The notes under the pieces are model-generated. The model saw only the letters and a list, made by a program, of their open reading frames with translations, searched no databases and was not told the DNA's origin. The position numbers were made by a program, and so were the translations under genes. A stretch of 49,793 bases of DNA, taken from positions 1 to 49,793 of IMG/VR virus record IMGVR_UViG_3300032753_000046, one strand, 5' to 3'. Source of the DNA: a virus. Shown here piece by piece: positions 1 to 49,793 of the stretch (within the stretch, counting starts at the first letter, position 1; each line of letters starts with the position of its first letter).

Positions 1-1912
1 GTGCAAACTCACCGGTTTCGACAGTGGCTACTGCGGTTCCGCCGTTAGACAGTGTTATTGTAGGCACAGGTGCATCACCGCGAATATATCCACCACCTGG
101 ATGAGTGAGCGTTACTCCGGTAACATGATAGTATGTAGTGAGTGGGCCCGGAGGACCAACAGTATATGTAGTATATTGAACTGTTACTATAGCCGGATCC
201 CATGTAACAGCTAAAAATAATCCGCGATATATTGCAGCCAAGTTATCAGTTTGTGCTTCTTGAATTCGCTGTTCTATGAGTTGCCATGGGTAAGGGAGGC
301 CCGACATGCATCCAAAAAAGTCTGAAAGCGTGAGCGATCCACTAGGGCCGCTGCCTAGCGCCTGAACACTAGTCGCAAAATCTATCTGCGTCTGATCCGT
401 AGGTTTACTGGTGCCATTGACTAAATTTAGATTAGATGTATTTTCAATACCCTTAACTACTTTAGCGAATTTTTGTATGTCAACATTTTGAATGTTTCTA
501 ATTTGTCTCATCGTATATGAGAATGCGCCTGCGGCTAATGCCTGATCGTATGGAATAATGTCCTGCAGGTATGAGGCGAATCCTTTAGGAAGCTCCGTAT
601 AATTTTCAGGATTAGATGCTTTATCAAAAATAGGAGGCTTACCACTAGGAATGATTGTTCCTACATATTCTTGTAGAGCAGGAGTGTCTAGTGCATCATT
701 GACGCCGCCATTTTGATAAATGAGGTAGTAAGTTTTGCTGTTGGTTGTTCCTGCGATAGCATTATAGATTGGAACAGTTAATGCTGAATAGCTGATAGGG
801 AACAACATCTTTAGATTTAGTAGATCCGCTAAGGAGTTTAGTCCTTGTGTCACGCATTGTAGAGGTGCCAAAACATGGGCTAAATTTTCACCTGTTATGA
901 TTAAAAATGCACCATAGATTTTCTGTTCTAGTGCCTTAGATACATTTGGTGTTACTCCACCCGTAATGTCAGATATTTCCTTAGTGGTTAATCCTGCAGC
1001 CAAAAGAGCCAAAGACAAATCTTGCGTGACTGCTGAATTTTTACCTATTGTTCTGAGTAGGTTGGATGGTAAACCAAACGTCTCGATCTGTTTTAGGTCT
1101 ATAGCCTTTCCTAAATTTTCTAGATCAGTACCAAAATCCTTAGTGGAAAGATTTACACCAGATATATCAGCACTCATGAGGTCATCCATGTTGCTGTATG
1201 TTCCGTCTAAGAAGGTATTTGAGTTTACAACCGTACTGATCGTTTGATTTGAAGTACCGGCTGCTGAAACTGCACTAGAAAATGATGCACAAAATTCTTT
1301 ATATTCCGGAGTAGTTGTGTTTACAGTAGTACCATTACAGTTAAATTCATTCCATGCCTGCAATGCATGAAGTCTAATATATCCCCATTGCGTGATCGAA
1401 TTGTTAGGATTAGTTGTATTATAAGGGTACCATGTTGCATTTTGTTGTTGATCTACAACACCATACCCCTCAAGCGGATCTCCTATTGAATTACTATAGT
1501 TACCATAACCAGATGTAGCAGGGCCAGGAAGAACTGCACTTCCTGTGGTCTGTAAACCGTATGCTTGTGCAGCATTAGTCCACACACCAGCAGGATCCGT
1601 TACAGTATATGTAGGTGGCATCGAGTTGCCTAGAGCAGGAATAGTGTCAGCACCAATAGATATAAGATTGTTATATGTTGTCGTAGTTAACGTTGTTCCC
1701 GGAAACCAACCGCGAACATATCCGTCATTTATTGCCCACGTGAGTAGATGCAGTACTGTATTATTCAGTATACTACCAAATGCGTATCCGGCATTAGTCC
1801 TACTGATTCCCATATAAGATTGTGCTACTGGATTGATGACGAAGCCGGCGTTAGCTAGCAGCGATCCCAGTACATTAACACCTAAGGGACTTTGTTTTCC
1901 TGAATCAGCCAT
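1..1912 (-). CDS. Large virion structural protein, 3' end cut off by window
   Basis: An open frame runs from ATG at 1912 to the window edge, giving at least 637 residues and no stop. An AGGA Shine-Dalgarno sequence lies about 6 bases before the ATG. The protein begins MADSGKQSPLG, has no signal peptide, and is rich in Asn, Thr and Gly. Near the visible end is a Gly-Gly-Gly-Tyr beta motif (HPGGGYIRGD) like the one in the long sheath insertion of this phage (NPGTGYTVGD). It lies directly downstream of a PAAR tip gene and is read in the same direction, so a baseplate, hub or tail role is likely. I do not recognise a named T4 homologue; the structural call rests on composition and context. Confidence 0.7.
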   Translation of the reverse strand, partial: MADSGKQSPLGVNVLGSLLANAGFVINPVAQSYMGISRTNAGYAFGSILNNTVLHLLTWAINDGYVRGWFPGTTLTTTTYNNLISIGADTIPALGNSMPPTYTVTDPAGVWTNAAQAYGLQTTGSAVLPGPATSGYGNYSNSIGDPLEGYGVVDQQQNATWYPYNTTNPNNSITQWGYIRLHALQAWNEFNCNGTTVNTTTPEYKEFCASFSSAVSAAGTSNQTISTVVNSNTFLDGTYSNMDDLMSADISGVNLSTKDFGTDLENLGKAIDLKQIETFGLPSNLLRTIGKNSAVTQDLSLALLAAGLTTKEISDITGGVTPNVSKALEQKIYGAFLIITGENLAHVLAPLQCVTQGLNSLADLLNLKMLFPISYSALTVPIYNAIAGTTNSKTYYLIYQNGGVNDALDTPALQEYVGTIIPSGKPPIFDKASNPENYTELPKGFASYLQDIIPYDQALAAGAFSYTMRQIRNIQNVDIQKFAKVVKGIENTSNLNLVNGTSKPTDQTQIDFATSVQALGSGPSGSLTLSDFFGCMSGLPYPWQLIEQRIQEAQTDNLAAIYRGLFLAVTWDPAIVTVQYTTYTVGPPGPLTTYYHVTGVTLTHPGGGYIRGDAPVPTITLSNGGTAVATVETGEFA

Positions 1913-1920
1913 TTTTTATC

Positions 1921-2190
1921 CTAAGGCACAAACACGTCAGGACTACCCTGATTGACTTTGTGACCACATGTAGTCCCAGAACCTACACGAAGGACCGCGA
2001 CACCATCAGCAAATACGCTAGGACTACCTTCAGTAGTCTTAGAGGCATTATGCTTACCTCCGCCAGGGTGAGGAGTGATGTCGCTGACATGCAAACCAAC
2101 AGCAATTCCGTTCGCAAACACGGTACTGGCCCCGCGAACTATCTTACCATTAGCTTCCGTCGTATCGTTTTTTCTGGATAGCTTTGCCAT
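1921..2190 (-). CDS. PAAR-motif tail spike tip protein (T4 gp5.4-like)
   Basis: An 89-residue protein with three PAAR-type segments: GASTVFANG, GSPSVFADG and GSPDVF, with intervening His and Cys residues (HPGGGKH, TTCGH) of the kind that bind the metal at the apex. PAAR proteins form the sharp cone that caps the central spike of contractile tails; in T4 this is gp5.4. The length is normal for the family. The start overlaps the stop of the upstream gene by one base (TAATG), so translation is probably coupled. The neighbouring large structural gene fits a baseplate setting. Confidence 0.85.
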   Translation of the reverse strand: MAKLSRKNDTTEANGKIVRGASTVFANGIAVGLHVSDITPHPGGGKHNASKTTEGSPSVFADGVAVLRVGSGTTCGHKVNQGSPDVFVP

Positions 2191-2489
2191 TAGCCCGTGA
2201 TAAACTTCTTTTTAGGTACTACTAGACCAGTCGTTGCTTCCACATACTTTTCAGTAATAGTGGCATCAGTCTTGCATACTAGTGAGTAGCTGCTATTATT
2301 TAGTCTAGGATCAGACTTCGTATCTGAAGTAAACATGGATTGAATGAGTCCCATACCTTGCGGACCAGGTGCGACTGATACCGGATTGTGAATGATCAAT
2401 TCATCACCGTCCATACCCAAATACGTTGCGATCATTTCTTCGCCGCTGTGCATCTTGAACGAGTACACTTCGTTTTCTTCAAACTTCAT
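2190..2489 (-). CDS. Small Lsm-like phage protein
   Basis: A 99-residue protein opening with a beta-rich segment (VYSFKMHSGEEMIATYLG) of the kind seen in Lsm-like proteins of T4-like aquatic phages, where a short strand carrying S/G-GEE is followed by a second strand and a hydrophobic VxP stretch. There is no signal peptide or membrane segment. It lies 1 base from the glutaredoxin gene upstream and overlaps the PAAR gene downstream. The fold is inferred from the N-terminal pattern only; the function is unknown. Confidence 0.6.
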   Translation of the reverse strand: MKFEENEVYSFKMHSGEEMIATYLGMDGDELIIHNPVSVAPGPQGMGLIQSMFTSDTKSDPRLNNSSYSLVCKTDATITEKYVEATTGLVVPKKKFITG

Positions 2490-2490
2490 A

Positions 2491-2724
2491 TTACACTGAC
2501 TCCGCTAAAAACTTAGCTTGTAGCTCGCGGAAGCCGCCGACATACGCTCCGTCTAAAAAGATTTGCGGAACAGTGCGAGCGTTTGGAATTGCCTCAAGCA
2601 AATCTTCTATTGCGTATCCTGACCCGATCTTACGTTCTTCATATTCGATTCCCTTAGAATCCAATAGAGCCTTTGCTTGCACACAGTAGGTGCAATTTTC
2701 CTTTGACCAAATTAATGCCTTCAT
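2491..2724 (-). CDS. nrdC: Glutaredoxin
   Basis: A 77-residue glutaredoxin. The redox motif CTYC is at residues 11-14, the cis-proline segment is TVPQIF, and the glutathione-binding GG pair follows (YVGGFRE). Phage glutaredoxins reduce the C-terminal cysteine pair of ribonucleotide reductase NrdA after each turnover. The gene is 9 bases downstream of nrdB in the same direction, and the NrdA of this window ends in such a pair (CESC), so the genes form a working set. The length is that of a minimal glutaredoxin domain. The symbol follows the T4 gene for the same role. Confidence 0.93.
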   Translation of the reverse strand: MKALIWSKENCTYCVQAKALLDSKGIEYEERKIGSGYAIEDLLEAIPNARTVPQIFLDGAYVGGFRELQAKFLAESV

Positions 2725-2733
2725 TTCTTCTCC

Positions 2734-3834
2734 TTAAATATTGGGTAGTTCATCGTAATTTAGGTCATGTGACATGATTCCGACTACGTAATTAGTACTT
2801 TCTGACTCTTGCAGCGCCGTTTGTTTCTTACTAGTATCCATGTGTTTGTTGAACCATGGAATAGGAGTGGACTTTGGAGCCGGATTCCAATACTTAATAC
2901 CAATCTGCTTCAATGCATCTACAGCATTGTAATCCACAAAATCTATCATGATTCGTTCGTTAAGACCTATAACCGGGCCCTTCTTGAACAGATATCCGGC
3001 CCATTCCTTTTCTTCACGTATAACATCTTCATAAATCTTACGGACTTCTGCTTCGCATTCATTTTTTGCTCGCAAAAATCGAGGATCTTCTTTGATCACT
3101 TGGTTAATCATCCAGGCAGTCCACTCTTTGTGCAGTAACTCATCTTGTAAAATAAGACTGATGATGTTGCCATTACCCATAAAGATTTTGTTTTCTACCA
3201 TCGCAAGTGACGTAGCAAATGAAACCATAAATCGAAAAGCCTCAAGTGCATAAGATGCATGTAGCGCTAGCCAAATAGCATTAATGTGTTCTTCCTCAGA
3301 AACATCAATACCGCATTCTTTCTTACAATTTAATAGATGTAAACGATCATAGTATTCACCTACACTTGCAGCCATATCGATGATTTCTCTAGTATCGTGA
3401 ACGGTGTTGAAAACTTCCTTAGGGACGTTATAGATGTTACGAATAATGTGTGAATACGCCCGAGAATGAATATTTGTTTCAAAAAAGGACCAATTGGACA
3501 TGATTGCTTCTAGTTCCGGAATAGAACATGCTGGCGTAAACACCTGCGCAGGTGCTCGGCCTTGTATACTATCTAAGGCTGTCTGTCTCAATAGGTTACT
3601 AGTAAACATATGTGCTACTGTCTCGCTAGCATCTTTCATGTCATTGGCATCTTTAGTCAAACTGATTTCTTCTGAAATCCAAAAGAAGCCGCGGGCAGTT
3701 TGCTCTATTTTTGCTAGCTTATTATATTTTACTTCCTCAAATCGTTGGATGGTTACGGGACCTGCTGGATCCAGGAACATCTTGCGATGCAGGTAGTCTG
3801 TCTTGGTATTGAGATTGTATTGCGCTTTACTCAT
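2734..3834 (-). CDS. nrdB: Class Ia ribonucleotide reductase beta subunit
   Basis: A 366-residue NrdB that carries the diiron-tyrosyl radical cofactor for making deoxynucleotides. Visible ligands match E. coli NrdB: Asp in ALDSIQGR (D84), Glu, His and the radical Tyr in ETNIHSRAYSHI (E115, H118, Y122), Glu in LEAFRFMVSF (E204), and Glu/His in QDELLHKE (E238, H241). I chose ATG 3834 (MSKAQYN) because it follows the upstream stop by one base; the in-frame start at 3876 would add 14 residues inside the neighbour. No intein or intron interrupts it, unlike nrdA. Confidence 0.96.
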   Translation of the reverse strand: MSKAQYNLNTKTDYLHRKMFLDPAGPVTIQRFEEVKYNKLAKIEQTARGFFWISEEISLTKDANDMKDASETVAHMFTSNLLRQTALDSIQGRAPAQVFTPACSIPELEAIMSNWSFFETNIHSRAYSHIIRNIYNVPKEVFNTVHDTREIIDMAASVGEYYDRLHLLNCKKECGIDVSEEEHINAIWLALHASYALEAFRFMVSFATSLAMVENKIFMGNGNIISLILQDELLHKEWTAWMINQVIKEDPRFLRAKNECEAEVRKIYEDVIREEKEWAGYLFKKGPVIGLNERIMIDFVDYNAVDALKQIGIKYWNPAPKSTPIPWFNKHMDTSKKQTALQESESTNYVVGIMSHDLNYDELPNI

Positions 3835-3835
3835 A

Positions 3836-4420
3836 TTATTTTTTAGATCCAATGTTAGCCGGAGCATTACCACCAACCGGATATGTCACACCTTCTGCGG
3901 CCTGGGTAAATCCAATCTGGCCAGGTTTAACATGATCGTTAGTCCAAGGACTTTCCATGATAGGTCCATAACACGAAGCCAACTTTACTCCATTGACTTT
4001 TTGTGCTTGGATCTCGCATGGAAAACTCCACATATTGCTCATACCGGTTGTAGGCGTTGTGCCAATAATGAAGCTTCTAAATTGTGCAGGTGCCACCGCC
4101 CAAGTGGGTTGTTGTGGATAACTGGTCTGGGCTGGAATGCCAAACAAACTCCAAATTTTACCTGGACCAGGAGCATCACATGACCCATTCATCAGGTTTA
4201 GGTTGGCCGCAGCATCACCGTGAAGTATTGGACATGCTGCCATGCCTTCTTTGAATGTTTTGCCATTGACCTTCATGGTTTTACCTGTTGGCGTAGTTGG
4301 ACTTGCGGCACATAGAGCATAGTCAATATTTTTACAGACATGCAGTGGCTCAGCTAAAACTGCGCCGGCGCCGACGGCGAATAATACTAATGCTGTTGCT
4401 ACGATATTTTTAAATTTCAT
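3836..4420 (-). CDS. Secreted protein with Sec signal peptide, function unknown
   Basis: A 194-residue protein with a textbook signal peptide: basic MKFK, a hydrophobic core (IVATALVLFAVGAGA) and an AVLA-EP cleavage site after residue 23. The mature part (about 171 residues) holds six cysteines, which suggests disulfides formed in the periplasm, and is rich in Pro, Gly and Ala. ATG 4420 is preceded by AAGGA; the longer frame from 4468 would place charged residues before the signal. It sits between a homing endonuclease and nrdB, one base from nrdB, although it has no obvious link to nucleotide synthesis. It may be a host-derived accessory (moron) gene. I do not recognise the family. Confidence 0.8.
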   Translation of the reverse strand: MKFKNIVATALVLFAVGAGAVLAEPLHVCKNIDYALCAASPTTPTGKTMKVNGKTFKEGMAACPILHGDAAANLNLMNGSCDAPGPGKIWSLFGIPAQTSYPQQPTWAVAPAQFRSFIIGTTPTTGMSNMWSFPCEIQAQKVNGVKLASCYGPIMESPWTNDHVKPGQIGFTQAAEGVTYPVGGNAPANIGSKK

Positions 4421-4708
4421 TTTTTTTCCTTTAGTTCTTTCCATTCTAAATCTTCTATAGGAACCCAACCGTTCCTAAAGTTTGTCTTTCATCTTTGCGT
4501 GATACTTCTTCATTGCTTCGCTATGTTGTTCGCACCACTCTTTTGTCCCACTACGGCCGCTCATTGCTTTGCTTTGATTCTTTTTATGCTCTTCTGTTTT
4601 ATTAATACCTTTAGTAGTCTTCTTTACGTACGGAGCAATGCTTTCGCTGTAGGTGTATTTAATCTGCTTTCCTTTACAACTCGGTATCTTGTGTTGGAAT
4701 CCAACCAC
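4417..4708 (-). pseudogene. Debris of a homing endonuclease C-terminal half
   Basis: A 77-codon frame (4475-4708, GTG first codon) encodes a NUMOD3-like helical segment (NKTEEHKKNQSKAMSGRSG). It overlaps the end of the intact HNH gene in another frame and has no plausible ribosome site. In a third frame, at 4417-4488, lies FRNGWVPIEDLEWKELKEKK followed by TGA. This is a second copy of the typical endonuclease ending, and the intact gene ends in YFRSGWIPTQDTEL. The pieces look like a decayed tail of a second endonuclease, or of a partial duplication, broken by at least one frameshift. An independent small gene at 4475-4708 is possible but less likely. Confidence 0.65.
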
Positions 4709-5342
4709 TTCTAAAATATTTTACCATATTCATATACGGTCCTATAACTTTGCTTTCATTAATATAACTCTTATCGTTCACTAATGTATATAACTTACAG
4801 TACGAGGGTTTATTGTTTTCTACCCAAACATTGTAAATCGTTTCTGCTTGTTTCCAAACAGATTTAGAATAATCTGTTGCTCTTGGATGATTCCAGGGCT
4901 TAACACCAGAACATGGATTTTTTTCACCCGTCATTCGGGTAGACATTGATTTTAATGTGTCGTCCGAAAAGTTGACTTTATTTTTATAGCCTGTCATACC
5001 CTTGTTCCATGGTCCGTTTAGTTTTGCCGGGTTATTAGGACCGCGCATATATTCGGAATATTGTCTCTTTAACCAGCCATATGACTTGTTGTTTCTCTGT
5101 TGTTCACTATTTGATGATAGCATAAACATAGCGGCCTTTACCAGTCGTATATTGTTAGGATACAGTTTAACTAATAACAGATGACACAAATAATGTTCTT
5201 CAGGAGTCAATGATACTAAGTTAGATGCGTCATCGGTTCCACCAAGACATTTAGGAACAATATGATGCTTCTCGCTATATCCTTCTAGTATTCTACTCTG
5301 TCCTCTACTTACTAATGTATTGTATATTTTTTCATAGTTCAT
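4674..5342 (-). CDS. HNH homing endonuclease (HEG1)
   Basis: A 222-residue free-standing HNH endonuclease. The nuclease core is N-terminal (EKHHIVPKCLGG, then NLVSLTPEEHYLCH at about residues 25-55), with the paired His and the Asn/His of the HNH fold. A NUMOD3-type DNA-binding motif follows (GEKNPCSGVKPW, about 135-150). It ends GWIPTQDTEL. The ATG has a good site, CAGGAG, 7 bases upstream. It lies just downstream of the nrdA C-terminal gene, a favoured target of phage homing genes. A late promoter inside an inverted repeat precedes it (separate entry). Confidence 0.9.
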   Translation of the reverse strand: MNYEKIYNTLVSRGQSRILEGYSEKHHIVPKCLGGTDDASNLVSLTPEEHYLCHLLLVKLYPNNIRLVKAAMFMLSSNSEQQRNNKSYGWLKRQYSEYMRGPNNPAKLNGPWNKGMTGYKNKVNFSDDTLKSMSTRMTGEKNPCSGVKPWNHPRATDYSKSVWKQAETIYNVWVENNKPSYCKLYTLVNDKSYINESKVIGPYMNMVKYFRSGWIPTQDTEL

Positions 5343-5351
5343 GTAAATCTC

Positions 5352-5379
5352 CTGTAAACTTATTTATCATAGTTTACAG
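5352..5379 (-). promoter_or_regulatory. Late promoter inside RBS-masking hairpin, HEG1
   Basis: A perfect 9-base inverted repeat (CTGTAAACT / AGTTTACAG) with a 10-base loop. On the minus strand the loop holds GATAAATA (5361-5368). The 3' arm runs into the Shine-Dalgarno AGGAG of HEG1. RNA reading through from nrdA can fold the hairpin and mask the site. A transcript begun about 6 bases after the motif (near 5355) lacks the 5' arm and leaves the site open. A further AGTTTACA copy lies at 5389-5396. Confidence 0.75.
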
Positions 5380-5398
5380 AAAACTTATAGTTTACATG

Positions 5399-6487
5399 CT
5401 ATAACTTACAACTCTCGCAGGAATCTTCATCTTCAAAAAAGTCTATAGGCATAAGAGGTGCATCGTCGGCTTCTTCTTTAGAACCTTGTTTACACACGAG
5501 GCTATAATAAAGCGTCTTGAGACCGAACTTATGTGCTAGCATCAAATTTTTAGCAATTAGCGTAGTTGGTATCTTGCGATCAGGGAAATGTGCTGGATTA
5601 TAGAACGTATCAGTTGAAATTGATTGATCCATGTATGCAGCAAGAACAGCAGAGGTCTTAAGATACTCGACGCAATCAACCTGATCCCACATCAACTGAT
5701 AATTCTTTCTGACCTTAATATTATGATATTCTGGGACAACTTGCACGAAGGATCCCGCTTTTGATTCCTTAACAGAAATCAAACTCATTGGTAGTGCAAT
5801 ACCATTAGTTGAATTAATGGCAACAGATGAAGATTCAACCGGAGCAATGGCACCAACTGTGCTGTTTCGCACACCATACTCTTTCATTTCAAATCGTAGT
5901 GATTCCCAATCAAGCTCAGGATTAAAGTCTGCTAGCTCGTTTACACCATTGGCTCTAAGTTCCCAGGGAAAGATTCCTTGACCATAGCGGGTCTTGTCAG
6001 AGTCAATGCACTTTCCACGCTCTTTTGCCAATTCTACATTTGCTTCCATGAGGTAGTAAGTCTGGTGTTCTGCCCAACTCTTTACGTCCTGTAGTGCATC
6101 TGAGTCTCCGTACTTATATCCGCGCTTAGCGTGCCAGTATGCGAGATTAGTTACACCGATACCGATTGGACGAATCTCGTCATTCGATAACTTAGACTGA
6201 ATAGAAAGGAAGTCTTGATAATCCAAAATGTTATTCAGACTTCTTAGTAGAATACGACATGCTCGGCGCATATCTTCTGGGTTACGGAACGCACCCCAAT
6301 TAATACTCCCTAAGGTACACAGCGCAATTCGGCCGGCCTCATCATCTAGTCTCTTGAATGACTTTGTAGGTAGTAGGATCTCGCAGTTATGAACTAATAT
6401 GTTATTAGCAAAGAAACATTCTGTTTCAGGCACAGATAAGTCATATACATCGGTTGGTTCTACTTTAATTTTTTTAATTTTAATCAT
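5399..6487 (-). CDS. nrdA: Split intein-C fused to NrdA C-terminal half
   Basis: A 362-residue protein. Residues 1-34 are an intein C-fragment: block F-like VYDLSVPETECFFANNILVHN, broken here as VYDLSVPETECFF plus ANNILVHN, ending in the penultimate His and terminal Asn, with Cys35 as the +1 nucleophile. Residues 35-362 are the C-extein of class I NrdA, opening CEILLPT and including ALCTLG (the C462 equivalent of E. coli), TLYY (the Y730/Y731 radical relay) and the C-terminal redox pair CESC. Trans-splicing with the product of 7453-9108 would give a 773-residue NrdA, close to E. coli (761) and T4 (754). Its ATG overlaps the stop of the endonuclease gene (ATGA). Confidence 0.94.
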   Translation of the reverse strand: MIKIKKIKVEPTDVYDLSVPETECFFANNILVHNCEILLPTKSFKRLDDEAGRIALCTLGSINWGAFRNPEDMRRACRILLRSLNNILDYQDFLSIQSKLSNDEIRPIGIGVTNLAYWHAKRGYKYGDSDALQDVKSWAEHQTYYLMEANVELAKERGKCIDSDKTRYGQGIFPWELRANGVNELADFNPELDWESLRFEMKEYGVRNSTVGAIAPVESSSVAINSTNGIALPMSLISVKESKAGSFVQVVPEYHNIKVRKNYQLMWDQVDCVEYLKTSAVLAAYMDQSISTDTFYNPAHFPDRKIPTTLIAKNLMLAHKFGLKTLYYSLVCKQGSKEEADDAPLMPIDFFEDEDSCESCKL

Positions 6488-7419
6488 ATTTTTATTCTTC
6501 CTAATACATAATTTGGATTATGTTTACAAAATTCTTCTTCGTCTGTGACTCTTACATTTTGTACGCCGTTGTTGTACCATCGATGTTTTTTTGAGTGTTC
6601 TGCTGCAACCCGTCGTTGCTCTGCGCTTCTATGATATGGATTATATTTGATGTTTAGATTCAAGTTCTTATTCGTTTCGTTTATTAGATTTTCTAAAGAT
6701 CCAAACTTTTTGCCTATCCACGCCAATGAAATTTTCTTAAACTCTACAAATTCTTTTTTCATATTATCCTGCAATAAGTGTAACTTCAAGTAACCCTCTT
6801 GACAAGATTCAGACACACATTTCCACATTCTTTCTCTTCGATCCTGAGTTAATTCCTTAAAGTTAGTATTTTTAGAACCAGACATATCTCTTGCAGACTT
6901 TCCAGGAACGCCTTTACTATGATGAACCCATTCCCCTGATAAAACTTTAGGGTGATCTACGGAGACTGATCCTATTTTTTCTCTAGTCACAGCATCGACA
7001 ACAGGCATCTTTCCTTTTCTTGCCTTACTAATACATTCATTGCCTAGTAGTCTTAAGTGTTCCATTTCTTTAAGAAACTTTTCATCAACATCTGACAAAT
7101 TAATTTGTCGTTTGTGGTTGCCTGTCGCTTTTACAAAAAAGAATTGCAGGGCAGAACCAGCAGAGTATTCATAACGAGTTCCTTTATAAATCTCATACAA
7201 GTAGTAATGAGCCATTAAGTGTTCGGAAAAAGTCAATAGAATTAAATTCTCCGCGCTATCTGGATTACCGTCTAGATGCCCGTTTGGTCCTGTTCTCTTT
7301 CTGTTCTTGTACAAGAAATCAGGAACGATATGGTGTCGTTCATAATATGTTCCTTGATTTCTCATTCTGTTTTCTTTTCTTGCGTTGTCAATTATAGTCT
7401 TATAAAGTTCTTTATACAT
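6484..7419 (-). CDS. HNH homing endonuclease in the nrdA break (HEG2)
   Basis: A 311-residue HNH endonuclease with core motifs ERHHIVPDFL (about residues 27-36) and NLILLTFSEHLMAHYYL (about 60-76), followed by a long basic DNA-binding region. It occupies exactly the gap between the intein-N and intein-C halves of nrdA and overlaps the C-half start by four bases. In the known fractured-gene arrangement such a gene spreads the split intein by cutting intein-free nrdA alleles. The ATG has GGAGAAA 8 bases upstream, within a small CATATG hairpin adjoining a late promoter (separate entry). It shares the HNH class of HEG1, but the rest is divergent. Confidence 0.92.
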   Translation of the reverse strand: MYKELYKTIIDNARKENRMRNQGTYYERHHIVPDFLYKNRKRTGPNGHLDGNPDSAENLILLTFSEHLMAHYYLYEIYKGTRYEYSAGSALQFFFVKATGNHKRQINLSDVDEKFLKEMEHLRLLGNECISKARKGKMPVVDAVTREKIGSVSVDHPKVLSGEWVHHSKGVPGKSARDMSGSKNTNFKELTQDRRERMWKCVSESCQEGYLKLHLLQDNMKKEFVEFKKISLAWIGKKFGSLENLINETNKNLNLNIKYNPYHRSAEQRRVAAEHSKKHRWYNNGVQNVRVTDEEEFCKHNPNYVLGRIKI

Positions 7420-7444
7420 ATGAATTTCTCCATATGTATTTATG
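7417..7444 (-). promoter_or_regulatory. Late promoter beside start-codon hairpin, HEG2
   Basis: On the minus strand CATAAATA (7437-7444) is followed directly by CATATG, GAGAAATT and CATATG. The two CATATG copies can pair and trap the start codon, with the Shine-Dalgarno sequence in the loop. A late transcript starting 6 bases after the motif begins at 7431, the last base of the 5' arm, so the hairpin cannot form and the site GGAGAAA is free. Confidence 0.72.
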
Positions 7445-7452
7445 TTCGGGAA

Positions 7453-9108
7453 TCAAATTTCAACACATAACTCGTCAGTTTCAACTAATTCATCGGCTCT
7501 TACATAACCTCTATTCTTAGTAAAAACACGATGGTCTCCTGTGCATCTCAATACATTACCGTTTTCATCTTCAATTTCATACAGTTCGGTGACTGTTTTA
7601 GTTTTAATTGCCGCAGAAATATTTTCCCAGGAAACTTCACCATTCTTAAAACTTTTAATCTTTGAAGTAGTTAAATTACCTAATTCAAATCTTTCCACAG
7701 CACTAGAAACAGACATTTGTTCTGTGTTGCCGTTTTCGTGCAAGAAAGTTACTTGTGTTTCACCGGTTACACAGCAAAGGTTAGATTGATATATAGTATG
7801 GTACTCAGGATCGAACGGGCCTTGCTTCATAACATTGTCGATAAAGACCAAATAGATGCGGCCAGTGTCTGTGCGTTCCTTTAGTATGCCTCCCTTAAAC
7901 ACTTCTTCAGCACTCATTGTCTTCTTACGAAGGTCTTTACGTTTCTCGTACTTTACATAAAGTTCTTCAAACTTTGCTGTGTTCTTATAGAACGCTTCAT
8001 ATAAATCTGGAACTTCATTTGGATCAAAGAAGGTGATGTTTTCCTTATTCTTGAATCGGCGCCAGAAGAATGCACTGAGAACAACGCCATAATCCATATG
8101 ACGAACACGGGTTTCTTCGGTTCCCTGATTATTCTTTAATACAATTAGGTCATCGAATTGGTGATGCCAGATAGGATAAAAGACAGTGGCGGATGCGTTT
8201 CTGATTCCTCCCTGAGAACACGAACGGAGGTCTCCGAACCATTTCTTTAGAAAAGGAATCATACCGGTATGCATGATTTCTCCGCCGCGAATTGGCGAAC
8301 CTAATGAACGCAATCTTCCTATCTCTAGTCCAATACCAGCACGCTTGCTCGCATACTTTGCCATCATCTCTCCGGAAGCAAAGATGCTATCTAGATCATC
8401 GTCGCTACGAATAAGAACGCAGCTACTAAATTGTTTAGTAGGAGTGCCAAGGCCAGCAAGCACAGGAGTAGCAAGAGTAAAAAGCCCATCACTCGCAGCA
8501 TTATAATATTCCTTAATATATCGCATTCTGGCTGTATTAGGTTCTTCGCTGTGAAAAACCGTCGCGGCGGCGATCATGTATCTAACTTGTGGAGTTTCGT
8601 AGATTTCTTTAGTTGCTCTGTTGCGAACTAGATACTTTTCTACTAATTGTTCAATCGCCGCATATGAATATTGCTCATCCTTTTCATGGTCAAGCATTTC
8701 ATTCATTTTATTCCAATCGTCTTCCGTATACCAATCAAGCAGTTCAGATGTATACAGCCCTACTTCTACGTTCTTCTTTACTATCTCATAAAGATGCGGC
8801 GGCTGAAATTGTCCATATACGTCTTTGCGCAACATAGACAGTCTTTGCTTACCTGCCACAAATTGGTAATTGGTATGACCAACGTCCGGATTAGATTCAA
8901 TATCAATTAGGTCTACTATTGCGCGCAGGGTTAGCTCGTCAATTTCTCTAGTAGTAATGCCATCAAAAAAATGAGGAGAAGCTTTGATTTCAATCATCGA
9001 TTGGCTAATGTCAGCGATGCCGCTACAAATTTTAGCGATTTGCGACTGCCACTTTTCTAGTTGTAGGGGTTCGATTATTCCTGATCTTTTTGTTACATTA
9101 ATTGTCAT
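7453..9108 (-). CDS. nrdA: NrdA N-terminal half fused to split intein-N
   Basis: A 551-residue protein. Residues 1-445 are the N-extein of class Ia NrdA: an ATP-cone at about 1-95, the C225 equivalent at Cys230 (QFSSC), and a final SNLC whose Cys445 matches the E. coli thiyl-radical Cys439. Residues 446-551 are intein-N: Cys446 nucleophile (CVTGETQV), block B CTGDHRVFT with the TxxH pattern, and ending ELCVEI. The intein therefore splits the catalytic N-x-C-x-E strand between C439 and residue 440. Splicing with the 5399-6487 product restores SNLC-CEILLPT. The start overlaps the upstream gene (ATGA). Confidence 0.95.
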   Translation of the reverse strand: MTINVTKRSGIIEPLQLEKWQSQIAKICSGIADISQSMIEIKASPHFFDGITTREIDELTLRAIVDLIDIESNPDVGHTNYQFVAGKQRLSMLRKDVYGQFQPPHLYEIVKKNVEVGLYTSELLDWYTEDDWNKMNEMLDHEKDEQYSYAAIEQLVEKYLVRNRATKEIYETPQVRYMIAAATVFHSEEPNTARMRYIKEYYNAASDGLFTLATPVLAGLGTPTKQFSSCVLIRSDDDLDSIFASGEMMAKYASKRAGIGLEIGRLRSLGSPIRGGEIMHTGMIPFLKKWFGDLRSCSQGGIRNASATVFYPIWHHQFDDLIVLKNNQGTEETRVRHMDYGVVLSAFFWRRFKNKENITFFDPNEVPDLYEAFYKNTAKFEELYVKYEKRKDLRKKTMSAEEVFKGGILKERTDTGRIYLVFIDNVMKQGPFDPEYHTIYQSNLCCVTGETQVTFLHENGNTEQMSVSSAVERFELGNLTTSKIKSFKNGEVSWENISAAIKTKTVTELYEIEDENGNVLRCTGDHRVFTKNRGYVRADELVETDELCVEI

Positions 9109-9548
9109 TGCTTGCCTATCTTCTGTGTCAATGGATCTATGTTGATATGTTTCTTTATGTCGAACGACGCAAGATCAGTATTTAACACTGTATCTATACC
9201 ACCATTCATAACATATTTTGCGTTATCAACCAGAACTAATATGACATCTTTGTCATTATCACTTATTCCTTCAACAAAGTCAATGTCTTGTACGCCCAAT
9301 AACACAAGAGTATAAATCATGCCCAATGCACGACCATATAGACAGTAAGTATTCACGTTGAGTAGTTCCCATGGATTAGGCCAGTCTTCTATGTCATCTG
9401 GATGAAGATAATGGGCACTAATAGGTGCCCATTGCCAAAACTTATCAACCTCGACGCAGATTGTTTGCAAATCTTTGTCCTTAAGGATTTCTCTAAGTTC
9501 ATGCCACGCCTTGAGGCGTAAATAGTAATCCTGTAAAAATATGTTCAT
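9105..9548 (-). CDS. Conserved phage protein, full-length paralogue
   Basis: A 147-residue soluble protein of unknown function with the pattern LKAWHELRE, VDKFWQWAPI, YLHPDDIEDWPNPWELL and YCLYGRALGMIYTL, rich in Trp and acidic residues. The type is familiar from T4-like aquatic phages. The neighbour upstream (9549-9818) is a shorter copy of its first 75 residues. It overlaps the nrdA start by four bases and so probably belongs to the same transcript. No catalytic motif is visible. Confidence 0.75.
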   Translation of the reverse strand: MNIFLQDYYLRLKAWHELREILKDKDLQTICVEVDKFWQWAPISAHYLHPDDIEDWPNPWELLNVNTYCLYGRALGMIYTLVLLGVQDIDFVEGISDNDKDVILVLVDNAKYVMNGGIDTVLNTDLASFDIKKHINIDPLTQKIGKQ

Positions 9549-9818
9549 TTATTGTATTATACACCGAAACGAGAACGCAAATTGCATACCCAAACCCCTG
9601 GCAATTTGGCAATAATTGTTATCATTCAGTAATTCCCACGGACCGGGCCAATTATCAATATCATCTGGATGAAGATAATAATTAACCAAAGGTGCGTACT
9701 GCCACCATTTGTCTATTTCTAAACACTTAGTGGCAATATCTTTGTTTTCGAGGGATTGCCTGAGTTCGTACCAACTCTTTAGTCTTGTTTCGTATTCTAA
9801 TTGAAAAACATTAATCAC
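9549..9818 (-). CDS. Truncated paralogue of the 147-residue protein
   Basis: An 89-residue protein aligning with the N-terminal half of its downstream neighbour (LKSWYELRQ, IDKWWQYAPL, YLHPDDIDNWPGPWELL, ARGLGM), then diverging into a short tail (FAFSFRCIIQ) and stopping at TAA next to the neighbour's ATG. A one-base shift just after GLGM would read VLVSVYN, similar in character to the hydrophobic TLVLLGV of the intact copy, so truncation by frameshift is likely. The start is GTG and lies within an inverted repeat. It could still be a functional short form. Confidence 0.6.
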   Translation of the reverse strand: MINVFQLEYETRLKSWYELRQSLENKDIATKCLEIDKWWQYAPLVNYYLHPDDIDNWPGPWELLNDNNYCQIARGLGMQFAFSFRCIIQ

Positions 9819-9864
9819 ATTGTACTTATCATTTTTAATAAATGTTTAATAAAATACAATGTGA
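9815..9864 (-). repeat. 10-base inverted repeat between fiber and paralogue genes
   Basis: TCACATTGTA at 9815-9824 and TACAATGTGA at 9855-9864 are perfect complements around a 30-base AT-rich loop. The stem begins right after the fiber stop codon and its other arm covers the GTG start of the truncated paralogue. A late-like GATAAGTA (9823-9830, minus) lies beside the second arm. It could act as an RNA 3' end stabiliser or mask the start; there is no U-run for classic termination. Confidence 0.55.
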
Positions 9865-9869
9865 CCTTT

Positions 9870-12800
9870 TTAGAATCTACCAACAGCAACTTCAATAATA
9901 CCTTCAGTACCTGTAAAGTTTTCTAATGACTTACCGATAATAGTACCTGCACGTGCTTCATTATTAGCAACTGCACGACCATTTGTACCTGCAACCATTA
10001 AGTCACCCTTACTTACCGGACCCATTACTAAACATGGTACACGACCTTGTAGCGCAATGTTAACAACATGTTCACCTTGACATTCGCTATTCATAGTGTA
10101 AGCCGGGGCAGTTGTTACTACACCTGCTACACGTGTACTATCAAATGTATTAGCTAATGTCACTTCATATTCACCACCAAATACTAATACTGTACCCGGA
10201 GCATATTCTGCATCACTAACATATTTTTCTGCCAAGTCAGAATAAGTTGCGGCTAATTTTGAACCTGCACTTAATGACCAGTTACCAGTGATAGTACCTG
10301 ATGTAGTGTTTGCACCTGTACTTAATGTAGTTAATGCACCAAGTGTATTAATATTGTTCTGAGTGTTACCCATCACAGTTGTTGCTTGTGAAACTGCGCC
10401 GGTTACGTTTGCACCAGTAATTGCAGTTAAACCACTACCAGTACCGTTTGTTAATAGATAACTTGCTGCCGCAGTACCACCTAAATATGCAGAATTATTT
10501 GCGTTAGCAACAGTACCTGATACGTTAGCACCTGCTACCGCGTTTGCTGTTGTTGCGTATGTAGCAAGACCAACTTCACCACTTACGTTAGCACCTGCTA
10601 CTGAGTTAGCAGTCGTTGCATACGCTACTGCACCGGTTACGTTTGCACCTGCTACTGAGTTAGCTGTACCTGCATATTGCGAGTTCAAGTTAGCAACTTG
10701 TGTTGTGCTTGATACAGCGAACGGTGCAGTACCTGTTGCTATGTTTGAGATTAATTGCGGAGCAGTTACGTTTGCAGTTGCAAGTACTTGTGCGGTACCT
10801 AAGTTACCAACGTTCGCGTAGCCGGTTGCGTTTAATGTGCCAGAAACATTGACACCTGTCCCGGTTACTACAACAACATTCGCATTACCTGCACTACTAA
10901 AGTTTATGTTACCATCAGCTGATGGAATGTTTATGTTTGAGTTACCATTAGCATGAGAACCAGTAAAGTAATTAGCGCTTACTAAATTACCACCAGATAT
11001 ATTACCAGAATTGATATTACCGTTTACAATCAGTGAGGTCAACGAACCAACTGATGTGATGTTTGGTTGTGCATTCGTCGTTACTGTGCCTGCGGTAGTT
11101 GCAGATGTTGCGGCGCCACTCAGTGTGCCTACGAATCCGGTTGCTGTAATGTATCCATTAGCCAAATTAGCATAGAAATTGGCATTTGATGCATGTGTAT
11201 AGTTACCATTTGCGATTGATGATATGAATGGAATATAATAAGTACCAGTTGATGCTGAATTGCTAAGAACTGCGGCCGCATTGGTCGCGCTACCTACTGT
11301 ACCAGTTACATTTGCACCTTGAATACTAGACAGTGCATTACCGTTACCGCTGAAATAATTGGCACTTACTAAATTACCACCAGATATATTACCAGAATTG
11401 ATGTTACCAGTTACAATCAGCGAGGTCAACGAACCAACTGAAGTAATGTTTGGTTGTGCGTTAGTAGTTAACGTACCTGTAACAGACGTGAACACTGCAT
11501 TGTTTGCACCAATATTACCGGTATTAGCATTTCCAGTAACAGTAAGTGCTCCAGTTGTTTTGTTAAAGGTGAGACCGCTGTTTGCAGCAAAGCTACCCGA
11601 ATCGTTAAACAATACTTGTGTATTAGAGCCCGGAGCAAGGGTTAAGCTAGTTACAGTTTGCCATGCTGCGCCGCCGGCGCCGTTAGAGACAAGTAGCTGA
11701 TTAGCTGATCCACCGGATAATGTTAGATTGCTTGCTGGTCCTAAGTTTACGGGACCAGCAACAGTTAACCCTGTAAGAGTACCTAATGAGGTAATATTTC
11801 CTTGAGCAGCAGTAGTGACATTACCGGTAATGTTTCCTGCAGATACGTTTCCTACTGTTAATGTTCCGGTAATGTTTGCTCCAGTACTGGTAATTACCAT
11901 TACATTGGAAACACCAGCAACACTCATCGTAATGTTGCTATTGGCACCTACAGCAATATTACTATTACCGTTAACAATAGAAGTTCCCCCTGAAACGGTA
12001 ATGTTACTTAACAGTCCGCCGTCTCCTTGGAAGTAATTAGCTTTTGCTAAGTTTCCTAAGTTTGCATTAGCTGAAGTTAAATTACCGGCAACCGTTGCAT
12101 AACCTGCGATGTTTGCACCAGTTGAGGTCACTGTTAATTGAGATGTAGCATTACCTGCAACATAAATGTTGACGTTGCTGTTGGCAGTGATAGTAACGTT
12201 AGAATTACCAGATGCGAGAGGACCAATCAAGTTTGCAGCTTGAACATTACCAGCGGCGTTAATTGTTCCATTTCCAAATTGAGTATTGGCCGATGCGTTT
12301 CCTACTGTTAAGTTAGCTAAAGTACCAACTGAAGTGATATTTGGTTGTGCATTCGTCGTTACTGTACCCGCAGTAGTTGCAGTAGTTGCAGTCGATGCGC
12401 TCGAAACCGTACCAGTAACATTAGCGCCAGCAATAGCTGACAGACCACTACCATTACCGGTAAATACACCAGTGTTTGCAGTGATGTTAGGCGCAGTTAT
12501 TGTACCGTTAACATTTAGCCCTGTTAAAGTGCCAACCGATGTAATATTTGGTTGTGCATTTGTTGTTACTGTGCCTGCTGTAGTGGCCGCACCACTTAAT
12601 GTACCTACGAAAGTAGTAGCAGAAAGTGCACCATTTGCAAAATTAGCACTAAATGCACTATTAGATGCGTGCGCATAATTGCCGTTAGCAGTAGATGATA
12701 TGAATGCTGGGTAATAAGTACCAGTTGTTTGTACGTTGTTTAATACTGCGGACGCATTAGTTGCAGACGTAGCCGAAGAAACTGTACCTGAAACATTCGC

Positions 12801-14405
12801 CCCTGCTACTGCGTTAGCAGTGGTAGCATATGCGACTGCACCAGACACATTAGCTCCTGCTACTGAGTTAGCAGTGGTAGCATATGCGACTGCACCTGTG
12901 ACATTGGCTCCAGGAATTCCAGTCAATCCATTAGCGTTACCCGTGAACACTCCTGTATTAGCAGTGAAGTTGGGAGCCGTAACAGTTCCATTAACACTTA
13001 AGCTAGAGAGAGTACCAACTGATGTGATGTTTGGTTGTGCATTAGTTGTCACTGTACCTGCTGTAGTTGCAGATGTAGCAGAGCCACTAAGTGTGCCTAC
13101 AAAACCAGTTGCTGTGATATAGCCATTGGATAGATTTGCGCTGAAATTAGCATTTGATGCGTGTGTATAGTTACCATTTGCGATTGATGATATGAATGGA
13201 ATATAATAAGTACCAGTTGAGGCTGAGTTACTAAGAACTGCGGCTGCATTGGTTGCGCTACCTACTGTACCTGAAACGTTGGCTCCGGCTACCGAGTTAG
13301 CAGTTGTAGCATATGCGACTGCACCGGTTACATTGGCGCCGGCAATAGATGATAGACCGCTACCATTACCTGTAAACACCCCTGTATTAGCAGTGAAGTT
13401 GGGAGCCGTAACAGTTCCATTAACACTTAAGCTAGAGAGAGTACCAACTGATGTGATGTTCGGTTGTGCAGCAGTAGTTAATGTTCCGGTTAAATAATTA
13501 GCGAAAACACTATTGGCGCCGTCGAGATTACCGGCAGTAATATTTCCAGTAACACCTAAGGTACCAGATATATTAGCTCCGGTCGACGTAACCGTAAATG
13601 TTGTGTTGCCATTTACCGCTGTAACTACGTTTCCACCTGAAGTAGCGATATTGGTATAGCTAGCACCATTAACAATTTTAGGTCCGGGTGCAGTAATTAC
13701 ACCAGTAAGATAGTATCCATTTCCGCTAAAGAAATTTGCAGTTACGGTATTACCTAAATTAGCATTAGCTGCATTAACATTTCCAGAAAAATTACCAGTA
13801 GCTGCGCCCACTGTACCTGAGTTTGCATAAACATTGCCAGCAGAAACATTAGAAATTACTGATAGGTTCGCTGTAAAGTAACCATTTCCCGCATTAACAT
13901 TTGATACATTCGCATTGCCTGAATTAGCATAGATGTTACCAGTAGAAAATAGATTTCCTGCAGACACATTACCAGTAGCAGAAAATGAAGTAGATGTGAA
14001 GGAATTGTTAGCTACAATGTCGTTTGCCGTGATAGTTTGTGCAGCAGTAATATTATTAATGTTAGCAACATCATATGGTAAATCTACTAGAAGAATGTCT
14101 GTAGATTTAGTTACTGTTGCAAGGCCTCCTGATTTACCGGAGTTATTTGACCCGTTGATACCGACGGCTAATGTAGTGCTGGTTACCTGAACACAGGCAA
14201 TATTAGCTGATACTACCACATTTCCTGTAGGAGAGTTGACAGTAATTCCAGCGCCCTGAGATTTATTTACAGATAAAACTGATTGAGATTGTAGCGTGTC
14301 AAACAGTTGACTAAAGTTATTCTGGGTTTTTTGAAATGCAATACGAATTGCATCCGCATTTGGATCGTCTGGAAAAGTACCAAAATCTATGTTCTGTTGA
14401 CTCAT
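9870..14405 (-). CDS. Long repetitive tail fiber protein
   Basis: A 1511-residue fiber. A short N-terminal head ([20 protein letters not shown]) with a helix (about 20-45) probably anchors it to the virion. The shaft consists of degenerate beta repeats ([26 protein letters not shown]-type, [16 protein letters not shown]) over about 1300 residues. The last 125 residues form a distinct domain ([18 protein letters not shown] to EVAVGRF) shared with the second fiber of this window. It very likely binds the cell surface. ATG 14405 overlaps the endonuclease stop (ATGA); the longer frame from 14432 lies inside that gene. Confidence 0.88.
12952..13460 (-). repeat. 80-base exact direct repeat inside fiber gene
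   Basis: Bases 12952-13031 and 13381-13460 are identical over 80 positions, offset 429 bases (143 codons, in frame). The intervening segment is itself made of the same kinds of module. This is recent duplication of a fiber shaft block, and it would permit in-frame expansion or loss of 143 residues. Confidence 0.9.
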
Positions 14406-14986
14406 ACTATTACCTTTTGTAGGTGTTTGCAATTATCCATGTGATATCGCTTCATGTTTGAACTTCCTCCGGAAGTATTGCAATGTGGACAATTAAGGAT
14501 ATATTGTGATTTGTATCTCATACCAAGCTTTGACCTAGAATTAGCCAATCTGCGTTCCGTAGTATGAGGAGTTGTATTTTTACCTAACATCGACAGTCTA
14601 CGTTGTTCATTAGATTTAACCGTGTGTTTTTTTCCTGTCATTCCCATAGCCTTTCCCTTGGAAGAGGCTACTCGTTTTGCTATCGTTTCTTGTGATTGTT
14701 TGACACCAGATGCACCATCACCACCATCATCAGTTTGGTTCCTAAGTATACCTGTGCCCAAATCAATGCGCCCATACCAACGAATCATTCTTCGTTCAAG
14801 TGTCAAAGCACCCAAGTTGGTCAACCCGGATTCCAAAATTATAATTTTTCGCTTATCCTGCGGTGGATGTACGGTATCAGACCTACTATGGTTCCATGCT
14901 CGGTCGCCCTTACCTTTACCGACGTAATAAGGCGTCCCGTCGCTGCGAAGATATGCATATACGTAAAAGGATAACGGGTCATTCAT
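14402..14986 (-). CDS. GIY-YIG homing endonuclease
   Basis: A 194-residue GIY-YIG family endonuclease. The N-terminal core reads [21 protein letters not shown] (shown in parts: [16 protein letters not shown]), with the conserved catalytic-region Arg (GDRAW) and Glu (TLERRMIRW). NUMOD3-like [12 protein letters not shown] motifs follow, then a C-terminal zinc finger CPHCNTSGG and YHMDNC. It lies between the late promoter at 14993 and the fiber gene, whose ATG overlaps its stop, so it has been inserted ahead of an essential structural gene. The ATG has no Shine-Dalgarno sequence; the late motif ends 6 bases before it. Confidence 0.9.
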
Positions 14987-14992
14987 GATATG

Positions 14993-15000
14993 TATTTATC
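14993..15000 (-). promoter_or_regulatory. Late promoter, GIY-YIG gene and fiber
   Basis: GATAAATA on the minus strand, ending 6 bases before the ATG of the GIY-YIG gene. The predicted start of transcription falls at or next to that ATG. It is the only such motif upstream of the fiber gene, so it probably serves both. Confidence 0.7.
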
Positions 15001-15024
15001 GTTTTAGATTATAAACTCCCTATC

Positions 15025-15057
15025 CAAAAAAATAGCCGGGAACAAACCCGGCTATTT
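15025..15057 (-). terminator. Rho-independent terminator after acidic protein gene
   Basis: An 11-base perfect stem (AAATAGCCGGG at 15030-15040, complement at 15047-15057) with a 6-base loop, followed on the minus strand by a run of T (15025-15031). It lies 17 bases after the stop codon of the 15074-17587 gene and just ahead of the next late promoter. Confidence 0.92.
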
Positions 15058-15073
15058 CAATTTGTCATAATGA

Positions 15074-17587
15074 TTACTTTTTGATTCCTGCTAACTTAGC
15101 CCAATCATTGATAGATTCGTTTATGTCGTGATACTTAGTGCGACCCTTTTGATTAGCAATAACTGGAATAGTAGTTTGACCGGTTGACTTCTGCTTGTTT
15201 AGCCCGCCAGAGATGACTTTGGTCATGAAATCTATGTCCTGCTCGAATGTAGTATCTGCTACGTTGCCGCCGGCATCATTTGCCCACTCAGTGAGGTCGT
15301 CGTCGCCGCCGCGTGGATCGTCTGGGTGCCTACGAGGGAATCTAGGATCCTCGTCGTCGTCTTCTTCCTCTTCTTCGTCATCGTAGCTTTCTTGTACGCG
15401 TTCGTCTTCTTCACCTTCTTCTTCGTCTTGACCAACGTCTGACGATGCTACCGATGAATTGGCTTCAGCATTGCCTTGAGTATCATTAGTTGAATTAGCC
15501 GAACCGTTATCCGGTGCATTATCTTCTGCGACTTCAAACTCCATTTGATCTTCAGATTCTACTTCTCCGATTTGTCTCATAGGAGGTGCATCGCATTCGC
15601 ATTCTGCTTGACCACATGCATCGCATCCACTATCTTCATCTTCGTCTGCGTAGTCTTCAGAAGATCCTTCATGGCCTCCCGAATGAACTCCTGATAACTT
15701 CTTCATGAGTGAAAGCATATCATCATGGTCATCTACTACTTCAATGTCCCCTGGAGTGTTGACTTCACTTGATGGTGCAACACTGAATCCTCTTACTGGT
15801 TCAGAAACTTCTTCTCCACCAAAGATACCAAGACCTGCATTCTTTACGAACGCAAGAAGATGTTCTGCTTCTGCATCCTGTGCAGTGATAGTTACGGAGT
15901 CAGGTGCATTTTGATTGCCCTTAGAAATAGAAACTGAAAGACCCTCGTTGAGTAAATCGTTTAGTTGCTTATCCAAAGCCTCAAATGCAAAGTCAGATTC
16001 ATGCATTGGTGCATCATAATTCGAACGATCCTTAAAAGTTCTTCCACCTAACTTAAAGCTAGAACCTTTTGGTGTTCTTGCAAGAGCCGCAGTGAAAGCA
16101 TTGCCTTCATCCATATCGTCTTCAGGAAGAGCCTTTGATGCCATACCAGGCACTGTTGCAGCCGGTGTAGATTCAATCGGCATGTCTAGTGCGCTTTCAT
16201 ACATTCCTTGACCATGACACTCATCGAGTCCCTCTTTGTATCCATCATGATATGCTCTGCACTCTTCCATATCATCATAGTTTTTACCTGCGTAAGCATG
16301 GCCTCTAAGACCATGTGATTTGCCCTCGAGGCGGGCGGCCGAGATTCTATTGCTCATGCTTTCCTTCACTTCTTTTCTGTTATCTCTAGTAATTGGTGTG
16401 CAACCTTGTTTGGTAATTTTTTCTCCAGCTGTCGCAGCTTTGAATGACCTATATAAGGAACCTTTTGGTCCAAAATAATCACCTTTTGCGTTCTTTTTAT
16501 CAATGTCAGTTAATGCTTTATCCCTATAGGAATTTAAAGTATTAGCACTTAATTCATTGACTGTTTTCTTCTTGAATTTATCTTTTTGAAGTGCTGATTT
16601 TTCATCAGAAGCATCTTTTTCAGCTTTATCTAAATCTAGAAAATCTGGTTTAGCCTTCTTACCTTCTAGTGTAGTTGGACTGCGGCCAGCACCTAAGCCA
16701 GCACCTCGTGTGTCAATACCCTGAGTTGAAGCAAAATCAGCCTCACCCAACTTTTTGCCAGATGCTGCTGCCTTTTGGAACTTTTCTTTGCCGTACTTCT
16801 TACGACCGATTGATGCTGCTACTGCGCCAGGGTCTCTTGCACCGGACTTAGCTGCGGCCTTTTCAACCTTTTCAAAACCCATATACTTTTCATCAAGTTG
16901 GTCTTCTTCAACTGAGTCCTTCTTCCATCCGCTCTTTGCACGAATAGCGAAGTTTAATTCTTGTTGCTTAGTGTATTCAGGTGAACCTTTCTTGTGCGGT
17001 CCTGACTTGTGTAATGCAGCTAGTTGCTTTTCCAATTCAGCCTTAGTTTTACCAGCGAACATACCCTTCTTGGCTGGGTTTACCTTTGTGTTGCCAGCCC
17101 ATTTTTCGTCAAGATCATCTTCTTGCATAGTCTGTTGTCCTTGTTGCATTTGATTTGGATTAGGCTTACCTGCGGCTGATGTGCCAGACTGTTGTCCTTG
17201 TTGCATTTGATTTGGATTAGGCTTACCTGCGGCTGATGTGCCAGACTGTTGTCCTGATTGACCTGGCTGAGTAGGAACTACTATTTGTGCCTGAGCCGGA
17301 CCCAATTGGCTTAATGCTTGTTGCAATGCTTTACCGCTAGGTGACGTATCTGTGATGTTTAGAAAACCCGCACCAGTCTGTTGAGTTCCACCTTGCTTGT
17401 TTACTACAGGAATTGGCTTTTGCCCGGGCGCAAGAGTCTCGCTCAATTGCTCAAACATTCCTTTAAGTGTGGTAGGTGCCTTTTTTGCAGCAGACTCCTT
17501 AAGTACTTTCTTCTTTGGTGCAGTGTTCACTTTTTCTGGAATTGCTTTAGCTTCCAATTGGGTCATTTTATCTAATAAATTTTTCAT
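15074..17587 (-). CDS. Large acidic, low-complexity structural-type protein
   Basis: An 837-residue protein. The first 150 residues are Lys/Ala/Gln rich with a duplicated 19-residue block (QSGTSAAGKPNPNQMQQGQ). The middle is highly charged with several EDDLDEKW/EEDQLDEKY linkers. A compact part lies at about 520-590 (NYDAPMHESDFAFEALD, VSISKGNQNAPDSVTI). Near 670 is a cysteine cluster CDACGQAECEC that may bind zinc. It then has a Glu/Asp-rich tract (DDEEEEEDDDEDP) and a defined C-terminus (INDWAKLAGIKK). No enzyme motif is seen. It heads the head-gene cluster and ends in a strong terminator. A scaffold, head-internal or similar virion role is a guess from composition and position. Confidence 0.8.
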   Translation of the reverse strand: MKNLLDKMTQLEAKAIPEKVNTAPKKKVLKESAAKKAPTTLKGMFEQLSETLAPGQKPIPVVNKQGGTQQTGAGFLNITDTSPSGKALQQALSQLGPAQAQIVVPTQPGQSGQQSGTSAAGKPNPNQMQQGQQSGTSAAGKPNPNQMQQGQQTMQEDDLDEKWAGNTKVNPAKKGMFAGKTKAELEKQLAALHKSGPHKKGSPEYTKQQELNFAIRAKSGWKKDSVEEDQLDEKYMGFEKVEKAAAKSGARDPGAVAASIGRKKYGKEKFQKAAASGKKLGEADFASTQGIDTRGAGLGAGRSPTTLEGKKAKPDFLDLDKAEKDASDEKSALQKDKFKKKTVNELSANTLNSYRDKALTDIDKKNAKGDYFGPKGSLYRSFKAATAGEKITKQGCTPITRDNRKEVKESMSNRISAARLEGKSHGLRGHAYAGKNYDDMEECRAYHDGYKEGLDECHGQGMYESALDMPIESTPAATVPGMASKALPEDDMDEGNAFTAALARTPKGSSFKLGGRTFKDRSNYDAPMHESDFAFEALDKQLNDLLNEGLSVSISKGNQNAPDSVTITAQDAEAEHLLAFVKNAGLGIFGGEEVSEPVRGFSVAPSSEVNTPGDIEVVDDHDDMLSLMKKLSGVHSGGHEGSSEDYADEDEDSGCDACGQAECECDAPPMRQIGEVESEDQMEFEVAEDNAPDNGSANSTNDTQGNAEANSSVASSDVGQDEEEGEEDERVQESYDDEEEEEDDDEDPRFPRRHPDDPRGGDDDLTEWANDAGGNVADTTFEQDIDFMTKVISGGLNKQKSTGQTTIPVIANQKGRTKYHDINESINDWAKLAGIKK
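17132..17245 (-). repeat. 57-base tandem repeat, two copies
   Basis: Units 17132-17188 and 17189-17245 are identical, and a third begins at 17246 for ten bases. The unit is a multiple of three and encodes the Gln/Gly/Pro-rich 19-residue block of the acidic protein, so copy number can change without loss of frame. Confidence 0.92.
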
Positions 17588-17590
17588 GGG

Positions 17591-18214
17591 CTATCCTTTT
17601 GCACCAGTTGAAGGCTTCGCAGGTCTAGTAATCTTAGTCATAGGACTTTCTTTGCCCATAGAAGCAAATTGAGTTTCTGGCTTGAACGGATCATATGAAT
17701 TAGGAGTCTTTGTTCCGGAATAAGGAATGTCAAGTTTTGAATCTTTTGCTTGATCTTTGATGCTGTCTAGATAAGAATTGCCATATGCTTTGGCTGCTTC
17801 TTTTGCACCAGGTTGTTCTTCTAGTTCTAGGTGATTTAGTACCGGACTATGATCTGCTTCGTTTGCATAGCCTTCGGCTTCACTATTGATGCTGTCATCA
17901 AATGCTGTACCTACTACACGAACATAATTGATGTTGTGACCCAATAACTGTGCGATTTGCTGGATCATCGTTTCAGTAGCAGGATATCTGAATTCTGCTT
18001 TAATGACGTGTACTGGTTGGTTAGTGATCCCTACGAAACCATATGGGTCTTTTTGAATTGGTGTGGACACTGGATCTGAAATCTTTATCGGATCAAACTT
18101 TTTTAGATTGAACTTAAAGAGTTCTAGGAAATTCTTGTCAACTTCACCAGCGATCTTGATCGTGTAGTTGTAAGTATATACACTTTCCGCAATGAATTGT
18201 TTTAATGAGCGCAT
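17591..18214 (-). CDS. Putative internal head protein with capsid-targeting N-terminus
   Basis: A 207-residue protein beginning MRSLKQFIAES, strikingly like the T4 capsid-targeting sequence MKTYQEFIAEA of internal proteins IPII and IPIII, which the gp21 protease cuts after an IxE. It is followed by a mixed alpha/beta part (about 12-110) and a hydrophilic Pro/Lys-rich tail (about 130-207). There is no signal peptide. It is expressed from a late promoter at 18242-18249 with a leader. Packaging into the head is inferred from the N-terminus; the molecular function is unknown. Confidence 0.7.
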   Translation of the reverse strand: MRSLKQFIAESVYTYNYTIKIAGEVDKNFLELFKFNLKKFDPIKISDPVSTPIQKDPYGFVGITNQPVHVIKAEFRYPATETMIQQIAQLLGHNINYVRVVGTAFDDSINSEAEGYANEADHSPVLNHLELEEQPGAKEAAKAYGNSYLDSIKDQAKDSKLDIPYSGTKTPNSYDPFKPETQFASMGKESPMTKITRPAKPSTGAKG

Positions 18215-18241
18215 GTGGATCCTTGCAATTAGCTTATATTA

Positions 18242-18249
18242 TATTTATC
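18242..18249 (-). promoter_or_regulatory. Late promoter, internal head protein
   Basis: GATAAATA on the minus strand. The predicted start is near 18236, giving a leader of about 22 bases that contains AAGGATC ahead of the ATG at 18214. Upstream, 18258-18278 forms a 7-base stem (GTCGATT / AATCGAC), possibly the 3' end of the preceding message. Confidence 0.75.
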
Positions 18250-18285
18250 ATTTGTTTGTCGATTTTTAACGAATCGACACTATGA

Positions 18286-18720
18286 CTACCAAGCTCGGCA
18301 AGACCAATAACGAGCCTTCCACTTTGGACCCGGATTTTCACAGTGATGTCTGGCACGAAAACTCTTGCGATGGCCTGGACTATTTTTCTTTATGCGCATA
18401 TTTTTGTCACCAAAGTTGACCTTTACAACTTTGCCGTTCGGTTTGCGAACATATACCTTTGATTTCTTAACATCACCTTGCATAGGCTTGTTTAATGGGA
18501 CAGTACGCCCTTGATACTTTGCTTCATCTAGCTGCTTTTTAGCATCAATTAGGATTCTAATAGCTTGTTCGTCTATATGAATGACTACGCCATCGTCTAA
18601 AACTTCACTGATCGTGGTTTCAATAACCTGATCACCTAATTCGATTTCCAAAACATCGCCCTCAGAGGGTTCAGCCCAAATATCTTCTAATAATTCAATT
18701 ATTTCTCTAATGTCGCTCAT
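18286..18720 (-). CDS. Conserved phage protein with basic RYWSC C-terminal module
   Basis: A 144-residue protein in two parts. Residues 1-75 are acidic and beta-rich (GDVLEIELGDQVIETTI). Residues 90-144 form a basic aromatic module: KVYVRKPNGKVVKVNFGD, then RRKSFRARHHC-like HRKSFRARHHCENPGPK and ARYWSCRAW. The two Cys with adjacent His could bind metal. I know this C-terminal module from other phages and large DNA viruses as an uncharacterised domain. The gene lies between the small terminase and the internal-protein gene, and the ATG is exactly 5 bases after a late promoter. Confidence 0.75.
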   Translation of the reverse strand: MSDIREIIELLEDIWAEPSEGDVLEIELGDQVIETTISEVLDDGVVIHIDEQAIRILIDAKKQLDEAKYQGRTVPLNKPMQGDVKKSKVYVRKPNGKVVKVNFGDKNMRIKKNSPGHRKSFRARHHCENPGPKWKARYWSCRAW

Positions 18721-18725
18721 AATAC

Positions 18726-18733
18726 TATTTATT
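18726..18733 (-). promoter_or_regulatory. Late promoter, leaderless geometry
   Basis: AATAAATA on the minus strand, then GTATT, then the ATG at 18720. With T4 late spacing the transcript starts on the A of the ATG. No Shine-Dalgarno sequence precedes the start. Confidence 0.7.
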
Positions 18734-18737
18734 CTTG

Positions 18738-19223
18738 TTACTCATTTTTTTTCGGATTAAGCATCTTAAGCAACTCGTTGCGGTCGAGTGATTTCCCTTC
18801 TCCTAACGGAGTACTTTCTATTTCTTCATTTTTGGATTGAACCTTTTGATCCAGTTGCGCTTTCTTAAGCTGAATGTCCAGCATCTTTAGTTTTTTATTT
18901 ATTTTGGCTGTCTTAGCAGTAATTGCATGTCCAAGAAAACTGCTAGCTGCGTTGAATATTTCCGAACTGAATCTGGATTCAACTTGCATACCTAAATCGA
19001 CAAGATCCTTATAGCTAGATTTTGCCATATCAGCAAGTTCATCCATCTCCTCATCAGCGGCCTCTAAACCTTTAACCAGCGGTAAGGCTGCTTCAATTTT
19101 ATCTAAATTTGTAAGTGCAGATTCGGTTACTTCTTGTGTATTTTCTGGTAAGGAGGCGTCATCATACGAGTCTGGCTCGTTGGATTTGGATGATAACTCA
19201 AATAGTTCTTCAAGTTTTTTCAT
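18738..19223 (-). CDS. 16: Terminase small subunit (gp16-like)
   Basis: A 161-residue, mostly helical protein. The N-terminal 35 residues are flexible and acidic. The core (about 40-130) has the gp16 pattern of two long helices: DELADMAKSSYKDLVDLGMQV, shown as DELADMAKSSYKDLV, then FSSEIFNAASSFLGHAI and INKKLKMLDIQLKKAQ. In T4 gp16 the small subunit rings recognise DNA and regulate the gp17 motor. The length is close to T4 gp16 (164). It is adjacent to gp4 in the head cluster. The large subunit gp17 is not in this window. Identification is by helix pattern and context, so it is not certain. Confidence 0.72.
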   Translation of the reverse strand: MKKLEELFELSSKSNEPDSYDDASLPENTQEVTESALTNLDKIEAALPLVKGLEAADEEMDELADMAKSSYKDLVDLGMQVESRFSSEIFNAASSFLGHAITAKTAKINKKLKMLDIQLKKAQLDQKVQSKNEEIESTPLGEGKSLDRNELLKMLNPKKNE

Positions 19224-19243
19224 GCAAGTATTTATTTACTTGC
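19224..19243 (-). promoter_or_regulatory. Late promoter in hairpin loop abutting gp16 ATG
   Basis: GCAAGTA (19224-19230) and TACTTGC (19237-19243) form a 7-base inverted repeat with a 6-base loop. AATAAATA on the minus strand (19229-19236) spans the loop and ends 5 bases before the ATG. The late transcript would start on the ATG and lack the hairpin; read-through RNA from gp4 would carry the hairpin against the start. Confidence 0.7.
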
Positions 19244-19670
19244 GCCCATTATAGAACAAATCCTCTTCCGTAATTACGCGAAAGGCAAACCCTTGCGACT
19301 GGCAGTAGGCCTTGGCCGCGGCCCACTTAGCATGATTCACTGCAACTGCGGCTCTATCTCTAGCACTTGCTGTCCTGCTTTCAATCAGACTTTGCTTCTT
19401 TGGTTTGATTTCTACTACTTCAGCAATCTTTTTACCAAATTTGTTTTCATACACTACGAAAAAATCAGGAATATAGTTGGATGGTTTTCCTGTTAATGGA
19501 TTACGATATGGAATCGACATTGATTCACTTGCCCAAGCAAGCACATTTTTGTTACTGTCGCAAAAGGTCATGAACGTCATTTCCCAGCCTGATCTATATC
19601 TAGGTGCGTGTTTACCTATATATTTCTCAGGGTTTTTGGGAGTGTATATGCCGTTTGCCCATTTACCCAT
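19236..19670 (-). CDS. 4: Head completion nuclease (T4 gp4-like)
   Basis: A 144-residue protein with the gp4 family pattern: GIYTPKNPEKYIGKHAPRYRSGWE at the start (key parts NPEKYIG and YRSGWE), then VLAWASE, IPYRNPLTGKPSNYIPDFFV and VVEIKPKKQ. The PD...ExK arrangement (IPDFF, VEIKPK) is that of a PD-(D/E)XK nuclease fold. In T4, gp4 acts at head completion after DNA packaging. The start follows the upstream gene stop by two bases, so coupled translation is likely. The length is as in T4. Confidence 0.88.
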   Translation of the reverse strand: MGKWANGIYTPKNPEKYIGKHAPRYRSGWEMTFMTFCDSNKNVLAWASESMSIPYRNPLTGKPSNYIPDFFVVYENKFGKKIAEVVEIKPKKQSLIESRTASARDRAAVAVNHAKWAAAKAYCQSQGFAFRVITEEDLFYNGRK

Positions 19671-19671
19671 A

Positions 19672-20031
19672 TCATTGCACTACATTGCGCTGTACTGCTT
19701 CGTTTGGTTTTGGAATATTTCCGACGCCATACAAAGAATTATTTGACTTAAATGTATTCAAATAATAACAAAGAATAGTGTTCATCTGTAGATTATTAGG
19801 GGCGCCCTGAACAATCTCTAACAAGTCCATAACGTTATAATTTCCAGTTTGCGCGATTCTAAACAGAATAGTTGTCATGTTAGATGCAATGTCTGCGTTG
19901 TTTGACTTGCCCTTAAAATATGAATACACTATATCGTAGTCAGCCGCATTTATAGTCAACTGCTTATTATAGAAGTTGTCATAAATGCGAATAGTTTGAT
20001 CTACTTGATCTATCGATGAAATGCTTGCCAT
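19672..20031 (-). CDS. Conserved T4-like phage protein, small, helical
   Basis: A 119-residue protein (MASISSIDQVDQTIRIYDNF) with a helical body: YDIVYSYFKG, ASNMTTILFRIAQ, VMDLLEIVQG and MNTILCYYLNTFKS. Homologous-looking proteins sit next to gp4 in other aquatic T4-like phages, where they are listed as unknown or structural. No motif of known function is visible. The ATG lies exactly 5 bases after the late motif CATAAATA and has no Shine-Dalgarno sequence. Confidence 0.72.
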   Translation of the reverse strand: MASISSIDQVDQTIRIYDNFYNKQLTINAADYDIVYSYFKGKSNNADIASNMTTILFRIAQTGNYNVMDLLEIVQGAPNNLQMNTILCYYLNTFKSNNSLYGVGNIPKPNEAVQRNVVQ

Positions 20032-20036
20032 ATTAG

Positions 20037-20044
20037 TATTTATG
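20037..20044 (-). promoter_or_regulatory. Late promoter, leaderless geometry
   Basis: CATAAATA on the minus strand, then CTAAT, then the ATG at 20031. The predicted transcription start coincides with the A of the ATG. Confidence 0.7.
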
Positions 20045-20051
20045 CTGTAAA

Positions 20052-21230
20052 TTAACTATTGTTTTGAGTTCCGGCTGTTCTGCTTCCTGTTATAGCAGAG
20101 GTCACTGCACCAATGACAGGTGATGCTGCTAATCCGGCAGGACCTGGAGTTGATCTTGCAGTTGGGAAGTTGAATAATGTGTTTCTAGTATTTGGTGTGT
20201 TTTGTACTGAGTTCACTAACATAGTGTTCAATTCAGTTTTAGCAGTGAGCGCAAGGTTGGTATTTTTAAACGTGTTGTACGCTGTTCCAGCAGCCATAAT
20301 AGCACCAATTGGGTTACCCTCGTTTAGTGAATTTACAAACCCTCCTGCTGCATCCACTAATACGCCTTGTCCGAAAATAGTGCCCTGAGAACCTGGCTTA
20401 GCAATAGGACTCAGAGTAGTATCATAGTTTGCGGGATCACCGAAGGAAGTTACAATGTTACCTGGAGTTCTGCCATCCATTCCACCGTTATTATACAACA
20501 CCGTCTCATAATCGACTGTCATTCTGTTAGCCATTGTGCCGGCACCCTCGGCGTAATTGTACGAGTCGTGTGAGAAATTCGTGATTATAGGATTAATTAG
20601 GGTATATGCAGTATACTTGTGTTGATCAAACCCGAACACGGTTATGCGCTTGAAGAAGGGAACCTTTTTGTTTGCTTGCACGTCCGTAGGGGTTCCGCCA
20701 GTGCCGCCCACAAGACCCCAATCATATGTTGCAGCGGGGCTATTTTGATAGATATTTCTGTCATTATATGCTGCATCACGCGGGCCATTTGCTCCGGGCG
20801 GACTACCCGGGTCGCCAGCTAATACCGATCCGGATCTAGCACCGTCGTTGTAATAATAAACGTAATATGCTTCCCACATTTTGTTAACTTGATTTGCAGT
20901 ATCATCGTGGAAAGTAATTTCTATAGGTTCGTACTTGATTTTAGTTTGAATTATTCTCTTTCTGTTGTATTGATTCATCTGATAAGTACTGAAAGAGAAT
21001 GATGGTAATTTAACCTCTTTTACTAATAGACCATAATTGGTCTGAGATCCAGGAAAGTACACCGCCGGATTAATTTCAAAATATGTATGAAAAAGGAACT
21101 TTAGTTTAGGAGCATTTTGATATGCATTTGTCCTAAACGTTTTTGATGCGTGTGTATAGTCTCTAAGGTAGTCGCTGCCGAAGAAGGCTCCGGCAGCGTC
21201 CTGTAGTAAATCTTGAATAAATCCAGTCAT
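20052..21230 (-). CDS. Tail tube-like (gp19-fold) baseplate or tube-initiator protein
   Basis: A 392-residue protein. The N-terminus is helical, and about residues 40-125 look like a tube-protein beta barrel: KLKFLFHTYFEINP, GLLVKEVKLPSFSFSTYQMN, shown as LVKEVKLPSFSF, and YEPIEITFHDDTANQVNKMW. A tube-like second half with FFKRITVFGF and TPIITNFSHDSYNY-type strands follows. The C-terminal 100 residues are Ala/Thr/Asn rich. It lies directly downstream of gp19 in the same direction. Candidates are a tube initiator or cap like T4 gp54/gp48, or a second tube protein. The ATG lies in a short palindrome, GTCATACAGTATGAC. Confidence 0.68.
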   Translation of the reverse strand: MTGFIQDLLQDAAGAFFGSDYLRDYTHASKTFRTNAYQNAPKLKFLFHTYFEINPAVYFPGSQTNYGLLVKEVKLPSFSFSTYQMNQYNRKRIIQTKIKYEPIEITFHDDTANQVNKMWEAYYVYYYNDGARSGSVLAGDPGSPPGANGPRDAAYNDRNIYQNSPAATYDWGLVGGTGGTPTDVQANKKVPFFKRITVFGFDQHKYTAYTLINPIITNFSHDSYNYAEGAGTMANRMTVDYETVLYNNGGMDGRTPGNIVTSFGDPANYDTTLSPIAKPGSQGTIFGQGVLVDAAGGFVNSLNEGNPIGAIMAAGTAYNTFKNTNLALTAKTELNTMLVNSVQNTPNTRNTLFNFPTARSTPGPAGLAASPVIGAVTSAITGSRTAGTQNNS

Positions 21231-21245
21231 ACTGTATGACCTTTA

Positions 21246-21890
21246 TTAAGTAGTTCCACCGATACCTGTTACAGAACCAGTTGTACCTGATAGTGGGCGG
21301 ACTACAGGTGTTCCAACACCAGAACCAAGCGGAGACTGAATTGCGTTGTCGAAACGAATAGTAAGTGCGATAGTTACCGGTTCATTTGTTCCGTAGTTCA
21401 ATGTGTTGTAGTTTACAGTTTGAACGAAGCAACCATAAAGCTCCCAGGTCTCAAGAACTTGCGGAGTAGCAGTACCGTTACCACCATCGAGAATTTCGAT
21501 GTTAGTTTGGAACTTGTAGTCTTGACCGGTAGCCGCAGATGCTTGTTCAACAAAGTCCATTTGCTTTTGCACTTGTTGACCTACTGCCTTAGAAACACTG
21601 CCTGAAGCGTCATCACGAATGTTGATCGAGATTGTTTGCCACTGATGCTTGCCAGCTAGATATAGGGTTGAGTTATATACTGGAAGAGTGATTTCTTGAA
21701 ACGTAACGTTTGGACGAGAGCAATCTACTACTTGCTTAGTCAAACTCAGTCCTGCTGTTGACCCAACCCCGAAGTTCAAGAAATTGACACGAAATCTGAA
21801 CTGTAGTTTAGGCATCAACAGGCCTTGATTGCCACCAGCATTATCAGACGCTACGGTCATATTGAACAATGATTGTGAGGCTGTTGCCAT
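21246..21890 (-). CDS. 19: Tail tube protein (gp19)
   Basis: A 214-residue major tail tube protein. It has the family features LMPKLQFRFRVNFLNFG, VDCSRPNVTFQEITLPVYNS (part), HQWQTISINIRDD, and the C-terminal strand pair LETWELYGCFVQTVNYN and EPVTIALTIRFDNA. In T4, hexameric rings of gp19 stack to form the conduit for DNA. The length is slightly above T4 gp19 (163), owing to a C-terminal extension. It is separated from gp18 by a strong stem-loop, and driven by a late promoter with an AGGAG leader, consistent with high expression. Confidence 0.93.
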   Translation of the reverse strand: MATASQSLFNMTVASDNAGGNQGLLMPKLQFRFRVNFLNFGVGSTAGLSLTKQVVDCSRPNVTFQEITLPVYNSTLYLAGKHQWQTISINIRDDASGSVSKAVGQQVQKQMDFVEQASAATGQDYKFQTNIEILDGGNGTATPQVLETWELYGCFVQTVNYNTLNYGTNEPVTIALTIRFDNAIQSPLGSGVGTPVVRPLSGTTGSVTGIGGTT

Positions 21891-21912
21891 TTTTGTATTC
21901 TCCTGTTATAAG

Positions 21913-21920
21913 TATTTATC
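21913..21920 (-). promoter_or_regulatory. Late promoter, tail tube gene
   Basis: GATAAATA on the minus strand; predicted start near 21907. The leader contains CAGGAG about 9 bases before the ATG at 21890. Confidence 0.8.
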
Positions 21921-21924
21921 TTTT

Positions 21925-21954
21925 TAAAGTGGGTGCCCTAAAGCACCCACTTTA
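21925..21954 (-). terminator. Stem-loop between sheath and tube genes
   Basis: A perfect 12-base stem (TAAAGTGGGTGC / GCACCCACTTTA) with a 6-base loop, 6 bases after the sheath stop codon. On the minus strand it is followed by A residues rather than a T run, so termination may be partial, or the stem may protect the 3' end of the sheath mRNA. Confidence 0.7.
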
Positions 21955-21960
21955 ACTATA

Positions 21961-24900
21961 TTATGAGCTAGCATTGTTACCCAATGCACCAGTATTAAGA
22001 ACGCGAACTGGGATATAAATGAATTCTGCTGCTTTCACCGGCTCAATCGCACAGTCTACCCAAAGTTCATTTCTGTCGATTCTTGCTGGTGTGTTGTTTG
22101 ACAAATCACATACAACCAAATAATCGTATACACCGCGCTTTGCTACTAGGTCTACAAACAGGGTTTGAATGACACCAGAGATTTGCTGTCTAGTGATACT
22201 ATCGTTTGGTTCGAATACGAATGGTCTTGCTGCCACTGTCAATTGACGACGAATGTATCCAATAAGTCTTGCTACGTTAACTCTATCAAGTGCAGAATTT
22301 GATGCATAGCTAGTTTTATTACCGTAGTTTAGCAATCCATTTCCAGTGAAGAATACCAGTGGGTTGATTTGATTAGAATATAGAACGTCACGAATTCCGA
22401 CTCTAGAATTCTTAACTACTACAAATTCACCCGTCATTGCACTAACGTATCCGATGTTGGTAGCGTTGTCTATGATACCACGACGCGTACCTGCTGGAGC
22501 AAACCATGGATAAGAAACACTATCACTACGTAAGAATGTTCTGATCATCATGTGCGATGCAGGAACTGCAACAAGATTGCCGCTCAAGTCAGAAGTGATA
22601 CCTGATGGATAGAACAGACCCAAATAAGTATCACGAGTTACAAGACCGTCTTCACCAGTTGACGTTGCGTTGGCAGCATTAGTTGCCCATGCTTGAATTA
22701 AGGTAGCATCATCTGCTAGTCTCATCGGCGTATCACCGATGATGAATCCAGTGTCTCCTCTATCGTTATTGAGAACAACCATGTTAGGTTGTAGTTCAGG
22801 ATAGTTCGGAGTTGCAATCAAGGTGAATGCGTTATCTTCGTCACGAATTGCAGTATTTGTGTCGATTGCCTCACGCATTGCCTTAACAACCATTGCTCTT
22901 TGTGCCTTGCGGCCCATATACGGAGCACCGTTTGTTTGCAACCCGGATTCTGTTACCCAGGCATCAGTTTGATTGGGAATATTTGCTCCTGGGAATCTGT
23001 TATTGTTAAAGTAGTTAGAACGGAATTGCTTTACATTATATCCCGAACGACGAGTATTGAACAATAACATACCTACTGGATATAAAGTAGGATCTGGTGC
23101 ATCCAAATCAAGATAGTTGCTAGTCAACAATGACTTGATCGTTGGAATAGGATCATTAACCGGGCTAACGTATTGTGTAGTGGCCCAACGTGCATCTGCA
23201 AACAGAACACCAGTTGAACTGGTCTGATCAGTATTATCTAATCTTACCCATTGATCTACGCCATTTACGCTTTCCCAACGATTTATAAGAGGATAATTCT
23301 CTAGATCACTAGTGTCGATCCAAATATCACCATATGCAAGGGCCTGACCGCTTGATTGCAGCATTGGTTCTGAAGCACTTATAAGTGGTCCGTTAGGGTC
23401 GGTCATGTTTGATCCTGATGGAAGAGGAAGACCTGAACTGCTGTATGATGCATTTCTATAGCCCTTCCATCCAGTAGTAGTATTTACCATAATATCTACT
23501 TGATCTACTACACTATAAAACCAATTTGTTAGATCAGCAGGAGCCGCAGTTGGTGCGCCTTCGTTTGCAGTCATGTAAAATTGTATCCAATTTGACAATT
23601 CAACCATGTAGTTTGCGGCGCCGGAGCCTGCATAGTAAGAAACTTTAGTGACTGCTCCTGTTGAAGTTTCTTCAACTCTTACAGTCAAGTCATTTCCTGA
23701 TGGAGTAATTCCACCAGTACCAGTACCACCTAATTGGCTACCTGGGAATGTTACTAAGTCTCCTACAGTATAACCAGTTCCTGGATTTGCAAAAGAAATA
23801 GGATTTACTTGATAATTTTGGAAGTTATTAGTAACGCTAATTGACAAATCGGTTCCTACGCCAGTAGTATATGTTGGTGTAGGTGTCATCAATGGTGATA
23901 CAAACGGACCAACTTTGACTCCTTCAGTATAACTTACAACAAATCCAGCGTCACTCATTAAACCGTTTGGTTGGAATGTACTAGTGTCAAAGTCATTTAC
24001 TACGATCACGCCACCCTCAGTGTGAGTCAATTGAATTTCTCCAGTATCCAATAACATAGCTGTTGTATATGGAATAGCAGCAGTCGTCCAAGCAGTTACA
24101 AAGTCAAGCGCTGTAGCGTTATCTGCGACACTAAGCGTATAAGGTGCTGACAATCCGTTTGATCCTGGAATTGAAACATACACATGACTAGTATATGGGC
24201 CATTAGTAAATGTAGGATCTTGCATAGAACCAGTAATTACAGTTGGACCAGATGTAAGTCTTTCCCAATAATAAATTGGACCTGCTTGATAACCAGGAAC
24301 GCCTGAAGTATTGATGATATCAGCATCATAGTTGTATTGCGCATAGACCGTTCCAGCTGGAATGTTTTTTCCACCAGTTGAATCTAATGAATTGATCGCA
24401 GCAACGTCGCTAGTAGCGAATGATACAGTTTTAGAAGACCAAACTGCCTGTGTGCTGTCCCATTGTGATATTACTGGATTGAATCCAGTGCCAGCAGATC
24501 CAATCTTGATCCAAACTGATCCAGTTGGGCTCGGGAAAAGTTGACCTTGTTGCCATAATGGCTGCTGTGCAGATGTACCATAGGCAACATTCGGTTGGAA
24601 ATAATTACCTGCGGTAATGCCCAAGGAGGTAAGCATTGTGCCGGTACCTGAAATATTAATGTAAAACGGAACGCTGTTATTAGGAGCCTGTCCAGTTTGT
24701 GTAGAGAAAAGTTGAAGATTTCCGCCTACAACACTTGCTGACAAATACGGACGCTGTAAAGCATTAATAGCTGATGCTAGACCAAAAACAGTAGTCTGTC
24801 CAGTAATAGTATAAACGGGACCATTCGCTCCGTTTGCAGGGCCACCCATCGCAATGCTGATAGAATCACCTGAATTCAACGTTGGTAGTGAATTGCTACC

Positions 24901-25587
24901 TTGAACCGTAGGAACCGAAGCGAACCAAGCAGACGTTCCGATTGCCACCCATTGATTAAATGAGTTCTTATAGAAGAATTGTTTAGCATTGTTTGCAGAA
25001 GGATATGTGTAATTAGGAATTGCGATCACCGCGTAATCACCCACTGAACCCAAGCTTTGAATTGGATATCCAGCAGATACTAGCGTAATATCGCTAATTT
25101 CAATCGGAGATTGAATTTCAAATTGCCCAGTAGTAGAATTAAATTCGTAAATGCCCCAAGTGGTGTTAGTAGTATCTAACCAATAAGTTCCGTCAGCTGG
25201 ATTTCCAGTAGGACGACCAGTCTGTCCTACTAGACTTGCGAGGTCGATATCTGCTCTTAGGCAGTAAATTAAGTTAGATACACCTAGTGCAGAATATGCA
25301 GCTAGCAAACCATATTCATTGAGTTCGTATCCTTGAATAGGAGTACCATTCGAAGTCGTATAGAAGAATGGATTACCATATAGAGTTACAAGATCACGTT
25401 GACTAGTGATTTGAAATAGCGTGTTTGCGTTTGCTGCTGTGGTTCCGACTGCTACAGAAGTAGAAGTAGGATCAGCTTTGTTTGCTGCGGTCGCGAGCAA
25501 AACAAAAGGAATTGTACCGAGCGGGGCCGGAAGATATTGAGATTGATCAATGATCGTTACTTCTACACCTGGAGAAACTAGTGTCAT
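21961..25587 (-). CDS. 18: Tail sheath protein (gp18), greatly enlarged
   Basis: A 1208-residue sheath subunit. The N-terminus is canonical (LVSPGVEVTIIDQSQY, then LGTIPFVLLAT). The C-terminal third is canonical too: AMVVKAMREAIDTN, RTFLRSDSVSYPWFAPAG, GIRDVLYSNQINPL, DRVNVARLIGYIRR, and the terminal strand FIYIPVRVLNTG. T4 gp18 has 659 residues; here about 550 extra residues lie in the middle, composed of beta-rich Gly/Thr/Pro modules (such as NPGTGYTVGDLV) that would sit on the outside of the tail. The ATG at 25587 has AAGGA upstream; the 25623 start would add an unlikely leader. Confidence 0.95.
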   Translation of the reverse strand: MTLVSPGVEVTIIDQSQYLPAPLGTIPFVLLATAANKADPTSTSVAVGTTAANANTLFQITSQRDLVTLYGNPFFYTTSNGTPIQGYELNEYGLLAAYSALGVSNLIYCLRADIDLASLVGQTGRPTGNPADGTYWLDTTNTTWGIYEFNSTTGQFEIQSPIEISDITLVSAGYPIQSLGSVGDYAVIAIPNYTYPSANNAKQFFYKNSFNQWVAIGTSAWFASVPTVQGSNSLPTLNSGDSISIAMGGPANGANGPVYTITGQTTVFGLASAINALQRPYLSASVVGGNLQLFSTQTGQAPNNSVPFYINISGTGTMLTSLGITAGNYFQPNVAYGTSAQQPLWQQGQLFPSPTGSVWIKIGSAGTGFNPVISQWDSTQAVWSSKTVSFATSDVAAINSLDSTGGKNIPAGTVYAQYNYDADIINTSGVPGYQAGPIYYWERLTSGPTVITGSMQDPTFTNGPYTSHVYVSIPGSNGLSAPYTLSVADNATALDFVTAWTTAAIPYTTAMLLDTGEIQLTHTEGGVIVVNDFDTSTFQPNGLMSDAGFVVSYTEGVKVGPFVSPLMTPTPTYTTGVGTDLSISVTNNFQNYQVNPISFANPGTGYTVGDLVTFPGSQLGGTGTGGITPSGNDLTVRVEETSTGAVTKVSYYAGSGAANYMVELSNWIQFYMTANEGAPTAAPADLTNWFYSVVDQVDIMVNTTTGWKGYRNASYSSSGLPLPSGSNMTDPNGPLISASEPMLQSSGQALAYGDIWIDTSDLENYPLINRWESVNGVDQWVRLDNTDQTSSTGVLFADARWATTQYVSPVNDPIPTIKSLLTSNYLDLDAPDPTLYPVGMLLFNTRRSGYNVKQFRSNYFNNNRFPGANIPNQTDAWVTESGLQTNGAPYMGRKAQRAMVVKAMREAIDTNTAIRDEDNAFTLIATPNYPELQPNMVVLNNDRGDTGFIIGDTPMRLADDATLIQAWATNAANATSTGEDGLVTRDTYLGLFYPSGITSDLSGNLVAVPASHMMIRTFLRSDSVSYPWFAPAGTRRGIIDNATNIGYVSAMTGEFVVVKNSRVGIRDVLYSNQINPLVFFTGNGLLNYGNKTSYASNSALDRVNVARLIGYIRRQLTVAARPFVFEPNDSITRQQISGVIQTLFVDLVAKRGVYDYLVVCDLSNNTPARIDRNELWVDCAIEPVKAAEFIYIPVRVLNTGALGNNASS

Positions 25588-25661
25588 ATTATTTTTCCTT
25601 TGTATAATTATGAGGTTTACCACCTGTCCCCTAATGCTAGTAACACTAGGTTTCTAACACT

Positions 25662-25669
25662 TATTTAGC
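25662..25669 (-). promoter_or_regulatory. Late promoter, tail sheath gene
   Basis: GCTAAATA on the minus strand, followed by a leader of about 70 bases. The leader contains a small stem (CTAGT, GTT, ACTAG) and an AAGGA site before the ATG at 25587. The stretch 25588-25728 between the divergent genes holds only this leader and promoter elements for both directions. Confidence 0.7.
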
Positions 25670-25715
25670 GTAGGATTAAAAAATCCTTGGTTAGACGCAC
25701 CTTCGAAGGTTTTTT

Positions 25716-25723
25716 GATAAGTA
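25716..25723 (+). promoter_or_regulatory. Late-like promoter, leaderless geometry
   Basis: GATAAGTA on the plus strand (one base from GATAAATA), then TTAGT, then the ATG at 25729. No Shine-Dalgarno sequence. A 12-base palindrome ACCTTCGAAGGT lies at 25699-25710. Confidence 0.5.
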
Positions 25724-25728
25724 TTAGT

Positions 25729-26085
25729 ATGCTGAAAAGACCCATCTGTAAGACCTGTAATAAGAACTACTGTGCCGTCAACTACAAGAAGAACGGAGTG
25801 ACGCATTACCGTAGTATTTGTGATGGGTGTGGAAAGAACAAGCCTAAAAAGAAGGCACAGGTTCATACTTGGGAGAAGGCTGGATACAAGAAAAAATCCA
25901 CTTGCGACCTATGCGGATTTAAAGTAGTTTATCCCAGCCAAACAACGGTGTTCCACATTGACGGGGACTTAACTAATGTATCGTTCAATAATTTAAGGAC
26001 GATATGTTTGAATTGCGTTGAAGTAGTGAAGCGCAAAGAAGTCACTTGGAAACGCGGAGATTTGACAGTAGATTGGTATAAATAA
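25729..26085 (+). CDS. Zinc-finger HNH-type protein (endonuclease VII-like)
   Basis: A 118-residue plus-strand protein with two zinc-binding pairs: CKTCNKNYC and CDGCGKNK, then CDLCGFKV and CLNCVEVV. Between the last two lies an HNH-like core, FHIDGDLTNVSFNNLRTIC, with His, Asp and the Asn typical of the fold. The family resembles the recombination endonuclease VII/HNH proteins common in phages, where the pattern is HHIDGN...NL..LC..C. The first His of the pair is Phe here, so activity is uncertain. It lies alone on the plus strand, divergent from the sheath gene, as a mobile gene would. Confidence 0.75.
   Translation: MLKRPICKTCNKNYCAVNYKKNGVTHYRSICDGCGKNKPKKKAQVHTWEKAGYKKKSTCDLCGFKVVYPSQTTVFHIDGDLTNVSFNNLRTICLNCVEVVKRKEVTWKRGDLTVDWYK
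26077..26084 (+). promoter_or_regulatory. Exact T4 consensus late promoter
   Basis: TATAAATA on the plus strand, overlapping the stop codon of the upstream HNH gene. The predicted start is near 26090. The leader to the ATG at 26146 can fold: GTAGTT pairs with AACTAC, and ATACT pairs with AGTAT around AAGGAG, partly masking the ribosome site. Confidence 0.75.
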
Positions 26086-26145
26086 AGATGTAGTTCGCGG
26101 GACGGCAATCCCCAACTACTCTAATACTGTCAAGGAGTATCAGCA

Positions 26146-26722
26146 ATGTCTATTTATAGAAAAACCAACTACCGCAAAATATACGAAGACCACAATGGTC
26201 CCATCCCCGTAGATGAGGATGGGAGAACCTATGAAATACACCATCTTAGATGGGAATAGAAAAAACAACGATCCTAACAATCTGATTGCCGTCTCTATAC
26301 AAGATCACTACGACATACATTATTCCCAAGGAGACTGGGGTGCGTGTATTAGAATAGCCCAAAGAATGAGTGTGTCCCCTAGCAAAATATCCGAATTGTC
26401 AAGCCTTCACAATAAGAAAAGACTAGAGAACGGAACACACCTCTTTTTAGATAGTGAGTTTCAACGAAGCATGGTGAGAAGACAAATAGCAGACGGAAAA
26501 AGTGCCCTAGTCGGAGGAAAGCTACAAAGGGAATTAGTAGCTAGTGGAAAACACCATCTATTATCCGGAGACATACAACGAAGATCAGCAAAACAACGCA
26601 CGGACGAAGGTACTCATCAATGCGTTGTAAAGACAACCTGTCCGCACTGCGGTAAAGAAGGAACAAAGTTAATATTAGCTAGATGGCATTTTGATAACTG
26701 TAAGTCTAACCCTAACCGTTGA
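26146..26722 (+). CDS. HNH homing endonuclease broken by a +1 frameshift
   Basis: The 5' frame (26146-26259) starts MSIYRKTNYRKIYEDHNG, preceded by AAGGAG, and reaches EIHHL before stopping. The 3' frame (open from 26213 to 26722) continues DGNRKNNDPNNLIAVSIQDH, completing the HNH signature if one base is skipped at CTT-A-GAT (26245-26251). The rest has repeated basic helices and a C-terminal zinc finger CPHCGKEG and WHFDNCK like that of the GIY-YIG gene. It is either a recent pseudogene, a sequencing error, or a +1 frameshift on CUU, where tRNA slippage to UUA keeps Leu. Its end overlaps the gp1 gene tail by 11 bases, convergently. Confidence 0.78.
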
Positions 26723-27347
26723 TTATTGATTCAATCTGCTGATGCAGACTGTCAATCGTGCCATTATTATCTATCTGGCAATCATATTCTAGACCAACGC
26801 TACTGTATTCGCTAGCATGAACTTCATATTCCTTCTCTAGGATGAGCTTAAGATGATTGCGTTCTTCTTCATCCGTCGAGTTGTTGAACTTAGCAGCGAA
26901 CTGTTCCCATATGTAGGTGCCGCCGCGATTAGTTCTCATAGTGATTCCGCCTGCTGACTGGATAGCATTAATCTCATTTGGGAACCTGCAGTCAGTGATG
27001 ACGATATCATCCTTTGTAACTAGGAGCCGATTCTCGACTGAAGCTACCCAGATGTCATTGTGAAAGCTTTTCCTACAAACATCTGTCCCCCATTGCTGAA
27101 GAATCCAACGAGGAGTTAGATTTGGAATACCTAGTCTGTCAGCCCACCATTGGTCAACAGTCTCTCTCCATTCTCTGCTTGTTTTGGTAGAGCCTTCAAG
27201 GAGTTCTCTATCCCAGTTGAAGACTGCTGATACAGCATCTTTAAGAGTTCCAGCAAAGCTCATGCGTTTGAATCCATGAACGGTGCACAGATAGTCTGCT
27301 GCGGTATCCTTGCCGGATCCGATCTTGCCTGTAATTCCTATGATCAT
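26712..27347 (-). CDS. 1: Deoxynucleoside monophosphate kinase (gp1-like)
   Basis: A 211-residue P-loop kinase. The Walker A motif is GKIGSGKDT at residues 7-15, followed by AADYL and the DxF-type substrate region KRMSFAGTLKDAV, characteristic of T4 gp1 and related dNMP kinases. VITDCRFPNEI matches the Walker B-like strand with the D-x-R-F-x-N-E signature. It phosphorylates dNMPs to dNDPs for phage DNA synthesis. The length is near T4 gp1 (241). It is transcribed toward and slightly overlaps the plus-strand endonuclease gene. Confidence 0.92.
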   Translation of the reverse strand: MIIGITGKIGSGKDTAADYLCTVHGFKRMSFAGTLKDAVSAVFNWDRELLEGSTKTSREWRETVDQWWADRLGIPNLTPRWILQQWGTDVCRKSFHNDIWVASVENRLLVTKDDIVITDCRFPNEINAIQSAGGITMRTNRGGTYIWEQFAAKFNNSTDEEERNHLKLILEKEYEVHASEYSSVGLEYDCQIDNNGTIDSLHQQIESIING

Positions 27348-27378
27348 TTAATTATAATAGCACAGTAGCTATAGAATG

Positions 27379-27726
27379 TCAATCGGTTTGATCTATCCAC
27401 CACTGAATAGCTTCGTCGGAGTATCCCAATAATTTACCCAATTTGATGTCATACTCCCTGCCTCTATCTGAAGAAGATATAAGTTTTAATATCTCTTCCC
27501 CTCGCCATTCTTCACCGGGCAAAGTGATAACATAATCTCCGTTTTGGTCTTTTGCAATAAGTTTGATACGACCTTGCTGTATTAACTTATCCGCTTTTTC
27601 CTTGAATCCGGGAGAGGCGTCAATCAATGCAGCCGGCTTTGTACCAGCAAGCATCAACTCAAGTTCCCGACCATGGTGAGGAGCACGGTATGGTTCACTT
27701 GGAGAAAATATTTCAGCAATTCTCAT
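27379..27726 (-). CDS. Unknown phage protein
   Basis: A 115-residue protein starting MRIAEIFSPSEPYRAPHHGRE, with a conserved-looking segment HHGRELELMLAGTKPAALID and a C-terminal part rich in Lys, Asp and Trp. It resembles small uncharacterised phage proteins that share the GRELELMLAG motif. No signal, membrane segment or catalytic motif is seen. It lies one base downstream of gp13 and upstream of gp1, so it is probably co-transcribed with both. Confidence 0.65.
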   Translation of the reverse strand: MRIAEIFSPSEPYRAPHHGRELELMLAGTKPAALIDASPGFKEKADKLIQQGRIKLIAKDQNGDYVITLPGEEWRGEEILKLISSSDRGREYDIKLGKLLGYSDEAIQWWIDQTD

Positions 27727-27727
27727 G

Positions 27728-28513
27728 TTAACCTTGAATCCATGTCAGGGGTTGTGAATAATCCACATACTTCTTGAGTTCAGTTAGCAGTCGTTCCATA
27801 TCAGCCTTTGACTCTGCTTTCATAGCAGTACCGTTTAGGGTAGTTCCTCCACCTGGACCCACAACGGTGCTAAACTTTTCACGAGCTTCACCCATGATAC
27901 CTTTAAGCACCGCAAGCATGAAGTCTCCGATCCAAACGCCGGCGCCCGGATCTTGTAAAAGAACAGCTTCTGGGCGTTGTATGTCAGCCCAAATAAGAAT
28001 GCGTTCACCCGTACCTTTAAAATCACGAGTAATACGTAGGACCTTTGTTACCGGATCAAATGTGTATGTCAAGTATCCACCGAACATACGTGCTGCTAGC
28101 TCAACGTATCCTGCATAGAAGTCATACGTCGCCATGCCGCCCGTATAGTTGTAATTCAACAAATACGTATTGAGAATTGCGCTTGAGAATGGATCGAACG
28201 AAGATGACGATGGCCCTGTTTCTAAACCCACTGTTCTACGATACAAACAGCGCACGTTGATAAAGTCACTGGGTAGTGTATACGTGTCTACGTTTTTGAT
28301 TACCGTCATCAGAGTATATGACTCTTGGGTCGCGTTTTGCGCACGTTGACGATAAGTTTTGATCGTATAGTTGTACGCAGCCTCATAGTGCTGCGGATCA
28401 ATTTCTAGGTCGATTATATCTCCGCCTAAACGCAGTCTGATATTTTCAAAGAACGCTTCTTTGATTTCTTCAAGATTGTAGTTTGTCGGTGTTGATAGAA
28501 TGCTTGCGGTCAT
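27728..28513 (-). CDS. 13: Neck protein (gp13-like)
   Basis: A 261-residue protein with the connector-family layout: an N-terminal helix pair with IDPQHYEAAYNYTIKTYRQR (part: EAAYNYTIKTYRQR), then SYTLMTVIKNVDTYTLP, a DFINVRCLYRR strand, DPFSSAILNTYLLN, and a C-terminal helical part ending in ADMERLLTELKKYV. T4 gp13 with gp14 closes the filled head before tail joining. Gene gp14 is 2.8 kb away on the other strand. Promoter and ribosome site lie in an 11-base inverted repeat (separate entry). The call rests on recalled family pattern, so gp13 is probable, not proven. Confidence 0.75.
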   Translation of the reverse strand: MTASILSTPTNYNLEEIKEAFFENIRLRLGGDIIDLEIDPQHYEAAYNYTIKTYRQRAQNATQESYTLMTVIKNVDTYTLPSDFINVRCLYRRTVGLETGPSSSSFDPFSSAILNTYLLNYNYTGGMATYDFYAGYVELAARMFGGYLTYTFDPVTKVLRITRDFKGTGERILIWADIQRPEAVLLQDPGAGVWIGDFMLAVLKGIMGEAREKFSTVVGPGGGTTLNGTAMKAESKADMERLLTELKKYVDYSQPLTWIQG

Positions 28514-28514
28514 G

Positions 28515-28550
28515 TGCGTTTCCTGTTGATAGTATTTATCAGGAAACGCA
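28515..28550 (-). promoter_or_regulatory. Late promoter in loop of 11-base RBS-masking hairpin, gp13
   Basis: TGCGTTTCCTG (28515-28525) and CAGGAAACGCA (28540-28550) are perfect complements around 14 bases. On the minus strand GATAAATA (28533-28540) starts at the end of the 5' arm and fills the loop; the 3' arm contains the Shine-Dalgarno CAGGAAA of gp13. Transcripts from upstream genes would hide the site. A late transcript starting near 28527 would begin AACAGGAAACGC and leave it open. Confidence 0.82.
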
Positions 28551-28561
28551 TACCGCAGCTC

Positions 28562-28807
28562 CTATTCAAACATAAAAGCGTCTTCTGGCTTATATTTTTC
28601 TTCTAAAACAGTAGCAATGGATTCAAGTTCGTTAATCAACTTTTCATTCAGAGTAAAGTAGCCTGATTGTAGATCAAACAAAACCTTATACTTTGATAGA
28701 TCCTTAGCAAATTCGCTCCTACGAATGTCATAGATGTTTTCCTCAAACCATTTCATTCGTTTAGCTACTACGATGGCTCGTAGGTTCAGATGATCATCTT
28801 CAACCAT
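28562..28807 (-). CDS. Small unknown helical protein
   Basis: An 81-residue protein from the ATG at 28807 (MVEDDHLNLRAIVVAKRMKW), with helical, charged sequence (EFAKDLSKYKVLFDLQSG, KLINELESIATVLEEKY). A longer form of 101 residues from a TTG at 28867, with GGAG upstream, is open but overlaps the MazG gene by 44 bases. Neither start is decisive. It is co-directional with MazG. I do not recognise it. Confidence 0.6.
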   Translation of the reverse strand: MVEDDHLNLRAIVVAKRMKWFEENIYDIRRSEFAKDLSKYKVLFDLQSGYFTLNEKLINELESIATVLEEKYKPEDAFMFE

Positions 28808-28823
28808 TGCACTGCTTTCTGTG

Positions 28824-29273
28824 TTACAGATCACCGACTTGACGATTTTCGCTATAGAACGGATCAAATTCTCCGCCTGGATAGCGAGATTCTAGCTTGT
28901 TGACGTTCTCTACGATAACATCATTTGGGTCAAGACCAAGAGCGCGACACGCATTTACCCAATACCAGATAACGTCCCCTAGCTCACGCTTCATGTGGAA
29001 TACGTTTTCTTCGGTAAGAGGCTTTCCTTGAAAGAGAAGCTTCTTTAGGATTTCTTGGAATTCACCTGCTTCACTGCCCAGACCTAGTCCCGAAGTGATT
29101 AGAAGCGGGACGTTAATGTTTGGGCCATTCTGCATTTCACCATTAGGGCCATAGTCTTCGAAGTTTTGATCCAGTTGGGCTAGACGCCGCTGAAACTCCT
29201 GCAGATCATTGCTTTCTTTGCTAGTTACAGCTTGTACAAAGTCCTTGTACTTGTTTAGGTCAATATTTTTCAT
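28824..29273 (-). CDS. mazG: MazG-like NTP pyrophosphohydrolase
   Basis: A 149-residue all-alpha NTP pyrophosphohydrolase. The metal-binding signature is visible: SEAGEFQEILKK (ExxE) and, after an intervening helix, RELGDVIWYWVN (ExxD). GLGLGSEAGE precedes it as in many phage MazG proteins. The enzyme removes non-canonical nucleotides or lowers ppGpp-related signals; which applies here cannot be told. It is preceded by the 415-residue gene, with a 9-base gap. A second, shorter MazG-like gene is at 49181-49465. Confidence 0.88.
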   Translation of the reverse strand: MKNIDLNKYKDFVQAVTSKESNDLQEFQRRLAQLDQNFEDYGPNGEMQNGPNINVPLLITSGLGLGSEAGEFQEILKKLLFQGKPLTEENVFHMKRELGDVIWYWVNACRALGLDPNDVIVENVNKLESRYPGGEFDPFYSENRQVGDL

Positions 29274-29282
29274 CTTTTTTCC

Positions 29283-30530
29283 TTAATAAACTTTCAAAAT
29301 AATCATCTTGTCGTTGAAGCGACCATTCGGGCACGTAGCGACAGCCTTGATGTCCTTGAAGAACTTGCGTGCAGCTGGACGACTGCCCATCACAGCTTTG
29401 AGTTGCTCAGCCGGCTTGCGAACAGTCTTAACTTCACTGTCCTTTATGTCAAACCCGAGCAGAGTGTTGCCCTTCACAGACAGCACCTGACTGTAGTTAT
29501 CGGCCACATAGTGATGCAGCTTTCGCTTTGCAGTGTCGTACACCCAGGCTTCGGTGCACCCATGAAGCTTAGAAGGATGCAGACTGGTCAGATCAACCTT
29601 TGTGGCCTCATCCTTCAAGGTTTTGAGATACTTAAGCTTCGCAACGATCTTTTCAATCGGAACAGGCTTGCGGGTCCGAACACCAGTAGCTTTAGTGGCT
29701 TTCTTAATAGCGATATACGCATTCAGATCATTGATGATTTGATCAATCATCTTGACGATGTTGCGAACTTGCATCTTAGAGAAGCGAGCGTAGCCTTCGA
29801 CAAGTTGCTTGTCCCTACCATCCTGCAGATCGACGTATTCGGCACGAAGACGTTCCCAAGGCTTAATCAGCGTCGGAATATGTTGCGGAAGAACTTTGCG
29901 TTCGTCCAATTCTTTTTGGACTACCTTGTCCATACTAAACTCTTTGGGGCAGCCAGCAGCGATGAAGGAATCATACATACCTTCAATCTCAGCAGCAGCT
30001 TCGCTAGCACGCTCACGCATGATTTCTTGAACGTTTTGACGAGCGGGCTTGGCAGCAGATTCTTGTTCTGCTTTCTTTTCAGCATCTACGATCTGCTTAC
30101 CCTTCTTCACAGCTTCATCAATCATACGACGAGTGTGTTCTGTAACTGGATACAGCTTGTCACCGGTACCAGGCAAAGCTTCCCAGTATTCTGCATGGGT
30201 CTTGTTGTAGTCCGGCATTCCTTGCCGAAGAAGCTTGCAGTTAATAGCGACACCAAAACCGATACTTTGAGTCTTTGCAGCACGAATATCATTAACGTTA
30301 TACTTATTATCCTTCATCCAAGCCCAAACATCGGGAAGAAGGTCAACCAACTTGTAATTTTCGTAGAAGAAGTCACGGGCCTTAAGTCGATTGAGGTGAT
30401 AAACTTCACCGGACCAGGATTCCCAACCATCAAAGCTAGGACCAACAACCTTAGCTCCGCGCTTTACACGAGGGGCAGCTTTGACTGTCTTCTTAGTCCT
30501 ACGAACAGTAGTCGTTTTAGCGCGAGCCAT
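29283..30530 (-). CDS. Conserved T4-like phage protein of unknown function
   Basis: A 415-residue basic protein. The N-terminus is Lys/Arg rich and unstructured (ARAKTTTVRRTKKTVKAAP), consistent with nucleic-acid binding. It has defined alpha parts (LVDLLPDVWAWMKDNKYN, IKMIDQIINDLNAYIAI) and a C-terminal beta portion (EAWVYDTAKRKLHHYVAD, FKDIKAVATCPNGRFNDKMI). The family is familiar from other aquatic T4-like phages, without known function. It has its own sigma70-type promoter and a good CGGAG site, suggesting early expression. A long antisense frame over it is a shadow. Confidence 0.82.
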   Translation of the reverse strand: MARAKTTTVRRTKKTVKAAPRVKRGAKVVGPSFDGWESWSGEVYHLNRLKARDFFYENYKLVDLLPDVWAWMKDNKYNVNDIRAAKTQSIGFGVAINCKLLRQGMPDYNKTHAEYWEALPGTGDKLYPVTEHTRRMIDEAVKKGKQIVDAEKKAEQESAAKPARQNVQEIMRERASEAAAEIEGMYDSFIAAGCPKEFSMDKVVQKELDERKVLPQHIPTLIKPWERLRAEYVDLQDGRDKQLVEGYARFSKMQVRNIVKMIDQIINDLNAYIAIKKATKATGVRTRKPVPIEKIVAKLKYLKTLKDEATKVDLTSLHPSKLHGCTEAWVYDTAKRKLHHYVADNYSQVLSVKGNTLLGFDIKDSEVKTVRKPAEQLKAVMGSRPAARKFFKDIKAVATCPNGRFNDKMIILKVY

Positions 30531-30556
30531 TGGATATCTCCGTTGTCGATTGTTTG

Positions 30557-30584
30557 ATTATATATCAGTTGAAGTAGGAGTCAA
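30557..30584 (-). promoter_or_regulatory. Sigma70-type promoter, 415-residue gene
   Basis: On the minus strand TTGACT (30579-30584), a 16-base spacer and a perfect TATAAT (30557-30562). The predicted leader of about 20 bases contains CGGAGAT ahead of the ATG at 30530. The -35 box overlaps the end of the upstream gene. Confidence 0.8.
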
Positions 30585-30952
30585 CCGATATTAGCCATTT
30601 TCTTTTGTGTGAGTTCTCGGTGTTTTTCTTCGGTCATGCTTTGGTCGTTTAGATACCAATACCGAGTTCCATCCGCATCTTCAACCGCCGGGCCGTCTTC
30701 TCGGTGAAGTTGCCCGTTAAGATACCAATACCGAGTTCCGTTCGCATCTTCAACCGCCGGGCCGTCTTCTCGGTGAAGTTGCCCGTTAAGATACCAATAC
30801 CGAGTTCCGTTCGCATCTTCAACCGCCGGGCCGCCTTCTCGGTGCCACTGCCCGTTTAGACACCACTCCCGATTTCCGAATACGTCCACGTTAATAGTAT
30901 ACCCCTTAAGGATATACCACATCATTTGTTCATCAGATATCGGAGGTAGCAT
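30581..30952 (-). CDS. YWYLNGQLHREDGPA repeat protein
   Basis: A 123-residue protein with three near-identical 23-residue repeats (RYWYLNGQLHREDGPAVED), a degenerate first copy (REWCLNGQWHREGGPAVED) and the beginning of a further copy (RYWYLNDQ). The repeat resembles MORN-like beta-hairpin repeats found in phage and bacterial proteins, which usually form extended sheets for protein contact. There is no signal peptide. The C-terminal tail is short and charged. The biological role is unknown. It lies between the 415-residue gene and a small coiled protein, same direction. Confidence 0.75.
   Translation of the reverse strand: MLPPISDEQMMWYILKGYTINVDVFGNREWCLNGQWHREGGPAVEDANGTRYWYLNGQLHREDGPAVEDANGTRYWYLNGQLHREDGPAVEDADGTRYWYLNDQSMTEEKHRELTQKKMANIG
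30651..30857 (-). repeat. 69-base tandem repeat, three copies
   Basis: Units 30651-30719, 30720-30788 and 30789-30857 differ by only a few bases; a degenerate fourth follows from 30858. Each encodes one 23-residue WYLNG repeat, so copy number can vary in frame. Near identity at the DNA level points to recent expansion. Confidence 0.92.
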
Positions 30953-30981
30953 GTCTGCTCTTTTAGGCTTTCTAGCCTATG

Positions 30982-31239
30982 TTAGATACTCGGTTTATCT
31001 CGATTGTTAGCCATTTCCTTGGCTTCTTCGGCCCGTCGGACCTTAGCTTCTTCGGCACTCATGACCTGAGTTTGAGAGGCACGAACTTCTGCAAGTTCTT
31101 CTGCACTTAATCGTCCCATTACGTCGGTCAGAGCCATTTGGAGATAAGAAACAGTTCCTTCCCAGCCTTCAGGTTTATTAATTTGCAAGCTCATGATTTG
31201 ACCGTCAATTTGCTTTACGTACTCTTGATTCTTGTTCAT
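30982..31239 (-). CDS. Small unknown protein
   Basis: An 85-residue protein from the ATG at 31239 (MNKNQEYVKQIDGQIMSLQ), which has ATAGGAA upstream. The 31296 start would add an unsupported leader running into the promoter region. The second half is a charged helix rich in Glu, Ala and Arg (ELAEVRAS, EAKVRRAEEAKEM), probably a coiled coil. It is divergent from gp14. I do not recognise a family. Confidence 0.65.
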   Translation of the reverse strand: MNKNQEYVKQIDGQIMSLQINKPEGWEGTVSYLQMALTDVMGRLSAEELAEVRASQTQVMSAEEAKVRRAEEAKEMANNRDKPSI

Positions 31240-31264
31240 CGTATTTCCTATTGAGTGAATGTTC

Positions 31265-31293
31265 AACTTAGCAGGGTACTGTAGACTTGTCAA
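31265..31293 (-). promoter_or_regulatory. Possible early promoter with perfect -35
   Basis: On the minus strand TTGACA (31288-31293), a 17-base spacer and TAAGTT (31265-31270), a weak -10. It lies upstream of the gene starting at 31239 and back to back with the late promoter of gp14. Support is mainly the exact -35 and the position. Confidence 0.45.
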
Positions 31294-31314
31294 CATTTTT
31301 ATCGTAGACCCGAC

Positions 31315-31322
31315 GATAAATA
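31315..31322 (+). promoter_or_regulatory. Late promoter, gp14, leaderless geometry
   Basis: GATAAATA on the plus strand, then AAGAT, then the ATG at 31328. The predicted start of transcription is the A of the ATG. The N-terminus MPRLSLYRP matches the expected gp14 start, so the ATG choice is firm. Confidence 0.75.
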
Positions 31323-31327
31323 AAGAT

Positions 31328-33040
31328 ATGCCACGACTTAGTTTATACCGCCCGAATAAGCAGAACGATTATAGGTTCTTAGACCGCACGATTTCAGAAA
31401 TGTTAACGGTCGGCGGAACAGACCTGTATATCCATAAATATGCAGGAGTCACGAATCAAGGACCTTCTATAGATTACACGCAGCCGCAGTATGTAGATCC
31501 TGATCCGACTCAAATTCAGGATCTACTGTTTTTGGAAAACAGAGATAGAAAATACGACTCAAACATATATCGCCTGCGAGGGCACTATAATGTGCAGAAT
31601 CTGGATTTTGATCTAAGTCAATTTGGACTTTTTCTGAATAACGACATCATTTTTATCACAGTTCACTATAACGATATGATTGACATAATCGGTCGTAAAC
31701 TGATGGTAGGAGATGTGTTGGAGTTGCCGCACTTGCTGGACTATAATCCTCTCAACGAAGCTATCCCTACTGCACTGAAACGTTTCATGCAAATAACAGA
31801 TGCTAACTATGCAAGTGAAGGGTTTTCGCAAACATGGTTCCCGCATCTTTGGCGAATTAAGTGCGAGCCTCTAGTGAACTCTGAAGAATTTGCTGATATT
31901 CTTAACGCTCCAATTCAACAGGATAATTATTTAGGGGACTTTGATCCTACTAAAACCTATCCGCCGGGATATACCGTTACCTACGGCGGTGTTGTTTATC
32001 AATCAACAACCGATGTTCCCGTCGGTACAACACCACCAAATGCAGCATACTGGGAAGTTGTGTCAGACGGCAGTTTGGCAGATATTCTATCAACGTACAA
32101 CAAAAATATTGCAATCAATGATGCCGCTTTAAAGGAAGCAGAGCGCTTGCTTCCAAAATCAGGACACGATACCAGCAATCTTTATATCGTACCTACTTAT
32201 GGTACGTATGAGTCTAATGGAACGTTGTCCGATAAAATTAACCAACCTGCTCCGCCTATCAATCTTGCAGTAGACTTAAATAATACGCCAGTAGCATATG
32301 GATCAGTCGTGATGATACGTGATCCTCGCTATAGAAATGCAGCGGCCGGAATTAAAGTTTCCAAAGAAGTAATGCAAAGTATTTGGGACATGACCGCGGA
32401 TATGGTCGGAATAGAAAAAATAGATTCGTTTGTTCAGGCACAATTGCAAGTGGTGGAGGTAGCTCCTCAAAGAACGGCGGGAGGATCAGGATCTGTCGAA
32501 TCAGATAAATTACTCACTATTGAATCCTTAGGTATGGCGTATGGCCCGTACGGTACTGCTGATAACACATATGCTACAGCAGACCAGGATCCTACTGCAA
32601 CCGGATTTATCGGCGATATAACCATAAACATGGACTATCGTGCAGACTGTATTCCAGGTTATCAATATATCACTCGTTCTACACCTAGATCGTTCGGATA
32701 TACGATGGGTTATTTGATAGGAGACGGCACTGCACCAAACGGTGAAGCGACTGGCGCCGGCATTTCGTTCCCGCAAAATCCACAAGTCGGGGAATACTTC
32801 TTACGTATCGACTACTTACCGCAACTTCTATATCGTTGGGACGGAGTAATGTGGGTTAGAATCTCCGAAAATGTTCGAACACAAACCGGATTCGAATCTA
32901 ACGCAAACCAATCGTTGCTGTCAAGCTTTATTAATGATACCAATGAAATTTATGTAAATAATGAAGGGAAGCGTGTGCCAGAAGCGCAGCCTCTATCTTC
33001 AATTTTACAATTGACTCCCGACGTACCACCACCAGAATAA
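31328..33040 (+). CDS. 14: Neck protein (gp14) with inserted carbohydrate-binding-like segment
   Basis: A 570-residue gp14. The signature N-terminal half is clear: PRLSLYRPNKQNDYRFLDR (part), MLTVGGTDLYIHKY, IQDLLFLENRDRKYD, IYRLRGHYNVQ, FDLSQFGLFLNND and GDVLELPHL. T4 gp14 has 256 residues and joins gp13 in closing the head. At about 197-249 lies an extra segment (YPPGYTVTYGGVVYQST and ending AYWEVV) with the pattern of CBM5/12 chitin-binding modules, and the C-terminal 250 residues are also additional. It starts the plus-strand neck operon and is followed 11 bases on by gp15. Confidence 0.92.
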   Translation: MPRLSLYRPNKQNDYRFLDRTISEMLTVGGTDLYIHKYAGVTNQGPSIDYTQPQYVDPDPTQIQDLLFLENRDRKYDSNIYRLRGHYNVQNLDFDLSQFGLFLNNDIIFITVHYNDMIDIIGRKLMVGDVLELPHLLDYNPLNEAIPTALKRFMQITDANYASEGFSQTWFPHLWRIKCEPLVNSEEFADILNAPIQQDNYLGDFDPTKTYPPGYTVTYGGVVYQSTTDVPVGTTPPNAAYWEVVSDGSLADILSTYNKNIAINDAALKEAERLLPKSGHDTSNLYIVPTYGTYESNGTLSDKINQPAPPINLAVDLNNTPVAYGSVVMIRDPRYRNAAAGIKVSKEVMQSIWDMTADMVGIEKIDSFVQAQLQVVEVAPQRTAGGSGSVESDKLLTIESLGMAYGPYGTADNTYATADQDPTATGFIGDITINMDYRADCIPGYQYITRSTPRSFGYTMGYLIGDGTAPNGEATGAGISFPQNPQVGEYFLRIDYLPQLLYRWDGVMWVRISENVRTQTGFESNANQSLLSSFINDTNEIYVNNEGKRVPEAQPLSSILQLTPDVPPPE

Positions 33041-33051
33041 TGAGATGTTAA

Positions 33052-34428
33052 GTGGCTGAATTCTTCTACGACAATCAAATCCGACGTTATCTAATCCAAT
33101 TTGCTAAGATTTTTAGTTCTTGGAACGTCACTAAAGGAAAAGATCCTAACGGTAACAATATTATCGTTAGAATACCTGTCATGTACGGGGATAGTAGCCG
33201 ACAAGCTGCTACCATTATCGCCAACAACAGTGCGAGCAATCTACCTACGGCGCCGCTAATTACATATTATATCAGTGGATTAGAGTATAATCAAAAGTGG
33301 ACTCAGGATCCCACGTTTGTTGATAGATTGAATGTGAGACAGCGTGCATATAATCAAGAAACCCAGACATATGACACTACGCAAGGACAAGCATTTACGA
33401 TTGAGCGCTTGATGCCAGTGCCGTATACTCTAAGAATAACTGTTGACTTTTGGACTACCAACTATCAGCAGAAACTAGAAATCATCGAACAGCTGGGGAC
33501 ACTATTCAATCCTGCTCTTGAAATTCAAAGCACTGATAACTTTATAGACTGGACTTCGTTGTCATCTGTGTTCCAAGACGGACTTACATTCACTAGTCGT
33601 TCTATTCCTCAAGGTACAGGTAATCCTATCGACATCATGACTTGGAAGTTCTATATGCCTGTTTGGCTCTCGACTGCTGCTAAACTCAAGAAGATGGGAG
33701 TCATTCAAAAAATTATAGCATCTATCTATCAAGGTACTGCATTACAAGATGTTCAGGATGAAGACCTTCTATTGGGTACTAGACAAAAAATTACGCCATA
33801 TGGCTATAAGTTATTATTAATAGGCAATCAACTGCAACTTCTTCCGGCAGATGAGGCATTCTTTCCTAGTAATTCAGACCTTGAACAACCAATCAGTCCT
33901 AACACCGACTTGTATTGGTCTAGTTTACTAAATGTATACGGTACGGTAGTGCCGGGTATCTCGCAAATTTGGCTACAGAACCCATATATGGAAAATGACA
34001 TTGTGGGGACTATCGTACCTAATCCAACGGATGACAGATTCTTGATCTATAATATTGATCCGGATACACTACCTCAAAACACAATGCCACCAGTAGATAG
34101 TGTTATCAATCCATTACTAACTGGTCCTAATGCCGGGCTTCCGGGACCTACTACAAATAAAAGATATTTAATCGTTGAACATATCGGTCATACCGGTGAC
34201 AGCACTATTGCTTGGGGAAATTTAGTAGCCAATGCAAATGACATCATCGAATATGATGCTGAAACGGGACAATGGTTTGTTGCATTTGATAGCCAAGCTT
34301 CTTCTGGTGTAGAATTTGTGACCAATCTAACCACAAACGTTCAGTATCGTTATGTAAACACTCAGGGAATGTGGATTAAATCTGTGGAGGGTTGGTATGA
34401 TCAGGGTGACTATTCGATAGTCATTTAA
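33052..34428 (+). CDS. 15: Tail sheath stabiliser and completion protein (gp15-like)
   Basis: A 458-residue protein. The N-terminus has the gp15 pattern FFYDNQIRRYLIQFAKIF, a VRIPVMYGD strand, and TYYISGLEYNQKWTQDP. This is followed by RLMPVPYTLRITVDFWTTN and WKFYMPVWLSTAAKLKK. T4 gp15 (272 residues) caps the tail tube and sheath and docks to the neck. The extra C-terminal 200 residues include YLIVEHIGHTGDSTIAWGN, a virion-type beta part. The start is GTG at 33052; the only nearby ATG (33044) reaches a stop after four codons. Order gp14-gp15 is as in T4. Confidence 0.9.
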   Translation: MAEFFYDNQIRRYLIQFAKIFSSWNVTKGKDPNGNNIIVRIPVMYGDSSRQAATIIANNSASNLPTAPLITYYISGLEYNQKWTQDPTFVDRLNVRQRAYNQETQTYDTTQGQAFTIERLMPVPYTLRITVDFWTTNYQQKLEIIEQLGTLFNPALEIQSTDNFIDWTSLSSVFQDGLTFTSRSIPQGTGNPIDIMTWKFYMPVWLSTAAKLKKMGVIQKIIASIYQGTALQDVQDEDLLLGTRQKITPYGYKLLLIGNQLQLLPADEAFFPSNSDLEQPISPNTDLYWSSLLNVYGTVVPGISQIWLQNPYMENDIVGTIVPNPTDDRFLIYNIDPDTLPQNTMPPVDSVINPLLTGPNAGLPGPTTNKRYLIVEHIGHTGDSTIAWGNLVANANDIIEYDAETGQWFVAFDSQASSGVEFVTNLTTNVQYRYVNTQGMWIKSVEGWYDQGDYSIVI

Positions 34429-34447
34429 TATATCACCGATATATCAG

Positions 34448-34455
34448 ATTAAATA
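34448..34455 (+). promoter_or_regulatory. Late-like promoter, Nudix gene, leaderless geometry
   Basis: ATTAAATA on the plus strand, then CCAAT, then the ATG at 34461. Same 5-base spacing as the other leaderless starts and no Shine-Dalgarno sequence. A 7-base stem (ATATATC, ACC, GATATAT; 34428-34444) follows the gp15 stop. Confidence 0.6.
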
Positions 34456-34460
34456 CCAAT

Positions 34461-34868
34461 ATGACAATTATTCAAGCAGCAGGTGTGTTTTTCTACAGCA
34501 CCTCTACTAATAGATACCTGTATCTATTGAGAGCCGACCAAAAAAATCCTACATGGAGTATACCGGGCGGAAAAATAGAAAAAACTGAAACCCTGTATGA
34601 AGGGATCCAACGAGAATGTACTGAAGAAATAGGAATGTTTAATCCATTATGGAAGCTCATTCCAATTCAAAAATTTGTGAATAACTCATTCACATATAAT
34701 ACATTTTTTTGTGAAGTTACAGAAGAATTTATTCCGGTGTTGAACGACGAACACGTGGGATATGCTTGGGTTAAAGAAGGACAGTACCCTAAACCATTAC
34801 ATCCTGGTTTATTTTCTACTGTCAATATTGATATCGTTAATGAAAAACTAAGATCGCTTGAAAAATAA
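34461..34868 (+). CDS. Nudix hydrolase
   Basis: A 135-residue Nudix protein. The Nudix box is complete: GKIEKTETLYEGIQRECTEEIGM fits G-x5-E-x7-RE-U-x-EE-x-G-U (parts: GKIEKTE, RECTEEIGM), with Cys at the U position after RE. It lies at about residues 36-58. Nudix enzymes cleave nucleoside diphosphates linked to another group; phage examples act on dGTP/ADP-ribose-type substrates or RNA caps, and the substrate here cannot be read off. It ends one base before a convergent minus-strand gene. Confidence 0.92.
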   Translation: MTIIQAAGVFFYSTSTNRYLYLLRADQKNPTWSIPGGKIEKTETLYEGIQRECTEEIGMFNPLWKLIPIQKFVNNSFTYNTFFCEVTEEFIPVLNDEHVGYAWVKEGQYPKPLHPGLFSTVNIDIVNEKLRSLEK

Positions 34869-35189
34869 TTAGTGCATACCTAATAATTTGCCCAGTACTG
34901 GCCAACCCATTGCTCCTGCCAGTACACTTGCTCCCATAATCATCCATTTCCACTTTTCTAAAGCGGTGATTTTGGTTGCCATTTCTTTGTGAGCCTTAAC
35001 ATTTTCAATTTGATATTCTTTAATAAGCGTTTGAGTATCTTCTATGTGCTTATCTATATGAGTGCGAAGGTCCTTCAAGTCAGTTTTCAAATCACTGACT
35101 TTTTCATCAATGTTTTTGTACTTTACCTGAAGGACCGCAACTTCGGTTTCGGTCTGATTTAATTGCTCAACTGAAGTTTGAATCGCCAT
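34869..35189 (-). CDS. Coiled-coil protein with C-terminal membrane anchor, possible holin-type
   Basis: A 106-residue protein. Residues 5-75 form a long charged coiled coil (VLQVKYKNIDEKVSDLKTDL-type heptads). Residues 80-103 are hydrophobic (WMIMGASVLAGAMGWPVLGKLL), broken by one Pro, and can span a membrane. This layout resembles XhlA/hemolysin-like small phage proteins that help lysis. It lies downstream of two structural genes on the minus strand. The lysis role is inferred from topology only. Confidence 0.65.
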   Translation of the reverse strand: MAIQTSVEQLNQTETEVAVLQVKYKNIDEKVSDLKTDLKDLRTHIDKHIEDTQTLIKEYQIENVKAHKEMATKITALEKWKWMIMGASVLAGAMGWPVLGKLLGMH

Positions 35190-35202
35190 AGTATTCTACG
35201 CC

Positions 35203-36471
35203 TTACGCTGCGCCGATAGTCACGATTGGGTAAGGTTGAGCATTTGCTGTATTTGCGTCTGCTGCCGCTGCACTATTGAACGTTGCATATGCAGGGTTTG
35301 CATTTTCTAGAACGATGTTGCCGGTAGCAGTAGTTCCTGAAGTGGAACTGAATAGTTCCGCAGTGTGATCGCTCAAGCTTTGAACATTAACAGTTGAACT
35401 ATTTGCATAAGTTGCAGTAATAGTCATTGTGTTTGGTGTTAGAGCAGTATTAGCAAGATTAGCAGTATATGCTGCACCCACGATACCAGTTGTAGTGCCC
35501 TTTACCAAATACTTTTGCTTGCCCTTTTGACGCACAATGTATCCTGCTTCTGGAAGAACCTGAACGAATGGGTCTCCGTAACCAGTTGGACCACTTGAGT
35601 TATTAGCTGAAACGGCACTCAACACAACACGATTTTGAACTGCATTTCCAGTTACGCTAACGTTTGAAGTTAGTGCCTGCACCGCGCCGCCTGGTGTAGT
35701 AGAAACAGTGAATGCTGCTGCGTTAGCGATAGTTTTGACAAAGTAAGTTGTACCTGCAGTTAGGTTACCGAAGGATGCGTCAAATACCACCGGAGTATTT
35801 ACAGTAAGTGTTTGAGCATTACCTGAAGTACCTATAACGTTACCTGTTGCAGTAGTGTTAGCAACAGCTACCGTTAGATTGCCGTTAGTTGAGGTCGTAG
35901 TTCCTAAAAGTTGTTGTGATCCATCAGCCCAAATTGCGTAAAGAATAGTACCAGTTGCAACGTTTGCAAAATCAGTACCTAATCCTACAACCACATTGCT
36001 TGACGTGGAAGCAAACTCAGTACCAGTGCCGTTTACACCAAATCCTACATTACATAGAACTTGATTACCGTAAAGAGCAGTATTTCCACCTACTACTGAG
36101 TAAGTGTTTGCATTAGTTGCAGGCCATTGTGATCCGGTTGGATTGTTGAAATACATGTCAACTGGAGCAACAGTAGTCGAAACAGAACCCGAAGCAGTGC
36201 TTAGTGGAACTTGTGCATTAGTTGGATTAGCATTAAGCGGTGTTGCAGAAACAGTGAAGGTGCTATTGTTTCCTGCATTCAATATGCTAAGAATCCAATA
36301 TAGCTTTCCGGCAGTAAGTCCACCGATGCTAGATGCAGTTACGAACGGCATACCTGCAATAATACCTAGCGTGGTGAAATTTGCTGAAGTTGTTACGACG
36401 TTGGTCGTAGTAGTTGTGTTTGTGATAGTTACGACTGCTTGTGCCTTCGCAATCTTTAGAGGACGTCCCAT
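35203..36471 (-). CDS. Beta-rich virion structural protein
   Basis: A 422-residue protein starting GRPLKIAKAQ, an N-terminus shared by virion proteins of T4-like aquatic phages. It is very rich in Thr, Ala, Ser and Asn, with repeated beta segments (LTAGKLYWILS, LTAGTTYFVKTI, AAFTVSTTPGG). The two LTAG-x-x-Y segments suggest an internal duplication. The C-terminal 120 residues (GYIVRQKGKQKYLVKGTTTG) are better defined and might be a decoration or tail domain. It has a late promoter and a highly structured leader. Confidence 0.72.
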   Translation of the reverse strand: MGRPLKIAKAQAVVTITNTTTTTNVVTTSANFTTLGIIAGMPFVTASSIGGLTAGKLYWILSILNAGNNSTFTVSATPLNANPTNAQVPLSTASGSVSTTVAPVDMYFNNPTGSQWPATNANTYSVVGGNTALYGNQVLCNVGFGVNGTGTEFASTSSNVVVGLGTDFANVATGTILYAIWADGSQQLLGTTTSTNGNLTVAVANTTATGNVIGTSGNAQTLTVNTPVVFDASFGNLTAGTTYFVKTIANAAAFTVSTTPGGAVQALTSNVSVTGNAVQNRVVLSAVSANNSSGPTGYGDPFVQVLPEAGYIVRQKGKQKYLVKGTTTGIVGAAYTANLANTALTPNTMTITATYANSSTVNVQSLSDHTAELFSSTSGTTATGNIVLENANPAYATFNSAAAADANTANAQPYPIVTIGAA

Positions 36472-36558
36472 TTGTTTTCTCCTTTATGTGTGGGTTCTAG
36501 CCACTACGCGGTGGGTAACCGCGTAAACTCTCAACAGAGTGTTCTTTCTATATTTATC
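36472..36558 (-). promoter_or_regulatory. Late promoter with structured 5' leader
   Basis: GATAAATA at 36551-36558 on the minus strand starts a leader of about 74 bases to the ATG at 36471. The leader has an ACTCT/AGAGT stem and an 8-base stem TACGCGGT / ACCGCGTA (36505-36512, 36518-36525) with a 5-base loop, then AAGGAG before the start. The stems leave the ribosome site free and would protect the RNA. Confidence 0.75.
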
Positions 36559-36582
36559 ATAAGGTTAAAAAAATAGGAGATG

Positions 36583-38682
36583 TTATAGTCTACCTACTGC
36601 TACTTCGATCACACCGAAGAGACCGTCGAAGTCTTCTAGAGACTTACCTATAACTGTGCCCATAGACGGAGAAGATGACGCCATTGCGCGTCCATATCCC
36701 GCACTTACTAGCATGTCACCTTTTCTAATAGAACCCGTAACTTTACATGGCACACGTCCTTGTAGTGCAATTGGAACCGCAGGTGCTGCACATATTTCAT
36801 GCATGGCAAATGCAGGATTAGTAGAAACTACTCCCGCGACCCTACTTGTTTCGGGGGAGGCTACAGTTACTTCTGCTGTTCCCCCAAACTGTAATACGGT
36901 GCCGGGTTCATATGTGCTAATATCAGCGGTATAGTATTCTGCTAAGTCAGCGTAAGTTGATTGTAGTTTTGATCCGCTAGACAGGGACCAATTACCTGTG
37001 ATTGTTCCGGCAGTTGTGTTTGCTCCAGTAGTAAGCGCGGTTGCTCCTACCGTTCCGGTATACGTAGGCAAATATGAGGCGACGTTTGAGTTGCTATATG
37101 CGCCATCAAAACTAATTGCTACGCCATTGGCATAATAATAATTATCAGTCTTAATTCCGCCCGTTGTTACGTTTGCAGTAACGGAGACTGCGGACAGCGT
37201 ACCAACTGATGTGATGTTTGGTTGTGCATTAGTTGTCACTGTACCTGCTGTAGTTGCAGATGTAGCAGAACCACTAAGTGTTCCTACAAAACCAGTAGCA
37301 GTGATGTATCCATTAGCTAGGTTAGCGAAGAAGTTGGCATTTGATGCGTGTGTATAATTGCCATTCGCAGTAGACGAGATGAATGGAATATAATAAGTAC
37401 CAGTTGATGCTGAATTATTAAGGACTGCGGCTGCATTCGTAGCACTAGTTGCAGAAGAAACTGTACCAGAAACATTGCCGCCTGCCACTGCGTTTGCTGT
37501 CGTAGCATATGTGGCTAGACCTACCGCGCCTGAAACATTGGCGCCTGCCACTGCGTTTGCTGTAGTTGCGTATGCGACTGCACCCGATACGTTTGCACCT
37601 TGAATGTTAGATAGGTTGTTGCCGGCACCATAATGGTTTCCAATTATATTTGCACCACTTATGTTTCCAGTAACTGTTAATGATGTTAGTGTACCAACTG
37701 ATGTGATATTTGGTTGTGCGTTAGTTGTTACCGTACCTGCGGTACCTGCGGTTGCAGAATTTAAGTTTGCTACTTGAGTAGTCGATGTAACTGTAAATGG
37801 TGCAGTTCCGGTAGTTACATTTGACACAAATCTAGTAGATGTAACAATACCGTTGGAGTTGAGATTACCTACGTTTGCGTCACCATTAAGAGATAAAACC
37901 TTACCTGTGTAATCATAAACTAAGTTTGCATCTCCAGTTATCACGCTGCTGGCATTATATTGAATTGAAGTGTTTGAACCGCCAGCTGCTGCGGTTCCGC
38001 TACCCGAAGAAATAATAGCAGTTGCAATAGCGTTGGGAGAATTGGTGTAAGTTAATCCAGTTCCATTAACTCCAGTAGTTAAACCTGCATCAGTATACAA
38101 GGATACGTTACCAGACGAAGGGAAATCACTCGCAAGCTTAACATAAAATGTGTTACCATTAACATTGGCATTAGCAACACCGTTAACACCACTAATAGTA
38201 ACCTGCAAGTCATTTGTGTATGGAGTAGTATTTGCTACTGTCATGACAACAGGAGTATCATTGCTTAGAGCCACGATGTTGGTATAAAGTGAACCTTTTG
38301 GTGTCCAAGAAAGATTACCTAAACCATCAGTGCTTAACACATAACCAATAGCTCCGCCGGTAATTTTTACATTTGATATACTACCAAAATTTAAAGTGCC
38401 ACCAGAAGACCCACCTGTGTTTACCCAACTACTTCCATTGTACGCTAGTACCTGTCCAGCAGTTGGAGAAGTAATTAAAAGGTTCCCAACCACGCCATCA
38501 ATTTGACTGAAGGCTATTTTCGAATAGCCAGTAAGAACTTCAATGTTTTCGTTAGGAGTAGTTTTACCTACAAACAAACGTTTATTATCTGTGGCCCAAC
38601 CAAATTCACCTTCATCTAGTTGCGGTAGATCAACTAGGTTACCTGTACGAACTTGAAGTTTTGAAATTTGTAAAATCGACAT
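36583..38682 (-). CDS. Second tail fiber protein, paralogue of the long fiber
   Basis: A 699-residue fiber. The N-terminus (SILQISKLQVRTGNLVDLP, QLDEGEFGWATDNKRLFVG) is typical of phage fibers and hydrolase-like adhesins that attach at the baseplate. The middle holds the same shaft modules as the 1511-residue fiber ([29 protein letters not shown]). The last 125 residues (LAEYYTADISTYEPGTV to IEVAVGRL) are the shared terminal domain. It shares a 71-base exact DNA match with the other fiber gene. The ATG 38682 abuts an inverted repeat; the TTG at 38700 has no ribosome site. Confidence 0.88.
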   Translation of the reverse strand: MSILQISKLQVRTGNLVDLPQLDEGEFGWATDNKRLFVGKTTPNENIEVLTGYSKIAFSQIDGVVGNLLITSPTAGQVLAYNGSSWVNTGGSSGGTLNFGSISNVKITGGAIGYVLSTDGLGNLSWTPKGSLYTNIVALSNDTPVVMTVANTTPYTNDLQVTISGVNGVANANVNGNTFYVKLASDFPSSGNVSLYTDAGLTTGVNGTGLTYTNSPNAIATAIISSGSGTAAAGGSNTSIQYNASSVITGDANLVYDYTGKVLSLNGDANVGNLNSNGIVTSTRFVSNVTTGTAPFTVTSTTQVANLNSATAGTAGTVTTNAQPNITSVGTLTSLTVTGNISGANIIGNHYGAGNNLSNIQGANVSGAVAYATTANAVAGANVSGAVGLATYATTANAVAGGNVSGTVSSATSATNAAAVLNNSASTGTYYIPFISSTANGNYTHASNANFFANLANGYITATGFVGTLSGSATSATTAGTVTTNAQPNITSVGTLSAVSVTANVTTGGIKTDNYYYANGVAISFDGAYSNSNVASYLPTYTGTVGATALTTGANTTAGTITGNWSLSSGSKLQSTYADLAEYYTADISTYEPGTVLQFGGTAEVTVASPETSRVAGVVSTNPAFAMHEICAAPAVPIALQGRVPCKVTGSIRKGDMLVSAGYGRAMASSSPSMGTVIGKSLEDFDGLFGVIEVAVGRL

Positions 38683-38722
38683 AAGAGTATTTTCACCCAA
38701 CTGGTATATACTCTTATTTAGT
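38683..38722 (-). promoter_or_regulatory. Late promoter overlapping start-masking inverted repeat, fiber 2
   Basis: AAGAGTAT (38683-38690) and ATACTCTT (38708-38715) form a perfect 8-base inverted repeat whose 3' arm touches the ATG. ACTAAATA on the minus strand (38715-38722) overlaps the 5' arm. The predicted late start, near 38709, removes six of the eight bases of that arm, so only read-through RNA can fold it. Confidence 0.7.
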
Positions 38723-38742
38723 CTTTACATATTAGAATTCCG

Positions 38743-39429
38743 CTAAAGGAATTTAGTGTAGTACTGTTCTACTCGTTTCCACCACAAGTCAGCATAACGA
38801 TCAAACTCATTTCCTTCAATTATGAATTCTTGATAGATCACGTCAGCAGAACACATAAAAATAACACCCTTTCGAATTTTGGTTCCCCAAACTTCGTTAT
38901 GAGCATTAGCATATGCAGTGGTTTGCACGAAATAGTCGTCAATCCATTCGCGCTTTTTAGGTTTATTTGTTTGTTTGTGGTCCATAACCGCTTCATCACC
39001 TGCATGAACTCCGACCAAATCTGTCGTGCCTGCATAGATTTCAGGAAAATACAAACCTACTTCGGTTCCCCAATATTCAGTGCAATTGACTAGTCCCTGA
39101 GAAATAATGCTCTGTGCCATAGCATGACTTTGTGTGCTGTATGGATTAGTACCTGGATCACCAGTAGCATCTAACTTAATGTAGTTTTCGATCCACTTGT
39201 GCATACGAGTACCTCTACCCGCTGCCTCAGTGGTGATTTCCTGAGCTTTGGCATGACCTACACGATTTCGCCAATTTTGAAGTGCTTTTTTCGAATCTTC
39301 TGATTTTGTAGCATCGAGTATAGTCGTTACAGAAGGTAGTTTGTTACCATCAGGAGTTACGTATCTTCTTGATCCGTCAACATTTACTCTTTGTAGGTCT
39401 GTATAAGGGAATTTATTAGTTATAGCCAT
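38743..39429 (-). CDS. PD-(D/E)XK nuclease (RecB/Cas4-like)
   Basis: A 228-residue nuclease-fold protein found in T4-like aquatic phages. The catalytic elements are visible: a helix with AGRGTRMHKWIENY (about residues 68-81), TTDLVGV with the first Asp, AVMDHKQTNK with D-x-K (about 146-155), and a Gln/Tyr helix YFVQTTAYANAH. The first 40 residues (LPSVTTILDAT) carry the exonuclease-type start seen in such families. It probably acts in recombination or DNA processing. A sigma70-type promoter places its predicted start on the ATG. Confidence 0.85.
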   Translation of the reverse strand: MAITNKFPYTDLQRVNVDGSRRYVTPDGNKLPSVTTILDATKSEDSKKALQNWRNRVGHAKAQEITTEAAGRGTRMHKWIENYIKLDATGDPGTNPYSTQSHAMAQSIISQGLVNCTEYWGTEVGLYFPEIYAGTTDLVGVHAGDEAVMDHKQTNKPKKREWIDDYFVQTTAYANAHNEVWGTKIRKGVIFMCSADVIYQEFIIEGNEFDRYADLWWKRVEQYYTKFL

Positions 39430-39435
39430 CTGTAC

Positions 39436-39463
39436 AGTATACAGTAATGTATAATCAAATCAA
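39436..39463 (-). promoter_or_regulatory. Sigma70-type promoter, nuclease gene, leaderless geometry
   Basis: On the minus strand TTGATT (39458-39463), a 16-base spacer and TATACT (39436-39441), then six bases and the ATG at 39429. Transcription 7 bases after the -10 would start on the ATG. No Shine-Dalgarno sequence is present. Confidence 0.6.
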
Positions 39464-39476
39464 TGGTATTGGGCTA

Positions 39477-39833
39477 TCATTTATTGGCTGACTTAAGATT
39501 AGATAGCGCAGAATTGGCCATTTTAGATACTATCTTTTTGTTTTCATCTTCTGGTGCTTTTGTCTCAGCAGAATCATCTTCTTGTCCTTTAAAGACTACT
39601 TTATCACCTTGAATGTTCTTAACAAGTGTTTTGAGCGGCGCGACCTTAATCATGTTGTATAAATCGTTAACATCTAGAATAACGTCATATTGTTGAAAGT
39701 AATCCAGCAATTCATCAACGGTAAAATTGTCACTATCAACTTCGCCGTTTTCTACATCATCTTTCAATTGATTGGTTAGCGCAACAATTTTTGCGACTTG
39801 TGCGCTATCCTGATCGAATTCAAAAAGAAACAT
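39477..39833 (-). CDS. Small acidic phage protein
   Basis: A 118-residue acidic protein from the ATG at 39833 (MFLFEFDQDSAQVAKIVALT), three bases after the upstream stop. The longer frame from 39890 lies within the upstream gene. It has a helical body (FTVDELLDYFQQYDVILD, DLYNMIKVAPLKTLVKN) and a charged C-terminal tail with Ala/Ser (ANSALSNLKSANK). Its upstream partner is a structural-type protein, and coupled translation is likely. The function is unknown. Confidence 0.7.
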   Translation of the reverse strand: MFLFEFDQDSAQVAKIVALTNQLKDDVENGEVDSDNFTVDELLDYFQQYDVILDVNDLYNMIKVAPLKTLVKNIQGDKVVFKGQEDDSAETKAPEDENKKIVSKMANSALSNLKSANK

Positions 39834-39837
39834 TAAA

Positions 39838-40545
39838 TTATCGCTTTGGGCGGCCTGCACCGCTGAATCTAGGTGGAAGTTCTTCCTCATCAGACTTTGG
39901 TTCAGAGAGATCCATATCTAAATCTTCTTCGTCACCAAGTTCGCCACCTAAGTCGGCTCCTAACTCTGCACCCATGTCAGCTCCAAGCTCAGGTTCGTTG
40001 GTTGCAAATGCATCTTCGCCGCCTTGACCAGTGAGTGTGCCTAGCGCACCTTGAAGCGCAGCCTTTGTTTCTTGTAGAGTGCTATTGAGAGTAGTAAGTG
40101 CTTCGGACACTTGCTGATTGAATTGTGTGCTTTCGTTGACACCAATTTCTGATTGAATCGAATCGACCAGTGCCGGAAGTTCCTTAACAAGCATATCATT
40201 GACATCTTCATAGTACTTTTGTACAGTGTCAACCATATCTTGTGCAGCAAGAATGACCTGTGACTTCTCTACTTCTTCATTTTCAAATACGATGCGAGGA
40301 GACTTAGCATAAGGTAAATGCTGAGTTAGAGCCTGCTCCATAAACTTCAACTTCAAATAAGTTGGATTGTTCTGTGCTTTATGAAAATTAGGTGATCGTC
40401 TTGATTCGTTGATCAGACCAGTAACCTTCTTTAACATAGCACGGGTTTTTGCGCGGTCTAAGTTCGATACGTCAAAATTCATAGAAAAGGATTCCTTAAG
40501 TGCTCTTTCAGCAACGTTATTCTTGTCTAAATCGTTAAGTTTCAT
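39838..40545 (-). CDS. Conserved T4-like structural or prohead-type protein
   Basis: A 235-residue, largely helical protein. Conserved-looking parts are MKLNDLDKNNVAERALKES, RTAMLKKV-like RAMLKKVTGLINESRRSPN, YLKLKFMEQALTQH and RIVFENEEVEKSQVILAAQD (part: EVEKSQVILAAQDMVD). The C-terminal 55 residues are acidic with short Gly repeats (ELGADMGAELGADLGG). Similar proteins occur in other aquatic T4-like phages as virion proteins. Its composition would suit a prohead core protein, but I cannot assign gp22 or gp67/68. A late promoter with an AGGAAG leader drives it. Confidence 0.72.
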   Translation of the reverse strand: MKLNDLDKNNVAERALKESFSMNFDVSNLDRAKTRAMLKKVTGLINESRRSPNFHKAQNNPTYLKLKFMEQALTQHLPYAKSPRIVFENEEVEKSQVILAAQDMVDTVQKYYEDVNDMLVKELPALVDSIQSEIGVNESTQFNQQVSEALTTLNSTLQETKAALQGALGTLTGQGGEDAFATNEPELGADMGAELGADLGGELGDEEDLDMDLSEPKSDEEELPPRFSGAGRPKR

Positions 40546-40570
40546 AAGTTAATCTTCCTGTTGATTGTAA

Positions 40571-40578
40571 TATTTATC
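40571..40578 (-). promoter_or_regulatory. Late promoter, structural-type gene
   Basis: GATAAATA on the minus strand; the leader of about 20 bases contains CAGGAAG ahead of the ATG at 40545. The motif overlaps the stop codon of the upstream gene. Confidence 0.78.
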
Positions 40579-41065
40579 ATCGGTATGTAAATTTACGTTC
40601 TTTTGACTTGTCAAACTTACGAGCCTGAATCATCATAGAACTATTTATGAAAGAATTGACTTCATTGACTACTTGTTTTTTCTGAAAGGTGTCTTCCTGT
40701 AACTTCATTCTATACATTTGTTTAGTGTAAACATTGGTTGATGTTCTGCTCATATTTTTATGTAGAGTAATCTCTACTTGCAAGCTACTAAGTTTTGCAT
40801 CTAGTTGTTGTAACCTTCTTGCTTGTTTTCCCAAATCAGCATGCTGCAATGTACACCAGGTAACAGCATTTCTTAGTGTAGTAAACTCATGGGCGTCTTT
40901 ATTTTTTAATACAACTACTTTATACCAACCTGCAGGTGTGAGTTTAACTAAATATTTACCAAATAGACCATATTCTCCAAATTGGTATTTAGTAACTAAC
41001 ACTTCACTGAGGTTAGAATTCAATTCTTCGTCAAAAAATTTAGCTAGTTTTACCACATTTTTCAT
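40577..41065 (-). CDS. Conserved T4-like phage protein, unknown
   Basis: A 162-residue basic protein. The N-terminal half is beta-rich and compact (YQFGEYGLFGKYLVKLTPAG, WYKVVVLKNKDAHEFTTLRN). The second half is a long coiled coil (ARRLQQLDAKLSSLQVEITL, QKKQVVNEVNSFINSS). Family members occur in other aquatic T4-like phages without known function. Its start lies one base from the stop of the gene at 41067-41507, so the two are translated together. No enzymatic motif is seen. Confidence 0.7.
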   Translation of the reverse strand: MKNVVKLAKFFDEELNSNLSEVLVTKYQFGEYGLFGKYLVKLTPAGWYKVVVLKNKDAHEFTTLRNAVTWCTLQHADLGKQARRLQQLDAKLSSLQVEITLHKNMSRTSTNVYTKQMYRMKLQEDTFQKKQVVNEVNSFINSSMMIQARKFDKSKERKFTYR

Positions 41066-41066
41066 A

Positions 41067-41507
41067 TTACATTATCTCAAAATAGATATTTTTTAACTCT
41101 ACTGTAGTATTTAAAAAGGATGAAGTGGGAACATTCTGTTCTCCGCAAACTATCATCGGTACTCCGTCACAATCGCTGTACAATGATCCCAACGGTACAA
41201 TTCCATTTTCAAATACGCTAGTGTGTTGAATCTCAAACTCGAAACTCCAGCAGTAACTAAATTTATCTTGCATCTCATATGCAAACCCAAATTTTTCAAA
41301 TTCAGATTCACTCATTTCTATTTTAGTAGGTAATTTAGTTACCTCAGGCTGCGATCTTAAAGATATAATCTGAAGTACTGTATCGAAATTGCATTGTGTA
41401 TTACGTTTACGTAGCCAACCGTCAATGTCATCCACATTCGGTCTAGAACGATTCATCACTCCAGTTTGGGTGATGTCAAATAACGTATAGCACCGAATTC
41501 TATGCAT
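41067..41507 (-). CDS. Conserved T4-like phage protein (MHRIRC family)
   Basis: A 146-residue protein starting MHRIRCYTLFDITQTGV, an N-terminus I recognise from unknown proteins of T4-like phages. It contains WLRKRNTQCNFDTVLQIISL and a beta segment with FSYCWSFEFEIQH near residues 83-95. It is probably soluble. It follows a strong terminator and its own late promoter, whose motif ends exactly 5 bases before the ATG. The unchanged N-terminus makes the start call firm. The function is unknown. Confidence 0.75.
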   Translation of the reverse strand: MHRIRCYTLFDITQTGVMNRSRPNVDDIDGWLRKRNTQCNFDTVLQIISLRSQPEVTKLPTKIEMSESEFEKFGFAYEMQDKFSYCWSFEFEIQHTSVFENGIVPLGSLYSDCDGVPMIVCGEQNVPTSSFLNTTVELKNIYFEIM

Positions 41508-41512
41508 AGTGT

Positions 41513-41520
41513 TATTTAGA
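41513..41520 (-). promoter_or_regulatory. Late promoter, leaderless geometry
   Basis: TCTAAATA on the minus strand, then ACACT, then the ATG at 41507. It lies 4 bases from the T run of the terminator at 41525-41557. Confidence 0.72.
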
Positions 41521-41524
41521 GCAA

Positions 41525-41557
41525 CAAAAAGCCCGGAAATAATATTATTTCCGGGCT
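41525..41557 (-). terminator. Strong rho-independent terminator
   Basis: AGCCCGGAAATAAT (41530-41543) and ATTATTTCCGGGCT (41544-41557) are a perfect 14-base inverted repeat, followed on the minus strand by TTTTT (41525-41529). It ends the message of the 41584-41967 gene 26 bases after its stop. Confidence 0.95.
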
Positions 41558-41583
41558 TCGTTAGTTAATAATAACTTTTTATA

Positions 41584-41967
41584 TTAGAGGTCTGAACCAG
41601 CAACGAAAGTTGCGCCGGTTGCAGTAGTTGTACCAGTTACGCCAGCTGCGGTTAGAGCAGTGTCGATTGCAGAAGCAGTCCAAGCTGATGCTGGGTAAAG
41701 AGCAGCAGCGAAGGTGTCGTTTGAGCCACCAGTTGTGAACTGATAGATGTGTACTGTTGCAAGTTGCTCAAGAGTCTGAACAATGGTTAGAACTTGGGCG
41801 CCAGTCAAGTGGCCAGTAGCAGTAGAAGTGAAGTAGTCAAGCTTTGGGCCCTGTGGTTGTACAGCTACGCCTGAAGTTACAGCGTTAAGAGCGCCAGTTG
41901 TATATGCTGGTGAGTCAATGTGTAGTACTGGTTGAAAATCACCATGTGTCTTTGTAAATTGTGCCAT
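41584..41967 (-). CDS. Small virion structural protein, probably abundant
   Basis: A 127-residue protein: AQFTKTHGDFQPVLHIDSPAY at the start (part: THGDFQPVLHIDSPAY), GVAVQPQGPKLDYFT, TGAQVLTIVQTLEQLATVHI and YPASAWTASAIDTALTAAGV. This Ala/Thr-rich family recurs in T4-like aquatic phages and is listed as structural. It has its own late promoter, a 5'-terminal RNA hairpin and a dedicated strong terminator. It is therefore a single-gene transcript, which implies high-level, independent late expression, as for a major virion component. Confidence 0.8.
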   Translation of the reverse strand: MAQFTKTHGDFQPVLHIDSPAYTTGALNAVTSGVAVQPQGPKLDYFTSTATGHLTGAQVLTIVQTLEQLATVHIYQFTTGGSNDTFAAALYPASAWTASAIDTALTAAGVTGTTTATGATFVAGSDL

Positions 41968-42021
41968 CTTGATGGATCCTTATTAATATTTGGAACCTGC
42001 TGTTCCATATTAATATTTATG
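41968..42021 (-). promoter_or_regulatory. Late promoter with 5'-terminal hairpin leader
   Basis: CATAAATA (42014-42021) on the minus strand; predicted start near 42008. The RNA would begin with a hairpin TGGAAC / GTTCCA (41991-41996, 42002-42007), loop of 5. AAGGATC follows before the ATG at 41967. A hairpin at the very 5' end is typical of stable mRNA. Confidence 0.75.
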
Positions 42022-42048
42022 CCTGGCAACAAAAAAGTCGGTTTTGGG

Positions 42049-43194
42049 TTATCGGCCTTGAAGATTTTGACGAGAAAATCCCATACGATCAACAAACTTA
42101 AGACCTTGTGCGACGAAACCCTCATGTGTCTGTGATCCATCCTGCAAATATCCCTTTACGGGACTATGTGTAGCTGATGCGTCTAATTGTTTCACTACAT
42201 TCATTTTAAGATTGTACAATGATATCCAAACTTTGAAGGCACCTACTAGGCCTTCTTTGTTTACTTCTAGATGTTCTAGAATTTTTTGCTTCATGGCGTC
42301 GGACATAGGTCTAGCTTTTACATACTCTAAAAAGTCTTTTATTAAATTAGTAAGACTACCTGACACAATTTTCTTGTTGATGTAAACTGTAAAAAGTTGA
42401 TTGAATGTATTTCTAGCCTGAGGGGCAGTATTCATCAAATCTTTGATTGATGGTCCATACTGCTGTAGTTCTCTTTCTGCTACGTTCTTGAGTCTAGCTG
42501 GCATTTTTAATTTAGGTGTAATCGGCATCTTACTAGGTACTATAGCTACATTAGAAGCATTTTGTAGATTACCCAATGATCCGTTCAATGAAACAGCCTC
42601 ATCAGTTGACGCCGACTGAGCCGGTATAAACTGGTGGACAGCAATACCAGCGGCTTTTCCTGCTAGTAGTTTACCAACGTCGCTGTTTACATCTACTGTA
42701 TATGCAATTCCATTAGGATTGGCTCTAAACTTGAATACCCCATTTTCATCCTTAAGTGGACTGCTAAATAAAAGATCACCCCAGTAGTAACCATTTCCAC
42801 CGCGATCATCTTTTTCCAAACCAGACCAAATAGTACCAATCAGATGGTATAGATTTCCTCTGTCTACTCCTCTGGCCCGATCATATTCCATAAATTGTTC
42901 AGGACTGTATACTGCTCTACCAGTGCCGTCCTTTTTATTAAACATGTGCTTATCCATGATGGAGAATTTTCCATCAGATCCTCGACCGAATATAAGCGCA
43001 GGATACCCGTCCCATTTGATAGTTATAGAGTTTGGTTGATTTACAGTTGCTTCTATTGCAGATATTGCGCGTTTTGCACCTTCCTCATCCCCTAAAAAAA
43101 CTAAATCTTCAGGATGATCCAAATGACCTTTGCCTTCAACAACTACGGTGTTGATGGATTCCAGTTTATCTATTAAGGCCCTGAGGTCACTCAT
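42049..43194 (-). CDS. KxDG-motif nucleotidyltransferase-like protein
   Basis: A 381-residue protein. It has HLDHPEDLVFLG at the start, then TIKWDGYPALIFGRG, with K60-W-D-G matching motif I (KxDG) of the covalent nucleotidyltransferases (ATP/GTP-dependent ligases and capping enzymes). YYWGDLLFSS follows, with a possible second motif, and near the C-terminus EGFVAQGLKFVDR resembles an EGxV motif IV with a trailing K. Such phage proteins are known but uncharacterised. An adenylyl transfer to RNA or DNA ends is possible; no ligase activity is shown. It overlaps the next upstream gene by four bases. Confidence 0.75.
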   Translation of the reverse strand: MSDLRALIDKLESINTVVVEGKGHLDHPEDLVFLGDEEGAKRAISAIEATVNQPNSITIKWDGYPALIFGRGSDGKFSIMDKHMFNKKDGTGRAVYSPEQFMEYDRARGVDRGNLYHLIGTIWSGLEKDDRGGNGYYWGDLLFSSPLKDENGVFKFRANPNGIAYTVDVNSDVGKLLAGKAAGIAVHQFIPAQSASTDEAVSLNGSLGNLQNASNVAIVPSKMPITPKLKMPARLKNVAERELQQYGPSIKDLMNTAPQARNTFNQLFTVYINKKIVSGSLTNLIKDFLEYVKARPMSDAMKQKILEHLEVNKEGLVGAFKVWISLYNLKMNVVKQLDASATHSPVKGYLQDGSQTHEGFVAQGLKFVDRMGFSRQNLQGR

Positions 43195-44528
43195 TGTGCT
43201 GTTTGATTAATGTCTGCTATAATTTTTTTATATTCAGCTGGGTTTTTGTTTTTTAGTGAGTCCAACGAGGCCTTTATTTGTTCCGAAGAAGTAGAGAGTG
43301 ACCCTGATGTAGATGGGGTATTTTTTATTAATTCAGGTTTAGCTGCGGCTGTAAGTTTGAACGCTAATAATGCCAATTTTTGGAGTGCTTCATTGCCCTT
43401 GTCTTTGCTATACGTAGCATCTACTTGGCTAAGTAAATCACTGATTAGCTTTTGTTGGTTATCATTAATGTTTACTCCGTGCATATAGTTATAAAACCAG
43501 CTATTCAATATCTGAGAAGGTTTTCCTTTAGGGGCAGCGGGTTGTGGTGGCGCCGTCTTTGGTGCGGCGGCCTGTGGCGCTACCGTCTTTGGTGCGGCGG
43601 CCTGTGGCGCTACCGTCTTTGGTGCGGCGGCCGATGACGCAGGCTTTGTGCCGAATCTAGGAGTATTAACCGCTTTAGGCGCAGTTGGTTTTGGTGCATT
43701 GCCGGTAGTTCTAGCCAAAGTAGGATCATATTCTGATATGATACTTTCAAGTACGTAATTTAATCTATCATACGGTGAGACTACGACGGAAACTGGCTTG
43801 CAAGTGCTTATAAAGACTCCAGATCCTTTAACACTTTCAGTCAACCTAATACGAAGACCTAGATTAGCCCAAACCAGTCCGTGTTCCTTAAGCATTTTAC
43901 TTATAGCGCGATATACACTCTGGGTCAAGAACCTTTCACCTGCCTTGCTGCTTGCTGTCCATGCTGGTGCTAGCTTACTGACATCGTATCCAGCATTTGC
44001 AAATTTTAAAATCTTATTAGCAGCAAAGGCGCCACTTTCCTTATCACCCTTAGCTAATTTTTGCATATCTCCTTGCAAGCTTGCAACCATATTAGCCGGA
44101 AGAGGCTTTGCATTTGGTGTAGGTTGAATACTACGTACTTGTCCTTTAAGGTTTTCATAAGGGTCTGTGGATGCTGTATTTTGTGTAGTTGCAGTTGCAG
44201 CAGTCGGGGCAGAAGATGCTGCTGTTGGACCCGCAGACCCTGTCGGGGCAGAAGATGCTGCTGTTGGACCCGCAGACCCTGTCGGGGCAGCTGGTGCTGC
44301 TGATACCCTAGTGGCAGGAGCAGCTACATTAGCCAAAGCCGTTGATGCACTCTTAAGAAAGCTATTGATGAAGTTTTTCTGGGTTAAATTCTGTTGTGCC
44401 CGTTTCATCATTGGCTCAGCGTACTTACCGAGTGTATTCGTAATAGTAGATGCTCCGTAATCTCCAAATACGTTGCTCAATAGACCCTCATCTACTTGCT
44501 TAGGTGAATTAAACTCATTTATCTTCAT
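43191..44528 (-). CDS. Low-complexity structural-type protein with Pro/Ala repeats
   Basis: A 445-residue protein. The N-terminus (KINEFNSPKQVDEGLLSNVFG) is of the kind shared by head-associated proteins of T4-like aquatic phages. Residues 75-110 hold a duplicated APTGSAGPTAASS block. A compact middle follows at 125-285 (ANKILKFANAGYDVSKLAPAW, WANLGLRIRLTES). Residues 295-345 have AAPKTVAPQA repeats, and a helical C-terminal part comes last (ILNSWFYNYMHGV, LISDLLSQVDATYSKDKG). No enzyme motif is visible. The ATG has AGGAGG upstream and lies within the preceding small gene. Confidence 0.72.
   Translation of the reverse strand: MKINEFNSPKQVDEGLLSNVFGDYGASTITNTLGKYAEPMMKRAQQNLTQKNFINSFLKSASTALANVAAPATRVSAAPAAPTGSAGPTAASSAPTGSAGPTAASSAPTAATATTQNTASTDPYENLKGQVRSIQPTPNAKPLPANMVASLQGDMQKLAKGDKESGAFAANKILKFANAGYDVSKLAPAWTASSKAGERFLTQSVYRAISKMLKEHGLVWANLGLRIRLTESVKGSGVFISTCKPVSVVVSPYDRLNYVLESIISEYDPTLARTTGNAPKPTAPKAVNTPRFGTKPASSAAAPKTVAPQAAAPKTVAPQAAAPKTAPPQPAAPKGKPSQILNSWFYNYMHGVNINDNQQKLISDLLSQVDATYSKDKGNEALQKLALLAFKLTAAAKPELIKNTPSTSGSLSTSSEQIKASLDSLKNKNPAEYKKIIADINQTAQ
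43561..43620 (-). repeat. 30-base tandem repeat, two copies
   Basis: Units 43561-43590 and 43591-43620 are identical, with partial copies on either side. They encode the Ala/Pro/Lys decapeptide repeats (AAPKTVAPQ) of the low-complexity structural protein. Confidence 0.9.
44203..44280 (-). repeat. 39-base tandem repeat, two copies
   Basis: Units 44203-44241 and 44242-44280 are identical and a third begins at 44281. They encode 13-residue TGSAGPTAASSAP blocks, in frame, in the same low-complexity protein as the 30-base repeat. Confidence 0.92.
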
Positions 44529-44763
44529 GATTCCTCCTTATGGACTTCGAAAATCTTGCTTGATCTTTACCTTTGATAGCGCTAAGCAATTTCTTTTCAA
44601 GAAATTCTGCTTTTTCAGGAGAATAATTACGATTCATCAATTCAATTAGATTGATAGCACTGGTAATAATATTGGAAGCCCGAGACTCAATAATATGATT
44701 GACATCACGGTTTTCACCATATGCTTGTAATTCCTCAAGAAGGCTTTTTGTTTTCTTTTGCAT
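44515..44763 (-). CDS. Small helical phage protein
   Basis: An 82-residue, mainly helical protein (QKKTKSLLEELQAYGENRDV, IITSAINLIELMNRNYSPEKA in part) ending in a basic tail (FSKSIRRNHEDK). It overlaps the downstream structural gene by 14 bases, and it is the first gene of a late transcript (motif CATAAATA, leader with AGGATC). Similar small proteins lie next to structural genes in other T4-like phages. The function is unknown. Confidence 0.7.
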   Translation of the reverse strand: MQKKTKSLLEELQAYGENRDVNHIIESRASNIITSAINLIELMNRNYSPEKAEFLEKKLLSAIKGKDQARFSKSIRRNHEDK

Positions 44764-44785
44764 TGGGTAAAGATCCTACTGACAG

Positions 44786-44793
44786 TATTTATG
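44786..44793 (-). promoter_or_regulatory. Late promoter ahead of the 44.5 kb structural operon
   Basis: CATAAATA on the minus strand, just inside the end of the helicase gene; leader of about 17 bases with AGGATC before the ATG at 44763. It switches the strand from replication genes to structural genes. Confidence 0.75.
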
Positions 44794-46198
44794 ATTTCTT
44801 GAGAGAATTTAACAACGATTTTAATTGTGCAGATTTGACATCTGCAACTACGTGCTTTGGTGCTGCTTCTACAGTTGCATGTACCGCTGCGTCTACTGAG
44901 CCAACTTGGCTAGTTGTTTTTATTTTACTGATAATGTCATTAGCAGACGGTTGTGGTTTGTAATCATTTTCTGGATCTTCGTCGGTTATTCTCATGGTTT
45001 CGATGTTATATTCTAAGTCGATCTTTTGACCCACTCCAGTGGAACTACGAGACTTCATACACTGAATTTGATACTTTCCGCGTTCACGCATTGACCTGGA
45101 AGTGAAAATACCAAACACATAGTCTGCTGTGTTGATCTTTGAAATACCACCAGCAATGTGTGAGTGATCGAACTCAATTTCTTCAACTGCCGAACGATTC
45201 AACTGCGATGCCGTAACCATCAGAACACCTAATTCCTTAGCTAGATTACGTAGTTCTTCTGAAACATACTTGTCCTTGATAAACTGATCATTAGGATTTA
45301 CTTTTACGGAGACTGGCATGACTAGATCGAGATAATCGATCATCACAAAATCTACTTTGATGCCAGTCTGAATCTGAACTTCTTTTAGATAGCTTCGAAT
45401 ATCATTTACGTTAGACTGTGCCGGAAGACCCTTAACACGATACTTACCAGACTTTCTAGCAACCATCTTGACTTTTAGCTCAGCAGTATCCATATCCTTT
45501 CGAATATCTTTTGTACTCATGCTAGTCAACATGGCATCAGTACGTAGCGAAGTCAATTCTTCTGATAGTTCTAGCGTTATGTATACTCCGCTTAACCCTT
45601 GCTGTAGCCAGTTTAGAGCCAGATTCATCATCACCAATGATTTACCCGAGCCCGAACCACCTGCAAAGATGTTCAACTCTCCTCGACTCATGCCACCATA
45701 CATGACACGATCAAGCTGTGGCCAACCTGTGCTTACTTGACCACCTGCATTGAAGTATTTGTTTAGTCGCTCTTTTGGATCAGCAAAGTAGTCTGTACCC
45801 ATATCTCGTTGCAATGAAATCTGAATAGCATCTTTTATTAATTTTTCAATTGGATTAAAGTCGCCCTTCTCTAGCATATCCGCTGCTTTAAGAATGGCTC
45901 GCTCAAGCTCTTGTCTCTTAGTGAATGATTCGAATTCTTCTAGAAACCAATCATAGTGTCCATCAGTAAGCTCTGGTATAGGTTCTATGCTAACACCAGT
46001 CGTAGCCTTGATCTGAATAGGATCCGGCATAACATTATATTTGGTAGCGTGTTCTACCAAGAATTCTGCGGATGCTCTCAGCGTCCTATCAAAATTATTT
46101 GGATTCATGATGTTTATGACGCGAGTATATAACTCGGCGTTGGTTACCATCATACGTAGAAAGAGCGTCTGTACGTCTATGTTATATTCTTTTGTCAA
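44789..46198 (-). CDS. 41: Replicative DNA helicase (gp41, DnaB-like)
   Basis: A 469-residue hexameric helicase. The N-terminal helical domain spans about 1-150. The RecA-like core includes the Walker A GGSGSGKS (about 180-187), GVYITLELSEELTSLR, Walker B VDFVMIDYLDLV, and the sensor/arginine region LMVTASQLNRSA with HIAGGISKINTADYVFG. T4 gp41 (475) unwinds DNA at the fork and works with primase gp61. It overlaps the primase gene by 17 bases. No intein interrupts it, though gp41 inteins are known in related phages. The C-terminal 60 residues are an extension rich in Ala and Lys. Confidence 0.96.
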   Translation of the reverse strand: MTKEYNIDVQTLFLRMMVTNAELYTRVINIMNPNNFDRTLRASAEFLVEHATKYNVMPDPIQIKATTGVSIEPIPELTDGHYDWFLEEFESFTKRQELERAILKAADMLEKGDFNPIEKLIKDAIQISLQRDMGTDYFADPKERLNKYFNAGGQVSTGWPQLDRVMYGGMSRGELNIFAGGSGSGKSLVMMNLALNWLQQGLSGVYITLELSEELTSLRTDAMLTSMSTKDIRKDMDTAELKVKMVARKSGKYRVKGLPAQSNVNDIRSYLKEVQIQTGIKVDFVMIDYLDLVMPVSVKVNPNDQFIKDKYVSEELRNLAKELGVLMVTASQLNRSAVEEIEFDHSHIAGGISKINTADYVFGIFTSRSMRERGKYQIQCMKSRSSTGVGQKIDLEYNIETMRITDEDPENDYKPQPSANDIISKIKTTSQVGSVDAAVHATVEAAPKHVVADVKSAQLKSLLNSLKKS

Positions 46199-47159
46199 GC
46201 GTTCTCCGTTGCATCTTAAGCTTGATTTTGCTAGTAGTTGCGCTTTGCAATATACTTAGCAGAGTAGGAAGTCTTCCATACTTTCTAACAGCATCATTGG
46301 TGTCTTTTATTCCTTCGGCCCAATTTGGTATACTCACCTGAAAACCCAAATCTAGCGCTCGGTCACATATAGCTAGCCCTGTCTTATCCAAATCAGGAAC
46401 TACAATAATACGTTTATTAAGGCGACGAAGAACCTCTGCTTGTTCGTCGCTTATAGTATCATGAGTTAGTGCGCAGCCATTGATACTGAGTGCGTCAAAT
46501 ATGCCCTCAACAACGATACATACTTCCCATTCTGGTTTTTGTAAGTCGAAGCCAAATACGAATCCGGGTTGTTGCTCCTTAATATATTTGGGAAATCTGT
46601 CATCTAGATATCTGCTTATATGACCGACAACTTTATTATTGAAAGTATATGGAATGATAATTCTATTAGCATTTCTACCTTCATCTTTAGGAGTGATTAA
46701 AAATGGATAATCGTTTGGTTGAAATCCTCTTGTGGAAAGATAGTCTATAAAAGGTTTATGCTCAGGACAGGCAGAATCAATCATTATAGCATTTTGTGGT
46801 AGCGGTATCTCATTAAATCTTACTTTCTTGAGATTTTTCTTTATCGTATATAGGTCTACTAAATCTCGATGCTGAAGGCTCTCAAAATTCCATTTAGTAA
46901 TCTCACTGTCACCGACACCGCACCAAAGCAATAATTGTCGTAGATTCTTACTAATTTGTTTACCTAAGGTAAATCCGCACTTGTAATCGCAGTTAAAGCA
47001 ATGAAACGACCAGTTAACGTCTGTTATAAACTTGATTCCGCCGCGCATACGTTTATCTGCTTTATGACCGCGATGATGACAGCACGGTGCATTAAAGCTA
47101 ATCCAGCCACTACCGGTAGTCTTCTTTTTTCCCGGAATTACTGACAGAATATTAAACAT
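46182..47159 (-). CDS. 61: DNA primase (gp61)
   Basis: A 325-residue primase. An N-terminal zinc ribbon with CCHHRGHK and CFNCDYKC (about 26-61) binds template. The Toprim domain follows: VCIVVEGIFDALSI with the catalytic Glu, and IIVVPDLDKTGL with the D-x-D. The length matches T4 gp61 (342). It makes RNA primers for lagging-strand synthesis with gp41 downstream. A sigma70-type promoter lies immediately upstream (47166-47193) and places its start on the ATG. The C-terminus is Lys/Arg-rich, close to the helicase start. Confidence 0.94.
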   Translation of the reverse strand: MFNILSVIPGKKKTTGSGWISFNAPCCHHRGHKADKRMRGGIKFITDVNWSFHCFNCDYKCGFTLGKQISKNLRQLLLWCGVGDSEITKWNFESLQHRDLVDLYTIKKNLKKVRFNEIPLPQNAIMIDSACPEHKPFIDYLSTRGFQPNDYPFLITPKDEGRNANRIIIPYTFNNKVVGHISRYLDDRFPKYIKEQQPGFVFGFDLQKPEWEVCIVVEGIFDALSINGCALTHDTISDEQAEVLRRLNKRIIVVPDLDKTGLAICDRALDLGFQVSIPNWAEGIKDTNDAVRKYGRLPTLLSILQSATTSKIKLKMQRRTLDKRI

Positions 47160-47165
47160 AAAGGT

Positions 47166-47193
47166 ATTGTAACACTTACTGAGTAAAACTCAA
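47166..47193 (-). promoter_or_regulatory. Sigma70-type promoter, primase-helicase operon
   Basis: On the minus strand TTGAGT (47188-47193), a 16-base spacer and TACAAT (47166-47171), then six bases and the ATG at 47159. Same spacing as the promoter of the nuclease at 38743-39429. A stem with one bulge (TTACTTGAGT / ACTCAGTAA) overlaps the -35. Confidence 0.55.
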
Positions 47194-47206
47194 GTAATAC
47201 GGTAAC

Positions 47207-47986
47207 TTAGCGAGATAGAATATTGGTGACCGCGCCGGCGTTGCTAGAAAATACCATACGAACAAACGGATGGAAACCTTTTATAGTGTATCCAAAAGTA
47301 TCAGTAACATCCTCGTATGTATTGTTAAGAATAGGATACCAATCAGCGTCAGGTTGGGTAGATCCTTCAATTGTCACATCACCATTGTATTGGTCATAGC
47401 TAGCCTGTATAGTGAGTATAGGATTGTCTTCTGTGTTTATGACACTACTATAGTATGCTCTTGAATTCGCAGGAACAGACCATTCAGCATTATTGTTTAG
47501 ATTAGGAAAGGCTTGACCAGACGGAATAGTAACATTGGATGAAGGGACAAATGCAGGAAGCACAGAATTGACAATATTCATATCGCCCCTTGCGCCTGCA
47601 TTTTGATCCACGAAGACCGGATATCCGAAGTCTCCGATAGGAATCTCTAGAGAATAGTGACATTTCTGCGCAGGAATGTCCTCGATGTCAGCCGCATTTA
47701 AATTCAAAGACGCAATTCCAGTAAGAGGAAGATCCAAATCTAAGGCTTTGTTAATTAATACAGCATTACCGTCATAGCTGATAACTCTGCAGGTGATTGA
47801 TTTACCTGTAATGTCGACGGGCTTTTGTTCCTGATTGAGAAACTGAAATTGGATTTTATTGTCCACACCTCTGTGTAGCGTTAGTGGTTTGGCGTACTGG
47901 GGCATGTATATTCTCGCTGAGTTACCTACTAGTAGGACAACAATCTGGCGTTGGACATACACGAATACTTGAGTACTATAAGCCAT
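47207..47986 (-). CDS. Conserved T4-like phage structural protein
   Basis: A 259-residue beta-rich protein: AYSTQVFVYVQRQIVVLLVG, then YAKPLTLHRGVDNKIQFQFL, ITGKSITCRVISYDGNAVLI and FHPFVRMVFSS at the end. The first 115 residues resemble an immunoglobulin-like or BppU-like N-terminal fold used to build baseplates. Related proteins in aquatic T4-like phages are listed as virion proteins. It stands alone with a late promoter between the primase operon and a plus-strand gene. The exact virion location is unknown. Confidence 0.72.
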   Translation of the reverse strand: MAYSTQVFVYVQRQIVVLLVGNSARIYMPQYAKPLTLHRGVDNKIQFQFLNQEQKPVDITGKSITCRVISYDGNAVLINKALDLDLPLTGIASLNLNAADIEDIPAQKCHYSLEIPIGDFGYPVFVDQNAGARGDMNIVNSVLPAFVPSSNVTIPSGQAFPNLNNNAEWSVPANSRAYYSSVINTEDNPILTIQASYDQYNGDVTIEGSTQPDADWYPILNNTYEDVTDTFGYTIKGFHPFVRMVFSSNAGAVTNILSR

Positions 47987-48012
47987 GGTTACTTGTTATC
48001 CCTATCATCATA

Positions 48013-48020
48013 TATTTAGT
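48013..48020 (-). promoter_or_regulatory. Late promoter, 259-residue structural gene
   Basis: ACTAAATA on the minus strand; predicted start near 48007, leader about 21 bases, ATG 47986. The leader has GATAGGGATAAC, with a weak ribosome site. Confidence 0.65.
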
Positions 48021-48074
48021 CTTAGAAATATGAAAATATTATCTTTGGGCAAAATAGTGTAAATATAGTATAGT

Positions 48075-48455
48075 ATGAGCAGCAACGAATTTTTCAAGAA
48101 ATTAAGTGAAAATCACCCGTTTATTTCGGTGTGTTCCTATGCGCAACAAGATTATGTGGGCATCATTCAAAACAGGGATGATATGGTCACTACGCTCTAT
48201 GACTATGGTGCAATAGTTCAGTCTGAGTTGCGAGCTAAGTTTTTAGAATTAGGTGATATATGGTGGTGGGAATCGAATAGATCGATCCCCATCAACATAT
48301 TTCTCAAAGAAGAATGGGCTATCTTTAGACCATACATTCGAACATTCAATAACAAGAGTTTGATCGTTCTTCACGGACCCGTAGTTAGCATTACTGAATT
48401 TACTAAAAAGCGGGCTAAAAGAAAGAGCATCACACTGGTTAAGCGTTTGCCCTAG
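48075..48455 (+). CDS. Unknown phage protein with GDIWWWESNR motif
   Basis: A 126-residue plus-strand protein. The central segment LGDIWWWESNRSIPINIFL and the C-terminal basic stretch KKRAKRKSITLVKRLP are conserved features I know from unknown proteins of T4-like aquatic phages. The N-terminus is helical and then beta-rich. No zinc or nuclease motif is visible. It is a lone plus-strand gene whose end overlaps the deformylase gene by four bases, tail to tail. An AT-rich TAAATATAGTATAGT sequence precedes the ATG, but no promoter can be assigned firmly. Confidence 0.72.
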   Translation: MSSNEFFKKLSENHPFISVCSYAQQDYVGIIQNRDDMVTTLYDYGAIVQSELRAKFLELGDIWWWESNRSIPINIFLKEEWAIFRPYIRTFNNKSLIVLHGPVVSITEFTKKRAKRKSITLVKRLP

Positions 48456-48949
48456 CGGCCTTTTTTTGCGTCTTTGGTTCTCTTTTCTTTAGCCATTTTC
48501 ATACTAAGATCACCCACACGCTGATCAAATGTTATTCCCATCAGATGATCATACTCATGAAGGAAAACACGGGCCATAAACCCAGAAATTTCTTCTTGTT
48601 TGGTTTCTCCTGTGGTCGTTTGATATTCAACCATGGCGCCGGCGGGCCTCTTTACCTTAAGGTAAAGATTAGGAAAGCTTAGACAGCCTTCAAGCGAAAA
48701 GTCTCGTTCCTCTGATAACGCGACAATCTTTGGATTGATGCAGACAACCATCTTAGTAAAGTTACCCATGATAAAGATACGCTTCTTAATTCCGCACTGC
48801 GGAGCGGCAAGACCGACGCCCCCGTTTTCAGTTAGAACACGAACCATTTCCTTTACTAGATCGGTCGGATCACCGTCAACTTCAAAATCCCATAATTCGG
48901 AAACTTCTAATAGTTGCGGATCGTTTTCTTTTAAGAGTTCTAATTTCAT
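48452..48949 (-). CDS. def: Peptide deformylase
   Basis: A 165-residue peptide deformylase. All three family motifs are present: GGVGLAAPQ, EGCLSFP and FLHEYDHLMG (Cys and two His for the metal, Glu as catalyst). It removes the formyl group from nascent peptides. Phage deformylases are known from cyanophages and other aquatic phages, where they may favour phage protein synthesis or turnover of host proteins. The C-terminus is Lys-rich (MKMAKEKRTKDAKKGR), an unusual tail. The start overlaps the upstream gene by four bases (ATGA). Confidence 0.95.
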   Translation of the reverse strand: MKLELLKENDPQLLEVSELWDFEVDGDPTDLVKEMVRVLTENGGVGLAAPQCGIKKRIFIMGNFTKMVVCINPKIVALSEERDFSLEGCLSFPNLYLKVKRPAGAMVEYQTTTGETKQEEISGFMARVFLHEYDHLMGITFDQRVGDLSMKMAKEKRTKDAKKGR

Positions 48950-49194
48950 CGCTTTAACACATCCATCATTTTTTCTTTACCCATTTTGTCTTCGTCGTAT
49001 AGTTGCACATATCTAACTACAATGACTGTTATCAGTACTATCAGTCCAAATATGATGGCGGTCGCAACATATCCAAAATGTCTTAACGCATATATTTCAC
49101 TAAATATCAACGCAACAACACCAATTGTAATAGGTAACCACTTTACACCGTCCCAGATGGCCTGTAATACTAACCTAATGTTAATTAATTTCAT
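48946..49194 (-). CDS. Small membrane protein, two transmembrane segments
   Basis: An 82-residue protein from the ATG at 49194 (MKLINIRL), with AGGAAAAGGAG just upstream. The in-frame TTG at 49209 is less likely. Two hydrophobic segments span about residues 20-40 (WLPITIGVVALIFSEIYAL) and 45-63 (YVATAIIFGLIVLITVIVV), followed by a charged tail (YDEDKMGKEKMMDVLKR). The topology would suit a holin or antiholin, or an accessory inner-membrane protein. It is nested in a tightly overlapping operon with the deformylase and MazG-like genes. Confidence 0.68.
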   Translation of the reverse strand: MKLINIRLVLQAIWDGVKWLPITIGVVALIFSEIYALRHFGYVATAIIFGLIVLITVIVVRYVQLYDEDKMGKEKMMDVLKR

Positions 49195-49465
49195 CTCCTT
49201 TTCCTGCAAAAATGTTAGACCAGATTTTTAGACGTTCTAGCTTAGCTGCCTTTGATATCTCTAGTTGGTCTGCTGAGATAATTCCTCGTGATACCAATAA
49301 GTCTACCATGCACAATAGATCACCTAACTCATTAGCCAGTAGCTGTCTATTAGTCGGACCAGTAAAGTTAGAGTCCAAACCAAATCGAAGTGATTTAGTT
49401 ACTATCTGTGTTACCTCGGCACATTCTTCTGCTGTAATAACTAGAATTTCTTCATTCACTGTCAT
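49181..49465 (-). CDS. Small MazG-like pyrophosphohydrolase
   Basis: A 94-residue all-alpha protein. Metal-binding motifs are ITAEECAEVTQIVTK (EExxE) and NELGDLLCMVDLL (ExxD), spaced as in the short MazG-like phage family. RFGLDSNFTGPTNRQLLANE, shown in part, connects them. It is a minimal NTP pyrophosphohydrolase that would hydrolyse a nucleoside triphosphate to the monophosphate. It overlaps both neighbours, by 14 bases each. This is the second MazG-like gene in the window, and it differs clearly from the 149-residue one. Confidence 0.82.
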   Translation of the reverse strand: MTVNEEILVITAEECAEVTQIVTKSLRFGLDSNFTGPTNRQLLANELGDLLCMVDLLVSRGIISADQLEISKAAKLERLKIWSNIFAGKGDEIN

Positions 49466-49778
49466 CAGTTTCCCATTCCCAACCTTGCTCTGGTCTCAGG
49501 TCTATTAAGAATTCTTTTTCTTTGGGACAACTGCTAAACTCCAACTGGCAGTCCAACCTGTAAAAATCATCCCACGGTTCACCCTCAGTTGAGATGACAT
49601 ATCCTTGACTTTTTAGGCAATCAAGAAATATGTATCCACCTACTGCACTGTGCCAGTAGACAGATCCGTCTGCCTTTTTCATGATCAGATAGGCATCGTG
49701 TTTGTCTTCGGCGTATCCAATCAACCGCACAACCTCAGTGTCTACCAGTACTGGTTCGTTGAAATGCTTTTCACACAT
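49452..49778 (-). CDS. Unknown phage protein
   Basis: A 108-residue acidic protein (pattern VVRLIGYAEDKHDAYLIMKK, SVYWHSAVGGYIFLDCLKSQ) ending in a Trp/Glu-rich stretch (GWEWETDDSE). The N-terminal strand and the LDCLK helix suggest a small alpha/beta fold. It is the first complete gene at this end of the window and overlaps the MazG-like gene by 14 bases. The ATG at 49778 has only a weak GAG upstream. I do not recognise it. Confidence 0.65.
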   Translation of the reverse strand: MCEKHFNEPVLVDTEVVRLIGYAEDKHDAYLIMKKADGSVYWHSAVGGYIFLDCLKSQGYVISTEGEPWDDFYRLDCQLEFSSCPKEKEFLIDLRPEQGWEWETDDSE

Positions 49779-49793
49779 TTCTCGAATGTGATT

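What the first reader, a model, noticed from the sequence alone, without database searches (positions are those of the whole stretch)
5399..9108. Fractured nrdA: split intein at the catalytic cysteine with an endonuclease gene in the break
Seen: one gene ends in an intein-N (Cys nucleophile, TxxH block B), the next but one begins with an intein-C (ends ILVHN, then Cys), and an HNH gene fills the gap, overlapping the C-half by ATGA. The insertion is just after the residue equal to E. coli Cys439, inside the N-x-C-x-E active-site strand, so neither half can work unspliced. Split inteins in fractured phage nrdA genes are known from metagenomic data; here the whole locus is intact, and the intervening nuclease is a classic HNH type. 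Trans-splicing would yield a 773-residue NrdA.
Basis: partly seen in the sequence, partly recalled or inferred. Interest (0 to 1): 0.85.

Follow-up and report, generated by a model that had tools for sequence, protein, structure and literature searches.

The report
Split-intein nrdA with inserted homing endonuclease
In this freshwater phage the gene for a DNA-building-block enzyme is broken in two at its active site by a self-splicing protein element plus a DNA-cutting "homing" gene, a known kind of arrangement, whose many relatives found here show intact, decayed and deleted forms and so record how natural split inteins can persist after the homing gene is lost.

Summary
nrdA is broken directly after the codon equivalent to E. 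coli Cys439. The upstream gene ends in a 106-aa IntN, a MobE-like HNH homing-endonuclease gene (HEG) fills the gap, and the downstream gene starts with a 34-aa IntC. Joined exteins give 773 aa. No uninterrupted nrdA was found in the window or in a 175.7-kb contig identical across the locus.

The kind is known: "fractured genes" with split inteins (Dassa 2009). A cultured Yersinia phage (TG1) has the same three-gene layout one codon away; Klebsiella phage KP13-7 has a split intein at this very site with a GIY-YIG gene. So this is a new member, not a new system.

New detail came from about 60 related loci. Intein-free alleles read SNLC|CE. All 54 complete inteins keep C1, TxxH, HN and a Cys/Ser +1. 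The HEG leader carries a covarying hairpin over its start codon and a T4-like late-promoter motif (22 of 25 leaders). The HEG moved between intein lineages inserted one codon apart. Decayed and deleted HEGs leave the halves split with the HEG's last codons as a footprint; one element appears re-fused in cis. Splicing and cutting are inferred, not shown.

The parts
7774..9108 (-). nrdA-N extein, residues 1-445 of NrdA, ending SNLC (last Cys = E. coli Cys439)
7456..7773 (-). IntN, 106 aa, Cys1, block B TGDH (TxxH)
   Evidence: TIGR01445 above cut-off; profile match to NrdJ-1 split intein 8ubs E 1.4e-21
7437..7444 (-). CATAAATA, T4-type late-promoter-like motif; predicted +1 at 7431
   Evidence: ATAAATA in 22 of 25 HEG leaders vs 1.6 expected; same motif sits upstream of 13 gene starts in the window vs 2.4 for permuted motifs
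7415..7438 (-). hairpin TACATATG/CATATGTA over the HEG start codon and Shine-Dalgarno
   Evidence: covariation at 5 of 10 pairs, 93% of cells paired, 0/500 shuffles
6484..7419 (-). HNH-type homing endonuclease gene, 311 aa (MobE-like)
   Evidence: phrog_655 E 4.7e-13; conserved H29,H30,N58,H67,H71; median dN/dS 0.07
6499..6502 (-). AGGA, candidate Shine-Dalgarno of nrdA-C inside the HEG 3' end
   Evidence: kept in most HEG-deleted relatives
6386..6487 (-). IntC, 34 aa, ends ILVHN; start overlaps HEG stop (ATGA)
   Evidence: TIGR01443 above cut-off
5399..6385 (-). nrdA-C extein, 328 aa plus stop, begins CEILLPT (+1 Cys)
4674..5342 (-). second HNH HEG (222 aa) between nrdA-C and nrdB, same PHROG (MobE position of T4)
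   Evidence: phrog_655 E 6.3e-57; ATAAATA at 5361-5367 and an apparent hairpin CTGTAAACT/AGTTTACAG read by eye
2734..3876 (-). nrdB, RNR small subunit
   Evidence: PF00268 E 9.7e-39

Best explanation
The locus is a fractured nrdA. A canonical Cys1/Asn/+1-Cys split intein sits at the radical-cysteine codon, and an HNH homing endonuclease gene occupies the gap that would otherwise hold a linker or endonuclease domain. Both NrdA pieces are made from the nrdA transcript, NrdA-C from its own Shine-Dalgarno inside the HEG's last codons. The intein halves associate and trans-splice, giving a 773-aa NrdA in which Cys445 (Cys439 in E. coli) and Cys446 are adjacent. The HEG is kept silent on read-through transcripts by a hairpin over its start and is expressed late from an ATAAATA promoter whose transcript lacks the 5' arm. 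It then cuts alleles lacking the element in co-infecting phages, spreading itself and usually the intein. Shown here: anatomy, conservation, covariation, empty sites, HEG decay, deletion and exchange. Inferred: splicing, late timing, cutting and homing.
For: Intein models on both halves; C1, TxxH and HN in 54 of 54 complete loci, +1 Cys in 53 and Ser in 1; nearest solved structure is the NrdJ-1 split intein. Empty site SNLC|CEIL in 76 of 76 close intein-free relatives and SNLCCE in 112 in the larger set. The element is patchy: 10 of 125 distinct NrdA-N sequences, 7 changes on the tree, at least 4 forced; 2 of 80 relatives ranked by extein alone carry it. HEG under purifying selection. Leader: motif 22/25 vs 1.6 expected, median fold z -3.6, start accessibility 0.29 on long vs 0.74 on late transcript, covarying hairpin. 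Known precedent for such control: I-TevI-III, segB, Aeh1 mobE (PMC2988022).
Against: No splicing, transcript or cutting data exist. No co-conversion signature was seen in the flanking exteins, although synonymous sites are near saturation. The HEG model has no significant PDB fold match and Pfam HNH models are not reached. Many leaders belong to one clade and are not independent.
Confidence: 0.88

Rival explanations
1. The two NrdA pieces assemble non-covalently, as in Aeromonas phage Aeh1, and the intein halves are inactive relics or docking domains.
For: Aeh1 NrdA-a/NrdA-b is active without an intein (PMC2988022); relatives L088 and L029 carry a GIY-YIG fracture with no intein and charged tails on the N-piece and, in L088, the C-piece.
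Against: All splicing residues are kept in 54 of 54 loci; the break lies at the radical cysteine; intein dN/dS is low.
Confidence: 0.07
2. The HEG's real target is not the empty nrdA site but the HEG-less split intein: the HEG alone is mobile among inteins, and the intein is its safe harbour.
For: HEG of b-site element L006/L094 groups with a-site L087/L090 (100/96) and a-site monophyly is rejected for the HEG (AU p 0.006), while the intein data reject that grouping (p 0.0004); DNA identity L094 to L087/L090 is 84-93% in the HEG, 50-53% in IntN codons 1-50, 60-62% in the first 20 C-extein codons. HEG-less split inteins exist as targets.
Against: Ordinary recombination between two HEG-bearing elements would give the same pattern; groups for the AU test were named after similarity had been seen.
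Confidence: 0.25
3. Assembly chimera or pseudogene.
For: Metagenomic contig.
Against: Same layout in many independent metagenomes and in a cultured phage; frames open; low dN/dS.
Confidence: 0.01

Closest known systems
Fractured genes with split inteins (Dassa et al. 2009, doi 10.1093/nar/gkp095; text not held, cited through PMC3653736; content partly from memory)
   Same: Conserved DNA-metabolism gene broken by a split intein with a free-standing endonuclease gene in the break; 7 nrdA and 2 nrdJ cases in ocean metagenomes
   Different: From memory, half of those HEGs are Vsr-like; here a MobE-like HNH gene, and relatives show GIY-YIG genes, remnants or nothing in the same break
Yersinia phage vB_YenM_TG1 nrdA (KP202158)
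   Same: nrdA-N/HNH HEG/nrdA-C; HEG 34% identical over 84% of the protein; split intein of the same family; late-promoter hairpin upstream of the HEG
   Different: Intein inserted one codon earlier (SNL|C, residue 440 Ala)
Klebsiella phage KP13-7 nrdA (OP617745)
   Same: Split intein at the same SNLC|C site, IntN 53% identical
   Different: GIY-YIG gene in the break; a second split intein and HEG further down, plus another interruption
Aeromonas phage Aeh1 mobE in nrdA
   Same: MobE-like HEG breaks nrdA; hairpin and late-promoter control (PMC2988022)
   Different: No intein; pieces work non-covalently
NrdJ-1 split intein (PDB 8ubs, 9omb)
   Same: Nearest solved intein, E 1.4e-21
   Different: Host gene is nrdJ

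Membership tests
Split intein (class 1) | Cys/Ser1, TxxH block B, His-Asn end, Cys/Ser/Thr +1 | tested here: met
   window sequence; 54/54 relatives
Split intein (class 1) | halves on separate ORFs between blocks B and F | tested here: met
Split intein (class 1) | protein trans-splicing | not testable with these tools
   needs bench work
Fractured gene (Dassa type) | endonuclease ORF between the two intein-bearing gene halves | tested here: met
Fractured gene (Dassa type) | homologous uninterrupted alleles exist | tested here: met
   76/76 SNLCCEIL alleles; 112 in the larger set
HNH homing endonuclease (MobE-like, phrog_655) | profile match to the family | tested here: met
   E 4.7e-13; viral fold matches to MobE and T4 MobB E 1.7e-6 and 7e-5, low TM
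HNH homing endonuclease (MobE-like, phrog_655) | Pfam HNH domain over cut-off | tested here: not met
   AHH 13.9 bits, cut-off 22.3
HNH homing endonuclease (MobE-like, phrog_655) | site-specific DNA cutting | not testable with these tools
   needs bench work
Late-switched phage HEG (I-TevI / Aeh1 mobE mode) | start-sequestering hairpin whose 5' arm is lost from a late transcript | tested here: inconclusive
   hairpin and promoter motif are present, conserved and covarying; the late transcript itself was not mapped
Aeh1-type gene in pieces | no intein at the break | tested here: not met

The most novel reading that the evidence does not exclude
The HEG is an autonomous rider that moves between distinct split-intein lineages (inserted one codon apart) and arrives with its own late switch and the downstream gene's ribosome site. 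Its loss leaves the intein permanently split, because the break keeps a stop, a Shine-Dalgarno and a start; only a rare in-frame deletion re-fuses the halves. Natural HEG-less split inteins would then be fossils of HEG homing.
Probability: 0.5. Interest if true: 0.62.

Novelty: new member of a known kind. Interest (0 to 1): 0.45.

Why it matters
The single locus is a further, clean example of a fractured gene. The relatives matter more: one insertion region of one gene shows empty, full, decayed, HEG-deleted and re-fused states, with tractable cultured members (TG1, KP13-7). That makes the origin and persistence of natural split inteins, and the order in which endonuclease and split arise, directly testable. 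It also supplies new split inteins of the NrdJ-1 family for protein ligation.

Tried and rejected
Fold search of the HEG model: no significant PDB match, viral matches of low TM. Co-conversion tracts in exteins: none seen. Exact TATAAATA in the window is not enriched (2 vs 4.1 expected); the degenerate core ATAAATA is placed at gene starts. Group I introns as the cause of the other nrdA breaks: no Rfam hit; the break at residue ~298 proved to be another intein in the two cases read, L125 and L134. A wider search for the L088 GIY-YIG fracture found only L088. The primary papers of Dassa, Friedrich and Gibb could not be read: the Dassa DOI is not held, the others were cited through PMC2988022.

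Full report
What is there. On the minus strand, nrdA is broken into two genes. The upstream gene (9108-7453) encodes NrdA residues 1-445 followed by a 106-aa intein N-part; the downstream gene (6487-5399) encodes a 34-aa intein C-part followed by 328 NrdA residues; a 311-aa endonuclease gene (7419-6484) lies between, its stop overlapping the downstream start by ATGA. NCBIfam intein_Nterm and intein_Cterm both exceed their cut-offs. In alignment with E. coli NrdA the residue before the break is Cys439 and the +1 Cys takes the place of Leu440. No other NrdA-family match is present in the window or in a 175.7-kb contig that is 100% identical over 15.65 kb.

Which families. The nearest solved intein is the NrdJ-1 split intein (profile E 1.4e-21). 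The endonuclease falls in PHROG 655, homing endonuclease (E 4.7e-13), with conserved HH, N and H positions; Pfam HNH models are not reached, and a predicted model (pLDDT 78.5, pTM 0.48) has no significant PDB match. A second gene of the same PHROG (5342-4674) sits between nrdA-C and nrdB, the place T4 mobE has (PMC2988022).

Relatives. Searches of IMG/VR gave 61 distinct loci bearing this intein, 54 of them complete enough to compare. All 54 keep Cys1, TxxH and His-Asn, and the +1 residue is Cys in 53 and Ser in one. Close intein-free relatives read SNLC|CEIL in 76 of 76 cases, and SNLCCE in 112 in the larger set. The element is patchy: 10 of 125 distinct NrdA-N sequences, 7 changes on the tree, at least 4 forced by starred branches; of 80 relatives ranked by extein alone two carry it. 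Cultured Yersinia phage TG1 has the same three-gene layout, and Klebsiella phage KP13-7 has a split intein at the same site with a GIY-YIG gene in the break. The kind is therefore known, as Dassa et al. 2009 described (cited in PMC3653736).

Two sites one codon apart. In the window's type ('a') the intein follows Cys439 and residue 440 is Cys (Ser once). In the other type ('b', including TG1) it precedes Cys439, which itself is the +1 residue, and residue 440 is Ala, Ser, Gln or Thr. The intein tree needs at least four changes between a and b. The a site is thus used where residue 440 offers a nucleophile. How the shift arises is not known.

The endonuclease moves separately. In the HEG tree the b-type L006 sits with a-type L087/L090 (support 100/96), and a-type monophyly is rejected (AU p 0.006); the intein data reject L006+L087+L090 (p 0.0004). 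DNA identity of L094, which has the same b-type element, to L087/L090 is 84-93% in the HEG and 91-97% in its leader, but 50-53% in IntN codons 1-50 and 60-62% in the first 20 C-extein codons. The groups were named after similarity had been seen, and recombination between two HEG-bearing elements is an alternative to homing.

Life cycle. Full HEGs are under purifying selection (median dN/dS 0.07). Five scored loci hold HEG remnants; eleven have split halves with no detected HEG; three are contiguous mini-inteins. Sister pairs differ in state with strong support, e.g. L089 full and L004 deleted (100/98), L088 and L115 (100/86), L098 and contiguous L138 (100/99). In HEG-less split loci compared with a full sister or close relative (L004, L104, L109, L115, L133, L134, L135, L137) the last codons of the HEG remain in front of the IntC start, and in most of them these carry the Shine-Dalgarno. 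So these halves stayed split after the HEG was lost. L138 carries a HEG-like tail out of frame inside a contiguous intein, which suggests re-fusion. The two other contiguous alleles (L128, L132) lack a footprint and could be ancestral.

Control of the endonuclease. The HEG leader in the window reads CATAAATACATATGGAGAAATTCATATGTA. The core ATAAATA occurs in 22 of 25 leaders (1.6 expected from shuffles), median fold z is -3.6, and predicted accessibility of the start region rises from 0.29 on a long transcript to 0.74 on a transcript starting at the predicted late +1. In 14 related leaders the hairpin has changes on both sides at 5 of 10 pairs and 93% of cells paired, above all 500 shuffles and all slid controls. 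In the window ATAAATA lies within 80 nt upstream of 13 gene starts against 2.4 for permuted motifs, although the exact TATAAATA is not enriched. This matches the control described for I-TevI, I-TevII, I-TevIII, segB and Aeh1 mobE (PMC2988022). The timing itself is inferred.

Verdict. What is new here is the set of natural intermediates around it.

Noticed in passing
L125:5094-5540; L134:4763-5265: Relatives carry another intein in NrdA at residue ~298 (SC|SQGG): contiguous in L125, and in L134 split very near its N-terminus (IntN about 23 aa), an atypical split.
   Followed up: partly
L088:3273-4400; L029:2777-3784: nrdA broken a second time 10-15 residues downstream by a GIY-YIG gene without intein; the N-piece gains a lysine-rich tail and, in L088, the C-piece an acidic head, as if for non-covalent assembly; L088 also has the split intein. 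The L029 GIY-YIG C-terminus is 42% identical to residues 242-308 of the window HNH HEG, suggesting a shared DNA-binding module.
   Followed up: partly
L102 (Klebsiella phage KP13-7) 3998-9528: nrdA in four annotated pieces with two split inteins, each with a putative HEG in the break, and a small HNH gene at a third interruption; annotated largely as hypothetical.
   Followed up: partly
L154, L157, L158, L161, L166, L170, L172, L173: Divergent lineage at the same SNLC|C site with a ~390-410 aa ORF that looks GIY-YIG-like (YYVYILLD..PFYVGKG, by eye) in the break; nearest NrdA-N match only 24-29% identical.
   Followed up: no
window 36469-36541 (-): freshwater-2 RNA (RF02980), 65.2 bits, upstream of a structural gene; fits a freshwater origin.
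   Followed up: no
window 4475-4708 (-): 77-aa ORF after the second HEG with a NUMOD3-like stretch (TEEHKKNQSKAMSG), perhaps a detached HEG DNA-binding tail.
   Followed up: no
window 14402-14986 (-), 25687-26085 (+), 26213-26722 (+): Further HEG-like genes: one GIY-YIG-looking with a sub-cut-off NUMOD3 match, two with weak HNH matches.
   Followed up: no
L297 (Dickeya phage XF4) 3998-7300: NrdA of 1101 aa with a contiguous large intein at the b site (SNL|CFTGD...LVHN|CLEI), about 350 aa.
   Followed up: no
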